Positions 1 through 64,000 of a DNA stretch of 64,000 bases are shown here, piece after piece. Source of the stretch: Tolypothrix sp. PCC 7910 (GTDB lineage: Bacteria > Cyanobacteriota > Cyanobacteriia > Cyanobacteriales > Nostocaceae); contig NZ_CP050440.1 in NCBI RefSeq assembly GCF_011769525.1, forward strand, positions 4,031,501-4,095,500. The letters run 5' to 3'. A program made the position numbers and the translations under genes. Below the pieces are notes generated by a model. The model worked only from the letters and a program-made list of their open reading frames with translations, was not told the DNA's origin and searched no databases. The stretch's first letter is position 1. Every line of letters begins with the position of its first letter.

Positions 1-79
1 ACTGGGGGATGAGGGGACAAGGGGAGAAAAGCCAATTACCCATTACCAATTACCCATTACCCATTACCCCATCCCCATT
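1..79. repeat. STRR heptamer tract
   Basis: The first bases are a GGGGA-rich stretch followed by tandem ATTACCC/ATTACCA heptamers. It lies just after the lpdA stop codon. This is the short tandemly repeated repetitive DNA known from heterocyst-forming cyanobacteria and has no coding potential. Confidence 0.85.
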
Positions 80-80
80 G

Positions 81-1508
81 TTATGCGATCGCTCTTTTGT
101 ACGCTTCGTCTAACACTTCTGAAAGTGTTGGGTGGGCGTGTACTAAGTGTGCGAGGGTATGCACAGATTGGCGGTTAGCAACGGCGGCTGAGGCTTCGTG
201 GATGAGATCTGAGGCGTGTAGTCCAAAGATGTGAACGCCTAGGACTTCTCCGGTATCTTTGCGATAAATTACCTTCGCCATACCGTCGGCTTCATTTTCT
301 GCTAAGGCTTTGGAGTTACCTTTGAAGTAACCTTTGCTAGTACCGATTTCAAAACCTTCAGCTTGGCCTAATTCCTTGGCTGCGGTTTCGGTTAAGCCGA
401 CATAGCTAACTTCTGGGTGGGTAAAAGCGGCGGCGGGGATGCTGCGATAATCAACTTCCCTGGGACGACCAACAATATTTTCCACTGCAACGATACCTTG
501 AGCAGAAGCAGCATGAGCTAGCATCATTTTGCCGTTAGCATCGCCAATTGCCCAGAGATGAGGGACAACTTCACCTGCTGACAACACTGCCATGCTGTCA
601 TTCACTGGGATAAAATTCCGGCGGTCGAGTTCTACACCCACAGATTCTAAACCGAGATTTTTGGTAGCTGGGATGCGTCCGGTAGCGACTAGACAAGCAT
701 CCACCTCGATCACATCTAAATCTTCTTTTGTTTTAAAATCAGCTAATTCAATCACTACCGGGGAACCGGGAATGACTCTTTTAGCATATATTCCCACTTT
801 TGTTTCTATATCGCGGGGGGTAATCAGCACGCGTTCAGCAAGTTTGGCAATATCTCTGTCAAATCCTGGCATGAGTTGATCTAAGGCTTCAATCATGGTG
901 ATTTCAGCGCCTAATGCCGAGTAAATATCAGAAAATTCCAAACCAATATAGCCACTGCCAATAATTGCCACCCAGTTTGGTAGCGATTCTAACTTCACAC
1001 CTTGGTCACTGGTAAAGACAGTTTTACCGTCAACTTCAATGCCTGGAGGTACGAAAGGCACAGAACCGGGAGACAGGATAATGTCTTTAGCTGTGATAGT
1101 TTTTTCACCACCATCACCAGTCACGGTGATTTTTTGAGTCCCAGCGACTTTTCCCCAGCCTCGAATAATATCAACACCCAAACGCTTGAGGCTGTTGGTT
1201 AAATCGCCTTGGATTTTGGCGACAAGATTGGTAGCATGGTTGGCGATCGCTTCTCGATCAAACTCCACATTACTAACTTGAATGCCCAAGGACTTGAGGT
1301 GGTGAGCATTACGTAACTCCCGCACACGTCCGGATGCAGCCAGCAGCGCTTTTGAAGGAATGCAGCCCCGGTTGACACAGGTTCCCCCCATATCAGCTGC
1401 TTCAATAATCGCTGTTTTCAGACCACAGCTAACGGCGTGTAGGGCTGCTCCATGTCCACCTACACCAGCGCCTATAATCACTAAATCGTAATCGAATCCC
1501 TGACTCAC
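81..1508 (-). CDS. lpdA: Dihydrolipoyl dehydrogenase (E3)
   Basis: This FAD enzyme reoxidises dihydrolipoamide with NAD+ in the pyruvate dehydrogenase complex and, in cyanobacteria, in glycine decarboxylase. The N-terminal FAD-binding GAGVGG loop is at residues 13-18. The redox disulfide motif GGTCVNRGC places the two active cysteines at about 44 and 49. A second Rossmann motif, GSGYIGLE, is in the NAD domain, and the C-terminal HAHPTLSE supplies the His-Glu pair. I chose a GTG start at 1508, giving 475 aa, the usual family length. The frame stays open 30 codons further upstream (to an ATG at 1598), but that extension is Cys/Arg-rich and unlike the family, and GGGGAAA sits just ahead of the GTG. 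The gene is alone on its strand with repeats on both sides. The start is less certain than the identity. Confidence 0.95.
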
Positions 1509-1696
1509 GTTAGTTTCCCCGTGTGCTTCGCCTATATATTCTCGACTTGACCTGCAATCAGCGCAACCCCTTTGATGTTCGGGTCTTACTAATTCCAATT
1601 TATGATTTACGCTAGCAGGCCAAGGGACTGAATATCTTCAGTATCATAATTTAACTTATATACTCGCTGTATCTTATACTTAAAATTCGCAAAATT

Positions 1697-1848
1697 TGGC
1701 ATTGGGAATGGGGCATTGGGCATTGGGCATTGGGCATGGGTAATGGGTAGTAGGAATTTCTCCCCTCATCCCCCTCATCTCCCTCATCCCCAATACCCAG
1801 TCACCAATCCCCAGTCACTAATCCCCAGTCACCACTCCCCACTCCCTC
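1697..1848. repeat. STRR heptamer tract
   Basis: Tandem GGGCATT units turn into CCCCTCAT and then CCCCAGTCAC units, ending one base before the next start codon. The repeat therefore forms the whole immediate leader of the SWIM gene, so no Shine-Dalgarno sequence is visible there. Confidence 0.85.
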
Positions 1849-1849
1849 C

Positions 1850-3622
1850 ATGCTAATCCCCAAGCTAAGTGAATTTACAATCCGCCGTCATGCTAACGCT
1901 AAGTCTTTCCAGCGAGGTGAGGCTTATTATGAGGCTGATGCTGTGATGTCTCTTACCCAAAGAGGTAATTTGCTGTTGGCAGAAGTTGAAGGCAATGAAA
2001 ATCATCCTTATCAAGTCCGCCTCAGTTTTGATGGAGACGGATTAACTTCTGTGAAATGCAGCTGTCCCTACGATCGCGATGGTTGGTGTAAACATATTGT
2101 AGCGACCATGCTTCTTTGTCTGCGTCAGCCAGAAAGCATTGAGGAGCGTCCGACTTTAGAACAAATGCTGAATCGTCTGGATTATAAGCAAACTCAAAGG
2201 TTGGTACAAGGGTTGGTGGGTGAATATCCTAAGTTGATTGAGGCAATCGACCGCCATGTCAATTTGATTACATACGCAAGTGTCAAACAACCAAGGGTTA
2301 AAGCAGTACTTAACAGCACAATTGATCCAAAACCCTTTGCCCAGAAAGTGCGCCAGATTCTACGGAATGCAGTGAGTGCTTGGGAAGATGGTTATGATGA
2401 TGACCCCATCACTGAAGAATTACTGAGTTTGATCCAAACTGCTGTAGATTTGTGTGAACGGGGAGATGGTAACAGTGCGATCGCAATTTTAGAGGCGATT
2501 ACTTCGGCTTGTGTGGAAAATTGGGATGATGTTGCAGACTACGGTGCTGATAATTATGAGATTCTCCCAGAATTGAATGCGGCTTGGTGTGAAGCAATTC
2601 TCACTGCGGAACTCACCCCAGAAGAAAAGGTGGATATCCAAGTTAATTTGGAAGTATGGCAAGAAGAGTGGGGCGCTGATTTTGACTTAGCTTCGGAAGC
2701 TTTGCGCCAAGGCTGGGATTACCCGACACTTGTGCAAGTTTTGCAAGGTAATATCCCCGAAATGGGTGTTTGGGAGGAACAAATCCCAGACTACGCTGAT
2801 GATTTAGCCTTAATTCGCCTCAAAATTCTCGAACGTCAGGAACGATATCAAGAATACTTGTATTTGGCAGCAGCCGAAGGACAAACCGAACAATATCTGA
2901 CAATGTTAGGGCGTTTGGGCAGAGTTGATGAAGCGATGACAGCAGCACAAGCCCAAATGAATACAATGGAAGCTGCTTTTGCTTTAGCAAAAACCCTATC
3001 ACAACAGGATTCATTATCGGAAGCCCTAGATATTGCCCAAATCGGCTTAAATTTGCCAGGAAATTGTCAGTATGAATTAGGCATTTGGACAAGTGATTTA
3101 GCTCAAGAATTAAACGATCAAGAAGCAGCTTTGTCTGCACTGATGGCTGCTTTTCAAACTAGAGCATCTTTTGTTGATTATCAAAAAATGGCAGAATTAG
3201 CTGGGGAAAACTGGGCTAATGTGAAAACAGATTTATTGCAAATTCTCCGCACATTTGGCAGTTGGGGAAGCGAAGCAGCCAGGGTAGATATTTTCTTACA
3301 TGAAGGCTTGATTGATGATGCTATTCACATTGTTAATGAATTGAGTTCTTACTATGCTGATTTAATTCACCGGGTCATGGATGCGGCAATAGCTGAAAAA
3401 CCTAACTGGGTAATTGCAAATGCGCGTCGCCGTGCAGAAATGATTATGGATGCGGCTAAAGCAGAATATTATGCTGAAGCAGTTAAGTGGTTAACAAAAG
3501 TTCGCGCCGCCTACTTGGAATGTGGGAGAAAAGCAGATTGGGATAGCTATAAAGCTAAGTTAATACAGGAGCATGGGCGTAAGCGGAAATTGATGGGATT
3601 ATTTAAGGAAAAAGGTCTGTAG
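1850..3622 (+). CDS. SWIM zinc-finger protein with helical repeats
   Basis: The 590-aa protein has a SWIM zinc finger near residues 73-85 (CSCPYDRDGWCKH, matching CxC-x(n)-CxH), preceded by the usual beta-rich lead-in. SWIM domains are zinc-binding modules predicted to contact DNA or proteins. The remainder, about residues 110-590, is alpha-helical and Ala/Leu/Glu-rich. It contains TPR-like helices (for example EAMTAAQAQM and EALDIAQIGL), as in large bacterial SWIM proteins of unknown function. There is no catalytic domain and no membrane segment. It is a single-gene unit with repeats upstream and a palindrome-rich gap downstream. A role in nucleic-acid or protein binding is inference; the exact function is unknown. 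Confidence 0.8.
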   Translation: MLIPKLSEFTIRRHANAKSFQRGEAYYEADAVMSLTQRGNLLLAEVEGNENHPYQVRLSFDGDGLTSVKCSCPYDRDGWCKHIVATMLLCLRQPESIEERPTLEQMLNRLDYKQTQRLVQGLVGEYPKLIEAIDRHVNLITYASVKQPRVKAVLNSTIDPKPFAQKVRQILRNAVSAWEDGYDDDPITEELLSLIQTAVDLCERGDGNSAIAILEAITSACVENWDDVADYGADNYEILPELNAAWCEAILTAELTPEEKVDIQVNLEVWQEEWGADFDLASEALRQGWDYPTLVQVLQGNIPEMGVWEEQIPDYADDLALIRLKILERQERYQEYLYLAAAEGQTEQYLTMLGRLGRVDEAMTAAQAQMNTMEAAFALAKTLSQQDSLSEALDIAQIGLNLPGNCQYELGIWTSDLAQELNDQEAALSALMAAFQTRASFVDYQKMAELAGENWANVKTDLLQILRTFGSWGSEAARVDIFLHEGLIDDAIHIVNELSSYYADLIHRVMDAAIAEKPNWVIANARRRAEMIMDAAKAEYYAEAVKWLTKVRAAYLECGRKADWDSYKAKLIQEHGRKRKLMGLFKEKGL

Positions 3623-3774
3623 TCAGAGGAGGTTAAAGGGGAAAAGTTGATTTTTGCTTTATTAAATGCATTTATATTTATTTTTGCTAGCAAAGAATAT
3701 GACATTTTAAATTACCATTTGGTTTATGGAATTTCACCACCAGTTAAATGATTTTTATATTCTTCTAAACTAGA

Positions 3775-3872
3775 GGCTATTTGAAAAAAGAACGCGACAG
3801 ATTGTAGGGGCAAGGCAATGCCTTGCCCTCTAGAATATATTGATGTATCGCAAACCTTATTTGATTTGGTAT
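3775..3872 (-). repeat. Interspersed ~100-bp palindromic repeat, copy A
   Basis: This is the reverse-orientation copy of a family also present at 14220, 20461 and 52161. Shared parts, in order on this strand, are a GAAAAAAGAACGCG end, a hairpin core GGGGCAAGGCA/TGCCTTGCCC, AGAATATATTGATG and a TTTGGTAT end. The left end here has decayed and lacks ATACCAA. Confidence 0.7.
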
Positions 3873-4166
3873 TAGATATTTTGTAGGGTGTGTTGTCGCG
3901 TAGCGCAACGCACCATCGATAATTTAAAAAGGTGCGTTAGCAAGTCCATTAAATATCAGAATTTTCCTAGCTATTCGTTAGGGAAAGTAAGGGCAAGGCA
4001 CTGCCTTGCCCCTACATATTTGTTGCTTGATTGTTTAAAATTGGTCAGCTATGCCATATTTAAATCACATAATTTTGATAGGCAATATGTCCAGCCTATA
4101 ACATTTATCGATATTCTAGAGATGCAACATAGATGTGGTTTAGCTGATAAATTTCACGCAGCTATA
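3873..4166. repeat. Gap with two small palindromes
   Basis: Two hairpin-forming repeats lie here. One, at 3887-3914, pairs GGTGTGTTG with CAACGCACC. The other, at 3990-4013, pairs GGGCAAGGCA with TGCCTTGCCC and matches the core of the ~100-bp repeat family. An open frame across them has no recognisable protein character. Confidence 0.6.
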
Positions 4167-4562
4167 TTAGGCAGTTACTACATGATCATTTGCGTTTTTT
4201 TCTGCACTATTTTTTAAGCGGGTTAATCTGCTTTTGCGGATGCGATCGCTTTCTTTAACGCCACCTACAAGCTCATATTCACTGCTGTCTTTGCCGTATT
4301 TGAAACCAACCCCCACCAGCATTTTATCTGAAATCAGGCTTAAGCTCTTTTCCATCTCGTCTAGCTTTGTTCTAGAAGAGTCAATTGCAGCTATAGCATC
4401 GTTATATTCATTCAGCATCGTTTGAAATTGCTGCATTAATTGAGTTAGGTTTTGCAAGTTGCAGTTATCATCAAAAGTTATATTTGGATCAATAGCTTTC
4501 ATCCTGGTGACTCTAAACTGAGCTTTTTCTAAAATCCGGGATGTACGTTGCTTACGAGCCAT
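4167..4562 (-). CDS. Conserved hypothetical protein, coiled coil
   Basis: I do not recognise a named domain in this 131-aa protein. It starts with a basic segment (MARKQRTSR), followed by a heptad-like helical region about residues 35-85 that suggests a short coiled coil. A Gly-containing motif, GVGFKYGKDSSEYELVGG, and a second basic stretch (RIRKSRLTR) come near the end. It is soluble with no signal peptide. ATG is the start, and TACTCC on the plus strand just upstream reads as a GGAGTA ribosome-binding site on the coding strand. The GKDSSEYELVGG segment followed by Arg/Lys resembles small cyanobacterial proteins often found near mobile or accessory genes. No function is assigned. It is the only gene between two repeat-rich gaps. 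Confidence 0.6.
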   Translation of the reverse strand: MARKQRTSRILEKAQFRVTRMKAIDPNITFDDNCNLQNLTQLMQQFQTMLNEYNDAIAAIDSSRTKLDEMEKSLSLISDKMLVGVGFKYGKDSSEYELVGGVKESDRIRKSRLTRLKNSAEKNANDHVVTA

Positions 4563-4821
4563 ATTCTACTCCTTCACTAGCTCTCAAAAGCTAGTTTGGC
4601 TCAATTAAGCTATATTCCGGTTCAGCAAAAATCGCAAATTTTTTAGATAATTTTTGATTTATACCAGTGATTATTCTGAATTTCATCACTCAGGGCTGAT
4701 TTTCAGAGAAATAATGTATTTAAGTTTCAGCAATATGCGATTATAACTGGGTAGGTGATGCCTACAATAGGCTCAACCTCTGCACTTTTATGTAGGGTTA
4801 AGTGCGATCGCTTCAACAATA
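4563..4821. other. AT-rich gap before the 21-bp array
   Basis: No gene is apparent. The stretch probably contains the promoter of the 131-aa gene reading left. I see nothing else certain in it. Confidence 0.4.
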
Positions 4822-4989
4822 AGCCTTAATGGTCGAGGTTTAAGGGTTAATGTTGTAACTTTAAGGCTTAATGTTCAAGCATTAAGGGTTAATGTTGTAA
4901 CTTTAAGGCTTAATGGTCAAGCATTAAGCCTTAATGGTCGAGGTTTAAGGCTTAATGTTGTAACCTTAAGGCTTAATCTTGTAAGGTTG
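4822..4989. repeat. Array of eight 21-bp units
   Basis: Eight contiguous 21-bp units run without spacers, built on AGG(C/G)TTAATG followed by a variable middle and ending in TTA. The junctions create TTAAGGCTTAA or its complement TTAAGCCTTAA, so units read alike on both strands. Middles alternate between TTGTAAC, TTCAAGC, GTCAAGC and GTCGAGG types. The array sits in the gap behind the caspase gene, and HIP1 sites bracket it. Confidence 0.85.
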
Positions 4990-5080
4990 ATGACTAAAGT
5001 TAATTGGCGATCGCATTTCGTTCAAGCTGGGGCGATCGCACTTTACAATAGTTTTCGCATATTTGAACCACATCTGTTGT

Positions 5081-5138
5081 AGGGGCACGGCACGATAAGA
5101 TATGTGTATCTCTGAAAGTCTGTGGATGCCATGCCCCT
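5081..5138. repeat. Hairpin repeat beside the caspase stop
   Basis: AGGGGCACGGCA and TGCCATGCCCCT are inverted arms around a 34-base loop. They lie just past the caspase stop codon, so the hairpin may stabilise or end its transcript. It resembles the core of the ~100-bp repeat family. Confidence 0.5.
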
Positions 5139-5159
5139 CAAAACCTTAGGTGTTAAACT

Positions 5160-6752
5160 TTACAAGTCTCGATGAGAGAGAAGAGAAGACCACGAGAAGA
5201 CCAACCCCGCAAGAAACGCATCTAAGCTCGGAAGGTGTCCTCTATGGGCTGAAGTATCAAAAGTGACTTTCGTGTAACTTATCCAGCGGCTTTCCACTCT
5301 CCATCCTACGCGATCGCCAAATTTCTCCCAGGCTTCTTTGTAATACTTACCGTCAGGCTTACCACCAACGCTTAAGTAAATTTCCTTTTGAATACTGAAG
5401 CCAAAGCGCCCATCGCTATATTTTACCCATAAACGGTCAATCGTGCAGAGGTCTGTACAAGGAAAGTTGAATAGTTCTTCAGACTTAAAGTAATCACCTT
5501 CCTGCTTACCTACAGCCTGAATCATCACTCGATATGTTTCCATATCAGCGTCTTTCCAGTTCCCTGCTGCTAAGAGGTCGCGTAGTGTCGTATAATCTAC
5601 GCCTTTTTCTGAACTAAGGTCATCTTCTCCTTGGGGTTTCGGTTGCTTAGTGTCAATTGCCGAAATTGACTGCTGAGGAATCAAGCGATTATTTATAGCT
5701 TTAACATCCTCATCTCGCAGTTTAAGAATTTGTTGTAATCGCTGTAAATCATCAAGAGTTCCATCACTAAGAATCGGTTCTTCTTCCAATGCTTCAGTCA
5801 GAGTTTGTTCGTATTCCTGCAAGCTTTCTTTTAACTCACGGAATGGTTTAAGAACATCTTCTTCTATTGCGGCGGCTACTGAGAGATTTAACCCCAACTC
5901 CTTTTGTCTACGAATTAAAACTTTGCGTCCCACAACAGAAACGCGACCATTTCTAACACGTTGCTCAACTTCTTTGCGATACTCTAATTGTGGATCGCCT
6001 ACTGGTGCTTTAGCTAGGCGAATTGTATAACCTTCCCGAACTGCAAAAATTTCTGGCTTCATCGCTGGTTTTGCTTCCAGCACCTTGCGCTTGGCATATT
6101 CATGCAGTTCAGCTACAGTCACAAAACCATCGTTATCATTATCAGCTGCGCCTGTTTCAATTCCCTCAATTAAATAGCGGGTGTAAACTCCGCCTCCCGA
6201 ATCTTCAAAGGATTTTTGTGTAGCTGTGGAAGAGGTTAACACAGCTCTACCTTCACCACCTAATTGCTCAACAATTTCATTTGTAATGCTGAGATTAGAA
6301 ATTTCTTTAGCACTCATTCCCTCAGCAAAAGCACCGCTAAAGCAACAGTCAAGAATTAATACTTGTCGCTTAGATTTACTGCGATTCATATAATTTTGAT
6401 GGATGAATTTAGCATCTACTGCTGTACCAATTCTGACTGAACCCTGGGGATTGATTTGAGTATTGCGGCTGACAAAAAATAAACTTCCGTCTTCATGTCT
6501 GTAGCCATGTCCAGAAAAATAAAGCAGCACTACGTCTTCTTTTTGACATTTTTCCATGAATAGCTGCTCAATTTCTGAGCGCATGGTATCGGAATCAGGA
6601 TTAGGCAAAAATTTAACTTCATCAAACCCGCCTATTTCTGAATGCTGCAAAACACGCTGCATTGCTTCAATATCTTTGACTACTCCAGATAAATTATTTA
6701 TATTCGGAGACTCATATTCACTAGCACCAATTAGCAATGCATATTTCGCCAT
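5160..6752 (-). CDS. Caspase-like protease with EF-hand loop and GUN4 domain
   Basis: The 530-aa protein starts with a peptidase C14 (orthocaspase/metacaspase) domain, about residues 1-245. The catalytic His is H82 in FSGHG and the catalytic Cys is C137 in LDCCFSG. Within that domain, residues 204-215 (DNDNDGFVTVAE) match a 12-residue EF-hand calcium loop at every ligand position. A helical linker, about 255-380, follows. The C-terminus, about 385-530, is a GUN4-like domain: it begins DYTTLRDLLAAGNW and contains the family's CTDLCTIDRLW-type stretch, GWRVESRW and a GHLPS tail. Caspase homologues cleave after Arg/Lys or Asp, and GUN4 domains bind Mg-porphyrins in chlorophyll synthesis. A protease sensing Ca2+ and tetrapyrroles is inference. 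The start is ATG at 6752. It is a single gene. Confidence 0.9.
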   Translation of the reverse strand: MAKYALLIGASEYESPNINNLSGVVKDIEAMQRVLQHSEIGGFDEVKFLPNPDSDTMRSEIEQLFMEKCQKEDVVLLYFSGHGYRHEDGSLFFVSRNTQINPQGSVRIGTAVDAKFIHQNYMNRSKSKRQVLILDCCFSGAFAEGMSAKEISNLSITNEIVEQLGGEGRAVLTSSTATQKSFEDSGGGVYTRYLIEGIETGAADNDNDGFVTVAELHEYAKRKVLEAKPAMKPEIFAVREGYTIRLAKAPVGDPQLEYRKEVEQRVRNGRVSVVGRKVLIRRQKELGLNLSVAAAIEEDVLKPFRELKESLQEYEQTLTEALEEEPILSDGTLDDLQRLQQILKLRDEDVKAINNRLIPQQSISAIDTKQPKPQGEDDLSSEKGVDYTTLRDLLAAGNWKDADMETYRVMIQAVGKQEGDYFKSEELFNFPCTDLCTIDRLWVKYSDGRFGFSIQKEIYLSVGGKPDGKYYKEAWEKFGDRVGWRVESRWISYTKVTFDTSAHRGHLPSLDAFLAGLVFSWSSLLSHRDL

Positions 6753-7015
6753 TTTGCTTGCTTAGTTCCGTTAAAATACGCGAATTTTCTCTAATTCTAT
6801 ATTTTATACAGGATAAAGCCGAGGGATTCCGTAGAGTTGCGACGGTTAAGCTTGAGGTTGAATTGTTGGTGGTGCGTTGCGCTGCGCGACTGCTGCACAG
6901 ATCCCCGACTTTTTGAAAAAGTCGGGGATCTAAATCCCGCTAAAGAGTAAGTGACATTTCGCCCCACGCTATTTAAATTAAAGGGGCGATCGCACTTTGA
7001 ATTTTGCTTTTTAAA
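6753..7015. repeat. Gap with a 33-bp palindrome
   Basis: The gap holds the caspase promoter region reading left. At 6899-6931 it also has a perfect palindrome (arms AGATCCCCGACTTTTT) that recurs at 47339-47371. A GCGTTGCGCTGCGCGA stretch beside it is another common cyanobacterial repeat sequence. Confidence 0.6.
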
Positions 7016-7102
7016 CGGAGAGGGAGGGATTCGAACCCTCGTAGAAGTTGCCTCCTAACAGCATTTCCAGTGCTGCGCCTTCAACCACTCGGCCACCTCT
7101 CC
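7016..7102 (-). tRNA. tRNA-Ser(GGA)
   Basis: The complementary strand folds as an 87-nt class II tRNA. The 7-bp acceptor stem pairs GGAGAGG with CCTCTCC and the discriminator is G, as expected for serine. The T-loop is TTCGAAT, the variable arm is long, and the anticodon loop CTGGAAA places GGA as the anticodon, reading UCC/UCU. CCA is not encoded. Confidence 0.97.
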
Positions 7103-7196
7103 AGGTGCCACGATTTACAATTCTAAGATGAAATCGCAAAAAATGCAAAGATAATTAAGAAGATATTTGAGAAAAAATCAAAAGTTCCCAATCATC

Positions 7197-7565
7197 ATGT
7201 CCCAAACATACACGATTAGAGTTCGCGATCGCAATACTGGCAAGGAATACACCCTTCAAGTGCCGGAAGACCGATACATTTTGCACAGTGCTGAACAACA
7301 AGGAACAGAATTGCCGTTTTCTTGCCGCAATGGTGCTTGTACTACTTGTGCTGTGCGGGTGCTGTCTGGAGAAATTTACCAGCCAGAGGCAATTGGACTA
7401 TCGCCAGAGTTGCGGCGCAAGGGATATGCCTTATTATGTGTGAGTTATCCCCGTTCGGATATAGAAGTGGAAACCCAAGACGAAGATGAAGTTTATGAAC
7501 TTCAGTTTGGACGCTTTTTTGCACGGGGGAAAGTTAGGGCGGGTTTACCGTTGGATGAAGACTAA
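7197..7565 (+). CDS. Plant-type [2Fe-2S] ferredoxin with C-terminal extension
   Basis: This is an electron carrier. Residues 1-95 form the beta-grasp ferredoxin fold, with cluster ligands C43, C48, C51 and C81 (motif CRNGACTTC, then the distant LLC). The protein is 122 aa from the ATG at 7197. It is longer than the 97-99 aa photosynthetic ferredoxin because of a tail ending GLPLDED. That tail recalls the FdC2-like ferredoxins with C-terminal extensions, but I cannot confirm that subgroup. The frame continues 10 codons upstream to a TTG, which I reject because family proteins begin near SQTYTIRV. The gene follows tRNA-Ser on the opposite strand and lies 113 bases before the nuclease-like gene, with which it could be co-transcribed. 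The electron partner is unknown. Confidence 0.85.
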   Translation: MSQTYTIRVRDRNTGKEYTLQVPEDRYILHSAEQQGTELPFSCRNGACTTCAVRVLSGEIYQPEAIGLSPELRRKGYALLCVSYPRSDIEVETQDEDEVYELQFGRFFARGKVRAGLPLDED

Positions 7566-7678
7566 ACAATTGAAAATACACAATTCAAAATCAAGAGATG
7601 CAATCTTGGCAATCCTGGCTATTGATTAGTGGCTGTCGGCAGGGTAGATATAACGGTGTGAAGGTACAAATTCAGGCT

Positions 7679-8224
7679 ATGGCAGCGCATTTTGGCGTAT
7701 TAGTGCGAAAAATATTAATTTTGGCTTGCCTATTACTGCTAGTGAGTTGTCAAGGCAAAAGCCAGCCTACAGCTAATCAAGCACAGGTAAAAGTGGCGCG
7801 GGTGGTGAGTGGGCAAAGTTTGGAAGTATTAGGCATGGCTGAACAACCAAACTTAATTTCCCAAGTGCGATTAATTGGTATTGAAGCACCAGATCTCCGC
7901 CAGCGCCCTTGGGGTGATGATGCCAAAGACGAATTAGAGAAAATGATTGGAGGCGCAGAACAAATTGTCACCCTAGAGTTTGACATAGAAGGCAAAGACA
8001 AAATTGGTCGGACTGTAGCCTATGTATGGAAAGATAAATTGTTATTAAACGAAGAAATAGTCAAAAAAGGCTATGCATTATTTGTACCGCGATCGCCTAA
8101 TCACAAATACGACCAACGTTTAGAACGCGCCCAACAATGGGCAAGAATTATGGGACAAGGAATTTGGCAACCAGAAAAACCCATGCGCCTGACTCCCGCT
8201 GAGTTTCGGAGGCAGTATCGGTGA
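7679..8224 (+). CDS. Thermonuclease-family (SNase) lipoprotein
   Basis: The protein has an N-terminal hydrophobic segment ending in a lipobox (LLLLVSC, Cys about 24), so it is probably a lipid-anchored envelope protein. An OB-fold SNase domain follows, about residues 40-165, with the family signatures VRLIGIEAPD and GRTVAYVW. The arginines match catalytic positions of staphylococcal nuclease. The acidic residue after Pro is Asp where the model enzyme has Glu43, so strong nuclease activity is uncertain. Late motifs include KGYALFVP and GIWQ. The frame is open from an ATG at 7598, and GTG 7658 is another candidate. I prefer the ATG at 7679 because it places the basic residues and hydrophobic core as a normal signal peptide. 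STRR repeats follow directly. Confidence 0.75.
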   Translation: MAAHFGVLVRKILILACLLLLVSCQGKSQPTANQAQVKVARVVSGQSLEVLGMAEQPNLISQVRLIGIEAPDLRQRPWGDDAKDELEKMIGGAEQIVTLEFDIEGKDKIGRTVAYVWKDKLLLNEEIVKKGYALFVPRSPNHKYDQRLERAQQWARIMGQGIWQPEKPMRLTPAEFRRQYR

Positions 8225-8385
8225 GTGGGGGGTTGGGGATTGGGGACTGGGGACTGGGGACTGGGGGACAAGGAGACAAGGAGAGAAATTACAATACCGA
8301 TTACCAATTACCAATTACCAATTACCAATTACCAATTACCCATGCCCAATGCCCAATGCCCCATGCCCAATAACAAATAACAAAT
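8225..8385. repeat. STRR heptamer tract
   Basis: GGGGACT units, then ATTACCA units, then CCCAATG/CCCATG units and finally AATAACA copies fill the whole space between the nuclease-like gene and the phosphatase gene. It leaves no obvious Shine-Dalgarno site for the latter. Confidence 0.85.
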
Positions 8386-8389
8386 AAAA

Positions 8390-9199
8390 ATGACAAACCT
8401 ACAAATATTTTTAGATATAGCTACAGAAGCGGCTTTGGCTGCTGGTGAGGTTTTGCAAGGCTATTGGGGGAAATTAGAAGATGCAATTACGGAAAAAGGC
8501 CGTCCTGGTGATTTAGTTACTGCTGCTGATAAGGCTTCGGAAGTGGTAGTTTTGGAAGTTTTGCGTCGCCATTTTCCCCAGCATTCGATTTTGGCTGAGG
8601 AATCTGGGAAATTAGGCAATCAAGATAGTGAATATCTTTGGGCAATTGATCCTTTAGATGGCACAACAAACTATGCTCACCAATATCCTTGTTTTGCTGT
8701 TTCTATTGGGTTGTTAATTAATGGCATTCCCCAAGTCGGTGTAATTTATAATCCTGCTAGTAATGAGCTGTTTCGGGCTGCTGCTGGTTTGGGCACTACA
8801 CGCAATCGCCGCCCCATAAAAGTTTCCGATAGTTCTGAACTGCGGAAAAGTCTGCTAGTGACAGGCTTTGCCTACGATCGCAGAGAAACATCTGATAATA
8901 ATTATGCAGAATTTTGTCACCTCACCCATTTAACTCAAGGTGTCAGGCGTAGTGGTTCCGCCGCAATGGATTTGGCTTATGTAGCCTGTGGGCGATTTGA
9001 TGGCTACTGGGAAAGGGGACTTTCTCCCTGGGATATGGCTGCGGGTATTATTCTCGTCCAAGAAGCTGGCGGCAAAGTCACAGCCTATGATCGCACTCCT
9101 TTCAAAATCGAAACGGGAAGAATCCTCGCTACTAACGGCTATCTGCACGACACCCTCAGCCATGAATTAATGAATATTCCACCGTTATCAAGTTGGTAA
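8390..9199 (+). CDS. Inositol monophosphatase family protein
   Basis: This 269-aa Mg2+/Li+-sensitive type phosphatase has all three metal-site signatures. They are the acidic pair E70/E71 in LAEESG, the DPLDGTTNY box with D87 and D90, and WDMAAG with D215. The family hydrolyses inositol-1-phosphate, but cyanobacterial members also act on other sugar phosphates or nucleotides (fructose-1,6-bisphosphate, PAP), so the substrate is open. It is a soluble protein with no signal sequence, of normal family length. The start is ATG at 8390, just after repeat DNA. It stands alone, since the next gene in the same direction is 420 bases away across more repeats. Confidence 0.9.
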   Translation: MTNLQIFLDIATEAALAAGEVLQGYWGKLEDAITEKGRPGDLVTAADKASEVVVLEVLRRHFPQHSILAEESGKLGNQDSEYLWAIDPLDGTTNYAHQYPCFAVSIGLLINGIPQVGVIYNPASNELFRAAAGLGTTRNRRPIKVSDSSELRKSLLVTGFAYDRRETSDNNYAEFCHLTHLTQGVRRSGSAAMDLAYVACGRFDGYWERGLSPWDMAAGIILVQEAGGKVTAYDRTPFKIETGRILATNGYLHDTLSHELMNIPPLSSW

Positions 9200-9530
9200 T
9201 GGGTAATGGGGCATAGGGCATAGGGCATTGGGCATAGGGCATTGGGCATTGGGCATTGGGCATTGGGCATTGGTAATGGATATTTCTCCCCTGCTTCCTC
9301 TGCTTCCTCTGCTTCATAGTCCCCTTGTTACCTTCTGCTTCCAATACCCAATAATTTTTCGTCGTGATTTTGGGGTTGTGAAGACGCGATGAATCGCGTC
9401 TCTACAAGATTTAAATGTCAATCTATTTGTCTTGTCCGAACCGTATTGCTTCCGCTGCCTCTACTTTCCTCATCTCCCAATTACCAATTACCAATTACCA
9501 ATTACCAATTACCCAATCCCCAATCCCAAT
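9200..9530. repeat. STRR tracts in a 420-base gap
   Basis: GGGCATT/GGGCATA units at about 9205-9275 are followed by TGCTTCC units at about 9290-9315. After a short unique piece containing GAAGACGCGATGAATCGCGTCTC, a common palindromic repeat, come ATTACCA units at 9476-9530. No gene is supported here. Confidence 0.8.
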
Positions 9531-9622
9531 GTATGACTTTTAACCCCTACCTACTGAACGATCTATGGGATAGCGAAGTAAACTAGAAGCATTATTTTAC
9601 TAACTTTGGTGCATATCCCTTT

Positions 9623-10594
9623 ATGTCATTAAGAATAGATCGTGGTCTTTTTAAATATGATTTCATAGATCATCACGCGGTTTTGTGCGTTCCTGTTGAT
9701 GCTGATGTGAAAGAGATTCGCAAGCGCTATCTCTCAATTGCCCGTCGTTTGCATCCTGATGCTAATAATAGTGCGAGTCCTACTGATAAGCAGCTATCCA
9801 GTGAATTGTTATCAAAGTTGGTTAACCCAGCTTACGAGAAAATAACTACAGAAAGAAGTCGCACAGAATACATGATAATTCTGTCTCACATGGGTAAGCG
9901 ATTAGTGCAAGAATTTACTTCGGTAGAACTACATACTGATGTGGGAAAAAAGTTAGCAACTGCTCCCGAATCAACTATAGATTCACTGTACAAAAGTACG
10001 ATCGCAAAAATAGCCGAGACTCAATATGAGAACTTGCACCATGTACCGCAAGTAATTGCCCAAATTAGCGAATTGAATTTAGTTTACTTAATGCGGACTG
10101 CTGGTAAATCATTAGCAACGCCTAACCCGCTAATGCAATCTACAATGAACTCAGGGCCAATAACGCCCAATCCTGCTACTAATACAACAGCGCCACCACC
10201 TCCGCCGCCACCAGCGCCAGAAGCTTCAGCTGTGGAACATTACCTACGTCGCGCGCAAACTTTAATTGACAAAAACCAATTTCCGCAAGCTCAGGTGGAG
10301 TTGCAAGATGCTATCAAATTAGAACCAAAGAATAGTAGATGCCATAGCCTGATAGGATTGGTGTATTTAAAGCAGAATCGGCTAAAAATGGCAAAAGTTC
10401 ATTTTGATAATGCTTTGAAACTAGATCCCAATGACCAAACAGCTTTATCTTGGAAACCAAAAATAGACAAGGCTTTAAGTCAGCAATCTGGTGGTGGTAA
10501 AGTAACTACACCTCCTAATTCGACTGGTAAACAACCAGATAAGTCAGGAGGTGGCGGTTTGTTTGGTGGTTTGTTTGGTGGGAAGAAAAAGTAA
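9623..10594 (+). CDS. J-domain and TPR protein
   Basis: The N-terminus, about residues 10-85, is a J domain with the Hsp70-stimulating HPD motif (RRLHPDAN) preceded by the basic KRYLSIARR helix. This implies a DnaK co-chaperone. A Pro-rich spacer with eight consecutive prolines is near residue 195. Two to three TPR helix pairs follow, about 205-285 (EHYLRRAQTLIDKNQFPQAQ and later). The tail is Gly-rich, GGLFGGLFGGKKK. The 323-aa protein is soluble. Its stop codon overlaps the hisZ start as TAATG, so the two are translationally coupled. The link to histidine synthesis is positional only. J plus TPR suggests delivery of clients to DnaK, which is inference. Confidence 0.85.
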   Translation: MSLRIDRGLFKYDFIDHHAVLCVPVDADVKEIRKRYLSIARRLHPDANNSASPTDKQLSSELLSKLVNPAYEKITTERSRTEYMIILSHMGKRLVQEFTSVELHTDVGKKLATAPESTIDSLYKSTIAKIAETQYENLHHVPQVIAQISELNLVYLMRTAGKSLATPNPLMQSTMNSGPITPNPATNTTAPPPPPPPAPEASAVEHYLRRAQTLIDKNQFPQAQVELQDAIKLEPKNSRCHSLIGLVYLKQNRLKMAKVHFDNALKLDPNDQTALSWKPKIDKALSQQSGGGKVTTPPNSTGKQPDKSGGGGLFGGLFGGKKK

Positions 10595-11805
10595 TGGTGT
10601 ATCAACCAGCAGCGGGAGCTAGGGATTTATTACCTTTAGATGTGGCGCAAAAACGCTGGATTGAAGATAGGTTACAGGAAGTATTTCATCGTTGGGGATA
10701 TCACAGGATTATTACCTCAACTTTGGAACGAATGGATACCCTGATGGCGGGGGAAGCAATTCAGCGTCAAACGGTAATTCAACTGCAAAATTCTGAAGAT
10801 GAAGAATTAGGGCTGCGTCCAGAATTGACAGCTTCGATCGCGCGCACTGTCGTCACACGTATGGCAGGTGTGACTTATCCCCAAAGGCTGTATTACAATG
10901 CCAATGTTTTCCGCCGCATCTGGGAAAATCGGCATAATCGTCAGCAAGAGTTTTATCAAGCTGGGGTAGAGTTGCTCGGTGCTGCTGGATTGCTAGCAAA
11001 TGCGGAAGTATTGTTGTTAGTTGCAGATTGTTTAGCAGCGCTTTCGGTAGAGCGATGGTATGTGATTTTAGGCGAAGCGGGAATTACCCGATCGCTGTTG
11101 AGTGTATTTCCAGATCACATACAAGGTAAAGTTCGCAGTGCGATCGCTAATTTGGATCGCATTGCGATCGAGAATTTACCCTTAAGTGAAGAACTACGCG
11201 ATCGCGCCAAACTCATCTTAGATCTGCGCGGTGACAGTTCCGAAGTCTTGCGAAAAGTCAAAAGTTTAGATTTAGATCAAGCTCAACAAGAAGCGGTTAA
11301 TAACCTCGCATCCTTGGTGGATTTACTGGAGTCACGGGGAGATTATCCTTTAATTCTCGACCTCAGCTTGATTGAAACTATCGATTATTACACTGGTATC
11401 GTCTTTGAAGTAGTCAGCGATACCGCTGGACAAGTTCAGGTTTTAGGGCGAGGTGGTCGCTACGACAAGCTTCTAGGGCTATATCATCCCCAAGGCGAAA
11501 ATATTCCCGGGGTAGGCTTTGCCCTCAACATTGAAGATTTATACCAAATAATCCAATCAACTCAGCAATTACCGCAAGCACCACCAGCTAGCGATTGGTT
11601 AATCGTACCAGAGACAGGCAACGCTGATGCGGCTGCCTTTGCCTACGCGCAAAAGCTCCGGGATTCTAGCGAGATGGTGCGAGTAGAAATTGATTTAGGG
11701 GGCAGAGATACCGCAGCCATCAGAAACTATGCACGCGATCGCGGAATTGCTCAAATCGCCTGGATTAAAGCCGATAGTTCACCCACTATAGAATCATTGT
11801 CTTAG
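10594..11805 (+). CDS. hisZ: ATP phosphoribosyltransferase regulatory subunit
   Basis: HisZ is a catalytically inactive histidyl-tRNA-synthetase paralogue. It complexes with short HisG in the first step of histidine synthesis and confers feedback inhibition. The protein begins YQPAAGARDLLPLD and contains class II synthetase motif 2-like LRPELTASIAR and YYNANVFRR. It also has DYYTGIVFEV and the GRGGRYDKLLGLY segment shared with HisRS. It is 403 aa and lacks the full HisRS anticodon-binding domain, as expected. The ATG overlaps the preceding J-domain gene by one base. Seeing HisZ predicts a short-form HisG elsewhere in the genome. Confidence 0.95.
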   Translation: MVYQPAAGARDLLPLDVAQKRWIEDRLQEVFHRWGYHRIITSTLERMDTLMAGEAIQRQTVIQLQNSEDEELGLRPELTASIARTVVTRMAGVTYPQRLYYNANVFRRIWENRHNRQQEFYQAGVELLGAAGLLANAEVLLLVADCLAALSVERWYVILGEAGITRSLLSVFPDHIQGKVRSAIANLDRIAIENLPLSEELRDRAKLILDLRGDSSEVLRKVKSLDLDQAQQEAVNNLASLVDLLESRGDYPLILDLSLIETIDYYTGIVFEVVSDTAGQVQVLGRGGRYDKLLGLYHPQGENIPGVGFALNIEDLYQIIQSTQQLPQAPPASDWLIVPETGNADAAAFAYAQKLRDSSEMVRVEIDLGGRDTAAIRNYARDRGIAQIAWIKADSSPTIESLS

Positions 11806-11868
11806 CTAGGAAATATATCTAGTTGCTAGGCTAGAAATAGCTGACTTTAAAGAGAGGGAATCAACAAA

Positions 11869-12096
11869 ATGCCACACACAATTGTTACCGATGTCTGTGA
11901 AGGCATCGCTGACTGCGTAGATGCTTGTCCAGTAGCTTGCATTCATGACGGCCCAGGCAAAAACGTCAAAGGCACCGATTGGTACTGGATAGACTTCGCC
12001 ACCTGCATTGATTGTGGCATCTGTATCCAAGTATGCCCAGTAGAAGGTGCGATCGTTCCTGAAGAACGCCCTGATTTGCAGAAGACTCCAGAATAG
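11869..12096 (+). CDS. Two-cluster bacterial-type ferredoxin
   Basis: This 75-aa iron-sulfur protein has cysteines at 10, 16, 20 and 24 (the last two in DACPVAC) and at 46, 49, 52 and 56 (CIDCGICIQVCP). That is enough for two clusters, one a classical CxxCxxCxxxCP [4Fe-4S] site. The first set has irregular spacing (C-x5-C-x3-C-x3-C), as in 7Fe-type or alternative ferredoxins. It ends in an acidic tail. The ATG at 11869 has an AGAGAGGG ribosome-binding site about 15 bases upstream. It stands 63 bases after hisZ and may share its transcript. The redox partner cannot be told from the sequence. Confidence 0.9.
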   Translation: MPHTIVTDVCEGIADCVDACPVACIHDGPGKNVKGTDWYWIDFATCIDCGICIQVCPVEGAIVPEERPDLQKTPE

Positions 12097-12124
12097 AGGC
12101 AGGGGGGCAGGGAGCAGGGAGCAG

Positions 12125-12313
12125 TGGTGTCAACTTAACGTGAAACCCGCTTGGTTGCAAGGTTTCGCCCTCACCCCCAGCCCCTCTCCCACAGGGAGAA
12201 GGGAGCCAGAGATTTAGTTCCCCTTCTCCCCCTGGAGAAGGGGTTAGGGGATGAGGGCGCGAGGTATTTGTACAACGCCCGCCCCATATCGCTTTTAGCT
12301 TAAGTTGACACCA
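12125..12313. mobile_element. 189-bp MITE-like element with 14-bp terminal inverted repeats
   Basis: Perfect inverted ends TGGTGTCAACTTAA and TTAAGTTGACACCA bound this non-coding stretch. Inside is a second, imperfect inverted pair: CGCCCTCACCCCCAGCCCC near 12167 and GGGGTTAGGGGATGAGGGCG near 12240. There are also CCCCTTCTCC/GGAGAAGGGG arms. No transposase frame is present and no clear target-site duplication is visible, so this is best read as a non-autonomous element. Confidence 0.7.
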
Positions 12314-12315
12314 AT

Positions 12316-12405
12316 GAAATCCCTATTACCCATTACCCATGCCCAATGCCCCATGCCCCATGCCCCATGCCCCATGCCCCATGCCCATACCTAAATAACA
12401 AATGA
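12316..12405. repeat. STRR heptamer tract
   Basis: ATTACCC copies are followed by about six CCCCATG units and AATGACA copies that run into the natE start codon. Confidence 0.85.
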
Positions 12406-12408
12406 CAA

Positions 12409-13137
12409 ATGACAAATGACTATTTACTAGAAGTTCAAAATGTTCATGCAGGATACATTAAAGATGTTGATATCCTGCAAGGTGTGAATTTTAGAGTTGC
12501 AGCGGGGGAATTGGTAACAGTGATTGGCCCCAATGGTGCGGGTAAATCCACCTTGGCGAAGACTATTTTTGGACTTTTAACTCCCCATACAGGCACAATT
12601 ACCTTTAAAGGTGAAAATATTGGCGGACTCAAGTCAAATCAAATAGTCCAGCGGGGAATGTGCTATGTACCGCAAATCGCTAATGTTTTCCCTTCCTTGA
12701 GTATTGAAGAAAATTTAGAAATGGGGGCTTTTGTGCGGAATATTCCCCTCAAGCCCCTCAAAGATAAAATATTTACCATGTTTCCCAGATTAAGCGATCG
12801 CCGTCGTCAACGTGCAGGTACGCTTTCCGGTGGAGAACGGCAGATGTTGGCAATGGGTAAAGCTTTGATGCTAGAACCAAGTTTGCTGCTATTAGATGAG
12901 CCTTCTGCAGCTTTATCCCCCATCCTAGTGACACAAGTATTTGACCAAATCAAGGAAATTAACCAGAGTGGCACAGCCATAGTTCTAGTAGAACAAAACG
13001 CCCGTAAAGCCTTAGAAATGGCCGATCGCGGTTACGTTCTAGAATCTGGACGTGATGCTATCTCCGGCCCCGGTCAAGAATTGTTGAATGACCCGAAAGT
13101 GGCAGAACTGTATCTAGGAGCAGGGAAGGGGCATTAG
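12409..13137 (+). CDS. natE: Branched-chain/neutral amino-acid ABC transporter ATPase (LivF type)
   Basis: This ATP-binding subunit of a HAAT-family importer energises amino-acid uptake at the cytoplasmic membrane. Walker A is GPNGAGKST at about residues 39-47, the signature is LSGGERQ, Walker B is [11 protein letters not shown], and the switch His is replaced by Gln in VLVEQN, as is usual for LivF. It is 242 aa, of normal length. It closely matches what I recall of NatE of the cyanobacterial N-I neutral amino-acid transporter. No permease, binding protein or LivG gene lies nearby, which fits the scattered nat genes of Nostoc relatives. Three ATGs occur in the AATGACA repeats at the 5' end. 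I use the last, 12409, and the true start could differ by a few codons. Confidence 0.88.
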
Positions 13138-13138
13138 G

Positions 13139-13340
13139 GAATGAGGGGACTGGGGACTGGGGACTGGGGACTGGGGACTGGGGACTGGGGACTGGGAACT
13201 GGGGACTGGGAACTGGGGACTGGGAACTGGGGACTGGGAAAAGGAAAAAAGGGAAATTATTATTACTCATTACCAATGACCAATTACCAATTACCAATTA
13301 CCAATTACCAATGCCCCATGCCCCATGCCCCATGCCCAAA
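13139..13340. repeat. STRR heptamer tract
   Basis: About fourteen GGGGACT/GGGAACT units are followed by ATTACCA units and CCCATGC units. The purine-rich part is open in one frame and would encode a GTGDWGL repeat, but that is a reading of repeat DNA, not a gene. Confidence 0.88.
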
Positions 13341-13437
13341 AATTAAATAACTTTTAAACCGTGTAAGCGAGTACTCTTACATCCCCTTGAAGTCTGATAT
13401 CTTCCAGGCAACCACGAAACGGTTGTCAGGTAGAGGA

Positions 13438-14184
13438 ATGGCTAGAATTAATGGATTTATTGGTCGTCGGAATTTTATACATTTAGCCGGTGTAGGTAGC
13501 ATTGGGATTGGGGCTTTGATTGGCGCTGGTGGTATTCTGTGGAATAAAGAGCCTTCTTTAGCGGATCAAGCCTCAAATGATGATTTTGGTGAAAAACCGC
13601 AACCAGTTAATCCACAAGCAGCATTAAAAATTTTGCTTCAGGGAAATCAGCGATTTGTTGAAGGAAAGCGTCTGAATCCCCATCAATCGAAATTGCGTTT
13701 ACAAGAAACTGTTGCAGCTCAATATCCATTTGCAGCGATATTAGGTTGTGCTGATTCCCGTGTACCAGCAGAAATTGTTTTTGATCAAGGATTGGGGGAT
13801 TTATTTGTAGTGCGAGTAGCTGGTAATGTCGCTTCGCCAGAGGCTATTGGTAGCTTGGAATATGCGACATCAGTATTAGGAGCGCAATTAATTTTAGTTC
13901 TCGGTCATAGTAAATGTGGTGCGGTAAAAGCTGCGATTGAAGGTAAACCGCTACCGGGAAGAATTGGTATTTTTGTAGAAGAAATTAAACCTGCTGTAGA
14001 AATAGCAAAAAATAAATCTGGCAGTTTAGAAAAAAATACTATTGTTACTAATATTCAATATCAAGCAGACAATTTGGCAAAGAAGTCAACAATTTTAGGC
14101 AATTTAGTTAAAGAAGGTAAACTGAAAATTGTTGGCGGTAGTTATGATTTGGCTACGGGGGAAGTGAGCATAACTAGGGGCTAG
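13438..14184 (+). CDS. Beta-carbonic anhydrase with Tat-type leader
   Basis: This zinc enzyme interconverts CO2 and bicarbonate. Active-site residues are all visible: C104-A-D106-S-R108 (CADSR), H157 and C160 (GHSKCGA). The N-terminus has a twin-arginine motif (GRRNFIHLAG) followed by a Gly/Ile-rich hydrophobic stretch. This predicts Tat export to the periplasm or thylakoid lumen rather than a carboxysomal location. From the ATG at 13438 it is 248 aa. A TTG at 13387 would add 17 residues before the Tat motif and is less likely. AGAGGA precedes the ATG very closely. It is a single gene, with STRR DNA upstream and a ~100-bp repeat copy downstream. Confidence 0.88.
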   Translation: MARINGFIGRRNFIHLAGVGSIGIGALIGAGGILWNKEPSLADQASNDDFGEKPQPVNPQAALKILLQGNQRFVEGKRLNPHQSKLRLQETVAAQYPFAAILGCADSRVPAEIVFDQGLGDLFVVRVAGNVASPEAIGSLEYATSVLGAQLILVLGHSKCGAVKAAIEGKPLPGRIGIFVEEIKPAVEIAKNKSGSLEKNTIVTNIQYQADNLAKKSTILGNLVKEGKLKIVGGSYDLATGEVSITRG

Positions 14185-14219
14185 TACCGCAACACGAAAG
14201 TCAAAATTAATTTCAATTT

Positions 14220-14316
14220 AAATAATGTTTGTGAAACATCAATATATTTTAGAGGGCAAGGCAGTACCATGAGCATTGCTGTGCCCCTACGTTAAATTCT
14301 TTTTTTAAATTGGTAT
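14220..14316 (+). repeat. Interspersed ~100-bp palindromic repeat, copy B
   Basis: It shares AATAATGTTTGTGAAACATC, ATCAATATATT, AGAGGGCAAGGCA, TGCCCCTAC, a TTCTTTTTTT run and the TTGGTAT end with the copies at 3775, 20461 and 52161. The hairpin core is partly broken here. Confidence 0.7.
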
Positions 14317-14386
14317 GAAATAACTTGTCCCTGGTTTAATGTTTTGATACCAATCTAAAATATAAAATTTAAAATCCAAATATAGA

Positions 14387-17300
14387 TTATCGTTGCACAA
14401 TTTGCGCGATCGCTTGAATTAACTCATCTGGATCGACAGGTTTAGAAAGATAGAACTGAAACCCAGCTTGCAGAGCTTGCTTTTTGTTCATATCCCCAGC
14501 GTAGGCTGTTAAAGCGATCGCAGGAATTTTTCCCCCTTGTTCTCTAATCTCGCGGATTAATGTATAGCCGTCGATTTTGGGCATTCCAATATCCGCTAGC
14601 AAAATGTCAGGTTGAGTTTGCTGGAGTAGCTGTAATGCTTCTGTGGCAGAAGATACGGAGATAACGGTAGCGCCTGCTTCTTCTAAAATAAAATTAACTA
14701 AGTCTAAATTATCTAATTCGTCATCTACAGCTAACACCTGAATTCCCTGCAAACTCAGGCTATCTGTTATTGATTGTTCCACTGCTGTTTTTAATGTTGG
14801 TGTCGGTAATAAAGGTAAATTAACGGTGAAGGTAGCACCCTGTTCTAGTCCTGGACTTTCGGCTTTGACAGTTCCGCCATGCAGTTCAACAATTTGCCGG
14901 ACAATCGCCAATCCTAATCCTAAACCCCCAAAAGTTCTGGTGATACTACTATCAGCTTGCCGGAAATAATCAAAGACGTAGGGTAGGAATTCGGGGTTGA
15001 TACCTCTACCTGTATCTATAACTTGAATTTGCGCCTGTGAACCATTTTTCTCTAAACGAATTTCTACCCTACCACCCGTAGGCGTGAACTTTACCGCATT
15101 TGAGAGCAAATTCCAGATAACTTGTTGCAATCGCGTTGCATCACCTAATACCTGCCCAAAATCAGCTGCGAAATCAGTTTGGATGGAAATTGCTTTAGCT
15201 GCGGCTGCTAAATGTATAGTTTCTACAGCTGCGCTAATAGTCACTTTCAGGTCAATAGCATCAGAATTTAAACTGAACTTACCCTGTAAAATGCGCGAAA
15301 TATCCAGGATATCGTCAATTAGCTGGACTTGTAACTTGGCATTACGCTCGATAGTTTCTAGCGCCACAGCCGTTTTATTGGCATTAAGATTGCCACTACG
15401 AAGTAATCTAGTCCAGCCGAGAATCGGACTCAATGGTGTTCGCAGTTCATGAGAGAGGATAGCGAGAAATTCGTCTTTTGTGCGGTTAGCTGCTTCTGCT
15501 GTGGCTCTGGCGCGTTTTTCGGCTTCGTAAAGTTGGGCACGAGCGATCGCACCAGCAGCTTGTTGTGATAAAGCTAAGATAAATGCTCGCTCATCTTGAT
15601 TGAGGGTGGAAAATTCTTGAAAACCAAGGGTAATTCCTCCCACTGCTCGACCTTCAAGCATTAGGGGTAGGGAAATCCAAGCAGCATAATCATAATTAGC
15701 ATAGATATCTGCCAGATGAGGATAGCGCGTGACTCGCTGTTCTATAGACTCTTCCCAAATCGGTTTGCCAGTACGTACTGCATCCGATAGGGGAGATGAT
15801 ACGTTAATGGCAACTCTCTGCCAACTTTGGACTACCTCTAGTTGAAAACCTATAGAATGAATGATGTCTAATTCCTTGCCATTCTCACAGACAACTGCTA
15901 CTAAAGCCGCAGCTGCACCTAAAACAGCAAAGCTTTGTTCTACAATTACTTCTGCGACTTCAGTCGGTGTCAGTGATTCAGAAAGGGCAGAGGTAACTAA
16001 CTGTAAACTAGCATTACGGTTAGCAGTTTGCTTGACTTGTTGATAAAGTCGAGCATTAGCGATCGCCAATGCTGCTCGGTCTGCGATATCTTGAAATAAT
16101 CTGCGGTCTTCTTTGCTATAAGGATCTCCAGCTCTTTCCCGCGAAATACTCAGGGTGCCAATGATTTGTTCTTGCACCTTCAACGGTATCATTAACAAAC
16201 TATACACGCCGTAGCGCTCTACATAAGGTAAATATTCTCTCTTAATAGATTTACGAATCTCCTCTGGTGAAACAACTGGCAAAAAAATCGTTTCGCCTGT
16301 TTGGGCGACATATCCTGTCATCCCATCATTAATAGAACGCCTTTGAGCAAGTAATTTGCCGATAAATTCCCGAACTTCGGGATTGACATGGTAATAAGAA
16401 ACCGTATCTAGCCAATGTTGATCTTGAGATAACAAACTCAAGACGCAGGAATCACCAGTTAAATTGCCAATCAGTTGGGTGATAGTATCCAACAAAGTTT
16501 GTAAATCTAATCTAGCGGCGGCAAAAGTTTGTGATGCTTGCGCCAGAAACTTTTCTCGTTGCTCTATGCGTTTGCGATCGCTTATATCCTGAAATACCAT
16601 TACACAAGTTGCAGGACGATCATACATTCCAGGTAAAGTATCAGCATGAACCAACAACGGGTAAACACCAGTGGGGGTGTGCCAATTTAGCTCTGCTCCT
16701 TGAATTGTTTCGCCACGGGTGACTCGCAATGCAGGCAGTTGTTCAGCAGGGATAAACTTTCCTGTAGCATCGGTACAGTAAAAGTCTGTATCATATACTC
16801 CAGAAGGACAATCGCTAGCAATTTCACCTCCTGCCATTGCTTTTGCCGCCTTATTGGAGAAGGTAAAACAAGTGGTATCTGGGTCAATAAATACCAATGG
16901 AATAGGTAGTAGATTGAGTACCGCCTCCAGCCATTGGCGTTGATTCCCTTGGGTTTGTGCTTGCTGCTGAAATATTTGTTCTAATTGCTTGCAGTCATTA
17001 ATATCAGTAGAAGTACCGTACCAACGGGTAATTTTTCCTGTGCGATCGCGGTTAGGAATTGCCCTTGTCAAATGCCAGCGATAAGAGCCGTCAGCAATTT
17101 TCAAGCGACATTCTATTTGGTAATCGTTACCTGTCTCCACTGTTGCCATCCAGCTATGGATACATTGCTGTAAATCCTCTGGGTGAACCAGTGGATGCCA
17201 ACCTTCAGCCAGGAGTTGTTGCAAGTTGACACCAAAGGTATCCAAAGCTTGCTGGTTGAAGTATTCCAATTCACCATTGGGTTTACAAGTCCAAACTATA

Positions 17301-17662
17301 TGAGGGATGACATCAAGAACTTGCCGAAACCAATCTTCAGCTTGCTGACCAATTTCCGTATATTTCTTGTTAGTCTTTGTATCATTATGGGCTAAGTTCA
17401 ATGTCGCCTTGGCAGTGCCATAGCTATTATGGCGATTAAGTAATGTTGTAACTGTGTCATTACTTTTGGCAGCATAATTATCAGCAGCGTCAAGTTCTAA
17501 ACTCCGGGCAAAGCGTTCCACTAGTTCAGAACGAGAAATGCCGCGTTTATGTGCCTCCTGCTGTAATAGTTGCCAAGCCGTCTTCGTTAACGATAGGTTA
17601 ACCGCCTGCTTCGCTTCTAATCCCCAACTTTGGATAAATTTACCCCTCTTATCACGCTTCAC
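14387..17662 (-). CDS. Hybrid histidine kinase with N-terminal RHH-like segment
   Basis: The 1091-aa sensor kinase opens with a ribbon-helix-helix-like segment, about residues 18-55 (AVNLSLTKTAWQLLQQEA, GISRSELVERFAR), typical of DNA-binding CopG/Arc proteins. A PAS domain follows (about 105-235, with PAC end GKITRWYGTSTDI), then a second PAS (about 245-375) and two GAF domains (about 385-545 and 555-710). HisKA has phospho-acceptor H738 in LSHELRTPL. HATPase has the N box, DTGRGI and GLGLGLAIV. The C-terminal receiver has D1024 in LLADIGMP. No transmembrane segment is seen, so it is probably cytoplasmic. The receiver being on the same chain suggests a phosphorelay. It is an isolated gene. 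The ligands of PAS and GAF cannot be inferred, since no bilin-binding Cys motif is evident. Confidence 0.92.
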   Translation of the reverse strand: MKRDKRGKFIQSWGLEAKQAVNLSLTKTAWQLLQQEAHKRGISRSELVERFARSLELDAADNYAAKSNDTVTTLLNRHNSYGTAKATLNLAHNDTKTNKKYTEIGQQAEDWFRQVLDVIPHIVWTCKPNGELEYFNQQALDTFGVNLQQLLAEGWHPLVHPEDLQQCIHSWMATVETGNDYQIECRLKIADGSYRWHLTRAIPNRDRTGKITRWYGTSTDINDCKQLEQIFQQQAQTQGNQRQWLEAVLNLLPIPLVFIDPDTTCFTFSNKAAKAMAGGEIASDCPSGVYDTDFYCTDATGKFIPAEQLPALRVTRGETIQGAELNWHTPTGVYPLLVHADTLPGMYDRPATCVMVFQDISDRKRIEQREKFLAQASQTFAAARLDLQTLLDTITQLIGNLTGDSCVLSLLSQDQHWLDTVSYYHVNPEVREFIGKLLAQRRSINDGMTGYVAQTGETIFLPVVSPEEIRKSIKREYLPYVERYGVYSLLMIPLKVQEQIIGTLSISRERAGDPYSKEDRRLFQDIADRAALAIANARLYQQVKQTANRNASLQLVTSALSESLTPTEVAEVIVEQSFAVLGAAAALVAVVCENGKELDIIHSIGFQLEVVQSWQRVAINVSSPLSDAVRTGKPIWEESIEQRVTRYPHLADIYANYDYAAWISLPLMLEGRAVGGITLGFQEFSTLNQDERAFILALSQQAAGAIARAQLYEAEKRARATAEAANRTKDEFLAILSHELRTPLSPILGWTRLLRSGNLNANKTAVALETIERNAKLQVQLIDDILDISRILQGKFSLNSDAIDLKVTISAAVETIHLAAAAKAISIQTDFAADFGQVLGDATRLQQVIWNLLSNAVKFTPTGGRVEIRLEKNGSQAQIQVIDTGRGINPEFLPYVFDYFRQADSSITRTFGGLGLGLAIVRQIVELHGGTVKAESPGLEQGATFTVNLPLLPTPTLKTAVEQSITDSLSLQGIQVLAVDDELDNLDLVNFILEEAGATVISVSSATEALQLLQQTQPDILLADIGMPKIDGYTLIREIREQGGKIPAIALTAYAGDMNKKQALQAGFQFYLSKPVDPDELIQAIAQIVQR

Positions 17663-17892
17663 AGAGGCACTACCCGTATACCTATATGGCTAAACTTATT
17701 AAATCACACAGCCTCATTTAAAAAATCTGACTGGCAGTTAGCTCATAATCTGTCGATTGGAAGATGACAATTAAAGAAGGGGGGTTTGTCATTTGTCATT
17801 TGTCATTTGTCATTTGGTAATTGGTAATGGGTAATTGGTAATTGGTAATTGGTAATTGGTAATAATCATTTCCCCTTGTCCCCTTGTCCCCC
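17663..17892. repeat. Promoter region plus STRR tract
   Basis: The kinase upstream region is followed at about 17780-17885 by GTCATTT copies and then GGTAATT copies. The repeats run up to the lipase stop codon. Confidence 0.7.
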
Positions 17893-18738
17893 TCATCCCT
17901 CCCCGTGCTGCTCTAGCCAATTTTGCAAATCAGCTACTACCTCTTTGTAATTGATGTCATTGTGTAGCTCATGATACGCCCCAGGATATACAATCCGCAG
18001 TTTATTTTTGCCAGGAACTAACTCGTAAAATCTCTCACCTCCTTCTGGTAAGGCTACTCTGTCGTCTGTACCGTGGAGAACGAGGAGCGGTAATTGCCAC
18101 TCGGAAGCATGAGTATAAATCCAATCTACGGTAGCTAAATACTCCGTAGCTAAACGCGCAGTTCCTAAAGTATGGCGTAGAGGATCTTGGGCGTAAGCAG
18201 CTAAAATCTTTTCATCACGGGAAGCTGAAGACAAATCAAGACCAGTGCTGAGGCTAAACTGCGGCCAGATGCGGGAGAGTAACTTACCTATAAGTAGACG
18301 GAATTTTGACACCCCTACTCCCAAAGCAGGTGCTAAAGCGATCGCACCTTTTAATGTTGATGCTTCATTGGCGTAGTGCAAAATATAGTCTAAGACAACG
18401 ACTGCGCCTAAACTTTGACCCATAATAAAAAGTGGGCATCCTGGCTGCTGAGTCTGAATTAACTTGATGAAAGCTCTCAAGTCTTCACGAAACTCAGCCC
18501 AACTATTAATATGGCCTCGCTGTCCTGGGGAACGTCCATTACCACGCATATCAAAAGCGTAGACAGCATATTGTTGAGGTATCAGTTGGTCAATAATATT
18601 TCCAAATCTGCTACTATGGGCTCCCAATCCATGCACAATTACCAAGATTCCCCGGAATTTACCTTCTGGAAACCAGCTTTGGTAATAGAGGTCAAGCTCC
18701 CCCAGACCTTTGAAAGTATCTTCTTTGTGGCAAACCAT
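17893..18738 (-). CDS. Alpha/beta hydrolase, monoacylglycerol-lipase-like
   Basis: This 281-aa serine hydrolase has the alpha/beta fold. The oxyanion region is VHGLGAHSSR, the nucleophile elbow is GQSLG with S109, the acid is in HGTDDRVAL and the final His is in GAYHELHND. The order and the FDMRGNGRSPGQRGH stretch are characteristic of lysophospholipase/monoacylglycerol lipase (Hydrolase_4) proteins, which release fatty acids from monoglycerides or lysolipids. It is soluble with no signal peptide. The start is ATG at 18738. It is divergently placed 199 bases from the acyltransferase gene, so the pair may relate to lipid remodelling, though that is positional inference. Confidence 0.88.
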   Translation of the reverse strand: MVCHKEDTFKGLGELDLYYQSWFPEGKFRGILVIVHGLGAHSSRFGNIIDQLIPQQYAVYAFDMRGNGRSPGQRGHINSWAEFREDLRAFIKLIQTQQPGCPLFIMGQSLGAVVVLDYILHYANEASTLKGAIALAPALGVGVSKFRLLIGKLLSRIWPQFSLSTGLDLSSASRDEKILAAYAQDPLRHTLGTARLATEYLATVDWIYTHASEWQLPLLVLHGTDDRVALPEGGERFYELVPGKNKLRIVYPGAYHELHNDINYKEVVADLQNWLEQHGEG

Positions 18739-18937
18739 TTAAATTTTAGATTTTAGATTATATAGCGTTTCACAGCACAGATTTATCTGCGTACATCTGT
18801 GTTCATCTTCTTCTATCGGCGGTTAATTTTTTATTAATATTTTTATAACCAGAGATTGGTTAATAATTACTCAACAAGAACTAAGATTTATTTACAAATT
18901 CAATGAGGCTATTATTAACAATAATTCTAGTAACCTT

Positions 18938-19921
18938 GTGACTCAAAACCACACAGAAGGGAAAAATTCTCAGATATTGACAAAAGACAAATTTGATTCC
19001 CCAAAAAATCAAACACAGTCACCCACCTTACCGACTGCGGAAAGCATTAACCGAGTACGAGAGGGTTTAGCTGCGGCTGTCGATCCTGCTGTGCGCCAGC
19101 AAATTGCAGAAACGCTGCAACAGTTAACAAAAATGTCTTCCCAGCAGCCAGAACCGCGAGTTAACGGTGGAGTGCGTCGTTTTGTGTTGCGATCGCTCAT
19201 TCATGCTTTTTTCCAAGTTCAGGTAGAATACTTAGAAAGATTTCCTCAACAACCAGCAATCTTAGCTGTTAATCATCTCCACCATATTGACCCCTTTCTT
19301 TTACTCAGCGAAATTCCTACCCAACCTTATTACTACATTTTGGGTGATGCTCGTACCCTTTATAACAAGTGGTGGAAACGCTTCATTTTAGGATTTGCTG
19401 GTGGTGTCATTCCTTTAGAAAGGATGTGGAAAGAAGAATTTGCAGTAATTGCAGAGGCGAAAGCTGGAAGAAAAGAACTATTGGAATTAGCGACAGCAAT
19501 TGAACATAATGTTCCTAAAGGCACAGATATTCAAACACTACGGCAAATTGATCGCATTGTACTCACAATTTTGGCTCGTGGTGATGGAATAGTTTTATTT
19601 CCTGAAGGAAGACTTGGAGAAAGTGAAGGGAATTTACACCTTCCTTTGAAGCGAGGGACTGTGATTTATGCCCTTAAATCTGGAGTGCCAATTGTACCAG
19701 TGGCGTTAATTGGTACCCATAATCTTTATTTAGGAAAAAAGTTAACTATTAGATTTGGTCAACCGTTACATTTTGCTCAAAATTCCACACCTAAGCGTCA
19801 GGAAGTTGAGCAAGTTGTTTTGAAATTGCAAAATGAAATGATAGCTCTTTTACCAACAGATTATCAAGAACCAACTGAGCCAAAGTTATTGTGTAATTTT
19901 CTCAATCACCTATTTTGGTGA
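18938..19921 (+). CDS. 1-acyl-glycerol-3-phosphate acyltransferase family protein
   Basis: This is a PlsC-type acyltransferase. The catalytic HX4D motif is NHLHHID with H113 and D118, and the phosphate-binding motif is FPEGRLGES. The family acylates lysophosphatidic acid at the membrane to make phosphatidic acid. The 327-aa protein carries an unusual N-terminal stretch of about 75 polar, Gln-rich residues before the catalytic domain (SINRVREGLAAAVDP and on). The start is GTG at 18938, chosen because no in-frame ATG precedes the conserved domain. It is divergent from the lipase. A hairpin just after its stop separates it from the convergent small gene. Confidence 0.87.
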   Translation: MTQNHTEGKNSQILTKDKFDSPKNQTQSPTLPTAESINRVREGLAAAVDPAVRQQIAETLQQLTKMSSQQPEPRVNGGVRRFVLRSLIHAFFQVQVEYLERFPQQPAILAVNHLHHIDPFLLLSEIPTQPYYYILGDARTLYNKWWKRFILGFAGGVIPLERMWKEEFAVIAEAKAGRKELLELATAIEHNVPKGTDIQTLRQIDRIVLTILARGDGIVLFPEGRLGESEGNLHLPLKRGTVIYALKSGVPIVPVALIGTHNLYLGKKLTIRFGQPLHFAQNSTPKRQEVEQVVLKLQNEMIALLPTDYQEPTEPKLLCNFLNHLFW

Positions 19922-19967
19922 AAACTTATTGAATTGAGTAATGCAGTTAAAGGCTTGAGAAAGTTGC

Positions 19968-20003
19968 ATTACACTGGCGCTGACACAACGCCAGTTGTGT
20001 AAT
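19968..20003. terminator. Hairpin between convergent genes
   Basis: ATTACAC plus TGGCG pairs with CGCCA plus GTGTAAT, giving 12 paired bases with a 3-base bulge and an 8-base loop. Its position between the acyltransferase stop and the end of an opposite-strand frame fits a bidirectional terminator, but no long U run follows. Confidence 0.5.
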
Positions 20004-20011
20004 TACTATAT

Positions 20012-20248
20012 TTATTTTTCTAAAAAGTTTGTCACTTTGAAATTTGATGTACCCTCCCAACAGTGATTTAAACAGGCATTTACTCTAGCATTTGGTGTAT
20101 CGGCTGATTCACTAGAGGCATTAAATTGTACTGCGGTCACAATATATTCAAAAATAATTACACACTGTTTAGTAGGTGACATTCTCTCAACCACAATAGT
20201 TTCACCAATCTTGGGGATTTGTGGTAAATCCACAACAAACGTTTCCAT
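20012..20248 (-). CDS. Possible small hypothetical protein
   Basis: I do not recognise this 78-aa frame. From the ATG at 20248 it begins METFVVDLPQIPKIGETI and looks like a soluble mixed alpha/beta fragment with three cysteines. The open frame continues upstream to 20419, where it would add a Leu/Tyr-rich hydrophobic segment that could be a membrane helix, or simply AT-rich noise. No Shine-Dalgarno site is clear. The plausible protein composition and the hairpin just beyond its stop are the only supports. Confidence 0.35.
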   Translation of the reverse strand: METFVVDLPQIPKIGETIVVERMSPTKQCVIIFEYIVTAVQFNASSESADTPNARVNACLNHCWEGTSNFKVTNFLEK

Positions 20249-20419
20249 TTTTGGTTTGTCTAGTGGATTTTTGAAACTAAAGTACTTACAGTAAACAAGA
20301 ACTTTCACAAATAGACCCACCAATACTAAATAGAAAGCTAAACAATCAGAATATAAACAATGAATACTGCTAAGTATCCTCATACGGTAAAGAGGATATA
20401 AATATATCATCAAAAGCAT

Positions 20420-20703
20420 TCAAAAGAAACCGGAAAAAGGAAATTTTATAATTAAATATTCAAATAATGTTTGCGACACATCAATATATTCTAGAGGGCA
20501 TGGCAATGCCCCTACAATCTGCCGCATTCTTTTTTAAATTTGGTATTCGGTAATAGCTATTAAAAAAAGATTGAATAATTTTCCTGCGGTGTAGCTGTAG
20601 AGGGTATCTCTTACTCCACGAGAGTTATATGATTAATTTTCTTGCTTCCTGTCCGTGCAATTTGCTATTGCGATCGCACTTTTGTAATGTCTGCCATTAC
20701 GCC
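20420..20703. repeat. Gap with ~100-bp repeat, copy C
   Basis: 20461-20546 is a copy of the interspersed repeat (AATAATGTTTGCGACACATC ... GGGCATGGCAATGCCCCT ... TTGGTAT) with its hairpin core intact but shortened. The rest is AT-rich and shows no gene. Confidence 0.65.
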
Positions 20704-20778
20704 TGGGATAAAACGTAGGGTGGGCAGTGTTAGATAATCATCAATGCCCACCCTACATCAATTGTGTTTGTTATCCCA
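20704..20778. repeat. Nested palindrome downstream of argD
   Basis: Outer arms TGGGATAA/TTATCCCA enclose perfect inner 12-bp arms GTAGGGTGGGCA/TGCCCACCCTAC. The element ends four bases before the argD stop. It could act as the argD transcript end, though it has the look of a dispersed palindromic repeat. Confidence 0.6.
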
Positions 20779-20782
20779 TTAC

Positions 20783-22066
20783 CTACGCGTTGATAGTCGC
20801 CAGGGCTTTCTCAACAGCTTGTAAGGCTATGTTGACTTCTGCCTCTGTAACAATCAATGGTGGTACAAAGCGGACGACTTTTGGCCCGGCTGGTACTAGC
20901 AATACGCCTTCTGCGATCGCAACTTTCACAATATCGGCTGCGGTTAGCGGCATATCTGCTTGCAATTCGAGTCCGTTGATTAAACCCCAGCCACGAACGT
21001 CCGCAATTTGATTGGGATATTTGGCTGCGATCGCTTTTAAGCCATTTCGCAGCTGTTCGCCTCTGTCTTGTACGTTCTGCAAAATATTTTCTTGTTCGAT
21101 AGTTTGACAGACAGTTAGCGCCACGCCACAAGCAAAAGGATTACCACCAAAGGTGCTGGCGTGTTCCCCTGGTTGAAAAACATCGCAGAATTTTTTACTC
21201 ATCATTGCGCCGATGGGGATACCGCCACCCAGTCCTTTTGCACTGGTGAAAATATCCGGTTCCACGCCGAGATGTTCATAACCCCATAACTTACCACTGC
21301 GTCCCATTCCCACTTGCACTTCATCGAAAATCAATAAAATGCCAGTTTCATCACAAATCTGCCGTAGCTTTTTAAAGTAAGCCACATCCCCAGGACGAAC
21401 ACCTCCTTCACCTTGCAACGGTTCTAAAAGAATCGCCGCTACACGGTAATCACCTTCATCAAGTTCACTAATCGCCGTCTCTACAGCGGCAATATCGTTG
21501 TATGGCACATAGTGGAAACCAGGAACCAAGGGATCAAAGTATTTTTGATACTTGGGTTGTCCTGTAGCGGTAATTGTCGCTAAAGTCCGCCCGTGGAAAC
21601 TAGCATTAGCAGTTAAAATGATTGGTCTTTCAATTTCTAATACAGTATGAGCGTATTTTCGTGCTAATTTAATTGCTGCTTCGTTAGCTTCCGCACCCGA
21701 GTTACAGAAAAATACGCGATCGGCACAGGAATGTTCAATAATCCATTTTGCCAATTCACCTTGTTCGGGAATGTAATACAAATTAGAAACGTGATGCAGC
21801 TTTTGAATTTGCCGTGTTACCGCTGCTACCATTGCTGGATGAGCGTGTCCCAATGTACAAGTAGCAATTCCAGCCACAAAGTCCAAATATTCTCGTCCTT
21901 GGGTATCCCACACCTTACATCCTGCACCCCGTTCTAGGGCTAGAGGAAATCGTCCATAGGTGGACATGACTGCTTCATCAAAGCTGTTGGGGTCAAAGGG
22001 ACTAGATGGTAAAGTATCTGACTGTGGGGGGATGGTGGCTGTGTCAACCAGACTGTTTATGCTCAC
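20783..22066 (-). CDS. argD: Acetylornithine aminotransferase
   Basis: This class III PLP-dependent transaminase converts N-acetylglutamate semialdehyde to acetylornithine in arginine synthesis, and may also serve succinyl-DAP in other bacteria. Signatures are CNSGAEANEAAIKLAR near residue 120, FDEVQVGMGR (the Asp that contacts the PLP ring nitrogen), the Schiff-base lysine in TSAKGLGGG, and HASTFGGNPFAC. It is 427 aa, with about 25 Ser/Pro/Asp-rich residues ahead of the family core (EAVMSTYGRFPLAL). That extension is common in cyanobacterial proteins. The start is ATG at 22066 with GGAGCGGT upstream on the coding strand. It is a single gene, divergent from the K+ channel. Confidence 0.95.
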   Translation of the reverse strand: MSINSLVDTATIPPQSDTLPSSPFDPNSFDEAVMSTYGRFPLALERGAGCKVWDTQGREYLDFVAGIATCTLGHAHPAMVAAVTRQIQKLHHVSNLYYIPEQGELAKWIIEHSCADRVFFCNSGAEANEAAIKLARKYAHTVLEIERPIILTANASFHGRTLATITATGQPKYQKYFDPLVPGFHYVPYNDIAAVETAISELDEGDYRVAAILLEPLQGEGGVRPGDVAYFKKLRQICDETGILLIFDEVQVGMGRSGKLWGYEHLGVEPDIFTSAKGLGGGIPIGAMMSKKFCDVFQPGEHASTFGGNPFACGVALTVCQTIEQENILQNVQDRGEQLRNGLKAIAAKYPNQIADVRGWGLINGLELQADMPLTAADIVKVAIAEGVLLVPAGPKVVRFVPPLIVTEAEVNIALQAVEKALATINA

Positions 22067-22154
22067 TACCGCTCCTTCTGAAAATCTGTGATCGTAATCG
22101 TATAGTTACTAGTGTCCTAGAAAGCCTCAAAAATATCGACTATTTTCTCTGTAT

Positions 22155-22312
22155 TTGTCTTTTGGTGTTTGGTGTTTGGTAATGGGTAATTGGTAATTGG
22201 TGTTTGGTAATTGGTGTTTGGTGTTTGTCATTAATTATTTCTCCCCCTGCTCCCTGCCCCCTGCCCCGTTGCTTTTCCCAGTCCCCAATCCCCAATCCCT
22301 TATTCCCTAACC
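22155..22312. repeat. STRR heptamer tract
   Basis: GGTGTTT/GGTAATT units are followed by CCCTGCC and CCCCAAT units in the divergent gap between argD and the K+ channel. Promoters of both genes must lie around or within it. Confidence 0.85.
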
Positions 22313-22329
22313 ATTGAGGTAAAACAATT

Positions 22330-23394
22330 GTGTACTCAAGGCCTGAGCAAAAATATCAACGTATCCAAAAGGAGTTGATGGCAGGAGCGATCGCTCTTGG
22401 TTGTGTTTTCATAATTGGGACTTTGTGGTACAGCCTGGTAGAGGGGTGGTCATGGGAAGATGCTGCTTATATGACCGTAATTACGCTGGCAACTGTGGGA
22501 TATGGCGAAACACACCCTTTAGGCAGTCGCGGAAGATTATTTACTATCGCCTTAATTTTGATGGGTGTAATCAATATCGGTTACATTGTCAATAGATTTA
22601 CAGAAGCCGTAATTCAGGGCTACTTTCAAGAAGGAATTCGACTACGGCAACAGAGGCGGTTAATGGAATCGTTATCAGGACATTACATTATTTGTGGATT
22701 TAGTCGGACAGGTCGCCAAATCGCCAAAGAATTTCGGGCTGAAGGTGTAACTTTTGTTGTTATTGATTCTGAACTGGAATCTGTGCAAAGGGCGCAAACG
22801 GAAGGTTATGTAGTATACCAAGGAGATGCAACACTAGATGACTCGCTCTTGAAGGTAGGCATAGAAAGAGCGATTTGTATTGTTGCGGCATTACCTTCAG
22901 ACGCAGAAAATTTATATACAGTATTATCAGCGAAAACCCTGAACCCAGCAATTCGGGCGATCGCAAGAGCAAGTACAGAAGAAGCTTTGCAGAAGTTACA
23001 ACGCGCTGGTGCAGATGCGGTGATTTCTCCCTATATCACTGGCGGTAAGAGAATGGCCGCAGCCGCCCTCCGACCCCAGATTTTAGATTTTGTGGATGGT
23101 ATTCTCACTGGTACAGACCGCCAGCTTTACATGGAAGAATTTTTGCTTGACCCAGCTTTTTGCCCTTTTGTCGGACAAAGCCTGCAAAAAGCAAAACTGC
23201 GATCGCAAACTGGGGCGTTAGTTCTCGCTATTCGCCGCCTTGATGGTAACTTAATTGGTGGCCCTACAGGTGACACTGTTTTAATGCCTGGAGATACCTT
23301 GATCTGTATGGGTACAGCAGAACAATTGCAAAGTCTTAACCAAATTCTCGGGCCCATTGTTTCTAAAAAACTGCGTAAGCCAAAAAATAGTTAA
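22330..23394 (+). CDS. Two-TM potassium channel with RCK (TrkA) domain
   Basis: The 354-aa membrane protein has one hydrophobic helix (about residues 17-36), a pore loop with selectivity filter TVGYGE (55-60) and a second helix (about 72-92). A cytoplasmic RCK module follows with Rossmann motif IICGFSRTGRQIA. It ends in a TrkA-C-like domain, about 270-345. This is the layout of MthK/KcsA-type channels gated by ligands such as Ca2+, nucleotides or cyclic dinucleotides. The start is GTG at 22330 with GAGGT about 12 bases upstream. It is divergent from argD. The physiological gate cannot be seen from the sequence. Confidence 0.92.
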   Translation: MYSRPEQKYQRIQKELMAGAIALGCVFIIGTLWYSLVEGWSWEDAAYMTVITLATVGYGETHPLGSRGRLFTIALILMGVINIGYIVNRFTEAVIQGYFQEGIRLRQQRRLMESLSGHYIICGFSRTGRQIAKEFRAEGVTFVVIDSELESVQRAQTEGYVVYQGDATLDDSLLKVGIERAICIVAALPSDAENLYTVLSAKTLNPAIRAIARASTEEALQKLQRAGADAVISPYITGGKRMAAAALRPQILDFVDGILTGTDRQLYMEEFLLDPAFCPFVGQSLQKAKLRSQTGALVLAIRRLDGNLIGGPTGDTVLMPGDTLICMGTAEQLQSLNQILGPIVSKKLRKPKNS

Positions 23395-23395
23395 T

Positions 23396-23560
23396 TGGTG
23401 TTTGTCATTTGTCATTTGTCATTTGTCATTTGTCATTTGTCATTTGTCATTTGTCATTTGTCATTTGTCATTTGTCATTTGTCATTTGTCATTTGTCATT
23501 GGGTAATTGGTAATTGGTAATTGGTAATTGGTAATTGGTATTTCCCCTTGTCTCCTTGTC
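23396..23560. repeat. Long GTCATTT heptamer array plus GGTAATT tract
   Basis: From 23404 to 23500 the unit GTCATTT is repeated about 13.9 times without a mismatch, then GGTAATT copies follow. It is the longest perfect STRR array in the window. Confidence 0.92.
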
Positions 23561-23602
23561 GCCCTTATCTCTCTCTTCTCTCTTGCCCAATAGTCATAAA
23601 AA

Positions 23603-23625
23603 AACCTCGGTTATTAACCGAGGTT
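23603..23625 (-). terminator. Intrinsic terminator reading leftward
   Basis: A 10-bp perfect stem, AACCTCGGTT/AACCGAGGTT with loop ATT, is preceded on the plus strand by eight A residues. On the minus strand the stem is therefore followed by a U run. This is terminator geometry for a leftward transcript, yet no leftward gene is visible to its right. Confidence 0.65.
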
Positions 23626-24363
23626 GTAGGATAAGTCAAAATGACGATTAGATACAGCGATTGAAAAGGAAAACTTTTAGCTAAAAATTAAAGCAAGCAA
23701 AACTATAGATGTTACAAATCAATTTGAAACTGCAACTTTAAAAGTATTGTGGCATTGCCGTTATATTTGCTGTGTTTGCTTTGCTGTTTTAACTTATGTA
23801 ACTTAATTTAACAGTAATGTTACAAATAGTCAACAAAGATTGACAAAAAATTTTGATAAGCGATCGCCAATGCTCTAGCGCAGGGAACCCACCTAAAGCA
23901 CTGGCTGACGTAGTGTTTACTCAAAAACAGTAGCAAGCCTTACCGGATGGGCACTGCTAGATTTTTAGTTCCAAAGCCAAGGATCACTCACGCCCACCCT
24001 CAGCTTGATTGAGAAACACAACTATGAACTCATAAATCGATTAAACCAGTGGAATCCTATTTATTGGCTTTTTAAGGCTATAGAAAGATCATTTATTCCT
24101 TTAGGAATATGTCTAAAGAAATAGGCAATCAAACTAATGATAGATATACCGTAAAAAATCTTCTTTTAGCAGCTACCTTAAGGATTATGAAAAAGTTATG
24201 ATTGGCTAATTGGTGTTCCAGGAAGTGTTGGCAGTAGCCTTATTTCATGGGTTTAAGCATAGGGTTAAGTTTTCCCAAAGCAAAGAACGCCAATGATGAA
24301 CTTAACACTAGCCCCGACAAAAAACGGGGGTTCAAAATATATAAATTACTCAAGGATAAGGCT
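23626..24363. other. Long gene-free leader before the giant kinase
   Basis: No convincing frame is present. About 23860-24020 is richer in G+C than its surroundings and contains small inverted pairs, such as AAGCACT/AGTGTTT around 23896-23919. With the leftward terminator beside it, this region could encode a minus-strand small RNA; I could not match it to 6S, SRP, tmRNA, RNase P or a riboswitch I know. The frame of the kinase is open back to an ATG at 24247. Confidence 0.4.
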
Positions 24364-27300
24364 ATGGTTACTGAACAATTAACTAAAGAAAGCGACAATT
24401 TAGATTTAAAACAATTATTAAGAACACTAAATGCTGTTAAAAAAGGTGATTTTTCCACAAGAATGCCGATTGATCAAACAGGAATTGCAGGGAAAATAGC
24501 CGATACACTCAACGATATTATTGAGCAGAATGAGCGCATGGCGGCAGAGTTGCAGCGCATCGGTAATGTTGTTGGTAAAGATGGCAAAGTTTCGGAACGC
24601 GCTTCTCTAGGAAATGTTCGTGGTTCTTGGTTAAGTTGCGTTAATTCTGTGAACACGCTAATTACAGATTTAGTGCAGCCGACGGCAGAAACTACAAGAG
24701 TAATTAGGGCTGTAGCCAATGGCGATTTATCCCAAACCATCGCACCAGAAATTGAAGGTAGACCCCTGAAGGGAGAGTTTCTGCAAACTGCCAATATTGT
24801 TAACACAATGGTAGACAGGCTGGGTTCCTTTGCGTCTGAGGTAACCAGGGTAGCTAGGGAAGTGGGAACCGAAGGTAAGTTGGGAGTACAAGCCGAAGTT
24901 CGTGGTGTGGCGGGTACCTGGAAAGATTTGACCGATAACGTCAACTTAATGGCAGGAAATTTAACAGGGCAAGTACGTAATATTGCGGAAGTTGCAACTG
25001 CGATCGCTAACGGTGACCTCTCAAAGAAAATTACTGTAAATGTTAAAGGCGAAATTCTTGAATTGAAGAACACCGTCAACACAATGGTGGATCAGCTTAA
25101 TTCCTTCGCGTCCGAGGTAACCAGGGTAGCACGAGAAGTAGGAACGGAAGGGAAATTAGGCGTACAAGCTGAAGTGCGTGGTGTGGCGGGAACATGGAAA
25201 GATTTGACCGATAACGTTAACTTGATGGCGGGTAATTTGACAGCGCAGGTGCGGAATATTGCAGAAGTGACAACGGCGGTAGCAAATGGCGACCTTTCCA
25301 AGAAAATTACTGTAAATGTCAAAGGCGAAATTTTAGAGTTGAAAAACACCGTTAACATCATGGTGGATCAGCTTAATTCCTTTGCATCAGAAGTTACCAG
25401 GGTGGCGCGGGAAGTAGGCGCGGAAGGAAAACTCGGCGGTCAAGCAGAAGTGCGCGGTGTAGCGGGAACGTGGAAAGACCTTACCGACAGCGTGAACTTC
25501 ATGGCGGGAAGTTTGACAGCCCAGGTGCGGAATATTGCGGAAGTGACAACGGCGGTGGCGAATGGTGACTTATCCAAGAAAATCACTGTGGATGTGAAGG
25601 GTGAAATTTTGGAGTTGAAAAACACCATTAACACGATGGTGGATCAATTAAACTCCTTTGCTTCCGAGGTTACCAGGGTAGCGCGAGAGGTGGGAACGGA
25701 AGGGAAACTGGGCGTACAAGCGGAAGTGCGCGGTGTGGCGGGAACTTGGAAAGATTTGACCGATAACGTCAACTTGATGGCAGGTAATTTGACAGCCCAA
25801 GTACGTAATATTGCGGAAGTGACGACGGCGGTGGCGAATGGTGACCTTTCCAAGAAGATTACCGTAGATGTGAAAGGTGAAATTTTAGAGTTGAAAAACA
25901 CCGTCAACATCATGGTGGATCAACTCAACTCCTTTGCATCGGAAGTGACGCGGGTGGCGCGAGAGGTGGGTGCAGAAGGAAAACTTGGCGGTCAAGCGGA
26001 AGTGCGTGGTGTAGCGGGGACGTGGAAAGACCTGACCGACAGCGTGAACTTTATGGCGGGAAGTTTGACAGCCCAAGTGCGGAATATTGCGGAAGTAACC
26101 ACAGCTGTGGCGACTGGCGATTTATCCAAGAAAATTACTGTAGATGTGAAGGGCGAAATTTTGGAGTTGAAAAACACCATCAATACAATGGTGGATCAAT
26201 TAAACTCCTTCGCTTCTGAGGTAACCAGGGTAGCGCGAGAGGTTGGAAGTGAAGGGAAACTGGGCGTACAAGCTGATGTGCGCGGTGTGGCTGGTACATG
26301 GAAAGACCTGACAGACAGCGTGAACTTCATGGCGGGAAGTTTGACAGCCCAAGTGCGGAATATTGCGGAAGTAACCACAGCTGTGGCGACTGGCGACTTA
26401 TCGAAGAAAATCACTGTAGATGTGAAGGGCGAAATTTTGGAGTTGAAAAACACCATCAACACGATGGTGGATCAACTCAGTTCCTTTGCTTCCGAAGTAA
26501 CCAGGGTAGCGCGAGAAGTGGGAACGGAAGGGAAACTCGGCGTACAAGCGGAAGTGCGAGGTGTCGCTGGAACCTGGAAAGACTTAACAGGTGCGGTGAA
26601 CATGATGGCGGGGAACCTCACCGACCAAGTGCGGAACATTGCAGAAGTTGCAACTGCGATCGCCAATGGTGACTTATCCAAGAAAATTACTGTACAGGTT
26701 AAAGGTGAAATTTTGGAGTTGAAAAACACCATCAATATCATGGTGGATCAGTTAAACTCCTTCGCATCTGAGGTAACCAGGGTAGCGCGAGAGGTGGGAA
26801 GCGAAGGGAAACTGGGTGTACAAGCTGATGTGCGCGGTGTAGCGGGAACCTGGAAAGACTTAACCGACAGCGTGAATTTCATGGCGGGGAGTTTGACAGC
26901 CCAAGTGCGGAATATCGCCGCAGTTACCACCGCCGTGGCGAATGGCGACCTTTCCAAGAAAATTTCTGTGGATGTCAAAGGTGAAATTCTGGAGTTGAAA
27001 AACACCGTCAACACAATGGTGGATCAACTCAACTCCTTTGCGTCGGAAGTAACGCGGGTGGCGCGCGAGGTGGGAACCGAAGGAAAACTGGGTGTACAAG
27101 CTGAGGTGAAAGGAGTTGCGGGAACTTGGAAAGACCTCACCGACAGCGTGAATTTCATGGCGGGAAGTTTGACAGCCCAGGTGCGGAACATTGCAGAAGT
27201 AACAACGGCAGTGGCGAATGGCGACCTTTCCAAGAAAATTACTGTCGATGTGAAGGGCGAAATCTTGGAGTTGAAAAACACCATCAATACAATGGTGGAT

Positions 27301-30300
27301 CAATTAAATTCCTTCGCCTCGGAAGTAACGCGGGTAGCAAGGGAGGTGGGAACCGAAGGTAAATTGGGGGTACAAGCTTACGTCCGAGGGGTGGCGGGAA
27401 CGTGGAAAGACTTGACCGATAATGTGAACTCAATGGCGGGGAACCTGACAGCCCAGGTGCGGAACATTGCGGAAGTTACCAAAGCCGTGGCGAATGGTGA
27501 TTTATCCAAGAAAATTACCGTGGATGTGCGTGGGGAAATTTTGGAGTTGAAAGACACTATCAATACAATGGTGGATCAACTCAGTTCCTTCGCTTCGGAA
27601 GTAACGCGGGTGGCGCGGGAAGTGGGAACGGAAGGAAAATTAGGCGGTCAAGCGCAAGTTCAAGGTGTGGCGGGTACGTGGAAAGATTTGACCGATAATG
27701 TCAATTCGATGGCGGGGAACCTCACAGCCCAGGTGCGCGGTATCGCCCGAGTGGTAACGGCGGTGGCGAATGGCGACTTGAAACGCAAATTAATGTTAGA
27801 TGCGAAGGGCGAAATTGAAACCCTTGCGGAAACCATCAACGAAATGATTGACACCCTAGCCACCTTCGCTAATCAGGTAACCACAGTAGCGCGGGAAGTA
27901 GGAATCGAAGGAAAATTAGGCGGTCAAGCGCGAGTACCCGGGGCGGCGGGAACTTGGAAAGATTTGACAGATAATGTGAACGAACTTGCTGCAACTCTAA
28001 CTACACAGCTAAGGGCGATCGCAGAAGTTGCAACAGCAGTAACAAAAGGCGATTTAACTCGGTCGATTGCGGTGGAAGCTTTAGGAGAAGTCGCCATTCT
28101 CAAAGACAACATCAACCAAATGATTGCTAACCTGCGAGAGACTACCCAGAAAAATACTGAGCAGGATTGGTTAAAAACGAACCTTGCCAAGTTTACCCGA
28201 ATGCTGCAAGGTCAGCGCGATCTAGAAACTGTTTCTAAACTCATCCTCTCGGAACTAGCGCCGTTAGTAGGAGCGCAGCATGGCGTATTCTACATGATGG
28301 AAGCCGCAGATAATCAAGCATTCCTCAAATTACTGAGTAGCTATGCTTACCGGGAACGCCGCCATTTAGCTAACCGCTTCTATATGGGTGAAGGTTTGGT
28401 AGGACAATGTGCTTTGGAAAAAGAACGGATTCTGTTAACAGAAGTACCTGGTGATTATGTCAAAATTAGCTCTGGTTTAGGAGAAGCTGCGCCACTGAAT
28501 GCTGTTGTGTTACCTGTATTATTTGAAGGACAAGTCACAGCCGTAATTGAATTAGCTTCCTTCCGCCGCTTTAGCGAGATACATTTAACATTCTTCGATC
28601 AACTCACCGAAAGTATTGCGATCGTGTTAAATACGATCGCCGCTTCGATGCGGACAGAAGAATTGCTCAAACAGTCCCAATCTTTAGCGGAAGAACTACA
28701 AACTCAGCAAAACGAACTGCGAGAAACCAACAAGCGACTAGAACAGCAAGCCCAATCACTTAAAGCTTCCGAAGATTTGCTCAAAGGACAGCAAGAAGAA
28801 CTGCAACAAACCAACGCCGAATTAGAAGAAAAAGCCGAATTGTTGGCGCTGCAGAAGAAAGAAGTGGAACGGAAAAACTTAGAGATTGAGCAAGCAAGAC
28901 GTTCTTTGGAAGAGAAAGCGGAACAATTAGCCCTCTCATCGAAATATAAATCTGAATTTCTAGCGAATATGTCCCATGAATTGCGGACACCACTCAACAG
29001 CTTACTGATTTTGGCGAAGCTGTTAACAGATAACGTTGAAGGTAATCTCACTACCAAGCAAGTGGAATATAGCCAGACAATTTACTCAGCTGGTACTGAC
29101 TTGTTGACCTTAATTAATGACATTTTGGATTTAGCCAAAATCGAATCGGGAACCATGTCAATTGACATGAACCAAATGTTATTTTCCGAGTTGGGCGAAC
29201 AACTTGAGCGTACCTTTGGACAAATCGCCCAAAATAAAGGACTCGCCTTTAATGTGGAATTTGCTCCCGAGTTACCACAAACCATCTACACTGATGCCAA
29301 ACGTCTACAACAAGTACTGAAGAATTTACTTTCTAATGCTTTTAAATTTACCGACACTGGAGAAGTACGTTTACGGGTAGAAGTGGCGAAACAAGGTTGG
29401 AGTCAGTCTCTGGAAACTTTAAATCGCGCCCAAAATGTCATTGCTTTCTCTGTTAGCGATACAGGTATTGGAATTGCACCAGAAAAACAAAAAGTAATTT
29501 TTGAAGCCTTTCAACAAGCTGATGGTAGCACTAGCCGCAAATATGGCGGTACAGGCTTAGGCTTGTCCATTAGCCGCGAAATCGCCCGCCTCTTTGGTGG
29601 CGAAATTAAACTTATCAGCCATCCCAATCAAGGTAGTACTTTTACTTTCTACCTTCCCCAACTAACTCCAGAGTCGAGAGTGCTAAGTAGTGATTCCTTA
29701 TCACTCAGAACACAACCCAGCCCCCAGCACCCAGCCCCCAATCCCCAATCCCTAATGGACGATCGCTCTATTCTCGCAGAAGACGATCGCGTACTGCTGA
29801 TTGTGGAAGATGACATTAACTTTGCCCGTATCCTGCTAGATATGGCACGACAGCAGGGATTTAAAGTAATTTCTGCCCAAAACGGTAGAATCGGGCTAAC
29901 CCTCGCACAGCAATATCAGCCCTCAGCCATCTTGCTGGATATCCGCTTACCAGAAATTGATGGTTGGACAGTATTAGATCGCCTAAAACATAACCCCCGC
30001 ACCCGTCATATTCCCGTACATATCATGACAGTGGAAGAAGGACGACAACGGGGTTTACAACTAGGCGCGATCGCATATCTGCAAAAGCCCTTAACCAGCG
30101 AAATCATCTCTGGGGCTTTAACCAAAATCAAAGGCTTTATCGAACGTCGAGTCAAAAGCCTACTGGTAGTCGAAGATGATGAAAATCAACGCCATAGCAT
30201 TGTGGAATTAATTGGTAACAGCGATGTAACCACCACCGCCGTAGGGACAGGTGCAGATGCCCTAGAAGCCATTCGCGCCCAGCATTTTGATTGTCTCGTC

Positions 30301-30957
30301 CTCGACTTGGGGCTACCAGATATGACTGGTTTTGACCTAATCGACCAAATCAAGCAGCTACCTAACGGTGAAACTTTACCCGTAATTGTTTATACAGGAC
30401 AAGAACTAAGCAGAGTTCAAGAAACAGAACTGAGACGGATAGCAGACACGATTATTGTCAAAGACGTGCGATCGCCCGAACGTCTCTTAGATGAAACAGC
30501 CTTATTCTTGCACCGCGTCCAGGCGAATTTGCCCGCACCCAAGCGCGAAATTCTCGAGCAACTCCACGCCAGAGACTACTTGCTAACTGGGAAAAAAGTA
30601 CTCATAGTAGACGACGATGTGCGTAACATCTTTGCCCTCACCAGTATGCTAGAGCGTTATCAAATGCAGGTATTATATGCAGAAAACGGTAGAGAAGGTA
30701 TTCACACCTTAGAAACTACCCCGGAAATTGATGTTGTGTTGATGGACGTAATGATGCCAGAAATGGACGGTTACGAAACCACCCGCCTGATCCGCCAGAA
30801 CAATAAATTTAGAGCCTTACCAATCATTGCCCTCACCGCCAAAGCCATGCAAGGCGATCGCGAAAAATGTATTGAAGCAGGTGCATCCGACTACATCACT
30901 AAGCCCGTAGATACCGAACAGTTGCTTTCTTTATTGCGAGTTTGGTTGTATAGATGA
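24364..30957 (+). CDS. Giant Nik1-like hybrid histidine kinase, 12 HAMP units
   Basis: The 2197-aa protein starts with two divergent HAMP-like segments (about residues 10-150). Twelve 92-aa HAMP units follow (153-1256; typical text [14 protein letters not shown] ... [11 protein letters not shown] ... [10 protein letters not shown]). Next come a GAF domain (about 1275-1425), a coiled coil (about 1425-1530) and HisKA with H1538 in MSHELRTPL. HATPase with DTGIGI and GTGLGLS and three receivers complete the chain ([37 protein letters not shown]). No transmembrane helix is seen. The 92-aa units match those of fungal group III kinases (Nik1/Os-1), which sense osmotic stress through HAMP stacks. I use ATG 24364, where family proteins seem to begin; ATG 24247 in the same frame adds 39 basic residues. 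The linker at 1783-1799 is encoded by STRR repeats. Confidence 0.93.
24820..28131 (+). repeat. Twelve 276-bp tandem repeats within the kinase gene
   Basis: Unit n begins at 24820 + 276 x (n-1). Spacing is exact to the codon through unit 12, which starts at 27856. Units 1-10 are nearly identical at protein level, while 11 and 12 diverge ([24 protein letters not shown]). Neighbouring units 5 and 6 differ by only a handful of bases over their second halves. Confidence 0.95.
29711..29757 (+). repeat. STRR-type heptamers inside coding sequence
   Basis: CCCCCAG/CCCCAAT units in frame encode a Pro/Gln-rich linker ([13 protein letters not shown]) between the HATPase domain and the first receiver of the giant kinase. 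Confidence 0.8.
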
Positions 30958-31140
30958 TTGGGCATGGGGCATTGGGCATGGGTAATTGGTAATTGGTAAT
31001 TGGTAATTGGTAATTGGTAATTAGTGTTTGTCATTAATTATTTCTTTCCCTGCTCCCTACCTCTTCCTTTTCCCAGTCCCTAATCCCCAATCCCCAATCC
31101 CCAGTCCCCAATCCCCAATCCCCAATCCCTATTCCCCCCG
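30958..31140. repeat. STRR heptamer tract
   Basis: GGGCATT, GGTAATT, CCCTGCT and then a run of CCCCAAT/CCCCAGT units fill most of the gap between the two plus-strand kinases. Confidence 0.87.
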
Positions 31141-31250
31141 TTCCCAAAATTTGTAACCAGAGATAGTTGTAAAATACGTGTCCCAAGGTTGAAAGTCTAT
31201 AAAATAGCGTAGAAATTTGTATTTAGTCTACCTAGGAGTCTATACCTATA

Positions 31251-33338
31251 ATGCCGTCCGAATTACCAGTAAATATTCTCCTGGTTGATGACCACTCGGA
31301 AAACTTGTTGGCCTTAGAAGCAATACTGCACAGTTTAGGTCAAAATCTGGTCAGGGCGACATCAGGGGCCCAAGCTTTGAGGTGTTTACTCAATCAAGAT
31401 TTTGCGGTGATTTTGCTCGACGTACAAATGCCAGAGATGGATGGATTTGAAACGGCTACACTAATTCGTCAACGAGAGCGATCGCGTCATACACCCATCA
31501 TCTTTTTAACGGCATTTAGTACCAACGATTCGATGGTATTTAAAGGCTATTCTCTAGGCGCAGTAGACTATTTATTTAAGCCCATCGAACCGGAAATCTT
31601 AAAATCGAAAGTCGCGGCGTTTGTCGATTTATTTCAGAAAACGGCAAAGATAGAAAGACAAGCTAACCAACTAGCCGCCTTAAACGCCGATCTCAGAAAA
31701 AGCGAAGAACAGTTTCGCTCGTTATCTGCTTGCTCACCCGTAGGCATTTTTCTTACAGATATTAACGGCGATTGTACTTATACTAATCCCCGCTACCAAA
31801 GTATTTTGGACATTTCTGATGAGGATTGTTTAGGCAAAGGTTGGTTGCGATCGCTTCGTCCTGAAGATAGAGATAGGATATTTGCTGATTGGTCTGCGGC
31901 GGCTCAACAGGGGAGAGAATATTATAGTGAATTTAGTATTGTTACAGCCACTGGGATTTTGCGCTGGTTAACTTTGCGTTCCTCGCCCATGCTTACCGAT
32001 GAAGGTGCAGTCATCGGTTATGTAGGGACAGTAGAAGATATTAGCGATCGCAAACAAGCTGAGGAAGAACGCGCTAAATTAATTCGCGAACAAGCAGCCC
32101 TCAAGGAAGCGGAAGCTACAAACCGCATGAAAGATGAGTTCCTCGCTACTCTGTCTCACGAACTGCGGACACCTCTCAACTCGATTCTCGGTTGGGCTAA
32201 ACTACTCCGCAATCGCAAACTCGATGAGAAAGCTACAGCCCGTGCTTTAGAAACCATTGAACGCAATGCACGTTTGCAAGAGCAACTCATTGAAGATATT
32301 TTAGATGTCTCCAGAATTATTCGCGGCAAGTTGGTATTAAATATTTGCCCTGTCAACCTCGTATCGGTAATTGAAACCGCTGTAGAGACAGTGCGGTTAC
32401 AAGCTGAGGCGAAAAATATTACCTTTGAATTTGCGATCCCTGCCACAGATAAAGCAAACATTGCCCCAAATAAAGAAAATAACGGTCATTTCTCTCTAGC
32501 AAAGCATCTAGCCTCACCTTTTATGGTTTCTGGCGATCCAGATCGTTTACAACAAGTTGTCTGGAATCTACTTAGTAATGCTATCAAGTTCACTCCAGAA
32601 AACGGCCGTGTGGATATTACCCTTTCCACCGACAACAACTACGCTCAAATTCAAGTGAGTGACACCGGAATTGGCATCAAGCCAGACTTTCTCAGATATG
32701 TTTTTGATCGCTTCCGCCAAGCTGACGGTAGTACCACCAGAAGCCATACAGGACTAGGATTAGGATTAGCGATCGCCCGCCACTTGGTAGAATTGCACCA
32801 CGGAAATATTTATGCAGATAGCCCTGGTGAAGGACAAGGCGCAACTTTTACTGTAAAGTTGCCGCTTTTAGAAGCAAAACAGCCACAAAATCCAGAAAAG
32901 GCGGAAATTGTAGAATCTGTATCTTTACCAAAATTACCGCTAAATAACGTGCAATTGCTAGTTGTAGACGACGATACTGATACACGCCTTTTTCTCACTG
33001 CTGCGCTACAGCAATCAGGAGCCGCAGTCAGATCTGTGAGTTCAGTTAACGAAGCAATGTTAGCAATTCAAGAATATCCACCAGAGATATTAATTAGCGA
33101 TATTGGTATGCCTGAGGAAGATGGCTACACACTCATCCGTAAAGTCCGATTGCTGGAAGCAGAACGAGGCGGGCAAATTCCAGCCATTGCATTAACAGCT
33201 TATGCTAGAGAAGAAGATTCTACAGAAGCCATAGCAGCCGGATTTCATATGTATGCTTCTAAGCCAATTGAGCCAGCTAAATTAATTAATATGATAGTCA
33301 AGCTATTAAAAGTAAATCTACAATCTCCGCTTAACTAA
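31251..33338 (+). CDS. Hybrid kinase: receiver-PAS-HisKA-HATPase-receiver
   Basis: The 695-aa protein begins with a receiver domain (residues 7-125, phospho-Asp D57 in LLDVQMPEMDGF). A PAS domain with PAC follows (about 155-270, ending GYVGTVEDISDRKQAE). HisKA has H303 in LSHELRTPL, and HATPase has DTGIGI and GLGLGLAIA. A second receiver (about 565-685, LISDIGMPEEDGY) completes the chain. The N-terminal receiver suggests the kinase is itself switched by an upstream kinase, and the giant kinase 294 bases upstream is an obvious candidate, by inference from position only. No transmembrane helix is seen. The ATG at 31251 has TAGGAG about 14 bases upstream. A hairpin follows the stop. Confidence 0.93.
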   Translation: MPSELPVNILLVDDHSENLLALEAILHSLGQNLVRATSGAQALRCLLNQDFAVILLDVQMPEMDGFETATLIRQRERSRHTPIIFLTAFSTNDSMVFKGYSLGAVDYLFKPIEPEILKSKVAAFVDLFQKTAKIERQANQLAALNADLRKSEEQFRSLSACSPVGIFLTDINGDCTYTNPRYQSILDISDEDCLGKGWLRSLRPEDRDRIFADWSAAAQQGREYYSEFSIVTATGILRWLTLRSSPMLTDEGAVIGYVGTVEDISDRKQAEEERAKLIREQAALKEAEATNRMKDEFLATLSHELRTPLNSILGWAKLLRNRKLDEKATARALETIERNARLQEQLIEDILDVSRIIRGKLVLNICPVNLVSVIETAVETVRLQAEAKNITFEFAIPATDKANIAPNKENNGHFSLAKHLASPFMVSGDPDRLQQVVWNLLSNAIKFTPENGRVDITLSTDNNYAQIQVSDTGIGIKPDFLRYVFDRFRQADGSTTRSHTGLGLGLAIARHLVELHHGNIYADSPGEGQGATFTVKLPLLEAKQPQNPEKAEIVESVSLPKLPLNNVQLLVVDDDTDTRLFLTAALQQSGAAVRSVSSVNEAMLAIQEYPPEILISDIGMPEEDGYTLIRKVRLLEAERGGQIPAIALTAYAREEDSTEAIAAGFHMYASKPIEPAKLINMIVKLLKVNLQSPLN

Positions 33339-33346
33339 ACAAAATT

Positions 33347-33379
33347 TTAGGTACGTTAATCAGATGCTAACGTACCTAA
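33347..33379. terminator. Bidirectional hairpin between convergent genes
   Basis: Perfect 12-bp arms TTAGGTACGTTA/TAACGTACCTAA surround a 9-base loop. It lies nine bases after the kinase stop and downstream of the convergent DUF5684 gene. The A/T-run AAAATTTT on its left gives a modest U run for leftward transcripts. Confidence 0.6.
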
Positions 33380-33543
33380 TGGTGTTGAATACAGAAAATA
33401 TTTATTGGGCAGCTAATATCAAATGCAATGGGAGACAGGTATTTCAGGCTGAAAACTAGAAAAAGATAGGTAGAGAAACAGGAAGTTTTGAATAATGAAT
33501 AATCTACCAAACTCGATAAATTGAATCTGGTTACTGCTGCGAA

Positions 33544-33948
33544 CTACCCGAAAGCAAAGTTGTACAATACAACAAAGTTAACTATGGGAATTATCATTAA
33601 CAAAATCAGCCAAGGATTCTTACCTAGCTTTTTCACAATATTGACAAATGCAATAATTAAAAACACCAAAGCAACAAGATTAACAATAGGGATAAAGAAT
33701 CCAATAATCCACCAAGGAGACTGATCGCCAGCTTTGAGAGTAATCCAAGTATTGAGTATAGGAACCCAGGCAAACCAAGCATTTGGTTCTCCTAACTTCT
33801 CAAAGATTTTATAGAAGCAATAAGAACCAAAAACATAGGCAACCAGACCAAAAATTAAACCAAACAATCCTCCAATTCCACCACCGGAGCCTTGATCGGA
33901 CTGAGCTAAAAAATAAACCAAGCTCCAATCATAAGATGGTAAAAACAT
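33544..33948 (-). CDS. DUF5684-type small membrane protein
   Basis: The 134-aa protein has four predicted hydrophobic helices. Characteristic text is KIFEKLGEPNAWFAWVPILN and KAGDQSPWWIIGFFIPIVN, typical of the DUF5684 family, which often sits beside signal peptidases or stress proteins and has no proven function. The extracellular or luminal N-terminus carries GSGGGIGG. The ATG at 33948 is preceded on the coding strand by AAGGGAAAA. It is a single gene, convergent with the hybrid kinase. The 289 bases behind its start are AT-rich and hold only its promoter as far as I can see. Confidence 0.75.
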   Translation of the reverse strand: MFLPSYDWSLVYFLAQSDQGSGGGIGGLFGLIFGLVAYVFGSYCFYKIFEKLGEPNAWFAWVPILNTWITLKAGDQSPWWIIGFFIPIVNLVALVFLIIAFVNIVKKLGKNPWLILLMIIPIVNFVVLYNFAFG

Positions 33949-34237
33949 TTTTCCCTTAAATTAGACTAAAAATGGGCAGTACCATCTTAATAATTGCGGT
34001 AATTATAATGGTAATAATTTAAACAAAATATAATTATTCTACCTAAATAAAATTCTCAGCTTAATGTAACTTAAAAATCTCAGTACTTTTCAACTCAGAA
34101 GTTTGTATAGTTGTCGCTGTCAAATCTTTCCTTACAACCCTGATAATCACTGCTGCCTAACTCAGGTTACATAGAACACTAAACAAAATCAATCACCAAG
34201 GGATAATTCCATACTTCATACTTCTTATAATATTCCA

Positions 34238-35611
34238 TCATCCGTCATCCTGTTTAGCTTGAATTTTAGTGTCTTGGTTGTAGCGATAAACCAATCCACA
34301 AAGCGCGGATAATATTAACCAAAAAAGCGTATTCAAGCGAAAATCATAAAGAGTAACATCAACCGTATTAAAGAATACCCACCCAAACAAAACTACGAGA
34401 TAACTAAAAAATATTAATCGGTCTTCTTTCTCTAAAAATTGTGGTTTTTGCAAAACTTGAATAGATGCAATCAAAACCCAACCAATTAAACCAAAAAATA
34501 ATAAAGCAGTAGGTATCCCAGTTTCCGCTGATAGCATCAAAAATAAGTTGTGGGGATGGCCTAAAGCAATCTGTGCTTTGGCTTCGTAGAGTTTCGTAAA
34601 ATTGCGTAACCCCCAGCCAGTCCAAGGATGTTGTTGAGTTAAATTCCAAGCAAATTGCCATTGGGTTTTTCGCATTAAAGCGACTGGCCTATCGGGATAC
34701 ATATCATCATTTAAACGCGCCCAAAAGAAAGCGGGAACGAAGCTACGAAAGAACTGGGCAATTGGTGAAGGCGCAAAAGCTGCTAACAGAACAGTAGTCA
34801 CAACACCAGCTACACCACCAACCAGAAGCCGCCAACCTTTGTATAGTGCATAAGCTAAACAAACAAAAATTGCGATCGCCCATCCATTGCGTGAGTTAGT
34901 AAAAATTAGGGCGATGAAGTTGAGAATTCCTGCGATAGTGAGAAAGATGAGGGGGGTGAGGGATTGGGGATTGGGTACTAGGGATTGGGTACTGGGGATT
35001 GGGAAATTTTGAGTATTCTTTTTGATTAATTGCCACTGTTCTAATGCTAAAGCTAGACCAAGGGTAAAAATTATTACCAGATAAGCAGCTAAGGTGTTAG
35101 CGTGCATTAAGATAGAAGCCATGCGCCCTGGAGGATTTCCTCCTGGTGTGATCGTCCACTCTAAAACAATCCACAAAAACTTTAAATCTAAATTCCAGCC
35201 TAAAAATAACTGCCCAAAGCCCAAAATTGTGATTGGCACAGAAGCAATTACCAAAATCCAAGCCATTTGCCGCAATTGGGCAGTTTTTTGAAACAGGGCG
35301 CTTAATCCCGCAACAACAATAAAGTAGGGAATGAAATTAAATAAACCAACGTAAGCTGTGGTTTTGTCATAGGCAAACCCAGCAGTAATAATGAGCAATA
35401 AACTTAGCAGCGCAAATCCCCAATTAAGAGGGCGACGGATAATTTTGCTCCATTGGCGTGCCACAGTAATTAAGGATGCCAAAACTATCAAGACAGCCCC
35501 CAGGAAGGGACTCAATGGGAAGAAAATCAGTCCCAATTGAGTTAAATTCCAAGGTAATTGCAAAGCCGGATTGGGATGATAAACAGCTTGCTTCAAGCTA
35601 ACTCCCAACAT
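34238..35611 (-). CDS. O-antigen ligase family membrane protein
   Basis: The 457-aa polytopic protein has about ten to twelve hydrophobic helices and a large loop typical of Wzy_C/WaaL proteins (WTGWGLRNFTKLYEA ... LGHPHNLFLMLSAETG). It also has FTNSRNGWAIAIFVCLAYAL, matching the SR/G segment of ligases and polymerases. Such proteins join polysaccharide chains to lipid or protein acceptors on the outer face of the membrane. The exact substrate is unknown, and in cyanobacteria many such paralogues exist (IctB-like proteins included). Residues about 202-219 are encoded by heptamer repeats. The start codon lies 19 bases inside the end of the upstream YaaW-like gene, so the two are translationally linked. 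Confidence 0.85.
   Translation of the reverse strand: MLGVSLKQAVYHPNPALQLPWNLTQLGLIFFPLSPFLGAVLIVLASLITVARQWSKIIRRPLNWGFALLSLLLIITAGFAYDKTTAYVGLFNFIPYFIVVAGLSALFQKTAQLRQMAWILVIASVPITILGFGQLFLGWNLDLKFLWIVLEWTITPGGNPPGRMASILMHANTLAAYLVIIFTLGLALALEQWQLIKKNTQNFPIPSTQSLVPNPQSLTPLIFLTIAGILNFIALIFTNSRNGWAIAIFVCLAYALYKGWRLLVGGVAGVVTTVLLAAFAPSPIAQFFRSFVPAFFWARLNDDMYPDRPVALMRKTQWQFAWNLTQQHPWTGWGLRNFTKLYEAKAQIALGHPHNLFLMLSAETGIPTALLFFGLIGWVLIASIQVLQKPQFLEKEDRLIFFSYLVVLFGWVFFNTVDVTLYDFRLNTLFWLILSALCGLVYRYNQDTKIQAKQDDG
34953..35005 (-). repeat. STRR-type heptamers inside the O-antigen ligase gene
   Basis: GGGGATT/GGGTACT units on the plus strand are read in frame on the minus strand as PSTQSLVPNPQSL. The insertion lies in a hydrophilic loop between two membrane helices, leaving the fold intact. 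Confidence 0.8.
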
Positions 35612-36435
35612 TCAGTACGGGTGAGACGAATTTGCGCTAAGGCAAAGATGGTGGGAATGATTCTACCGTAATTAGTAGCGATCGCTCTCCATCCTAAATC
35701 TGCAAAAAACCAAGCCCACATAACTGGCCCAACAAAAGAGAAGATACTACGTACTGCGCCATAACGAGCCGCATTCACAGTCATACCCTGCTTTGCCATT
35801 TGCAAAGCAACATAGTTTTGAAACTGCGCTGTCGCCGCTGTCGAACCTTGTATTGCTGCTTCTTTAGCTACTTGATAGGTAGCAAAGTGTGTAGCAAATT
35901 GACGAGCAATCTGTTTCAGTAGCAATGGTTGAATTACGGAAGTGACGGCTAAAGCACTACCACCTTTAAAAATTAATCCTAAGGGGTCTTTTTGTAATAA
36001 AAGTGGTAGGGGTTGTTTCAGTTCCGATTTCATCAACTGACGCTGTACCCGGACAGTTAATTTTTGCTTTTCCTGTTCAGGCAATTTTTTCCATACTTGC
36101 CCTAATAGATGCAAAAATACTTCTGCTTCTAAATCAACAGTTGCTAGCTGACTAGAATAAGGAATTTTTAAATACTTACATACTTGAATTAGCGCTTGTC
36201 GGTAAGTTACCTGGCTGGTGCGTCCCCGTAATACTGTCATCCCATCTGCAGCCAAAAAGCGAAAACGATTTTCTAAGGTATCTAACCACGCTTTTCTATC
36301 TTGGCTTTGAACTTCAATCGGTTCAGGTGTGTGAACGTAGTCTAAAGGATTGAACTTACGACTAAACAGAATTGCCGTTAAGTCTTGCAATTCATCTTCA
36401 GTTGCTAGCTCTAAAGCCGCCCTCAGTTCATCCAA
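35593..36435 (-). CDS. YaaW-like (UPF0174) protein
   Basis: The 280-aa protein begins ELRAALELATEDELQDL and carries the YaaW-family middle section (KYLKIPYSSQLATVDLEAEVFLHLLGQVWKKL). An Ala/Gly-rich region that may insert into or contact membranes follows, with a hydrophobic pair near residues 225-265 (FSFVGPVMWAWFFADLGWRAIA). The family is conserved and uncharacterised. The ATG at 36435 is followed downstream by the O-antigen ligase gene, overlapping by 19 bases, so they form a two-gene operon. Nothing in the sequence gives a reaction. A role in envelope maintenance would be guesswork from the neighbour. Confidence 0.75.
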   Translation of the reverse strand: MDELRAALELATEDELQDLTAILFSRKFNPLDYVHTPEPIEVQSQDRKAWLDTLENRFRFLAADGMTVLRGRTSQVTYRQALIQVCKYLKIPYSSQLATVDLEAEVFLHLLGQVWKKLPEQEKQKLTVRVQRQLMKSELKQPLPLLLQKDPLGLIFKGGSALAVTSVIQPLLLKQIARQFATHFATYQVAKEAAIQGSTAATAQFQNYVALQMAKQGMTVNAARYGAVRSIFSFVGPVMWAWFFADLGWRAIATNYGRIIPTIFALAQIRLTRTECWELA

Positions 36436-36568
36436 TTTCCCTTCCTCCCTTCCGTGCTGCTTTCTGTACCCTATTCTACTATCAGCTTTCAGCAGTCAAT
36501 TAGTAGTCTTTGTAGCTTTGTCATCTGATAATAACCAATGACCCCTTCTCAGCAAGGACGATTAATTG

Positions 36569-37627
36569 ATGACTGATGTTGCAGTAATTGGTGCAGGGAT
36601 GGCAGGGTTAGTCTGCGCCCAGCAGTTAAAAAAAGCCGGATATTCGGTAATAGTTGTAGAAAAATCTCGTGGTTTAGGCGGACGACTCGCAACACGCCGC
36701 TTACACGGAACTTCAGCAGATCATGGCGCTTGTTACCTCAAACCCAAAGGTCAATTGCTGCAAGGTTTTGTCGATTTATTATGCAATGCTAATGTATTGC
36801 AAATTTGGACAGATACAGTTTATGAATTCAAAACTGATATTGGCATTATTCCACCCCAAAGCCGTAGCCCTCGTTATGTTGCTCCCCAGGGAATGAGTGC
36901 TATTGCCAAGTTTCTAGCTCCAGGTTTGGATATTGTCTTAAATCAGCGTGTAATTGCCATTACTCCCACTGAAAATAGCTGGCGACTGACTTTAGAAACG
37001 AGTAATGAAGAAATTACAGCTAATGCCTTAGTTGTGGCAATTCCGGCACCCCAAGCATTGGCGCTTTTAGCTCCTTTGGGCGGAATTTTATTAGATACGG
37101 CTTTTATCGATCGCCTAAGTTCAGTAGAATTTCAGCCATGTATTAGTGCGATCGCAGGTTATGCTTCTACATCCCAACCTCTACCTGAATGGAAAGCTTT
37201 AACCTTTGTTGACGATCCTGATATTGCATGGATTGGTTTAGATAGTAGCAAGCGTCCCAATCCTCAACAGCCACACTTTGTAGTGCAAAGTAGTGCGGCT
37301 TTTGCCCAACAGCATCTAGAATCCGCAGATTTAAATGCAGTGGGTCAGTATATGTTGCAACATGTATCCCAAAGCTTAACAATTCCTTGGTTAGCAACTC
37401 CTGAATGGATGCAAGTACATCGCTGGCGCTATGCCTTTGTTAATCGTCCCTGGCCGGAAACGGTTTTATCTGCTAACACTCCTCTACCTTTAATCTGTTG
37501 TGGTGATTGGTGTGGTGGCAATCTTGTAGAAAGTGCAATGCTGTCTGGAATAAATGCTGCTGTGGAAATTAATCAACACCTAAGGTCTTTACCTAATGTT
37601 AATTTTTTCAACTTTTCTCCCGAATAA
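36569..37627 (+). CDS. FAD-dependent oxidoreductase, renalase/amine-oxidase-like
   Basis: The 352-aa flavoprotein opens with the dinucleotide-binding loop VAVIGAGMAGLVCAQ (residues 4-18) and the second FAD contact EKSRGLGGRLATRR. It also contains DHGACYLKPKG and a C-terminal CGDWCGGNLVESAMLSG that closes the FAD site. This pattern fits the NAD(P)/FAD protein group that includes renalase and bacterial homologues, whose substrates range from dihydropyridine forms of NAD to unknown amines. It is soluble. The ATG at 36569 immediately follows a TTG that would add one residue. It is divergent from the YaaW operon, with 133 bases between, holding both promoters. Confidence 0.85.
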   Translation: MTDVAVIGAGMAGLVCAQQLKKAGYSVIVVEKSRGLGGRLATRRLHGTSADHGACYLKPKGQLLQGFVDLLCNANVLQIWTDTVYEFKTDIGIIPPQSRSPRYVAPQGMSAIAKFLAPGLDIVLNQRVIAITPTENSWRLTLETSNEEITANALVVAIPAPQALALLAPLGGILLDTAFIDRLSSVEFQPCISAIAGYASTSQPLPEWKALTFVDDPDIAWIGLDSSKRPNPQQPHFVVQSSAAFAQQHLESADLNAVGQYMLQHVSQSLTIPWLATPEWMQVHRWRYAFVNRPWPETVLSANTPLPLICCGDWCGGNLVESAMLSGINAAVEINQHLRSLPNVNFFNFSPE

Positions 37628-38181
37628 TTTTATCTATGAATACACTGTTTACTTAAGTATCCTATGTTACCAATTAATCTAATAGAGGCAATTTATGTAA
37701 TAAATACAAGTAATTTTCTAAATCATCTATTTCAAATATCGCAATGATTCAGCTAGAACTGTAGCAAACATTAATAAGTAATGTAAACACCATCATGCAT
37801 TTACACGGATTAATCTTTAGCAACAATTAATTCTGTTTCTTTACTAAAAGAATTGATCCCCAAGAAGTTTTGCTGCGTTTTGTGTAGTTTACCGATACAG
37901 ATTAAAAAATTTTGGATAATTAACATTAGAGAGATAAAACACGGTACTTATCCATTTTATTGAATGCTGTTTCTACGATTTATACCAGCATTGAGTATAA
38001 GTTTTAACTAAAAATAGACAGGATAGAGCTTTGATAATTGTACCGAAATAAAATTTGATATTCAGGGTTTAGAGCATCTCTTAATGTAAATCAGTTCTAG
38101 CTGGTTATTTTGTCAACTTTGCCACCTAGAAACTTTATTCCCGACAATTTATTGACTGGATAAAAAAGGAGATGAATAGTT
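37628..38181. other. AT-rich gene-free gap
   Basis: No frame, tandem repeat or strong hairpin is visible in these 554 bases. The right end carries AAAAAAGGAGATG, a good ribosome-binding site for the next gene. Confidence 0.5.
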
Positions 38182-38559
38182 ATGAAAACAGTAGTTAAGT
38201 TAACACAGCAATCGGTGCAAGGCGAAATTGAAAGTGTGTTGGATACTTATCCATATAACCCTTATCAACAAGCTTTTGCAATTCCTGATTTACGCCAAGA
38301 ATTAATTAACTTTGTCCTTAACCGTATTCCCTGCCTATACTCCTCAAATCTTGGCGGACATATTCCGTTTTCTGAAGACGACAAAGAATGCTTAATAAAC
38401 TATAAGTTGCCTCGTAGTCCTTTAGAACAGCAACTCCATGTTCAGAATTTAATTCATCAAGGTATTTATACCATTTTTCAAGATAAGTCAGATTGGATCA
38501 GTCATCATCTTTGCGAAAAAATCCAACCTGGTTTTGAACCATCTCACTGGTTTGGTTAA
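38182..38559 (+). CDS. Conserved hypothetical protein
   Basis: The 125-aa soluble protein is not one I can name. It has TYPYNPYQQAFAIPDLRQELINFVLNRI, a mostly helical section, then HIPFSEDDKECLI and an aromatic end EPSHWFG. It contains three cysteines and two to three short helices but no catalytic motif. It is supported as a gene by the strong Shine-Dalgarno AAGGAG about nine bases before the ATG and by a terminator 120 bases after the stop. Late-competence ComFB proteins show a similar size and a helical layout, but the matching motifs are absent, so no function is offered. Confidence 0.75.
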   Translation: MKTVVKLTQQSVQGEIESVLDTYPYNPYQQAFAIPDLRQELINFVLNRIPCLYSSNLGGHIPFSEDDKECLINYKLPRSPLEQQLHVQNLIHQGIYTIFQDKSDWISHHLCEKIQPGFEPSHWFG

Positions 38560-38678
38560 TCTTGATCATAAGTCTTGTTGTTGTTGATCGCAGTAGTGAA
38601 ATTACCTTAATTTATCTGATCTAATCAAAAGATAGATTTAAAGTATTTAACTACCAAGCGATCGCTATTCTTAAATCA

Positions 38679-38722
38679 CACTCCAGCTAATATTTACATT
38701 AAAAGTTGGAGTGGGGTTTTTT
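38679..38722 (+). terminator. Intrinsic terminator
   Basis: CACTCCA pairs with TGGAGTG across a 21-base loop whose ends can add further pairs, and GGGTTTTTT follows. It fits the end of the upstream 125-aa gene's transcript. Confidence 0.7.
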
Positions 38723-38797
38723 CTTAGTTTCTTAACAACCTATTTCCTAGATTGCTTGCTAGAATACCTAGAAATTTAGGTAATCAGATATATCCAA

Positions 38798-39238
38798 ATG
38801 TCTACAGTGAAAGTTGAAATACAACTGTCATTAGAACAATTGCTCAAAGCTGTTGAGCAATTAAGCCAGCAAGATTTAGAAACCTTTGTCTCTCAAGTGA
38901 TAGCGCTGCAAGCACAACGTCGCACTAAAAAGCCGCTAGAATCCAAAGGTGGATTGTTAACAAAAATTAATCGAACCGCTCCTTTAGATATTAAAAAATA
39001 TCATGGAGAATTAGTAGAGAAAAAAGATGTAGCGACGCTGACAAGCTATGAGTATGGGGAATTATTAGGTTTAACTGAACAGATAGAACACCTACAAGCA
39101 CAATACCTAGATAATTTAGCAGAATTAGCAAGTCCGCGGGGAGTTTCTCTTGCCGCATTGATAGAGGCTTTAAATATCCAGACGCGCATATATGAGATAA
39201 ATCAAAATATTCAAGATTCAACTCCTGCGGAAAATTAA
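38798..39238 (+). CDS. Conserved hypothetical helical protein
   Basis: The 146-aa protein starts STVKVEIQLSLEQLLKAVEQLSQQDLE, a beta strand followed by long amphipathic helices, and continues into FVSQVIALQAQRR. That opening is common in small cyanobacterial proteins that often partner toxin genes or transposons, but I see no toxin next door. The middle holds LTSYEYGELLGLTEQIEHLQ, and the end is polar. No metal site, DNA-binding HTH or signal peptide is clear. It is a single gene. The start is ATG at 38798 with no strong ribosome-binding site. Antitoxin-like is only one possibility, and function is unknown. Confidence 0.7.
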   Translation: MSTVKVEIQLSLEQLLKAVEQLSQQDLETFVSQVIALQAQRRTKKPLESKGGLLTKINRTAPLDIKKYHGELVEKKDVATLTSYEYGELLGLTEQIEHLQAQYLDNLAELASPRGVSLAALIEALNIQTRIYEINQNIQDSTPAEN

Positions 39239-39553
39239 AAATACATTTTGAAAATTTTGGAAAATTAAAAATTAATAAACTACGTACAAATTGTTGTCGT
39301 TACCCACATTTTTTAAATTTACACCTGCTTTGCTGTCTCCCTTGTCCATCAATTCCCCAGCTACTAGCTAAATTATATCCACATAGATTGAGTAGAAGAT
39401 TTCACCCTTAAGTGAGGTAACAGCGAGGTAGGAGACATAAAGTATAAAAAATGTGAGTAATGACAAGAAAACTATCACACCCTTTCAATTTTCTACTAAA
39501 AGCTCAACTTTGGACTGGTCGTCTGAGTGTGCAGAGTTGAAAAACCCTAATTC
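39239..39553. other. Gene-free gap
   Basis: This is AT-rich with GAAAATTTTGG copies at its left. At 39503-39541 a weak pair, TCAACT/AGTTGA, beside TTTTT-type runs may end the leftward DUF3140 transcript. I see nothing else. Confidence 0.4.
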
Positions 39554-39892
39554 TTAAGTTTTCGCTTTCAGGGGATCGTGTCCCCAATTCATTAATGAGT
39601 AGCGCCAGCGCGTATGTTCCAAATCCCCTTCAGGCTGCTGTGCTGAGTGACGATGGATATAACTGACGACTTTTTTCATGTGCGACAAATCATCATCGCT
39701 GTAATTATCTTCTTTGTTTTGCAGCAAATCTATAATGCGCTTACCGGATTTATGTCCGATTGATTCATCGTCATCCTTTTTTTGTCCAACAGATTGAGAT
39801 TCTTCTGTGTTCAGCCAAGATTGGAGTTTTTTTGCTGTCATGTTCACTGAAGCATCAAACTCATCCACCACGGACTTTACATCTTTACTCAT
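39554..39892 (-). CDS. DUF3140 family protein
   Basis: The 112-aa acidic protein has the DUF3140 pattern. KLQSWLNTEESQSVG is followed by KSGKRIIDLLQNKEDNYSDDDLSHMKKVVSYIHRH and the closing RWRYSLMNWGHDPLK. The family occurs widely in bacteria and in fungi without known function, and is often found beside DUF2945 genes, as here. It is soluble and highly charged. The ATG at 39892 is 9 bases after the stop of the DUF2945 gene, so the pair is one operon transcribed leftward. AGGAGTAA within the short spacer supplies its ribosome-binding site. Confidence 0.85.
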   Translation of the reverse strand: MSKDVKSVVDEFDASVNMTAKKLQSWLNTEESQSVGQKKDDDESIGHKSGKRIIDLLQNKEDNYSDDDLSHMKKVVSYIHRHSAQQPEGDLEHTRWRYSLMNWGHDPLKAKT

Positions 39893-39901
39893 AAACTAAA
39901 A

Positions 39902-40117
39902 TTACTCCTCAATATGCTCCAGTGCATCAGGCTTATGAGCGGCTTTTTTTCCTGTTTTATCGCTTTTTACTAAGTACTCTGGATTGTCTTCAGCAGCGGC
40001 TACATGATGTCCTTTAATATCAGTAGGCGAAGTAATCTCTTTTTCTACTTCACCAGTGGTTTCACCTTGCGCTGTGTTCCACTTCACCTTGTCCCCTTTC
40101 TTGAACTCTTCAGCCAT
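39902..40117 (-). CDS. DUF2945 (hypervirulence-associated TUDOR-like) protein
   Basis: The 71-aa protein begins KKGDKVKWNTAQGETTGEVEK, the SH3/TUDOR-like beta-barrel start of DUF2945. It continues TDIKGHHVAAAEDNPEYLVKSDKTGKKAAHKPDAL, which is diagnostic of the family. It is lysine-rich, small and soluble. Its biochemical role is unproven. Family members are often stress-induced or linked to DNA-end-joining loci in other bacteria. It is first in a two-gene operon with DUF3140, and a GAGGAAAAA site precedes its ATG at 40117. Confidence 0.85.
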   Translation of the reverse strand: MAEEFKKGDKVKWNTAQGETTGEVEKEITSPTDIKGHHVAAAEDNPEYLVKSDKTGKKAAHKPDALEHIEE

Positions 40118-40537
40118 GATTTTTCCTCACTGATGTTTTATACCTGCTCATTATGTTGTGGGTGCAAAACGAATTAATCAGTCGAGAGACAGAAAGCGAA
40201 GCTAGCAGCCGTCAAAAAGGAGTATATAGAACATAAGTAAGCCAGTGGAAATAAACCAAATTATATTAAGAAACCTAAATAGGCTTGAAATCTTTACCAA
40301 TGACCAATGACCTAGACGCTTTAGCGGCTACTCTAACGAGTTCTCCGCAGGAGTACCCACAGGGTAGGACAAATGACAGCCTCAGCCAGTTATCTTTAAT
40401 TTCGCCGACCTACTTAAGTGCTTACTAACTCTGAAACAGAACTTTCTGTATCATTATTGTTGCCAATTGTACTACCCGTAGAGTTATTATTTTGGGGTTA
40501 TCAAACGCTCACTTCATTGCTTATTTAGGTAAATTGC
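40118..40537. other. Divergent gap with a short palindromic repeat
   Basis: The promoter region of the DUF2945/3140 operon is at the left. At about 40315-40373 there is a GACGCTTTAGCGGC ... TTCTCCGCAGGAGTACCC sequence, a common cyanobacterial dispersed repeat related to the one near 49270. No gene is seen. Confidence 0.5.
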
Positions 40538-41473
40538 ATGACAGCTGACAAAAGAAAACGGGTTCCAATGGTTTTACAGCTTAAAGGCTCGGTTATATCA
40601 GCTATTGCTAACAATGTTTTATTGTTTGGAATTTTTGGAACTATTATTTCCATACTTCACTATTATCAGTTGCCAGTTTCTCAACCAATATTGGGTAGTG
40701 TGATTCCCAGTATTGTTTTAGGTTTGTTACTAGTTTTCCGTACCAATACAGCGTATGAGCGTTTTTGGGAAGGTAGAAAAAGCTGGGGTTCGATAGTCAA
40801 TACTGTGAGAAATTTAGCACGGCAAATTTGGGTGAGTGTGGATGAAATTTCCCCTGAAGATAGAAAAGATAAAATTACGGCTTTATATTTATTAGTCGCT
40901 TTTGCTGTGGCGATGAAATTGCATTTACGCAGCGAATCTGTAAATCATGAGCTACAAGAGTTAATGCCAGCCTCTATGCATCATGAATTAAAAATTATGA
41001 ATAATCCGCCAATAGAAGTAGCTTTTTGGATTGGCGATTATTTACAGCGGCAATATAACTGCAATTGCCTCAATAGCTACCAATTAACCTCTATGCAAGA
41101 ATTATTGAATGATTTGGTAGATAATTTAGGAATTTGCGAACGGATTTTAAGAACGCCTATGCCAATGGCCTATGCGATTCATTTGAAGCAATTATTATTT
41201 CTTTATTGTATGCTGCTACCATTTCAAATGGTAGAAAGCCTGGGTTGGTGGACTGGTTTAATTGCGGCTTTAGTAAGTTTTACGTTATTTGGGATTGAAG
41301 CCATTGGGTTAGAAATTGAAAACCCCTTTGGTTATGATGCCAATGACTTACCACTTGATACAATTTGCCAGACAATGAAACGCAATATTGATGATTTGAT
41401 TAGCTTAACGCCAAATGTGCGATCGCCTCAAAGCAAAATTGCCACTACAGAAGATTTGAGCCTCGACAATTGA
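40538..41473 (+). CDS. Bestrophin-like anion channel family protein
   Basis: The 311-aa membrane protein has four hydrophobic segments and the bestrophin/UPF0187 core: LGLLLVFRTNTAYERFWEGRKSWG, then NLARQIW, and late PFGYDANDLPLD. Bacterial homologues form pentameric channels, and a thylakoid bestrophin in algae and plants moves Cl- or bicarbonate. A bicarbonate or chloride role here is inference. The N-terminus is shortish and begins at the ATG 40538, just after a TTATTTAGG stretch. It converges with the M28 peptidase gene, their stops only nine bases apart. Confidence 0.88.
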   Translation: MTADKRKRVPMVLQLKGSVISAIANNVLLFGIFGTIISILHYYQLPVSQPILGSVIPSIVLGLLLVFRTNTAYERFWEGRKSWGSIVNTVRNLARQIWVSVDEISPEDRKDKITALYLLVAFAVAMKLHLRSESVNHELQELMPASMHHELKIMNNPPIEVAFWIGDYLQRQYNCNCLNSYQLTSMQELLNDLVDNLGICERILRTPMPMAYAIHLKQLLFLYCMLLPFQMVESLGWWTGLIAALVSFTLFGIEAIGLEIENPFGYDANDLPLDTICQTMKRNIDDLISLTPNVRSPQSKIATTEDLSLDN

Positions 41474-41481
41474 TACTAATT

Positions 41482-42330
41482 TCACAACCGCCGAATTGCA
41501 ATTTCCAGCCCTTCACACACACCTGTAAGAAAATCTAAATCTAAAGTCGCGATCGTATCACTGGGTTTGTGATAATGCGGGTTCCGTAAAAATGCCGTAT
41601 CTGTCACCATAATTGCTGGATAGCCTGCATCCCAAAAAGGTGCATGATCACTAAGTCTAGTTTGCGGCACAATTAAACCGCGATTTGGTACTGGTAACCA
41701 CTGACTAGATATACCAGCTTGGCGAATGTTGCGACTCATGGTAATTAAGTCAGGAATTGTTCGCAGATTTCCAATTAAAGCAATAAAATCCCCAGTATTG
41801 GGGTAAAAGCGTTCTAAGGGAGGGGGATAGCTTTGGCTGCCAGGAGTAGAATCTTTATAACCCAGCATTTCTAAAGACAACATCAAGCGTAGCGGTTGCT
41901 GTTGTTGGCGTAATAAGTTTGCATACTCAGCACTACCCAGTAAGCCATATTCCTCCATATCAAAAGCCACCAGTCGTAAGGGATATCTCACTGGTTCATT
42001 GGCAAACTTCCTCGCCAATTCCAATAAAACTGCTACACCTGTAGCATTATCATCAGCAGCTACCGTTCCTGCTACACCATCATAGTGAGCTGCAATTAAA
42101 ATTGGTGGTAAATTTTGCTTTTGCCTTTTAGCTGTCGCAGGCAAATTTAAGATGAGATTTTGAGAGATTTTTCCCCCAACATCAAAGGTGTGGATTTCCA
42201 CACTTCCCCATTGGCTAAATTGCTGACGAATATATTCTTGGACAAAAAAATGTCCAGCAGTTGCCATGTAGGGATCGCGTTCTCTCGCTATTTCCGTTAG
42301 GTAAGCTTGTAAACGTTGTTTTAAATTCAA
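41482..42330 (-). CDS. M28-family zinc aminopeptidase-like protein
   Basis: The 282-aa metallopeptidase has the M28 di-zinc signatures: H82 in IAAHYDGV, the bridging Asp in AADDNATGVA (93/94), the catalytic Glu pair in FDMEEYGLLGS (126/127), and the final His in RNPHYHKPSDT. The HAPFWDAGYPAIMVTDTA stretch is a family hallmark. No signal peptide is evident, so it may act in the cytoplasm. Family members release N-terminal amino acids or, as glutaminyl-cyclase relatives, cyclise glutamine. It converges with the bestrophin gene and is divergent from dnaK, with 181 bases between start codons. Confidence 0.9.
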   Translation of the reverse strand: MNLKQRLQAYLTEIARERDPYMATAGHFFVQEYIRQQFSQWGSVEIHTFDVGGKISQNLILNLPATAKRQKQNLPPILIAAHYDGVAGTVAADDNATGVAVLLELARKFANEPVRYPLRLVAFDMEEYGLLGSAEYANLLRQQQQPLRLMLSLEMLGYKDSTPGSQSYPPPLERFYPNTGDFIALIGNLRTIPDLITMSRNIRQAGISSQWLPVPNRGLIVPQTRLSDHAPFWDAGYPAIMVTDTAFLRNPHYHKPSDTIATLDLDFLTGVCEGLEIAIRRL

Positions 42331-42511
42331 TTCTTTATGTCAATGTTATCCTAGTCTTGCAACTAGCTTCTTGAGCTAATAATTTTGATCGTTATTACCT
42401 TAATAATGAATATTAGATATTTGAGGTATTCCGATTCCACAGCATCAAGCTAGAGGCTGTCTCTCCCAATCATAATATATATAGTAAGACACATTAGGAG
42501 AAGAGTAACGC

Positions 42512-44722
42512 ATGGGCAAGGTAGTCGGCATCGACTTGGGTACAACCAACTCAGTAGTCGCCGTAATGGAGGGTGGCAAGCCGGTGGTGATTGCCAATGC
42601 AGAAGGAATGCGAACAACCCCCTCCGTTGTTGGCTTTAGCAAAGAAGGTGAAAGAGTAGTGGGGCAAATGGCACGGCGACAAACTGTCCTTAACCCACAA
42701 AATACTTTTTTTGCTGTGAAGCGCTATATTGGGCGCAAGTATGGGGAGTTGAATCCAGAATCTAAGCGTGTACCCTATACTATCCGCAAAGATGAAATCG
42801 GTAATATTAAAGTTGCCTGTCCTCGGTTAAATAAGGAATTCGCCCCAGAAGAAATTTCGGCAATGGTGCTGAAGAAATTGGCAGACGATGCTAGTCGCTA
42901 TTTGGGTGAACCTGTGACAGGGGCAGTAATTACAGTTCCCGCTTATTTTAATGATTCCCAGCGCCAAGCTACCAGAGATGCAGGCAGAATTGCTGGGTTA
43001 GATGTGTTACGGATTCTCAATGAACCTACAGCCGCTTCTTTAGCTTATGGATTGGATCGGGGCGATACGGAGACAATCTTAGTATTCGATTTGGGCGGGG
43101 GAACCTTTGACGTATCCATTCTAGAAGTTGGTGATGGAGTATTTGAAGTCAGAGCCACTAGTGGAGATACTCAACTTGGTGGTAATGATTTTGACAGAAA
43201 AATTGTAGATTGGTTGGCAGAGCAATTTTTAGAAGTGGAAGGCGTAGACTTAAGACGCGATCGCCAGGCTTTACAACGGCTGATGGAAGCGGCAGAAAAA
43301 GCCAAAATCGAACTTTCGGCAGTTAGCGTTACCGAGATTAACCTACCTTTTATCACCGCTACTGAGGACGGGCCCAAACACTTAGAAACTCGCTTGACTC
43401 GTTCCCAATTTGAGGGTTTATGTGGTGATTTGGTAGGACGTTTACGCACCCCAGTTAAACGCGCCCTCAAAGACTCTGGCCTAGCACCCGCAGATATTGA
43501 AGAAGTGGTGTTAGTAGGCGGTTCTACCCGGATTCCGATGGTTAAGCAGTTAGTGCGGGACTTAATTGGTGCAGAACCGAGCGAAAATGTGAACCCTGAT
43601 GAGGTGGTAGCCGTAGGTGCAGCTATTCAAGCAGGTATTTTAGCTGGGGAACTCAAAGATGTGCTGCTATTAGATGTTACGCCCCTATCTGTGGGCTTGG
43701 AAACCATCGGCGGCGTAATGAAAAAATTGATTCCCCGCAACACTACTATCCCAGTGCGCCGTTCTGACATTTTCTCTACGTCAGAAAATAATCAAAATAC
43801 CGTGGAAATCCACGTAGTCCAAGGCGAACGGGAAATGGCAGCTAATAACAAGTCTTTGGGACGATTTAAGCTGTATGGTATTCCCCCTGCGCCTCGGGGT
43901 ATTCCGCAGATTCAAGTATCATTTGATATTGACGCTAACGGTATTTTACAAGTAACAGCCTTAGATAGAACCACTGGCAGAGAGCAGAGTATCACAATTC
44001 AAGGTGCTTCTACCTTGAGTGAATCGGAAGTCAATCGGATGATTCAAGATGCTCAAAAATATGCCGATATTGACCGCGAACGCAAAGAAAGAGTAGAAAA
44101 GCGGACTCGTTCGGAAGCGTTAATTTTACAAGCCGAACGTCAACTGCGAGAAGTCGCCCTAGAATTTGGCATGCAGTTCGCCCGCAGCCGTCGCCAACGC
44201 ATCGACACTATTTGCCGGGAACTCAAGGACAGTTTACAGCAAGACGACGATCGCGGCATTGACCAAGCCTACGCCGACTTGCAAGATGCTTTGTATGAAC
44301 TAAATCGCGAAGTCCGCCAGTATTATGCTGAGGACGAAGACGACGATTTATTTGGTACAATCCGCGACATCTTTACCGGTGGCGATAAAGAACGGGAACG
44401 GGAACGCGATTATTCTCGAGGAGATTCCTCCTATTGGGATAATAATTCCTATGGCGGTGGAAATTCTGGTAGAGACTACGGTAGAGATTCTAACCGCGAC
44501 TATGGCAGAGACTCTAACCGAGACTACAGTGGAAATTCTGGTAGAGACTACGGTAGAGATTCTAACCGTGACTATGGCAGAGATTCTAACCGGGGCTATG
44601 GCAGAGATTCTAACCGTGACTATGGCAGAGATAATCGTTCCTCCTCCTCGGACAATCGATCTTCTCGGCGATCGCGTCCCAGCTACCAAGATAACTGGGA
44701 TGATGATGATGATTGGCTGTAA
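42512..44722 (+). CDS. dnaK: DnaK-type chaperone with repetitive Arg/Asp tail
   Basis: This Hsp70 has a complete ATPase domain (GIDLGTTNS at 6-14, [19 protein letters not shown]) and the substrate-binding domain ([23 protein letters not shown]). The lid runs to about residue 640. From about 650 it adds a roughly 85-residue low-complexity tail of GRDSNRDY octapeptides and ends NWDDDDDWL, making 736 aa against 610-640 for classical DnaK. Cyanobacteria carry several DnaKs, and the variants with extra tails differ from the major DnaK2; I believe this is DnaK1- or DnaK3-like. AGGAGAAGAG precedes the ATG. No CIRCE element is seen. A J-protein gene follows. Confidence 0.93.
44463..44635 (+). repeat. 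24-bp coding repeats in dnaK tail
   Basis: A GGTAGAGATTCTAACCGCGA-type unit, 24 bp, recurs about six times with small changes and one internal SGNS interruption. It encodes GRDSNRDY octapeptides. Confidence 0.85.
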
Positions 44723-44729
44723 CTCTGAG

Positions 44730-44894
44730 TACCGCTGCGCGGAAGTCAAAAGTCAAAAGTTAAAAGGTTCATATATCAAGGCTTTTGACAATTTGAAAGG
44801 GTAGCTTGATTTACGCCGCAGTGTACTAGTCTAGGATCGTCAGTTAGCAAAGGTCAGAAGGAATATAGCTTGTTGACTTTTGACTTACTCGGTA
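44730..44894. mobile_element. 165-bp inverted-repeat element
   Basis: AAGTCAAAAGTCAA at 44743-44756 and TTGACTTTTGACTT at 44873-44886 are perfect inverted arms. TACCG at 44730 and CGGTA at 44890-44894 extend them outward. No frame is inside. Its left end (ACTGCGCGGAAGTCAA-like) recurs at about 49103-49122, so the element is dispersed. Confidence 0.6.
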
Positions 44895-45048
44895 GTAGAT
44901 GAAATTAATTCAAAATTCGGATTTGGTGATTGGTGATTGGTAATTTGTTATTAGTCAGCATGAGGCGAAACAACAGCTGACAACTGACTGTATCCATTAC
45001 CTATTACCAAAAACTACAATCTCAAATTTAAAGTTGAATAACTGAACT

Positions 45049-46044
45049 ATGCAAAATTTGCAGAATTTTCGTGATTACTACGAGATTTTAGGAGTACCTA
45101 AAGAAGCCTCAAGTGAGGAAATCAAAAAGGTTTATCGGCGGTTAGCGCGACAGTATCACCCCGATCTCAACCCAGGGAATAAAGAAGCTGAGGAGAAATT
45201 TAAGGATATTGGGGAGGCTTATGAAATCCTTTCCGATACAGCAAAGCGCGCACAATATGACCAATTTAGCCGCTACTGGAAACAGAAAGGCTTTAATAAA
45301 CAAACCCCCAAAGCTAAATCTTGGGGCGATAATCGCAATAACAATCGCAACAATCAAGAAGTAGATCCCAGTCAATTTCCTGATTTTGAAAGTTTTATTA
45401 ATCAGGTCATTGGTGTAGGTAATGGTAAAAGCAGCAAAAATGGTGCAAGTAACAATACAAATAGCGATCCATTTCGCACCACTAAAAGCCGAGTTGAATA
45501 TACAGTCCCAAAAAGCCAGCCTCGCCCCGCCCGTCGGGACATTGAAGCTAGACTAACTCTACCGCTAGAAAAAGCTTATGTAGGCGGTAACGAACGGATT
45601 AGACTTGAGGATGGGCGATCGCTAGAAGTAAGTATGCCTCCTGGGATGGTCACAGGTCAAACTATCCGGCTGCGAAACCAAGGTATTAGTGGCGGAGATT
45701 TATACTTAAAAATTACCGTCGAACCACATCCTTTGTTTAAGCTAGATGGTTCTAATATTTTCTGCCAAGTTCCAGTAACTCCCAGTGAAGCCGTTTTGGG
45801 CGGACAGGTAGAAGCACCAACATTGGATGGCCCCGTGAAAATGACCATTCCCTCTGGAGTTAGGTCTGGTCAAAGATTCCGTTTAGCAAACAAAGGCTAC
45901 CCCAACGACAGCGGTAAACGTGGCGATCAATTAGTCGAAATTCAAATACTGACTCCTAAAACTATTAGTGCTGAAGAACGGGAACTCTATGAGAAATTGC
46001 GGGAAATTGAAACTTTTAAACCCCGTGCAGACTTAATAGATTAG
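45049..46044 (+). CDS. dnaJ: DnaJ family protein without zinc finger (CbpA-like)
   Basis: The 331-aa co-chaperone has a J domain (about residues 8-73) with HPD in [10 protein letters not shown]. An Asn-rich linker follows ([10 protein letters not shown], about 95-105, and GASNNTNSD). Two beta-sandwich substrate domains contain [29 protein letters not shown] and the closing [10 protein letters not shown]. The CxxCxGxG zinc repeats of type I DnaJ are missing, so this is a type II J-protein. It lies 326 bases after dnaK in the same direction, across the inverted-repeat element, and is its likely partner. ATG 45049 follows an AT-rich leader without a strong Shine-Dalgarno. Confidence 0.92.
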
Positions 46045-46278
46045 GCATGAGGCTTGATCAACAGAACAAAAATTAGGGAAATGAAAGATTTTCTCTTAAT
46101 TATTAGTGGAATTTTTCCACCAGAATTAATTGTAAGATTTACAAATCAAAAGCTTGATAAACTATTTTTTTGGCAAGATATAGCAATCCCAAATCATTTT
46201 TGAAACAATAAAAATGATAAATTAATAATGAATGAAAAAATTAGATAAAAAACACAATTTAAATAGGGTTGCTATTGC

Positions 46279-46587
46279 ATGGATTTAAACTATATCAAGG
46301 GAAAATTTTCACCTATTATTAAAGTAATATCTATAGTTCTCATATCCAGCGCCATTGGGTTAGAACTGTGGAATCTTTATGCAATTACCCATAATATTCT
46401 AGTACCTAGTAGCCTCAATCCAATTTTTTGGTTTGAGCGTTTTGCTGTATCCTGCCATTTAGTTGAAGCAATTATTGCAGGTTTCTATGCACCTTCCAGA
46501 AAGCAGCTGCCCATAAAATACGCTACTTATACTTTTTTTGTGGGTACAGTTGGTTTACTGGAATTATTTGCTCGCTCGAAGGAGTAG
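46279..46587 (+). CDS. Conserved small membrane protein
   Basis: The 102-aa protein has three hydrophobic helices, about residues 12-32, 52-70 and 80-97. The second contains VEAIIAGFYAP with an acidic residue within the membrane. A basic-aromatic motif SRKQLPIKYATYTFFVGTVGLLEL closes it. I do not know a named family. It is a single gene starting ATG at 46279 with TAGGGTT upstream. A stem-loop after the stop separates it from hicB. It may act as a small envelope protein, but nothing in the sequence gives its role. Confidence 0.7.
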   Translation: MDLNYIKGKFSPIIKVISIVLISSAIGLELWNLYAITHNILVPSSLNPIFWFERFAVSCHLVEAIIAGFYAPSRKQLPIKYATYTFFVGTVGLLELFARSKE

Positions 46588-46616
46588 CTGTAATTATTAA
46601 TTTTGGAAATTAATTT

Positions 46617-46639
46617 AGGATGCGTTACTAACGCATCCT
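46617..46639. terminator. Bidirectional hairpin
   Basis: Perfect 10-bp arms AGGATGCGTT/AACGCATCCT surround an ACT loop, placed between the convergent stops of the small membrane gene and hicB. T-rich bases follow on both strands. Confidence 0.65.
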
Positions 46640-46645
46640 ACTGTT

Positions 46646-46858
46646 TTACGTAAATATTATGCGTTGTTTAGGTTCAGGAATTGTACGACCTAATTTTTTA
46701 GCAGTTTCAACCCATTCTTTCATAATAATTTCTGTATTTTTTAGTGCTTCTTGATAAGTTTGTCCATCAGCAGCACATCCCGGTAATTCTGGAACTTCAG
46801 CAATAAATGCTTGGTCTTCTTTACTCCAGTAGAGAATTATTTCATAACGAAGGTTCAT
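46646..46858 (-). CDS. hicB: HicB-family antitoxin, short form
   Basis: The 70-aa protein has the HicB partial RNase H-like fold (YEIILYWSKEDQAFIAEVPELPGC, then GQTYQEALKNTEIIMKEWVETA). HicB neutralises the mRNA-cleaving HicA. The chain ends soon after the fold (GRTIPEPKQRIIF), so the C-terminal ribbon-helix-helix or HTH that normally represses the operon is missing. Autorepression would need another factor. It begins inside the end of hicA (17-base overlap), with toxin first and antitoxin second as in many hicAB operons. Confidence 0.88.
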   Translation of the reverse strand: MNLRYEIILYWSKEDQAFIAEVPELPGCAADGQTYQEALKNTEIIMKEWVETAKKLGRTIPEPKQRIIFT

Positions 46859-47108
46859 TTTTAGTTCCTAACTGGTATTTCAGAATTACTGCACGGACTA
46901 ATTTAATTTGGTAGGCTTTGGCTTTGCCATTATGGTGTTGTAAGTTTAATATTTCTTCAACACCTTGTTTAGTAAAGATGTAATGTCCGCCACGAATATG
47001 TTCATCAAAGCCTAGTCTAGTTAAAAGTTGCCATAGTTGGGCAAAAGGGATTGCTGTATCAGATATCCCCGATAGGATTTTCGCTAAAAGTGGATCTGGT
47101 TGACTCAC
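46842..47108 (-). CDS. hicA: HicA-family mRNA interferase toxin
   Basis: The 88-aa protein carries the HicA double-stranded RNA-binding fold with the catalytic histidine in RGGHYIF (H42; classical proteins show GSHxxF at position about 24). Its N-terminal extension SQPDPLLAKILSGISDTAIPF makes it longer than the 55-65 aa norm, and the core LWQLLTRLGFDEHIRGGHYIF remains intact. It cuts mRNA in translation-stalled cells when free of HicB. It overlaps hicB by 17 bases and is the first gene of the pair. The promoter is within 47109-47250. Confidence 0.85.
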   Translation of the reverse strand: MSQPDPLLAKILSGISDTAIPFAQLWQLLTRLGFDEHIRGGHYIFTKQGVEEILNLQHHNGKAKAYQIKLVRAVILKYQLGTKNEPSL

Positions 47109-47413
47109 GAGTTTGAGATGATTTGACTGTATTCTATAGTGTCATATTTATAGAATACTGTCCTTATATAAGTGCGATCGCTTGCTTTGGCAATTGGAAA
47201 ATCACTGATCATTGCTATCTGCATTATCCTACCCCAGTTTTGTCTTCAGCTAAAAATTACTCTTGAAGTTCGGATATGAACGCTGGAAACCCTTTTAGAG
47301 TAAGGAACAGCAGTTTTGCGATCGCCTTAACGGAATTTAGATCCCCGAATTTTTCAAAAAGTCGGGGATCTGGGAAGCAACGGTTGAACCTAGGTGAGAT
47401 TTTTTAATGTCTC
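47109..47413. repeat. Gap with 33-bp palindrome copy
   Basis: The hicAB promoter is at the left. At 47339-47371 is the same AGATCCCCGA ... TCGGGGATCT palindrome as at 6899-6931, differing by one base pair in each arm. No gene is present. Confidence 0.65.
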
Positions 47414-47800
47414 TTAATCAGAAGAACTTCCGTCTCGCCTTCCTAGTTCATAAATACCAGAAGAAATACAAGCAAGTATTCCTGTACTGATTCCCCAACT
47501 ACGACCTAAACTGATTTCAACACCCCAGTAAACTAAAGCGCCTACTATCAAAAAAGGCACAATACTAAACAAAGAAGCGTAGAAAGCGTTTTGAGATTCT
47601 CTGGCTTGACGAGTTTTTTCAAATTCTGATTGACTGGTGTAGAGCGATCGCTCAGCAAAGTTAAACCAACGATTTAGCTGCACAATTACCCATTCACTAA
47701 CTCGTGAAAAAGCTAAATATAGTGCCAAAGACCACAAACTCGCTCCAGCGATCGCAATTTTATCCAATTCAAACTGGAAAGGCAAAAGTTCTGTCAGCAT
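47414..47800 (-). CDS. Conserved membrane protein
   Basis: The 128-aa protein has a hydrophobic N-terminal helix (IAIAGASLWSLALYLAF), a central amphipathic and charged helix (QSEFEKTRQARESQNAFYASLF), and two further hydrophobic helices near the end (SIVPFLIVGALVYWGVEI and WGISTGILACISSGIYEL). I recognise no named domain; this type is common and uncharacterised in cyanobacteria. The ATG at 47800 is preceded by a clean divergent gap. The DGSSSD tail is cytoplasmic by charge. It is a single gene. Confidence 0.72.
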   Translation of the reverse strand: MLTELLPFQFELDKIAIAGASLWSLALYLAFSRVSEWVIVQLNRWFNFAERSLYTSQSEFEKTRQARESQNAFYASLFSIVPFLIVGALVYWGVEISLGRSWGISTGILACISSGIYELGRRDGSSSD

Positions 47801-48195
47801 AGCTTGTCGGAGTGTCGCAAATGCCTAATTTTAGCGTTAAAGCTGGGATCGATGCTCAATTAGCTGTTTCATTAATTTTTTATCTAAAATTAACAGTATT
47901 TTACCGGATGTGCAATTCGCTTAGTGGTAAATTATCTCAGCTATGACTTTAGTTTTAGCCATTAGTGAATAAACTTACATACACTATGACTCCGTGAAAA
48001 CAAGCACAAGTATTTTTTCCTATATATGCAATTAATCCGTAATTACTAGCTAAACACTACGCCGATTAGCGATTATACTTGTGTACTGAAATGTATGATA
48101 AATACCGAATTTAATCTGATTATTTGGTTTTTAATCGCAATAATTAAACCCACCAATTTGATATTTAAAAAATCTGAGATTGTTAGCCAGATAAC
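47801..48195. other. AT-rich divergent gap
   Basis: No frame or repeat is evident. It must carry the promoter of the leftward membrane gene. The next feature starts at the right end. Confidence 0.45.
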
Positions 48196-48252
48196 TTGAC
48201 ATGACAATGTTCACAGATGATATATTATCATGTCTTGATATTGCAATATCAA
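48196..48252 (+). promoter_or_regulatory. Likely sigma-70 promoter and palindromic operators for the M23 gene
   Basis: A consensus -35 TTGACA is at 48196-48201, with a -10-like GATATA 17 bases downstream (48219-48224), or TATATT with a 19-base spacer. The inverted pair GACATGA (48198-48204) and TCATGTC (48228-48234) brackets it. The 18-bp perfect palindrome TTGATATTGCAATATCAA at 48235-48252 lies at the expected start site. Confidence 0.5.
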
Positions 48253-48345
48253 TAATAAATTGGCTGATATAGCAGCTTTTTTAAACATATTCAACTGTAA
48301 TTTTCAAGCAATTTACTGATAAATCAATTGGATTGAGGACGAAAA

Positions 48346-49047
48346 ATGAGTATGCATCATAAAAAAGCATTAGTATCCGGAGCTGCTTTATTAACAATTG
48401 GATTTAGTCTGGTAAGTTTAATCACTATATTACCTAAACCAGAAGTTGCTGGAGCTAGAGAAATTAAGTCAAATAAAGCAAATTCCAGCAACGCTTGGCT
48501 AGCTGCATCTTTTCCTGTAGAAAACTTTCAAGGCTATAGTTCTGCTTTTGGTTATCGCCGTTCTGCTACTGGTGGTAGTAATTGGGAATTTCATGGTGGC
48601 TTAGATATTGCTGCCCCACAAGGTAGTTACATTCGCAATTGGTGGGCTGGTAGAGTGATTAAAGTAGGCGATCGCAATGCCTGTGGCACCCATATAATCA
48701 TTAAATCCGGATCATGGGAGCATACTTATTGTCACATGGAAGGCAACGTGGAAAATATCTCCGGTCGTCGTTATCTAGTTGATCGCGCAGGTGGAATTCA
48801 AATTGCTGAAGGTCAAAATGTCCCCACAGGTTTTAGAATTGGGCGAGTAGGAATGAGCGGAAGGACTACCGGGCCTCACTTGCATTGGGGATTGAAGTAT
48901 GACACTAACTATGTAGATCCAGCAATGGTTTTGCGAGAAATGTTTTCCCAACAGCAAATTGCTAGAAGAGGTGGATCAACAATTAATGCGCAACAGACAC
49001 AAGTTGTAATTCAAGAATCAGCAACTACTGGCGATTCTGGTTATTAA
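48346..49047 (+). CDS. M23-family (LytM) peptidase, secreted
   Basis: The 233-aa protein begins with a signal peptide (hydrophobic residues about 8-30, then KPEVAGA). A LytM/M23 domain follows, about residues 60-205, with zinc ligands H83 and D87 in HGGLDIAAP and the HLHWG motif. This family cuts peptidoglycan cross-bridges in the periplasm, and inactive relatives activate amidases. The zinc set appears complete, so activity is plausible. Between the motifs, NACGTHIIIKSGSWEHTYCHMEG holds two cysteines that could form a disulfide. It is a single gene with a strong promoter and palindromic operators upstream. It ends in a Gln/Thr-rich tail. Confidence 0.9.
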   Translation: MSMHHKKALVSGAALLTIGFSLVSLITILPKPEVAGAREIKSNKANSSNAWLAASFPVENFQGYSSAFGYRRSATGGSNWEFHGGLDIAAPQGSYIRNWWAGRVIKVGDRNACGTHIIIKSGSWEHTYCHMEGNVENISGRRYLVDRAGGIQIAEGQNVPTGFRIGRVGMSGRTTGPHLHWGLKYDTNYVDPAMVLREMFSQQQIARRGGSTINAQQTQVVIQESATTGDSGY

Positions 49048-49439
49048 ATGTTAGATAAGGGCTGTTTTATAGCTTTTCAGCAAGTGTATTTTATGTCCCT
49101 TAGTACCACTGCGCGGAAGTCAACAGCCACAACTTAACTTTCAGCTTACATACTCCCCGCAAGGGGATTAAAAATTTCACAAAGTAGAAAAAAGAGCGAT
49201 CGCTCTTACTTAACCTCATTGTTTCATGGGGGTAAATTCGCTTTAACTATTGAACGCCAGTTGCTTCTCCCAAGGGGAGACGCTACGCGTAGCTTGCTTC
49301 CCCGCAGGGGTACAAGTCTGGCGACCGAACGCACTGGCTCCTTTTGACACTAAATATATACAGGGACAAAATTTGATACAGTCCGGAAATCATTGTTTTG
49401 ACAGTGAAGTTTGGCTCCAGTAGATATTTTGCCTAAGCT
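49048..49439. repeat. Gap with fragments of dispersed repeats
   Basis: ACCACTGCGCGGAAGTCAA at about 49104-49122 matches the end of the 44730 element. The segment 49270-49312 (GGGGAGAC, GCTACGCGTAGC palindrome at 49282-49293, CCCCGCAGGGGTA) is a widespread cyanobacterial palindromic repeat. No gene is seen. Confidence 0.6.
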
Positions 49440-50027
49440 ATGAATAAACAATACTTACGCAGTAAGCTGGGATTACTGTTAGCACTTATATTGCTTTGTA
49501 CACCCTCTATTGCTATTGCCCAAACAGAAGTACAGAGCCAAGATGACATATTAATTGAAGCAGTTTCAACCGATCAAGTTGATGTGGTAAAAAAGTATCT
49601 TGATAATGGCGGCAATCCTAATAGATATTTTGCACTGGCGGTGAGTGATGGTGCAATGCAGAGTATACAACTGATGCTGCTGCGGGGTGCAGATGTAAAT
49701 TATAGCGATAAAAATGGCATCACACCTTTGATGGTTGCAGCCAGATATACCTATCGTGCTGGGGTAGAAATGACAAAGTTATTGCTAGACAAAGGTGCTG
49801 TAGTTAATGCCAAAAGCCTAAAAGGTAGCACTGCACTCATGTTTGCTTGCTCTCCCCCAGCTCAATACTATGAAGATGATTATGTAAAAGTTGTACAAAT
49901 GCTAATAGCTAAAGGAGCAAAGCTAAATGTTAAAAACCAGATGGGTGCATCACCGCTGAGTGTCGCGACTGGAGGTAATTGGCAGAAAATAGTTGCTGTT
50001 CTCAAAAAAGCAGGCGCAAAATTCTAG
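49440..50027 (+). CDS. Secreted ankyrin-repeat protein
   Basis: The 195-aa protein has a signal peptide (LLLALILLCTPSIAIAQ, cleavage after AIA) followed by four to five ankyrin repeats. Typical text is LLRGADVNYSDKNGITPLMVAARY, LLLDKGAVVNAKSLKGSTALMFAC and LIAKGAKLNVKNQMGASPLSVA. Ankyrins bind proteins, and the leader predicts a periplasmic or surface location. No other domain is seen. It is close to dapL (108 bases) in the same direction, but a shared transcript is uncertain. The start is ATG at 49440. Confidence 0.88.
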   Translation: MNKQYLRSKLGLLLALILLCTPSIAIAQTEVQSQDDILIEAVSTDQVDVVKKYLDNGGNPNRYFALAVSDGAMQSIQLMLLRGADVNYSDKNGITPLMVAARYTYRAGVEMTKLLLDKGAVVNAKSLKGSTALMFACSPPAQYYEDDYVKVVQMLIAKGAKLNVKNQMGASPLSVATGGNWQKIVAVLKKAGAKF

Positions 50028-50135
50028 ATTGGGGTTTGTCAGTCGTTAACTATCAACAGTCAACAGTCAACGAAAGATGCGATCGCACCTAGCAATTAGC
50101 AGTAAGCTGTTTGAGGGCGTTTTTCACAATCTACT

Positions 50136-51371
50136 ATGGCAACGATTAACGACAACTACCTCAAGTTGAAAGCTGGCTACCTGTTTCCCGAAATTGCACG
50201 ACGGGTAAATGCTTTTGCTGATGCCAATCCTGATGCTAAAATTATTCGGCTCGGTATTGGTGATGTCACAGAACCCTTACCAGAAGCCTGTCGCACAGCC
50301 ATGATCAAAGCCGTGGAAGAAATGGGCGATCGCTCTACCTTTAAAGGCTATGGCCCAGAACAAGGCTATGCTTGGTTAAGAGAAAAAATCGCGGCTCAAG
50401 ATTTCCAAGCACGGGGAGCCGATATCGATGCTTCTGAAATCTTTATCTCCGACGGTTCCAAATGCGATACAGGCAATATTTTGGAAATCTTTGGACATGA
50501 TAACGCGATCGCTGTTACCGATCCTGTTTATCCTGTTTATGTAGACACTAATGTCATGGCAGGAAATACAGGGAACGCTAATGATAAAGGCGAGTTTGCT
50601 GGCTTAGTCTATCTCCCCATTACCGCAGAGAACAACTTCACCGCAGAGATTCCCTCACAAAAAGTTGATTTAATTTATCTTTGCTTCCCCAACAACCCCA
50701 CAGGTGCAACTGCTAGTAAAGCACACTTAAAAGCATGGGTAGACTATGCTAAAGCGAATGGCTCAATTATTTTCTTTGATGCAGCCTACGAAGCCTACAT
50801 TACCGATCCTGAAATTCCTCATTCCATATATGAGATTGAAGGTGCAAGAGATGTGGCGATCGAGTTTCGCTCTTTCTCTAAAAATGCAGGTTTTACTGGA
50901 ACTCGCTGCGCCTTAACTGTCGTACCCAAAACCCTCACAGCCAAAGCCGCAGATGGTTCTGATGTCGAACTGTGGAAGCTGTGGAACCGCCGCCAATCCA
51001 CCAAGTTTAATGGTGTATCTTACATTGTGCAACGCGGTGCTGAAGCAGTTTATTCTCCACAGGGACAAGCTCAAATTAAAGCACTAGTTAGCTTCTATTT
51101 AGAAAACGCCAAAATTATCCGCGAGAAACTCACAGCCGCCGGATTAGCAGTTTATGGTGGCGTGAATGCACCATACGTTTGGGTTAAAACTCCCAATGGC
51201 TTATCTAGCTGGGAATTCTTCGATAAATTGCTGCAAACTGTCAATGTAGTTGGAACCCCTGGTTCTGGTTTCGGTGCTGCGGGTGAAGGCTACTTCCGCA
51301 TTTCCGCCTTTAATAGCCGCGAAAATGTAGAAGAAGCAATGCAGCGAATTACAACTCGCTTGTCTTTGTAG
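50136..51371 (+). CDS. dapL: LL-diaminopimelate aminotransferase
   Basis: This PLP enzyme converts tetrahydrodipicolinate directly to LL-diaminopimelate, the short lysine/peptidoglycan route used by plants, chlamydiae and cyanobacteria. The class I/II aminotransferase fold shows [46 protein letters not shown] and the lysine site [15 protein letters not shown], all DapL hallmarks. It is 411 aa, of normal length. ATG at 50136. A stem-loop, GTGCGTTA/TAACGCAC, is 26 bases past the stop. Confidence 0.96.
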
Positions 51372-51777
51372 GCTATCAAAATTAGCAACACTGTTCGTGC
51401 GTTACGGCTTACGCCTAACGCACATTACATAGTAAACCTGCATCTGTAGTAGCGATCGCTCTTTAAATTGGTGTTAGCTATTAGCCAGAGACTTCATTCT
51501 CTGGCGACTAGTCAATTCATATACCTAGCGTTTAACAACAGATTTGCACTATCGATAGAGTGTAAGTAAAATCTTAATTGCTACAATTTCAGTAAAATAT
51601 AGTATAATAAATTTCAATTTAATTACTGAATGTTACTTAACTAGTAAATAATTCAAAATTCTGAATTTAATTTGAGATTCTAATCTAGAACCTCATCAGA
51701 ACTGAAAAACCCTGAAAAATCCTAATTATTTTTAGAGTTTTTCAATTACGAATTAGTAATTATGTAGAGGAAATATT
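51372..51777. repeat. Gap with small palindromes
   Basis: 51397-51423 has perfect 8-bp arms GTGCGTTA/TAACGCAC around CGGCTTACGCC. 51485-51504 has CCAGAGA/TCTCTGG. The first resembles a dispersed palindromic repeat, and either may end dapL transcripts. The rest is AT-rich, with TAGAGGAAAT just before the next start. Confidence 0.55.
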
Positions 51778-52002
51778 ATGACTACCAACAAGCCTTCTTT
51801 TCATGATGAGACTAGCCTATCAGAAAGAGCTGAAGAATTTGGAAAAAAAGCGTTGGAATTAGGACTAATTCCTAGTTTTGTAGTGCGTTACTTTGTCGAT
51901 AGCAGACAATTCTATATTCCAGATGAAAATCACTCCGAGCCACTCACAGCAGAAGAAGCATATATGCGTCTCAAAAAGATAGTGGAGCAAGCTAATAAAT
52001 AA
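51778..52002 (+). CDS. Small conserved hypothetical protein
   Basis: The 74-aa soluble protein is preceded by a good GAGGAAAT ribosome-binding site. A charged helix (SLSERAEEFGKKALELG) leads into a beta region, IPSFVVRYFVDSRQFYI. It ends in another helix, LTAEEAYMRLKKIVEQ. Nothing names it. The reading frame is well formed, and composition matches neighbours, so it is likely real. Similar small proteins are common in Nostoc relatives. No function can be inferred. Confidence 0.7.
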   Translation: MTTNKPSFHDETSLSERAEEFGKKALELGLIPSFVVRYFVDSRQFYIPDENHSEPLTAEEAYMRLKKIVEQANK

Positions 52003-52160
52003 CCAAGCCCTAGCTTTAACTCCAGAATTTAGAATTAAATTTTACCTATTTTGATAGATGTTATGGCACAAAACTTTTGTGCCCTATGGTTTTTTATAAC
52101 TACTATAGGGTATTGAAACCTTTAGGACTTATAGCATTCTCTAACAGCCAGCTACAGATA

Positions 52161-52260
52161 ATACCAAATCAAATACTGTTTGCGTCACATCAATATATTC
52201 TAGAGGGCAAGGCAGTGCCTTGCCTCTATAATCTATCGCATTCTTTTTTGAAATTGGTAT
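52161..52260 (+). repeat. Interspersed ~100-bp palindromic repeat, copy D (complete)
   Basis: The best-kept copy runs from ATACCAAATC to AAATTGGTAT, so its ends are inverted (ATACCAA/TTGGTAT). In between are GTTTGCGTCACATC, AATATATTCTAGAGGG, the hairpin GGGCAAGGCA/TGCCTTGCC and TCGCATTCTTTTTT. Confidence 0.8.
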
Positions 52261-52261
52261 A

Positions 52262-52655
52262 AATAAGAAATTCAAATAATCTGCCAGTCGCCTATTCTTG
52301 AGCTTGTTAACTATAAAGATTCCTAAAAATGAAACAGCCCTACGGTAGAGCCGAGGGCTTATCAGTCAGAAGATAATATCAAACCTAATGCTGACAATGC
52401 TAACTAAGCTGAACTTGTGGTAACTCTTTCAATAGGTGGAATAAAGTTTTAAGGAATATTGTAATAAATCATACAAATTAAAGAGTAAATCATAAAGATT
52501 AAGCTTAATTGTGCTAGCAGTTACAAATTAAGAGTATTAATATTTCAAGTTTTCTCCGAATTAAGTTATAGAACTATTCATATCTGAGGATAGAGAATTC
52601 ACAAGCAACTAGAAACTAGCCTAAAAGAATAACCTGTTTCAATGTTGCAAATAAT
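52262..52655. other. Gap with one stem-loop
   Basis: 52336-52359 forms AGCCCT-CGG/CCG-AGGGCT. It lacks a U run, so its role is unclear. The remainder is AT-rich and gene-free. Confidence 0.45.
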
Positions 52656-52895
52656 ATGACATCAAAAACTCCTCCCGACAATCGCCAAGATCAAGGTAAA
52701 TACGACCCAGAAGATAATCCAGGAACCCAAACAACTGTACCGACTACAGAAGAAGGCGATACTCCTCTTGATGAAAGATATCGGATGACAGGCCAAGAAT
52801 CCGGGACTGATGTTCGTCAGGGTGCAGATCCAGAAGCCGCTGGAGGTACCATTACAACCCCTGGTCTTCCCAATCAAGGCACAGAATCTCGCTAA
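52656..52895 (+). CDS. Small disordered hypothetical protein
   Basis: The 79-aa protein is almost wholly polar (Thr, Pro, Gly, Asp, Glu, Gln) with no hydrophobic core, so it is probably intrinsically disordered. Its text includes GKYDPEDNPGTQTTVPTTEEG and a C-terminal GGTITTPGLPNQGT. The coding look and codon use are consistent with a gene, and ATG 52656 stands at the right place, though the Shine-Dalgarno is weak. Disordered, stress-related small proteins of this type occur in cyanobacteria; no function is known. Confidence 0.6.
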   Translation: MTSKTPPDNRQDQGKYDPEDNPGTQTTVPTTEEGDTPLDERYRMTGQESGTDVRQGADPEAAGGTITTPGLPNQGTESR

Positions 52896-53185
52896 AAAAT
52901 TCTAGAAATTTTAATGAGATTAAATTTTCGTCTCCGCTTTTGATAGGCTCTCAAATTTATGGATTGAGGCTTATATTGCTATAGCAAGGGATTAATTACT
53001 CAAGGAAAATAGGCAAGGAAATATTAGGGGTACAATATATTGTGCCCCTACCTGTGTAGTTTATTTAATTACCGCATACTGTATCTTAATGAGTAGAAAT
53101 AACAAATAACAGAAAAACAATATTTCTTGTTAATTCTACTTACGTACTTATCAATCCAAAATCCAAAATATAAAATTGAGTGGCT
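52896..53185. other. Convergent gap
   Basis: TAGGGGTACAATATATTGTGCCCCTA at about 53026-53051 is an inverted pair (GGGGTACAA ... TTGTGCCCC) that may terminate both flanking transcripts. No gene is present. Confidence 0.5.
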
Positions 53186-54439
53186 TCATTTTCCTGTCCA
53201 AATAGCTAGGCGGTGGGAATCTGACAAAAGAAATTCCTGATTCACATCGTTAATATCTACATCAGACTCAACAGCAGAATATAAATGGTGTGCTGTTCCT
53301 TGGCTTGTCGCTTCTGAGCCTAAGCAGTCTCCTTGAGTCCACACAGCCAAGCGATCGCCATCGAGAACCCACCAACGAGGAACTTTGATGCGATCGCGTC
53401 CTGGATCCACAGCAAAACTAGGTGTACGATAGATAATTTCATAGCCACCACGTCCATTAGGACGTAATACCGCCAAGACTGCTTGACCAGAAGCGACCCA
53501 TTCAGCCTCAATTGTGCGGATTTCTCCAAATTTTAATGGATTGTCTAAGTCTATGTGCAATCTGCCGCCTTTAACAGGTACAAGTTGTGCTGTTAAGTGA
53601 TTTCCTCCTACAGCCTCAGGTGGTGGCGCTACTAAACCTAAATCCGCCATTTTACCTGCCATAAATGAGGCGATCGCAGCATGTCCCAAGTTATTGGGAT
53701 GTAGCCCATCAGCAACATATTGAGGTAGCTCTAATGGGGAAATAGCTTCATTTCCTGCATCAATCAACATTGCTCCCACCTCACGCACTCGTGCTTGTAA
53801 TGCCAAATCATAAGGAGCGCGAATTTTCTGTGTCGCTACACTAGGCTGAGGCGTAGACACAATTAATCGGTCTGGTGGCAAATTTGATTTGAGAGTGGTC
53901 AGTAAAGTTTTGACATCTGTGTAGAATGTCCCTGCCTGATCTTGGCTAGCTGAACCTAAAGGAACTTGACGATAAATATCATTAGTTCCATACATCATCA
54001 CCACTAAATCCGGCTTGTAACGTAAAACATCCTGACGCGATCGCTCAACACCTGGTGGAATGCGCCAAGCAGAATCTGCTTTTTTACTAGATTTAGTAAT
54101 CGTAGAACCGGACAAACCTTGGTTAATTTCTTGCCAACCAAGATATCGAGAAAGCAGCGTAGTCCAACGGCGATCGCCTCGAGTACTACCTACACCTACA
54201 GTAGTACTCGAACCAAAAAATACCACTTTCGGGGATGGTTTTAATAGCTGTTGTACAGTGCTAGCGATCGCAGCAGATAAGTTTTGTGGTTGTTTTACCA
54301 CGCTCAATGTTTGGCAATCTTTACCTAACAAAGAACAGTGAATCTCCGTTGCAGTTGATAATTTGGTTCCTGTTACTAAAAAGCAAATGACTGTAGTAGC
54401 TATTAGCAACAGCGTAAAAACCTTTTTAATTTTTCTCAT
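53186..54439 (-). CDS. Secreted SGNH/GDSL hydrolase
   Basis: The 417-aa protein has a signal-anchor (VFTLLLIATTVICFLVTGT) followed by an SGNH hydrolase domain, about residues 70-265. Block I is FFGSSTTVG with S78 as nucleophile; the residue before it is Ser rather than the usual Asp. Block II has NQGLSGSTI, block III is MMYGTNDIYR and block V is DGLHPNNLGH. These hydrolases deacylate lipids or remove acetyl groups from carbohydrates. A second C-terminal beta-rich region, about 290-400, contains FRTIEAEW-like and GGYEIIYRTPSF text. A periplasmic, perhaps polysaccharide-related job fits the nearby exopolysaccharide locus but is inference. It is a single gene. Confidence 0.85.
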   Translation of the reverse strand: MRKIKKVFTLLLIATTVICFLVTGTKLSTATEIHCSLLGKDCQTLSVVKQPQNLSAAIASTVQQLLKPSPKVVFFGSSTTVGVGSTRGDRRWTTLLSRYLGWQEINQGLSGSTITKSSKKADSAWRIPPGVERSRQDVLRYKPDLVVMMYGTNDIYRQVPLGSASQDQAGTFYTDVKTLLTTLKSNLPPDRLIVSTPQPSVATQKIRAPYDLALQARVREVGAMLIDAGNEAISPLELPQYVADGLHPNNLGHAAIASFMAGKMADLGLVAPPPEAVGGNHLTAQLVPVKGGRLHIDLDNPLKFGEIRTIEAEWVASGQAVLAVLRPNGRGGYEIIYRTPSFAVDPGRDRIKVPRWWVLDGDRLAVWTQGDCLGSEATSQGTAHHLYSAVESDVDINDVNQEFLLSDSHRLAIWTGK

Positions 54440-54553
54440 CTGTTAATTTGATATTTCAATCAAGGTCATACCAGTTTGAACAGTAATTGCGATAGATAGA
54501 TTCATACAAGCTAGACCCAGAAAGAAATTCGCAATATAAATTCAAAAATAGAA

Positions 54554-55222
54554 TTAGTATTCTGCCAGTCCCTTGGCTCCCGTCAAGTTGGTTTCTGTGA
54601 GTTCAGCATCAGTTAAATCAGTTTCTAGCAAACTGGCTGCACGGAGATTAGCTTTAGTTAAGTTTGCTTGAGTAAGGTTAGCTCCAGTTAGATTAGCATC
54701 ACACAAATTAGCTTCAGTTAAATTAGCCCGATTTAAAATTGCTCCAGCTAAATTAGCTCCCCGTAAATTTGCCCAACTTAAATCTGCTTCCCTAAGATTT
54801 GTCGCTAATAGAAGTGCTGAACCACTAATATTTGCTTTCATGAGGTGAGCTCTAACTAAGTTAGACATACTCAGATTTACACCTGTTAAATTTGCTTCTG
54901 TGAGGTTAGCGTCAGTAATATTAGCCTCTGTAATGATGGCTCCACTGAAATCAGCGTTATTAAGAGATGTGTCACTCATATCTGTACCTACTAAGATAGC
55001 TGCGATCGCAGTTGCTCCCGTCAGGTTAGCACCAGCCAAGTTTGCTGCTGTAAAATTAACTCCAAACAAGTTAGCTTCGCTGAGGTTAGCACCAGCTAAG
55101 TTAGCACCACTGAAATCTACTCCAGCTACTTTAATTTTGCTCAGGTTGACTCCAGTCAATTGAGCTTGGCTAAAATCTCTTTCACCTGCTGCATATCTTT
55201 TCTGCACTTCATCTGCATCCAT
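54554..55222 (-). CDS. Pentapeptide-repeat protein
   Basis: The 222-aa protein is nearly all A(N/D)Lxx pentapeptides (for example ANLAGANLSEANLFG and ANLTGANLTQANL), from about residue 20 to the end. They build a right-handed quadrilateral beta helix. A short N-terminal acidic helix (MDADEVQKRYAAGERDFSQ) caps it. Members of this family can mimic DNA, but most cyanobacterial ones have unknown roles. It is soluble, with no signal peptide. The ATG at 55222 is preceded by a leader of about 150 bases. Translation on the opposite strand also yields a long frame, a by-product of the repeats. Confidence 0.93.
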   Translation of the reverse strand: MDADEVQKRYAAGERDFSQAQLTGVNLSKIKVAGVDFSGANLAGANLSEANLFGVNFTAANLAGANLTGATAIAAILVGTDMSDTSLNNADFSGAIITEANITDANLTEANLTGVNLSMSNLVRAHLMKANISGSALLLATNLREADLSWANLRGANLAGAILNRANLTEANLCDANLTGANLTQANLTKANLRAASLLETDLTDAELTETNLTGAKGLAEY

Positions 55223-55369
55223 CTTTGAATATATCCTTATTAATTAGGTAGATACAATAGCTTCATCAGAAGGTATGGAGAAAATCTGTAGGGAGGGAGC
55301 AGGAGGAGAAGGCAACAAGGGGGAATAAGTAATTACCCAATACAATACCCAGTTCCCAGTCCCCAATCC

Positions 55370-55690
55370 CTACACAAGAATGGCGCGGTTGAATTCATCC
55401 TGATTAGCAAAAGTCTCAAAAACACTGTCCATCTTTGTCATTTCAAACAACATTTGTACAGGCTCACTCACCGAGCAGATAAAGAGTTTAGCACCTGACT
55501 CTTTCATGATCCTCAACAGTGACAAGAGCGCGCCTAAGCCAGAACTATCCATTAGTGTTACATTAGCTAAGTCAATTAAGACAATCTCAACACCATCGCC
55601 TACTGCAGAGTTCACTTCTCTACGCAGTTGGTTACCTTGAATTCCATTAAAAATACCAGATGGTTGAAAAATTTTGACTGCAGAACTCAT
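55370..55690 (-). CDS. STAS-domain anti-sigma-factor antagonist
   Basis: The 106-aa protein is a single STAS domain with the phosphorylation site in LMDSSGLGALLSLL. Such antagonists (SpoIIAA-like) release sigma factors or act as switches in partner-switching networks with serine kinases and PP2C phosphatases. None of those is in the window. I start at the ATG 55690 (MSSAVKIFQPSGIF). The frame runs open to 55831, but that part is Lys/Tyr/Phe-rich and unlike the family. Heptamer-like and Pro/Gly-rich repeat DNA precedes it on the left, beyond the stop. Confidence 0.87.
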   Translation of the reverse strand: MSSAVKIFQPSGIFNGIQGNQLRREVNSAVGDGVEIVLIDLANVTLMDSSGLGALLSLLRIMKESGAKLFICSVSEPVQMLFEMTKMDSVFETFANQDEFNRAILV

Positions 55691-55831
55691 AGAGTAAAGC
55701 CTTTGATAGGCAGAACTAGACCAGAAGATTTGATTCACTAGTATATTCGGAAACTTTTTTTTGGACAAATTTACAAAAATATACTTATGATGATACAAAC
55801 ATCCTTTTGCGGTTATGTTCCCCTTCAGCAA

Positions 55832-56279
55832 TTCATGAAAATGCCTGATAGCTTTTTCTATAAGACTGTGGAAGATGACAATAAGGGAAGAAATTTGTAT
55901 CTTTAAGTAGATACTTTATCTACCGCCTAGATTTGAAGAATTGGTATGACTTGACACAATACAGCGGCAGATTTGTTAGGGGATAGGGGTGGACAAGGAG
56001 GAAGAGAACAGGGGGAGATGAGGGAGCAGTCTTGATCAAATGAGTTTTAGCGCTAAGCATCAAGATGAGACTGGGATTTTTACTCAGGACTCAGCACTCT
56101 CAAATTAGGGGCATGGAGGAGGACAACTTTCCCATGCCCAATGCTCAATACTCCCATGCCCAAGCTAGTTACAGTTGGGTTCTTAGCGGTTAATCTGTAT
56201 TAATTTCTCCTAGGAAATAAGAGCTATTACTAGTATTAGCAAGTAAGTATGATTTGTCACGTCAAGGTGGAAAGATGTC
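55832..56279. repeat. Divergent gap with STRR-like stretches
   Basis: GGGGATAGGGGTGGACAAGGAGG at about 55979-56005 and CCCATGCCCAATGC-type copies at about 56131-56165 are degenerate STRR sequence. The region must hold promoters for the STAS gene and for the DUF3131 locus. Confidence 0.6.
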
Positions 56280-57752
56280 ATGACACATGATTTTGAACCA
56301 CCCCCAAAAAGCTTATCTTTATTAGCTTCCGTGGGAGGGGTTGTTACAGCTATAATCGCTATCGCTAGTCTAAATTATTTATCTAAGCAGCTAACTAGTA
56401 CTGATACTGTGCTAAAAACTGAAATTTCAACTTCTCACTCTGATACAAATAACAAAGCAGCACAAGCTATTGCCAAACTTGATGCTCAATCTCTAGCATT
56501 GCCTGGCACACCTGTGATTCCTAGTCAGGTGACAGTCAATACTATTCCTTATGTTGCGCCAGGAGTAGGAGCATTAACCCCTTGGGACGTTGCAACTGCT
56601 CATCAGGCTTGGTTGTACTTCCAACGTAATTGGAATCAAGAAACAGGCTTGGTCAACTCTGTTGATACATATAAAGCTGTAACAATGTGGGATCAAGCTT
56701 CTGCGATCGCCGCTTTCGTAGCAGCTAGAGAACTCAATTTTATATCTGCCACAGAATTTGACTTCAAAGTCAGCAAAATGCTGGATACTCTAGCATCTTT
56801 GCCTTTATATAAAGGAGAATTGCCTAACAAAGTCTACAATTCTCAAACCCTAATACCTGTAGCTTACGGTCATCCAGATAAAAAAGCCGAAGTCGGCTGG
56901 TCGGCTATTGATTTGGGAAGGATGGCAATCTGGCTCAAAATAGTAGGCGCAAAATATCCGCAGTTAAAATCTAAATCTGATGCTGTCTGGCAGCATTGGC
57001 ACGTTCAACGTCTGACTAAAGACGGGCAAATGTATGGTACAAGCGTCATCGACGGTAAAGAACAATACAACCAAGAAGGACGCTTAGGCTATGAAAATTA
57101 TGCCGCCTATGGTTTAAAACTGTGGGGTTTGGATGTCAATGAAGCCTTAGATTATCAGTCTGACGTTGCCTTTGCAAATCTTTACGGCAAGGGTGTACCC
57201 TTCGACCAGCGTAACTACGAAAATTCGGGAGCCAATAACTATGTTTTGAGTGAGCCTTATATTCTTGATGGCATTGAAACAGGCTTTCAAGCTTTACCTA
57301 AAGCTTATGCCGATCGCGTTTTAGCCGCTCAAGAAGCTCGTTATCACAACACAAAACAATTAACAGCCGTTTCCGAAGATAACGTAGATCGTCCTCCCTA
57401 CTTTGTTTACAGCAGCTTGCTTGTGAATGGTGAACCTTGGGCGACCATCAGTGACAATCAAGAAAAACATAATAATTTGCGGTTCCTCAGTTCCAAAGCT
57501 GCGATTGGCTGGCATGTGCTTTATAACAATGCTTACACTCGTCAATTATTTGATTTTGTGCAAAAAAATCTCAAGTCTGAGAAAGGTTGGTATAACGGTT
57601 TCTACGAAGATTTACAGCAGCCAAATACTTCTACAACTGCTAATAATAATGGTGTAATTCTTGAGAGTTTGCTTTATAAGCATGTAGGCAAACCGCTGAC
57701 AGTTTGGGCCGGGGTAAAATCAGGGCGTTCTTCTGGCAAAAAATCTCCCTAA
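56280..57752 (+). CDS. DUF3131 protein with N-terminal membrane anchor
   Basis: The 490-aa protein has one membrane helix (residues about 12-35, LLASVGGVVTAIIAIASL), then a spacer and a complete DUF3131 module, about 100-475. Module hallmarks are [74 protein letters not shown] and [13 protein letters not shown]. The domain family looks like an (alpha/alpha) barrel of glycosidase type, but its activity has not been established as far as I know. Acidic residues in SEDNVD are candidate catalytic groups. The anchor places it at the periplasmic face. ATG at 56280, with GGTGGAAAG upstream. It is first in the DUF3131-GT2 cluster. Confidence 0.85.
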   Translation: MTHDFEPPPKSLSLLASVGGVVTAIIAIASLNYLSKQLTSTDTVLKTEISTSHSDTNNKAAQAIAKLDAQSLALPGTPVIPSQVTVNTIPYVAPGVGALTPWDVATAHQAWLYFQRNWNQETGLVNSVDTYKAVTMWDQASAIAAFVAARELNFISATEFDFKVSKMLDTLASLPLYKGELPNKVYNSQTLIPVAYGHPDKKAEVGWSAIDLGRMAIWLKIVGAKYPQLKSKSDAVWQHWHVQRLTKDGQMYGTSVIDGKEQYNQEGRLGYENYAAYGLKLWGLDVNEALDYQSDVAFANLYGKGVPFDQRNYENSGANNYVLSEPYILDGIETGFQALPKAYADRVLAAQEARYHNTKQLTAVSEDNVDRPPYFVYSSLLVNGEPWATISDNQEKHNNLRFLSSKAAIGWHVLYNNAYTRQLFDFVQKNLKSEKGWYNGFYEDLQQPNTSTTANNNGVILESLLYKHVGKPLTVWAGVKSGRSSGKKSP

Positions 57753-57787
57753 TCCCAAATTGATTTTAAAAAATTAATTTTTTCAAT

Positions 57788-60775
57788 ATGCTGCAACGCC
57801 ATAAAAAGAGGCTAATGAGAGCGATTGCATTCTTTCTCATTGGCACATTTTTGCAATTTTTATTTTATCTACCAATCGTAGCTATAGCGCAAAAACCTAA
57901 TAGTGGAGGTGGAGGTGGAGGGGGTGCTAATAGTTGTAGCAGTCTCCCTAATCCACTCACACCTGAAGAACAAAATTACGCCAAGATTGCTTGGGAGTAT
58001 TTTGCAAAAAATTACCAGCCAGCAACAGGTTTTGCTAATTCGACTGGTGGGTATCCCTCAGGCACTCTTTGGGATATTGGCAATTATTTGATGGCGTTAA
58101 ATACGGCACGTTGGATCAATTTAATTAACCAAACTGAATTTGACTCTAAAATGAACAAATTCCTCACTACCTTGGGGAAACTTACATTATTTGAAGGTGC
58201 TTTACCAAATAAAGTTTACCATGCTGCCACGGGAGAATTGGTGGATTACACTAATAAACCAGTGGAAAAAGGTATTGGTTGGTCAGCTTTAGATATTGGT
58301 CGCTTACTTGCGGCATTTCATGTGATCCGTACTTGCCATCCTCAATATAAAGATTGGATCAAAGGAGTTTTAGCTAAGTGGCAGTTGGCGCGATCGCTCA
58401 AAGATGGTCAATTATTTGGCGCTGCAGTTTTACCAAATAAAAATACCTTATTGGTACAAGAAGGAAGACTCGGTTATGAAGAATATGCTGTGAGAGGTTA
58501 TGAACTTTGGGGGTTTAAAGCACCTAAAGCTGTAGCTCTAGAACCATATAAAATGGTCGAAATTAACGGCATCCAAATTCCCTATGACACCCGTGACTAT
58601 CAACAAACTAATGCTAATAATTATGTAGTCAGTGAATCATATATTTTAGATGGTATTGAATTTGGTTTAGAAGGGTATTTAAAAGATTTTGCCGCCAGAG
58701 TTTTAGAAGTACAAAAGCGCCGCTTTGAGGCTACAGGACAGCTAACTGCTGTCTCAGAAGATAACATCGATCAACCCCCTTATTTTCTTTACAATACTAT
58801 TTACTCTAATGGTGCAATTTGGGCAACTATTACAGAAAAAAATAAGCCCTATACACAGTTGCGGAGCATCAGTACTAAGGCTGCATTTGGCTGGCGTTAT
58901 CTTTATCCCAATAATACCTATGCTCAAAAAGTTTTTGATGCAGTCAAAGATTTGTCTAGCCCTAAGGGTGGTTTTTACGCTGGCTTATATGAAGAAACTA
59001 AACAACCAAATAAATCTCTGAGCGGCAACACTAATGGCTTAATTCTCGAAATTTTATACTACAAAGCTAGAGGTAATCGCCCTCTGATTGGATCGAATGG
59101 AGTGACTATTCCAGCATCACCATCGAAGTCACCACCAATAGATCCTGATGCCAATACTCCAGCTTCTACAGGTAAAAATCCTAGTAACTCAGCTTCTACA
59201 GGTAGAAACCCTAGCAATACACCCTCTACTGGTAAAAATCCCAGTAACTCAGCCTCTACAGGTAAAAACCCCAGCACTGCACCTTCTACAGGTAAAAATC
59301 CTAGTAATCCATCCTCTACAAGCAAGCAACCCAGTAATTCAGGCTCAGATGCTGAAATAGTGGCAGTTGCACCCATCCCACCAGTAGGTAACTCCTTACC
59401 AGCGTCCTATCCAGTACCAGCGAAACCCCTAACCGTCACCCAAAAACGTTATGCTGAGGCAGCTTGGGGATATTTCAAAGCCAACTTACAATCTGCAAAT
59501 GGGTTGTTGAACGATCGCGCTGATGTTCCGGGAGCAACTTTCTGGGGATTGGGAGATTATCTAGCTGCACTTCATGCAGCTTTAGCATTGGATATCATCA
59601 AGCCGAAAGAATTTGATGAGCGTACCCGGCAATTATTAGCCGCGATCGCACAGATGCCTTTATTTGCTGGTGAATTACCCAACCGAGGTTACGATACACG
59701 CACACTACAACCCATAGATTATGGTGCGAATCCAGTTGCAGATGGCAATGGCTGGTCGGCTTTAGATGTAGGACGGATGCTCGCAGCCTTATATAACTTG
59801 AAAACTTGCCATCCAGAATATACAGCAGCTGTAGATCAAATTGTTCTTGATTGGTCTTACTTGCGGATAGTACGCAACGGTATAATTTCCAGCGCTACCG
59901 CCATTAAAGATACAAAAGGGCGATCGCTTCCCCGTGTGAAGCCAGAAACCCGCTTAGGATATGAGGAATATGCTGCACGTGCTTTCCAATTGTGGGGATT
60001 TGATGTCGATCGCTCTGCTGTTGGTGGTCAATATAAAACTGCAACAGTAGAGGGTGTCCAAGTACCAATTGTACGTACTAGAGATAACACCTTAAAAACA
60101 AATCAATATACAGTCAGCAATCCGTTCTTACTCTACGCTTTAGAATTTGGTCTAGATCCACAAATGCGATCACTCTTTACACCAATTTTCCAAGCGCAAG
60201 CTGAACGTTACCGCAACACTGGCAAACTCACCGCTTCTGGTACAACACTGACTCATCAACAACCCTACATTGTTCACAGCACAATTATTGGTAATCAACA
60301 ACCTTGGGCAGCTTTAAGTGATGATGGCAAACCTATAGAAGATGGGCGATTAGTCAGTTCGGCAGTTGCATTCGCTTATAACGCCCTATTTCCAGACGAT
60401 AAGTATGCCCAAGAATTACTGACTGCCACAACTGACTTGTATAATCCCTTACTAGGATTCCATGAGGGTTTTTACGAAAATACTGGCAAAATCGCCCTTG
60501 GTTTTACCAGCAGCACCAATAGTATGATTCTGCAATCCTTGCTGTATAAAGTCACCAAGCAACAACCGCTAATTCGCCCCGATACTGCTATGAATTCCCC
60601 CTGGTGGAAAGCGATCGCTGAAGGAGATTCCGGTCACGGTCTACCCAGCACTCCGAAGCAGACATCCAGATTTATTTCTAATACCTCAGGACAATACTGG
60701 GTTTCCAACAGTAGCGACACCGTCAACTTGAGCGAACAAAAACTAGAGAATTTGCTAGCAGTACCGTCTAAGTAG
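57788..60775 (+). CDS. Secreted protein with two DUF3131 modules
   Basis: The 995-aa protein has a signal peptide ([23 protein letters not shown]), a poly-Gly stretch and a first DUF3131 module (about residues 60-435; [48 protein letters not shown]). A Ser/Thr/Pro/Asn repeat linker follows (about 455-520; STGKNPSN units). The second module (about 550-935) keeps [16 protein letters not shown] and [14 protein letters not shown], but where the others have SEDNxD it reads [15 protein letters not shown]. Module two therefore lacks the acidic pair and may be non-catalytic or binding. It lies 35 bases after the previous gene, so both are probably on one transcript. Confidence 0.88.
59158..59346 (+). 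repeat. ~30-bp coding repeats in the DUF3131 linker
   Basis: Six or so copies of a TCTACAGGTAAAAATCC-type 30-bp unit encode STGKNPSN(S/T)A/P decapeptides. Base changes between units are few, suggesting recent expansion. Length polymorphism is expected. Confidence 0.85.
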
Positions 60776-61020
60776 GGAAAGGGGAAAGAGTAATGGGTAA
60801 TTTATTTAGGGTTTGGTTATTTCCCCTTGTCCGTCCTTCCCAATCCCCAGTCCCCAATCCCCAATCCCCAATCCCCAGTCCCCAGTCCCCAATCCCCAGT
60901 CCCCAATCCCCAGTCCCCAATCCCCAGTCCCCATTACCCCTAATCCCCACTCCCTGCGGTCGTGGGGGCCCCGAGTTCCCCAGTCCCCAATCCCCAGTCC
61001 CCACTCCCCAACTCCATAAT
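60776..61020. repeat. STRR heptamer tract between DUF3131 genes
   Basis: About twenty CCCCAAT/CCCCAGT units follow a short unique piece, broken once near 60955-60985 by GCGGTCGTGGGGGCCCCG. Frames on both strands are artefacts of the repeats. It separates the two-module gene from the next DUF3131 frame, which starts inside a module remnant. Confidence 0.9.
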
Positions 61021-61107
61021 TTCCTGGTGTTCATTAGCTGGTTTTTATGTATAAATTGATAACAAATCTCTAAAATTAAATGTGCAAATTGGAGTAGTGA
61101 ACTATAC

Positions 61108-62571
61108 TTGGCAAACTTCAATCAAGCTCTAGGCAATAGAGCAACTGATTTAATAGGGTTAAATAATGTGATTCTGGAATCTGCACTGTATCTGGAAATC
61201 AATCGGCATTCCTTCTGTCCTCAAGAGGTATGGCAATGTACTCCCTCTGTCATTATTGCTGCTCCTGATAACTTTAATCCTGACTCTGGGAATTCAGAAT
61301 CTACTGCGCCTGTAGAGGAAGTAAAGCCTGTGCCCAAACCTACGATCAGTCCACCATTAGTTGCGCCAAAGCCTACTCCAGAAAAAACTGTTGTACCTAC
61401 TGAAAATATCTCTCAACCCCGATTGACTAAAGAAGCGGATTTAATTGCTGCTCAACGCGCTTGGAAATATTTTGAACGCAATTGGAATCCCCAAACAGGT
61501 TTAGTTAATTCATCCCACAACATCGCGTGGACGACTTGGTGGGATCAAGGTAGTGCTGTATTAGGAATTTTTGCGGCTCGACAATTAAATTTATTATCAA
61601 CTGATGTATTTCGACAACACATCAACACCTTACTGAAGACTCTAGAAACCCTACCACTACCAGCTACAGGTTTGCCCAATAAAGCCTATAGTACCAGTAC
61701 TGCTCAAATGCAAAAACTCAATAATACTCCCGATCCAGAGGGTAAGAGTGGTTGGTCTGCTTTAGATTTAGCCAGATTTTTATTAGCATTGCATATTTTG
61801 CGATCGCATTATCCCGAGTATAGCGATCGCATTAATCATATTGTGGCTGGCTGGAAGTTAACCAAACTGGTTAAGGATGGTTGGTTAAATGGTGGTGTTC
61901 CCGAATCTGGGGGCAAAATTCGTGAGGTACAAGAGGGACGTTTAGGCTACGAACAATACGCTGCTCATAGTTTAAAGTTGTGGAATATCCAAGCTACTAA
62001 AGCTCTCGCTCATCCCCCATCTGACAAAGTGCAAGTAGATGGTATTACCTTAGAAATTGACAGACGAAACTTAAAAAATTCTGGCGCTACCAACTATTTA
62101 ACAAATGACCCTTATTTATTATTGGGATTAGAAATAGGTTGGACAGATGCAATTAAAGCTCAAGCCGAAAATCTGCTCAAAGTCCAAGTACAAAGGTTTA
62201 AGCGCACCAATATTTTAACTGCTGTCAATGAAGATTCTTTGGATCGTCCACCTTATTTTCTTTATTACAGTGTCTATGCCAATGGAGTAACTTGGCCTGC
62301 TACTAGTGTTAGTGAAAAAAGTTATCCCCACTTGCGATTTATCAGCACCAAAGCCGCATTTTCTTGGTATGCCCTCATGCCAGATGATCCCTACACAAAA
62401 ATGCTGCGAGATGCTGTACAAAATTTGGCTAGTTTAAAGAATGGCTACTTTACTGGTAAATATGAAAATCAAGAGTTAGGTATTAATAATTCTCTAGATG
62501 TTAATACTAACGCTGTTATTTTAGAAAGCCTGCTTTATCAAGCTAGAAAAAAACGCTCGTTAATTTTTTAG
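61108..62571 (+). CDS. DUF3131 protein, 5' end missing or replaced
   Basis: This frame has one complete DUF3131 module, about residues 110-485 ([93 protein letters not shown]). No ATG occurs before the module's middle. The best start is TTG at 61108. The first ~40 residues contain [18 protein letters not shown], which matches the end of another DUF3131 module, and a cysteine/Pro-rich stretch follows. It has no signal peptide. I read it as the downstream half of a formerly longer, multi-module protein whose 5' part was lost where the STRR tract now stands. If expressed it may stay cytoplasmic. It lies 19 bases before the GT2 gene. Confidence 0.7.
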
Positions 62572-62590
62572 TTCATTTTAGGGTGCTAAC

Positions 62591-64000
62591 ATGACCTCCG
62601 TATCGTTTGTAGATCATTCCTCAGATTTTCCTGGTAATAGCCGTTCTACACTTAAAAAAAGAACGCTAATATTCCGTTATTTGGCAGAGATAAATTTAAT
62701 TTTTGGTGCTTGGTATTTACAATGGCGTATTACCCATTCCATCAACTTTGATGCTCTGTGGCTATCTCTACCTTTGCTGCTAGCAGAAATTTATAGCTAT
62801 TTCGGCGGTATGATGTTTGTCGTAGGATTGTGGCGACCTTTGGTCAGACAGATTAAGTCTATCGATCAATTAACTCCTCCTTTAACAATATCTAATTGGC
62901 CGAATGTAGATGTATTTATTGCCTGTTACAACGAGCCTACAGAAATTGTAGAAGCAACTGCCAGAGCCGCTTTAAATATAGATTATCCTCCTAATAAGCT
63001 TCGAGTTTATATATTAGATGATGGTAACTCACCTCAGATGCGAGCTATGTCAGAAAGGCTATGCATTGAAGACTTACAGTCACCATTACTGCAACAAGAA
63101 GCTCAGAAAATAGACGTTGAGCGCTCGGCTTTTATGGAGCAGTTACAAGAATTAGAAACTCTAAAGCCTAATTTGTTAAACGCGGAAGAATTATTACAAG
63201 ATTTATCTCAAAAAGATAATCAATCTCAAAATAATAGCACAACATTTTTACAGAGTTTACGGCAATTTATTCTTGATTTTAGCCGCCATCATCAAAATAA
63301 TCATACTGCTCAAAGAAGTTTAAAAGAATGCCTAATTACTGAGCAAGAATTTTTAGCAAAAGCTATTCACCAAAAGGAATTAGAATTGGGTGATTTGGCT
63401 AGATTACGCTATATCGCGCGTCCTAAACAACCCGGTGTATCACATCATGCAAAAGCAGGTAACCTCAATTATGCAATTTTTTCTGGTGAAACTGCTGGGG
63501 AATTTATTTTAACTTTAGATGCTGATCATATTCCGCAACCACAATTTCTCAAGCGTGTTTTGCCATATTTCTATAATTACAATCTGTTTGGCGGCAAATA
63601 TGAGCCGAACAAAATTGCCTTTGTCCAGACACCCCAGGGTTTTTATAACCTTCCTCCTAGCGATCCTTTTGGACATCGAGCCAATTTATTTTATGGGCCG
63701 CTACAACAAGGTAAAGATGGTATGAATGCAGCCTTCTATACAGGAACTAATGCTGTATTGAGAAGAGAAGCGCTGATTAGTGTTGGACTACAATATTTTG
63801 CTGATGAATATGCCAAAGATGAAAAAAGGTTAGATGAATTTGAATTGATTGGCGGCGTATCTAGTAACAGTATTACAGAGGATATGAATACCGCTATGCG
63901 GTTACATAGTGCTGGATGGAAATCTATTTATCACCATGAACTTTTAGCAGAAGGTTTAGCCCCAGAAGATTTGAGTTCTACTCTGCAACAAAGACTACGC
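62591..64000 (+). CDS. Cellulose-synthase-like GT2 glycosyltransferase (partial)
   Basis: The first 470 residues of a processive GT2 enzyme are inside the window, and the gene runs off its end. Two to three membrane helices (about residues 28-85) precede the catalytic domain. That domain has FIACYNEP, the first Asp pair ILDDGNSP (D143/D144), HHAKAGNLNYAI, the metal-binding LDADHIP (D310/D312) and SITEDMNTAM with catalytic TED (429-431). The frame ends in QQRLR, exactly where QxxRW would give W next. An extra ~125-residue helical stretch lies between DDG and the KAGN segment (about 150-280), unusual for BcsA. It polymerises a beta-glycan and moves it across the membrane. It follows the last DUF3131 gene by 19 bases. 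Confidence 0.92.
   Translation, partial: MTSVSFVDHSSDFPGNSRSTLKKRTLIFRYLAEINLIFGAWYLQWRITHSINFDALWLSLPLLLAEIYSYFGGMMFVVGLWRPLVRQIKSIDQLTPPLTISNWPNVDVFIACYNEPTEIVEATARAALNIDYPPNKLRVYILDDGNSPQMRAMSERLCIEDLQSPLLQQEAQKIDVERSAFMEQLQELETLKPNLLNAEELLQDLSQKDNQSQNNSTTFLQSLRQFILDFSRHHQNNHTAQRSLKECLITEQEFLAKAIHQKELELGDLARLRYIARPKQPGVSHHAKAGNLNYAIFSGETAGEFILTLDADHIPQPQFLKRVLPYFYNYNLFGGKYEPNKIAFVQTPQGFYNLPPSDPFGHRANLFYGPLQQGKDGMNAAFYTGTNAVLRREALISVGLQYFADEYAKDEKRLDEFELIGGVSSNSITEDMNTAMRLHSAGWKSIYHHELLAEGLAPEDLSSTLQQRLR

Follow-up and report, generated by a model that had tools for sequence, protein, structure and literature searches.

The genes at the 3' end of the window, by which we mean the whole 64,000-nucleotide stretch of Tolypothrix sp. 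PCC 7910 DNA analyzed here, probably encode the central components for synthase-dependent synthesis and processing of a secreted glycan, most likely a β-glucan. Three genes encoding four DUF3131 modules are followed, 19 bases after the end of the third, by a BcsA-like GT2 glycosyltransferase (Table 1), an arrangement claimed in an earlier note on this DNA and confirmed by the reading frames and the PF11329 matches. The interpretation offered in that note, with periplasmic modules that may act on the glycan made by the GT2, is supported by our results. The system is conserved but, within the open-license PMC literature, unstudied, and the window encodes most of it.

Gene organization

Table 1. 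Features of the DUF3131-GT2 cluster (positions are those of the window)
Feature	Position	Strand	Match or residues
STAS-domain protein, divergent from D1	55370..55831	-	PF01740 60.3 bits
D1, 490 aa, one DUF3131 module (~56589-57695)	56280..57752	+	PF11329 517 bits
D2, 995 aa, two DUF3131 modules, signal-like N-terminus	57788..60775	+	PF11329 1036.8 bits in two stretches
D2a module, keeps the family's conserved acidic residues	57971..59080	+	
Ser/Asn/Pro/Thr-rich repetitive linker between D2a and D2b, 30-base repeats	59160..59346	+	
D2b, degenerate module	59444..60565	+	D35 to Gly, E263 to Thr (D2a numbering)
7-base tandem repeat between D2 and D3, consensus CCCAGTC, 23.6 copies	60839..61010		
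D3, 487-aa frame, TTG start, one DUF3131 module (~61441-62556)	61108..62571	+	PF11329 479.5 bits
GT2, BcsA-like membrane glycosyltransferase	62591..64000, runs on to 64600 (669 aa)	+	PF03552 136.6 bits and other GT2 families

A membrane anchor and a signal peptide had been proposed for the first two proteins, and hydrophobic N-termini were found in both, anchor-like in D1 (residues 11-29) and signal-like in D2 (residues 9-27), as judged by Kyte-Doolittle hydropathy only. By the same measure D3 has no hydrophobic N-terminus or visible signal peptide in this strain. Its likely layout is a module-tail remnant, a Pro-rich linker, and then one DUF3131 module. The tail, described earlier as that of a fifth module, is a weak match (24 residues, 50% identical to a module end, E 1.4), but a remnant is plausible, given that the N-terminal region including the tail is common to a relative in a Nostoc record (L041, 45% over 98 aa). 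The genome has a fifth DUF3131 gene, 1.7 Mb distant from the cluster.

Beyond position 64000, where the earlier note suggested looking for pumps or further transferases, neither was identified up to genome position 4104500. Pfam matches there indicate a STAS protein (the second STAS gene, 3' of the GT2 and outside the window), a PP2C phosphatase, and an RsbW-like ATPase. STAS, PP2C/SpoIIE, and HATPase_c_2 genes all occur in 47 of 68 GT2 loci, and the complete partner-switching module is present here.

Predicted fold of DUF3131

PF11329 (gathering cut-off 20.3 bits) covers each module nearly end to end, and the five modules of the genome score 450-556 bits each. The AF2 model of D2a (pLDDT 93.4, pTM 0.92) has a fold of the (α/α)6 glycosidase type, the barrel for which a check had been proposed, and superposes on members of the SGL clan (clan GH-S). 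The solved structures nearest to the model are β-1,2-glucan enzymes and GH144-like proteins, and on this modeling DUF3131 is predicted to be a glycosidase fold of the β-1,2-glucanase type. According to the available parts of two papers, the clan comprises GH144, GH162, GH189, and GH192-194 (PMC12102758, PMC10834661); in the available part of the former, the active enzymes use β-1,2-glucan, not cellulose, and the paper does not mention DUF3131 by name. The present system differs from those of the clan in having repeated DUF3131 modules of putative activity beside a separate GT2.

By motif order, E170 agrees with the general acid of XcSGL (E239) and TiCGS (E1356), in a region where the profile alignment is weak, and E263 aligns with the nucleophile E1442 of TiCGS, whose cyclization domain belongs to GH189, in a similarly weak alignment (hhalign E 0.17). 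No equivalent of the TiCGS His-His pair (H1536/H1537) was seen near the module C-termini, a region not reliably aligned. We rejected placement of the active site by sequence search alone; the hhalign alignment is unreliable past residue 124, and for that reason no nucleophile is assigned.

The GT2 synthase

The GT2 has the motifs of a processive enzyme, with DDG at 63017, DxD at 63518, and TED at 63875. Simple patterns for D, DxD, TED, and Q(Q/R)xRW matched all 68 GT2 frames of at least 600 aa in the named loci; the proteobacterial partner GT2s have QRFKY or QRYKY where QxxRW is expected. Among solved structures, BcsA is closest in sequence (E 1e-52 to 2e-51), followed by plant CesA. A protein search of the genome (E 0.001) found no other BcsA-like synthase. 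The earlier note had called the architecture distinct, and this holds because no PilZ domain occurs among the Pfam matches of the 669-aa protein (E 0.01) and because the GT2 misses the BcsA (CelA) equivalog cut-off (TIGR03030, 342.3 against 699.1 bits). Its remark that no bcsB or cellulase is visible finds no contradiction among the genes scanned, both those inside the window and those adjoining it, none of which is a bcsB or an endoglucanase; an exporter-like gene sits elsewhere in the genome.

These similarities raise the alternative of a cellulose (β-1,4-glucan) system in which DUF3131, in place of BcsB and BcsZ, would be the enzyme that guides and edits the chain in the periplasm, perhaps as in PCR-type cyanobacterial synthases. 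Besides the BcsA and CesA matches, FxVTxK is kept in 67 of 68 GT2 frames, an insert sits between U1 and U2 (the PCR position), and the outer-membrane barrel discussed below resembles BcsC among others. The available part of one review describes a U1-U2 insert without PilZ for alr3757-type synthases, a likeness by description, and mentions BcsW, citing Romling and Galperin 2015 (PMC12430437); among the relevant matches listed, it was the only literature on alr3757, Npun_F1469, and A2118. We considered BcsW as a name for the present genes and did not adopt it; BcsW or the type IV operon may overlap with this system. The BcsA and XcsA systems differ from this one, however, in that here we find a DUF3131 array, a partner switch, and a GT2 below the CelA cut-off. 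The substrate of the active clan enzymes and the OPG-type partner OpgC also argue against cellulose, as does a GT2 tree in which the cluster's enzyme stands apart from three BcsA-like rows, although long branches meet there. We consider a cellulose system unlikely.

Conserved acidic residues: catalysis or binding

The pattern of conserved acids differs between D2b and the other modules. All D1 (49/49), D2a (85/85), and D5 (4/4) modules retain both D35 and E263, and in D3 the two residues are retained in 32/32 and 31/32 modules, respectively; E170 is kept in 48/49 D1, 85/85 D2a, 32/32 D3, and 4/4 D5 (modules with fewer than 330 model columns or less than 60 bits were dropped). Proteobacterial modules are looser (D35 8/14, E170 7/14, E263 9/14). 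D2b had been described as sharing the landmarks of the other three modules, which proved incorrect, as it is without 'SEDNxDRPPYF' and 'LWD', and in the named cyanobacterial loci every one of the 74 D2b modules has lost both D35 and E263, to Gly and Thr. In a module tree of 57 of the 68 modules (L046-L049 and L051-L054 were omitted as near duplicates), the D2b stem branch is 1.04.

The D2b losses and the presence of several modules per protein would suit a non-enzymatic chain-binding scaffold or chaperone joining the GT2 to the outer-membrane barrel. So would the GH26-like proteins of the operon, which have Gln in four of five aligned sequences at the position where the GH26 nucleophile is presumably Glu; FIAQT occurs in 8 of the 12 GH26-like frames among the matches listed, the other four falling outside the search pattern. 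The strict retention of the acids in D1, D2a, D3, and D5 fits catalysis better than binding, however, and a purely scaffolding role seems doubtful. Since intact and degenerate modules are paired naturally, the system itself offers a way to test whether the modules catalyze or bind.

Distribution and gene neighborhood

Conservation of the DUF3131-GT2 neighborhood, a check proposed in the earlier note, was found both within and outside the cyanobacteria. A GT2 lies beside DUF3131 in 68 of 80 cyanobacterial loci, and in 46 of the 48 with full flanks; the 80 loci are the top-ranking ones among 581 confirmed stretches, so that the set is biased to close relatives. An adjacent glycosyltransferase was present in all 11 proteobacterial plasmid loci opened, out of 27 DUF3131 records (one further record is the Nostoc record containing L041). 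Plasmids of Enterobacterales, Vibrionales, and Rhodobacterales carry the same core, and the available part of one paper lists it in Klebsiella pneumoniae as accessory block 3b, with no function given (PMC12974863). A sister GT2 locus in Sphingobium has the partner switch and no DUF3131.

Some neighbors argue against a plain glucan. A gene for a PIG-L deacetylase is present in 32 of the 80 loci, as counted with per-family score limits of our choosing. The neighboring GH26-like protein was rejected as a GH26 member (17.2 bits, cut-off 20.2), and a GH2 protein in a Salmonella plasmid locus has a Mannosidase_ig match of 21.2 bits (cut-off 23.4). In Sulfitobacter, the GT2 that adjoins DUF3131 is a fusion with a polysaccharide deacetylase. 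An amino-sugar or mannose-containing product, with DUF3131 shifted away from glucan, would account for these neighbors and for PgaA being the best match of the barrel, but it is improbable given that the GT2 scores only 72.0 bits against PgaC, compared with its cellulose synthase score, both being below cut-off, that the fold neighbors of DUF3131 are β-1,2-glucan enzymes, and that no PIG-L gene occurs in this genome's cluster or in 48 of the 80 loci.

OpgC and the outer-membrane barrel

A second locus of the genome encodes an OpgC acyltransferase and an outer-membrane barrel of the exporter type (PgaA/BcsC). No TPR repeats were found in the two barrel members scanned with Pfam (E 0.1), one of which has a BCSC_C match of 18.1 bits (cut-off 23.5); in a Paracoccus cluster, a single protein has both TPRs and PgaA_barrel. 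OpgC adjoins DUF3131 in three cyanobacterial genomes and lies about 6 kb from it in a fourth (G035). It is found in only 4 of 16 cyanobacterial carriers and in several proteobacterial loci. Two genomes (G082 and G131) have partial OpgC matches above cut-off and no DUF3131.

Comparison with known glucan systems

CGS combines polymerase and cyclization parts in one giant protein, and the CGS frames that we found are 1436-2948 aa. It is both the best structural match and the best PDB sequence match of DUF3131; the present system, in contrast, has a separate polymerase, the BcsA-like GT2, and also an outer-membrane barrel. The present genome has no PF10091 match, and a known CGS or GH144 was rejected on that basis; 10 of 292 genomes have one. 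BMEI1837 is named a DUF3131 protein in PMC6382750 and is linked to cyclic β-1,2-glucan in PMC3743847, as far as the available parts of these papers go.

The system resembles the OPG system (OpgG, OpgH, OpgC) in the occurrence of OpgC near DUF3131. It differs in wanting OpgG/MdoG and in its GT2, which is far under the MdoH cut-off (19.3 against 550 bits). A canonical OPG pathway was rejected, as none of the 292 cyanobacterial genomes searched, the present one among them, has OpgG/MdoG; an E. coli control was positive.

Proposed pathway and significance

In the pathway that we propose, the GT2 would polymerize the chain and extrude it through the inner membrane, and anchored D1 and the D2 and D3 modules would cut or transglycosylate it as it emerges in the periplasm, thereby setting chain length or cyclizing the chain. 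D2b, with two conserved acids lost, may be a non-catalytic clamp. OpgC, with its own DUF3131 partner, would decorate the chain, and the PgaA/BcsC-like barrel would be its exit. Control may be exerted by the STAS/PP2C/RsbW-like partner switch rather than by PilZ and c-di-GMP.

We tentatively suggest, as one possibility, that DUF3131 is an unrecognized glycoside hydrolase or transglycosylase family of the β-1,2-glucanase clan, and that the system described here is an additional route to an acylated glucan of the β-1,2 type, possibly cyclic, with a stand-alone BcsA-like polymerase, separate periplasmic modules that cut and close the chain, export through a TPR-less barrel, and an RsbW/STAS/PP2C-type switch. 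Many filamentous cyanobacteria would then share this glucan system, and Proteobacteria would carry it as an accessory trait.

To our knowledge, few synthases have been assigned for the sheath and slime glycans of cyanobacteria. The gene set described here is sharply defined and co-occurs genome by genome, so that a direct test by knockouts is possible, and for DUF3131, an uncharacterized Pfam family, we now have partner genes, a prediction of the fold, and a probable class of activity.

Gene organization

The window occupies positions 4031501-4095500 of contig C1 in a genome of 8.76 Mb. Three proteins made of DUF3131 modules (D1, D2 and D3) are encoded there ahead of GT2, a BcsA-like membrane glycosyltransferase. 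Downstream of GT2, outside the window, are genes for a STAS protein, a response-regulator/PP2C (SpoIIE) protein on the opposite strand, an RsbW-like ATPase, and a hybrid kinase. A fifth DUF3131 gene, D5, is distant from these; only 2 bases separate it from an OpgC_C gene (PF10129, 167.9 bits). About 8 kb beyond this pair, after a very long gene with calcium-binding-type repeats (by look), is a gene for an exporter-type outer-membrane barrel. The gene set in Tolypothrix is divided between two loci 1.7 Mb apart.

Features of the Tolypothrix loci and of related loci mentioned in the text
Feature	Location	Position	Strand	Remark
GDSL-type esterase gene	window	53186-54439	minus	upstream
Second STAS gene	window	55370-55831	minus	upstream of D1
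D1-D2-D3	window	56280-62571	+	three genes, four complete DUF3131 modules
7-base tandem repeat array	window	60839-61010		separates D2 and D3
GT2	window and beyond	to 64600		669 aa; starts 19 bases after D3, runs past window end
D5	second locus	2361349-2362650		fifth DUF3131 gene
Barrel gene	second locus	2371747-2373177		about 8 kb from D5-OpgC
Very long frame with calcium-binding-type repeats (by look)	L007; L159	12456-19001; 1-2541		between barrel gene and OpgC-D5 pair
ABC-exporter-like gene set (by look)	L042; L048	10532-13848; 7394-10711		near D1
DUF3131 and GT2-deacetylase genes, Sulfitobacter indolifex plasmid	L141	5337-11137
Sister GT2 locus, Sphingobium sp. RAC03 plasmid	L164	8926-18061

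The closest relatives of D2a (the first module of D2) among the best 80 of 581 stretches, at 96-98% identity, are in Nostoc carneum NIES-2107, Nostoc linckia FACHB-104 and Calothrix membranacea FACHB-236. In several lineages (L039, L043, L050 and further loci) D2 and D3 are fused as one three-module protein, suggesting that D3 in the window has broken off from such a protein. The N-terminus of D3 includes a likely remnant of a module tail and lacks a signal peptide.

Distribution and gene neighborhood in cyanobacteria

We searched an even sample of the phylum, 292 cyanobacterial genomes, for DUF3131, GT2, the barrel and OpgC. DUF3131 scored above cut-off in 18 genomes, of which 16 have full-length modules, since the matches in G068 and G091 are fragments of 36 and 42 residues. 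GT2 (at least 63% identity) was found in 15 genomes, every one among the 16 carriers; the remaining carrier is G035, a divergent draft (87% complete) in which OpgC, RsbW, STAS and PP2C share a contig with a DUF3131 fragment. At a limit of E 1e-60 one more genome, G131, which has no DUF3131, matched GT2 over two segments (55% and 47%). The 14 genomes with the barrel family (E 1e-20) all carry DUF3131 and GT2 as well, even where, as in Tolypothrix, the barrel is not adjacent to the GT2 locus. OpgC (E < 1e-40) was confined to four genomes, all DUF3131 carriers; partial OpgC matches above cut-off, about 50-90 positions long, were present in G082 and G131, both without DUF3131. Naive hypergeometric probabilities of co-occurrence with DUF3131 (GT2, 3e-24; barrel, 4e-22; OpgC, 6e-6) are too small, because 11 of the 16 carriers belong to one family. 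One genome, G251, has D1 and GT2 but lacks the barrel and a full D2. This incomplete set and the fragments in G068 and G091 point to loss of the system.

In the best 80 of 581 confirmed stretches, each titled as cyanobacterial, GT2 is present in 68 loci (46 of the 48 with full flanks), STAS in 58 (41), PP2C in 59 (44), RsbW in 49 (37), the barrel in 34 (25), a PIG-L deacetylase in 32 (22), a GH26-like protein in 11 (9), and OpgC in 4 (4). Of the 68 GT2 loci, 47 have the complete set of three partner-switch genes, 60 have a DUF3131 frame no more than 500 bases from GT2, and in 61 the nearest such frame is on the GT2 strand. The GH26-like genes of L074, L077, L081, L082, L093, L108, L109 and L112 (short frames in L093 and L109) have a FIAQT motif in what we take to be the expected position of the GH26 nucleophile glutamate, so these proteins may not be hydrolases. 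Near D1, two loci share what by look is an ABC-exporter-like gene set, one gene being HlyD/DevB-like.

The glycosyltransferase

By sequence, the closest solved structures to GT2 are BcsA and then CesA. The D, DxD, TED and QxxRW patterns are present in all 68 long frames from the best 80 of 581 loci, and FxVTxK in 67. GT2 falls under the CelA equivalog cut-off (342.3 versus 699.1 bits), and Pfam gave no PilZ match on it. Its U1-U2 span is 162 residues, compared with 62 in two BcsA-like sequences (about 100 more); a review passage places the PCR of cyanobacterial synthases at this position (PMC12430437).

DUF3131 modules and the GH189 and GH144 families

In a PDB search with the DUF3131 profile, the cyclic glucan synthase entry 8wy1 matched at E 4.3e-4, and the sole other match up to E 10 was at 2.5. 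Hhalign aligned DUF3131 with GH189 (E 2.4e-6, residues 1-92) and with GH144 (E 1.7e-5, residues 4-124), and GH189 with GH144 (E 2.3e-5) over the same region. PF11329 matched two of four cyclic glucan synthases tested, weakly and below cut-off (17.3 and 14.4 bits; the first gene scored 19.4 bits in the 292-genome search), and neither of two GH144 proteins. BMEI1837, named a DUF3131 protein in one paper's table (PMC6382750), is tied to cyclic beta-1,2-glucan in a passage of another (PMC3743847).

Residue counts cover 258 modules, taken from the named loci (the best 80 of 581) and from six plasmid stretches, and positions are numbered from the first residue of D2a, the N-terminal module of the 995-aa protein. 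In four module classes Asp 35 is completely conserved (D1 49/49, D2a 85/85, D3 32/32, D5 4/4), as is Glu 263 except for a gap in one D3 (49/49, 85/85, 31/32 and 4/4). D2b, the second module of D2, has glycine and threonine at these positions in 74/74 and retains Asp 108 (74/74), Glu 170 (69/74) and Glu 230 (73/74). Asp 108 is within the GWSALD motif, which hhalign pairs with the STID motif of GH144; Glu 170 (GYEEYA) is by motif order a candidate for the general acid of the clan; and Glu 263 (VSED) falls opposite the GH189 nucleophile (ISES) in a weak alignment (E 0.17). We placed that nucleophile from the GH189 alignment, because its invariant E438, E482, E524 and H618/H619 are spaced as E1356, E1400, E1442 and H1536/H1537 of TiCGS. 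A tree of 57 modules had supported clades for D1, D2a, D2b, D3 and D5, with a long stem for D2b. Each clade spans several families except that of D5, whose two sequences come from a single family.

Proteobacterial relatives

DUF3131 matched 27 plasmid records, one from Nostoc; we examined 11 proteobacterial ones. A glycosyltransferase adjoins DUF3131 in all 11, and in eight there is an acyltransferase, either OpgC or another. The trio of PP2C, STAS and ATPase genes occurs in eight; in Vibrio it was identified with our own profiles, RsbW matching weakly. Pantoea stewartii has two of the three, and the stretches from Mesorhizobium and Sulfitobacter have none of them. The 14 proteobacterial modules are looser in their residues (Asp 35 8/14, Asp 108 12/14, Glu 170 7/14, Glu 263 9/14). 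QxxRW is absent from the partner GT2s (9/9), the four shown having QRFKY or QRYKY instead, so their acceptor site, and perhaps their product, may differ. The BcsA-like GT2s of L137, L138, L139, L166 and L164 have QRFKY or QRYKY for QxxRW, and SED for TED.

The Sphingobium plasmid encodes a sister GT2 without DUF3131, together with ATPase-STAS-SpoIIE, BcsS and GH16 genes and, just upstream, a PilZ gene. In Sulfitobacter indolifex, DUF3131 and a glycosyltransferase are paired in a second way: an 845-aa protein with a C-terminal DUF3131 module adjoins a fusion of GT2 and polysaccharide deacetylase. Part of a Klebsiella study gives the same gene set as accessory block 3b (PMC12974863). A table in a Shewanella network study gives a DUF3131 module of four genes, swp_2164-2170, under salt shock (PMC8371737), which only hints at an osmotic link.

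Function of the system

The genes have the layout of a synthase-dependent polysaccharide system: GT2 in the inner membrane, modules of glycosidase fold in the periplasm, an acylation step, and a channel through the outer membrane. Its unusual features are the multi-module DUF3131 array, a conserved degenerate module, OpgC as a partner in the absence of OpgG, and the combination of a PilZ-less GT2 with a partner switch. That the product is a beta-1,2-type glucan we consider doubtful: the PIG-L gene, neighbors of GH26-like and GH2 type, and the GT2-deacetylase fusion found with DUF3131 in Sulfitobacter all count against a simple beta-1,2-glucan. The weights we give the readings do not sum to one because the rivals partly overlap with the broader reading given next, a beta-1,4 product still being a beta-glucan. 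The broader reading is the probable one: a secreted, synthase-dependent glycan, most likely a beta-glucan, processed by the DUF3131 modules as it emerges. In the mechanism we favor, D1, D2a, D3 and D5 would cut or transglycosylate the nascent beta-glucan, and D2b would act as a clamp.
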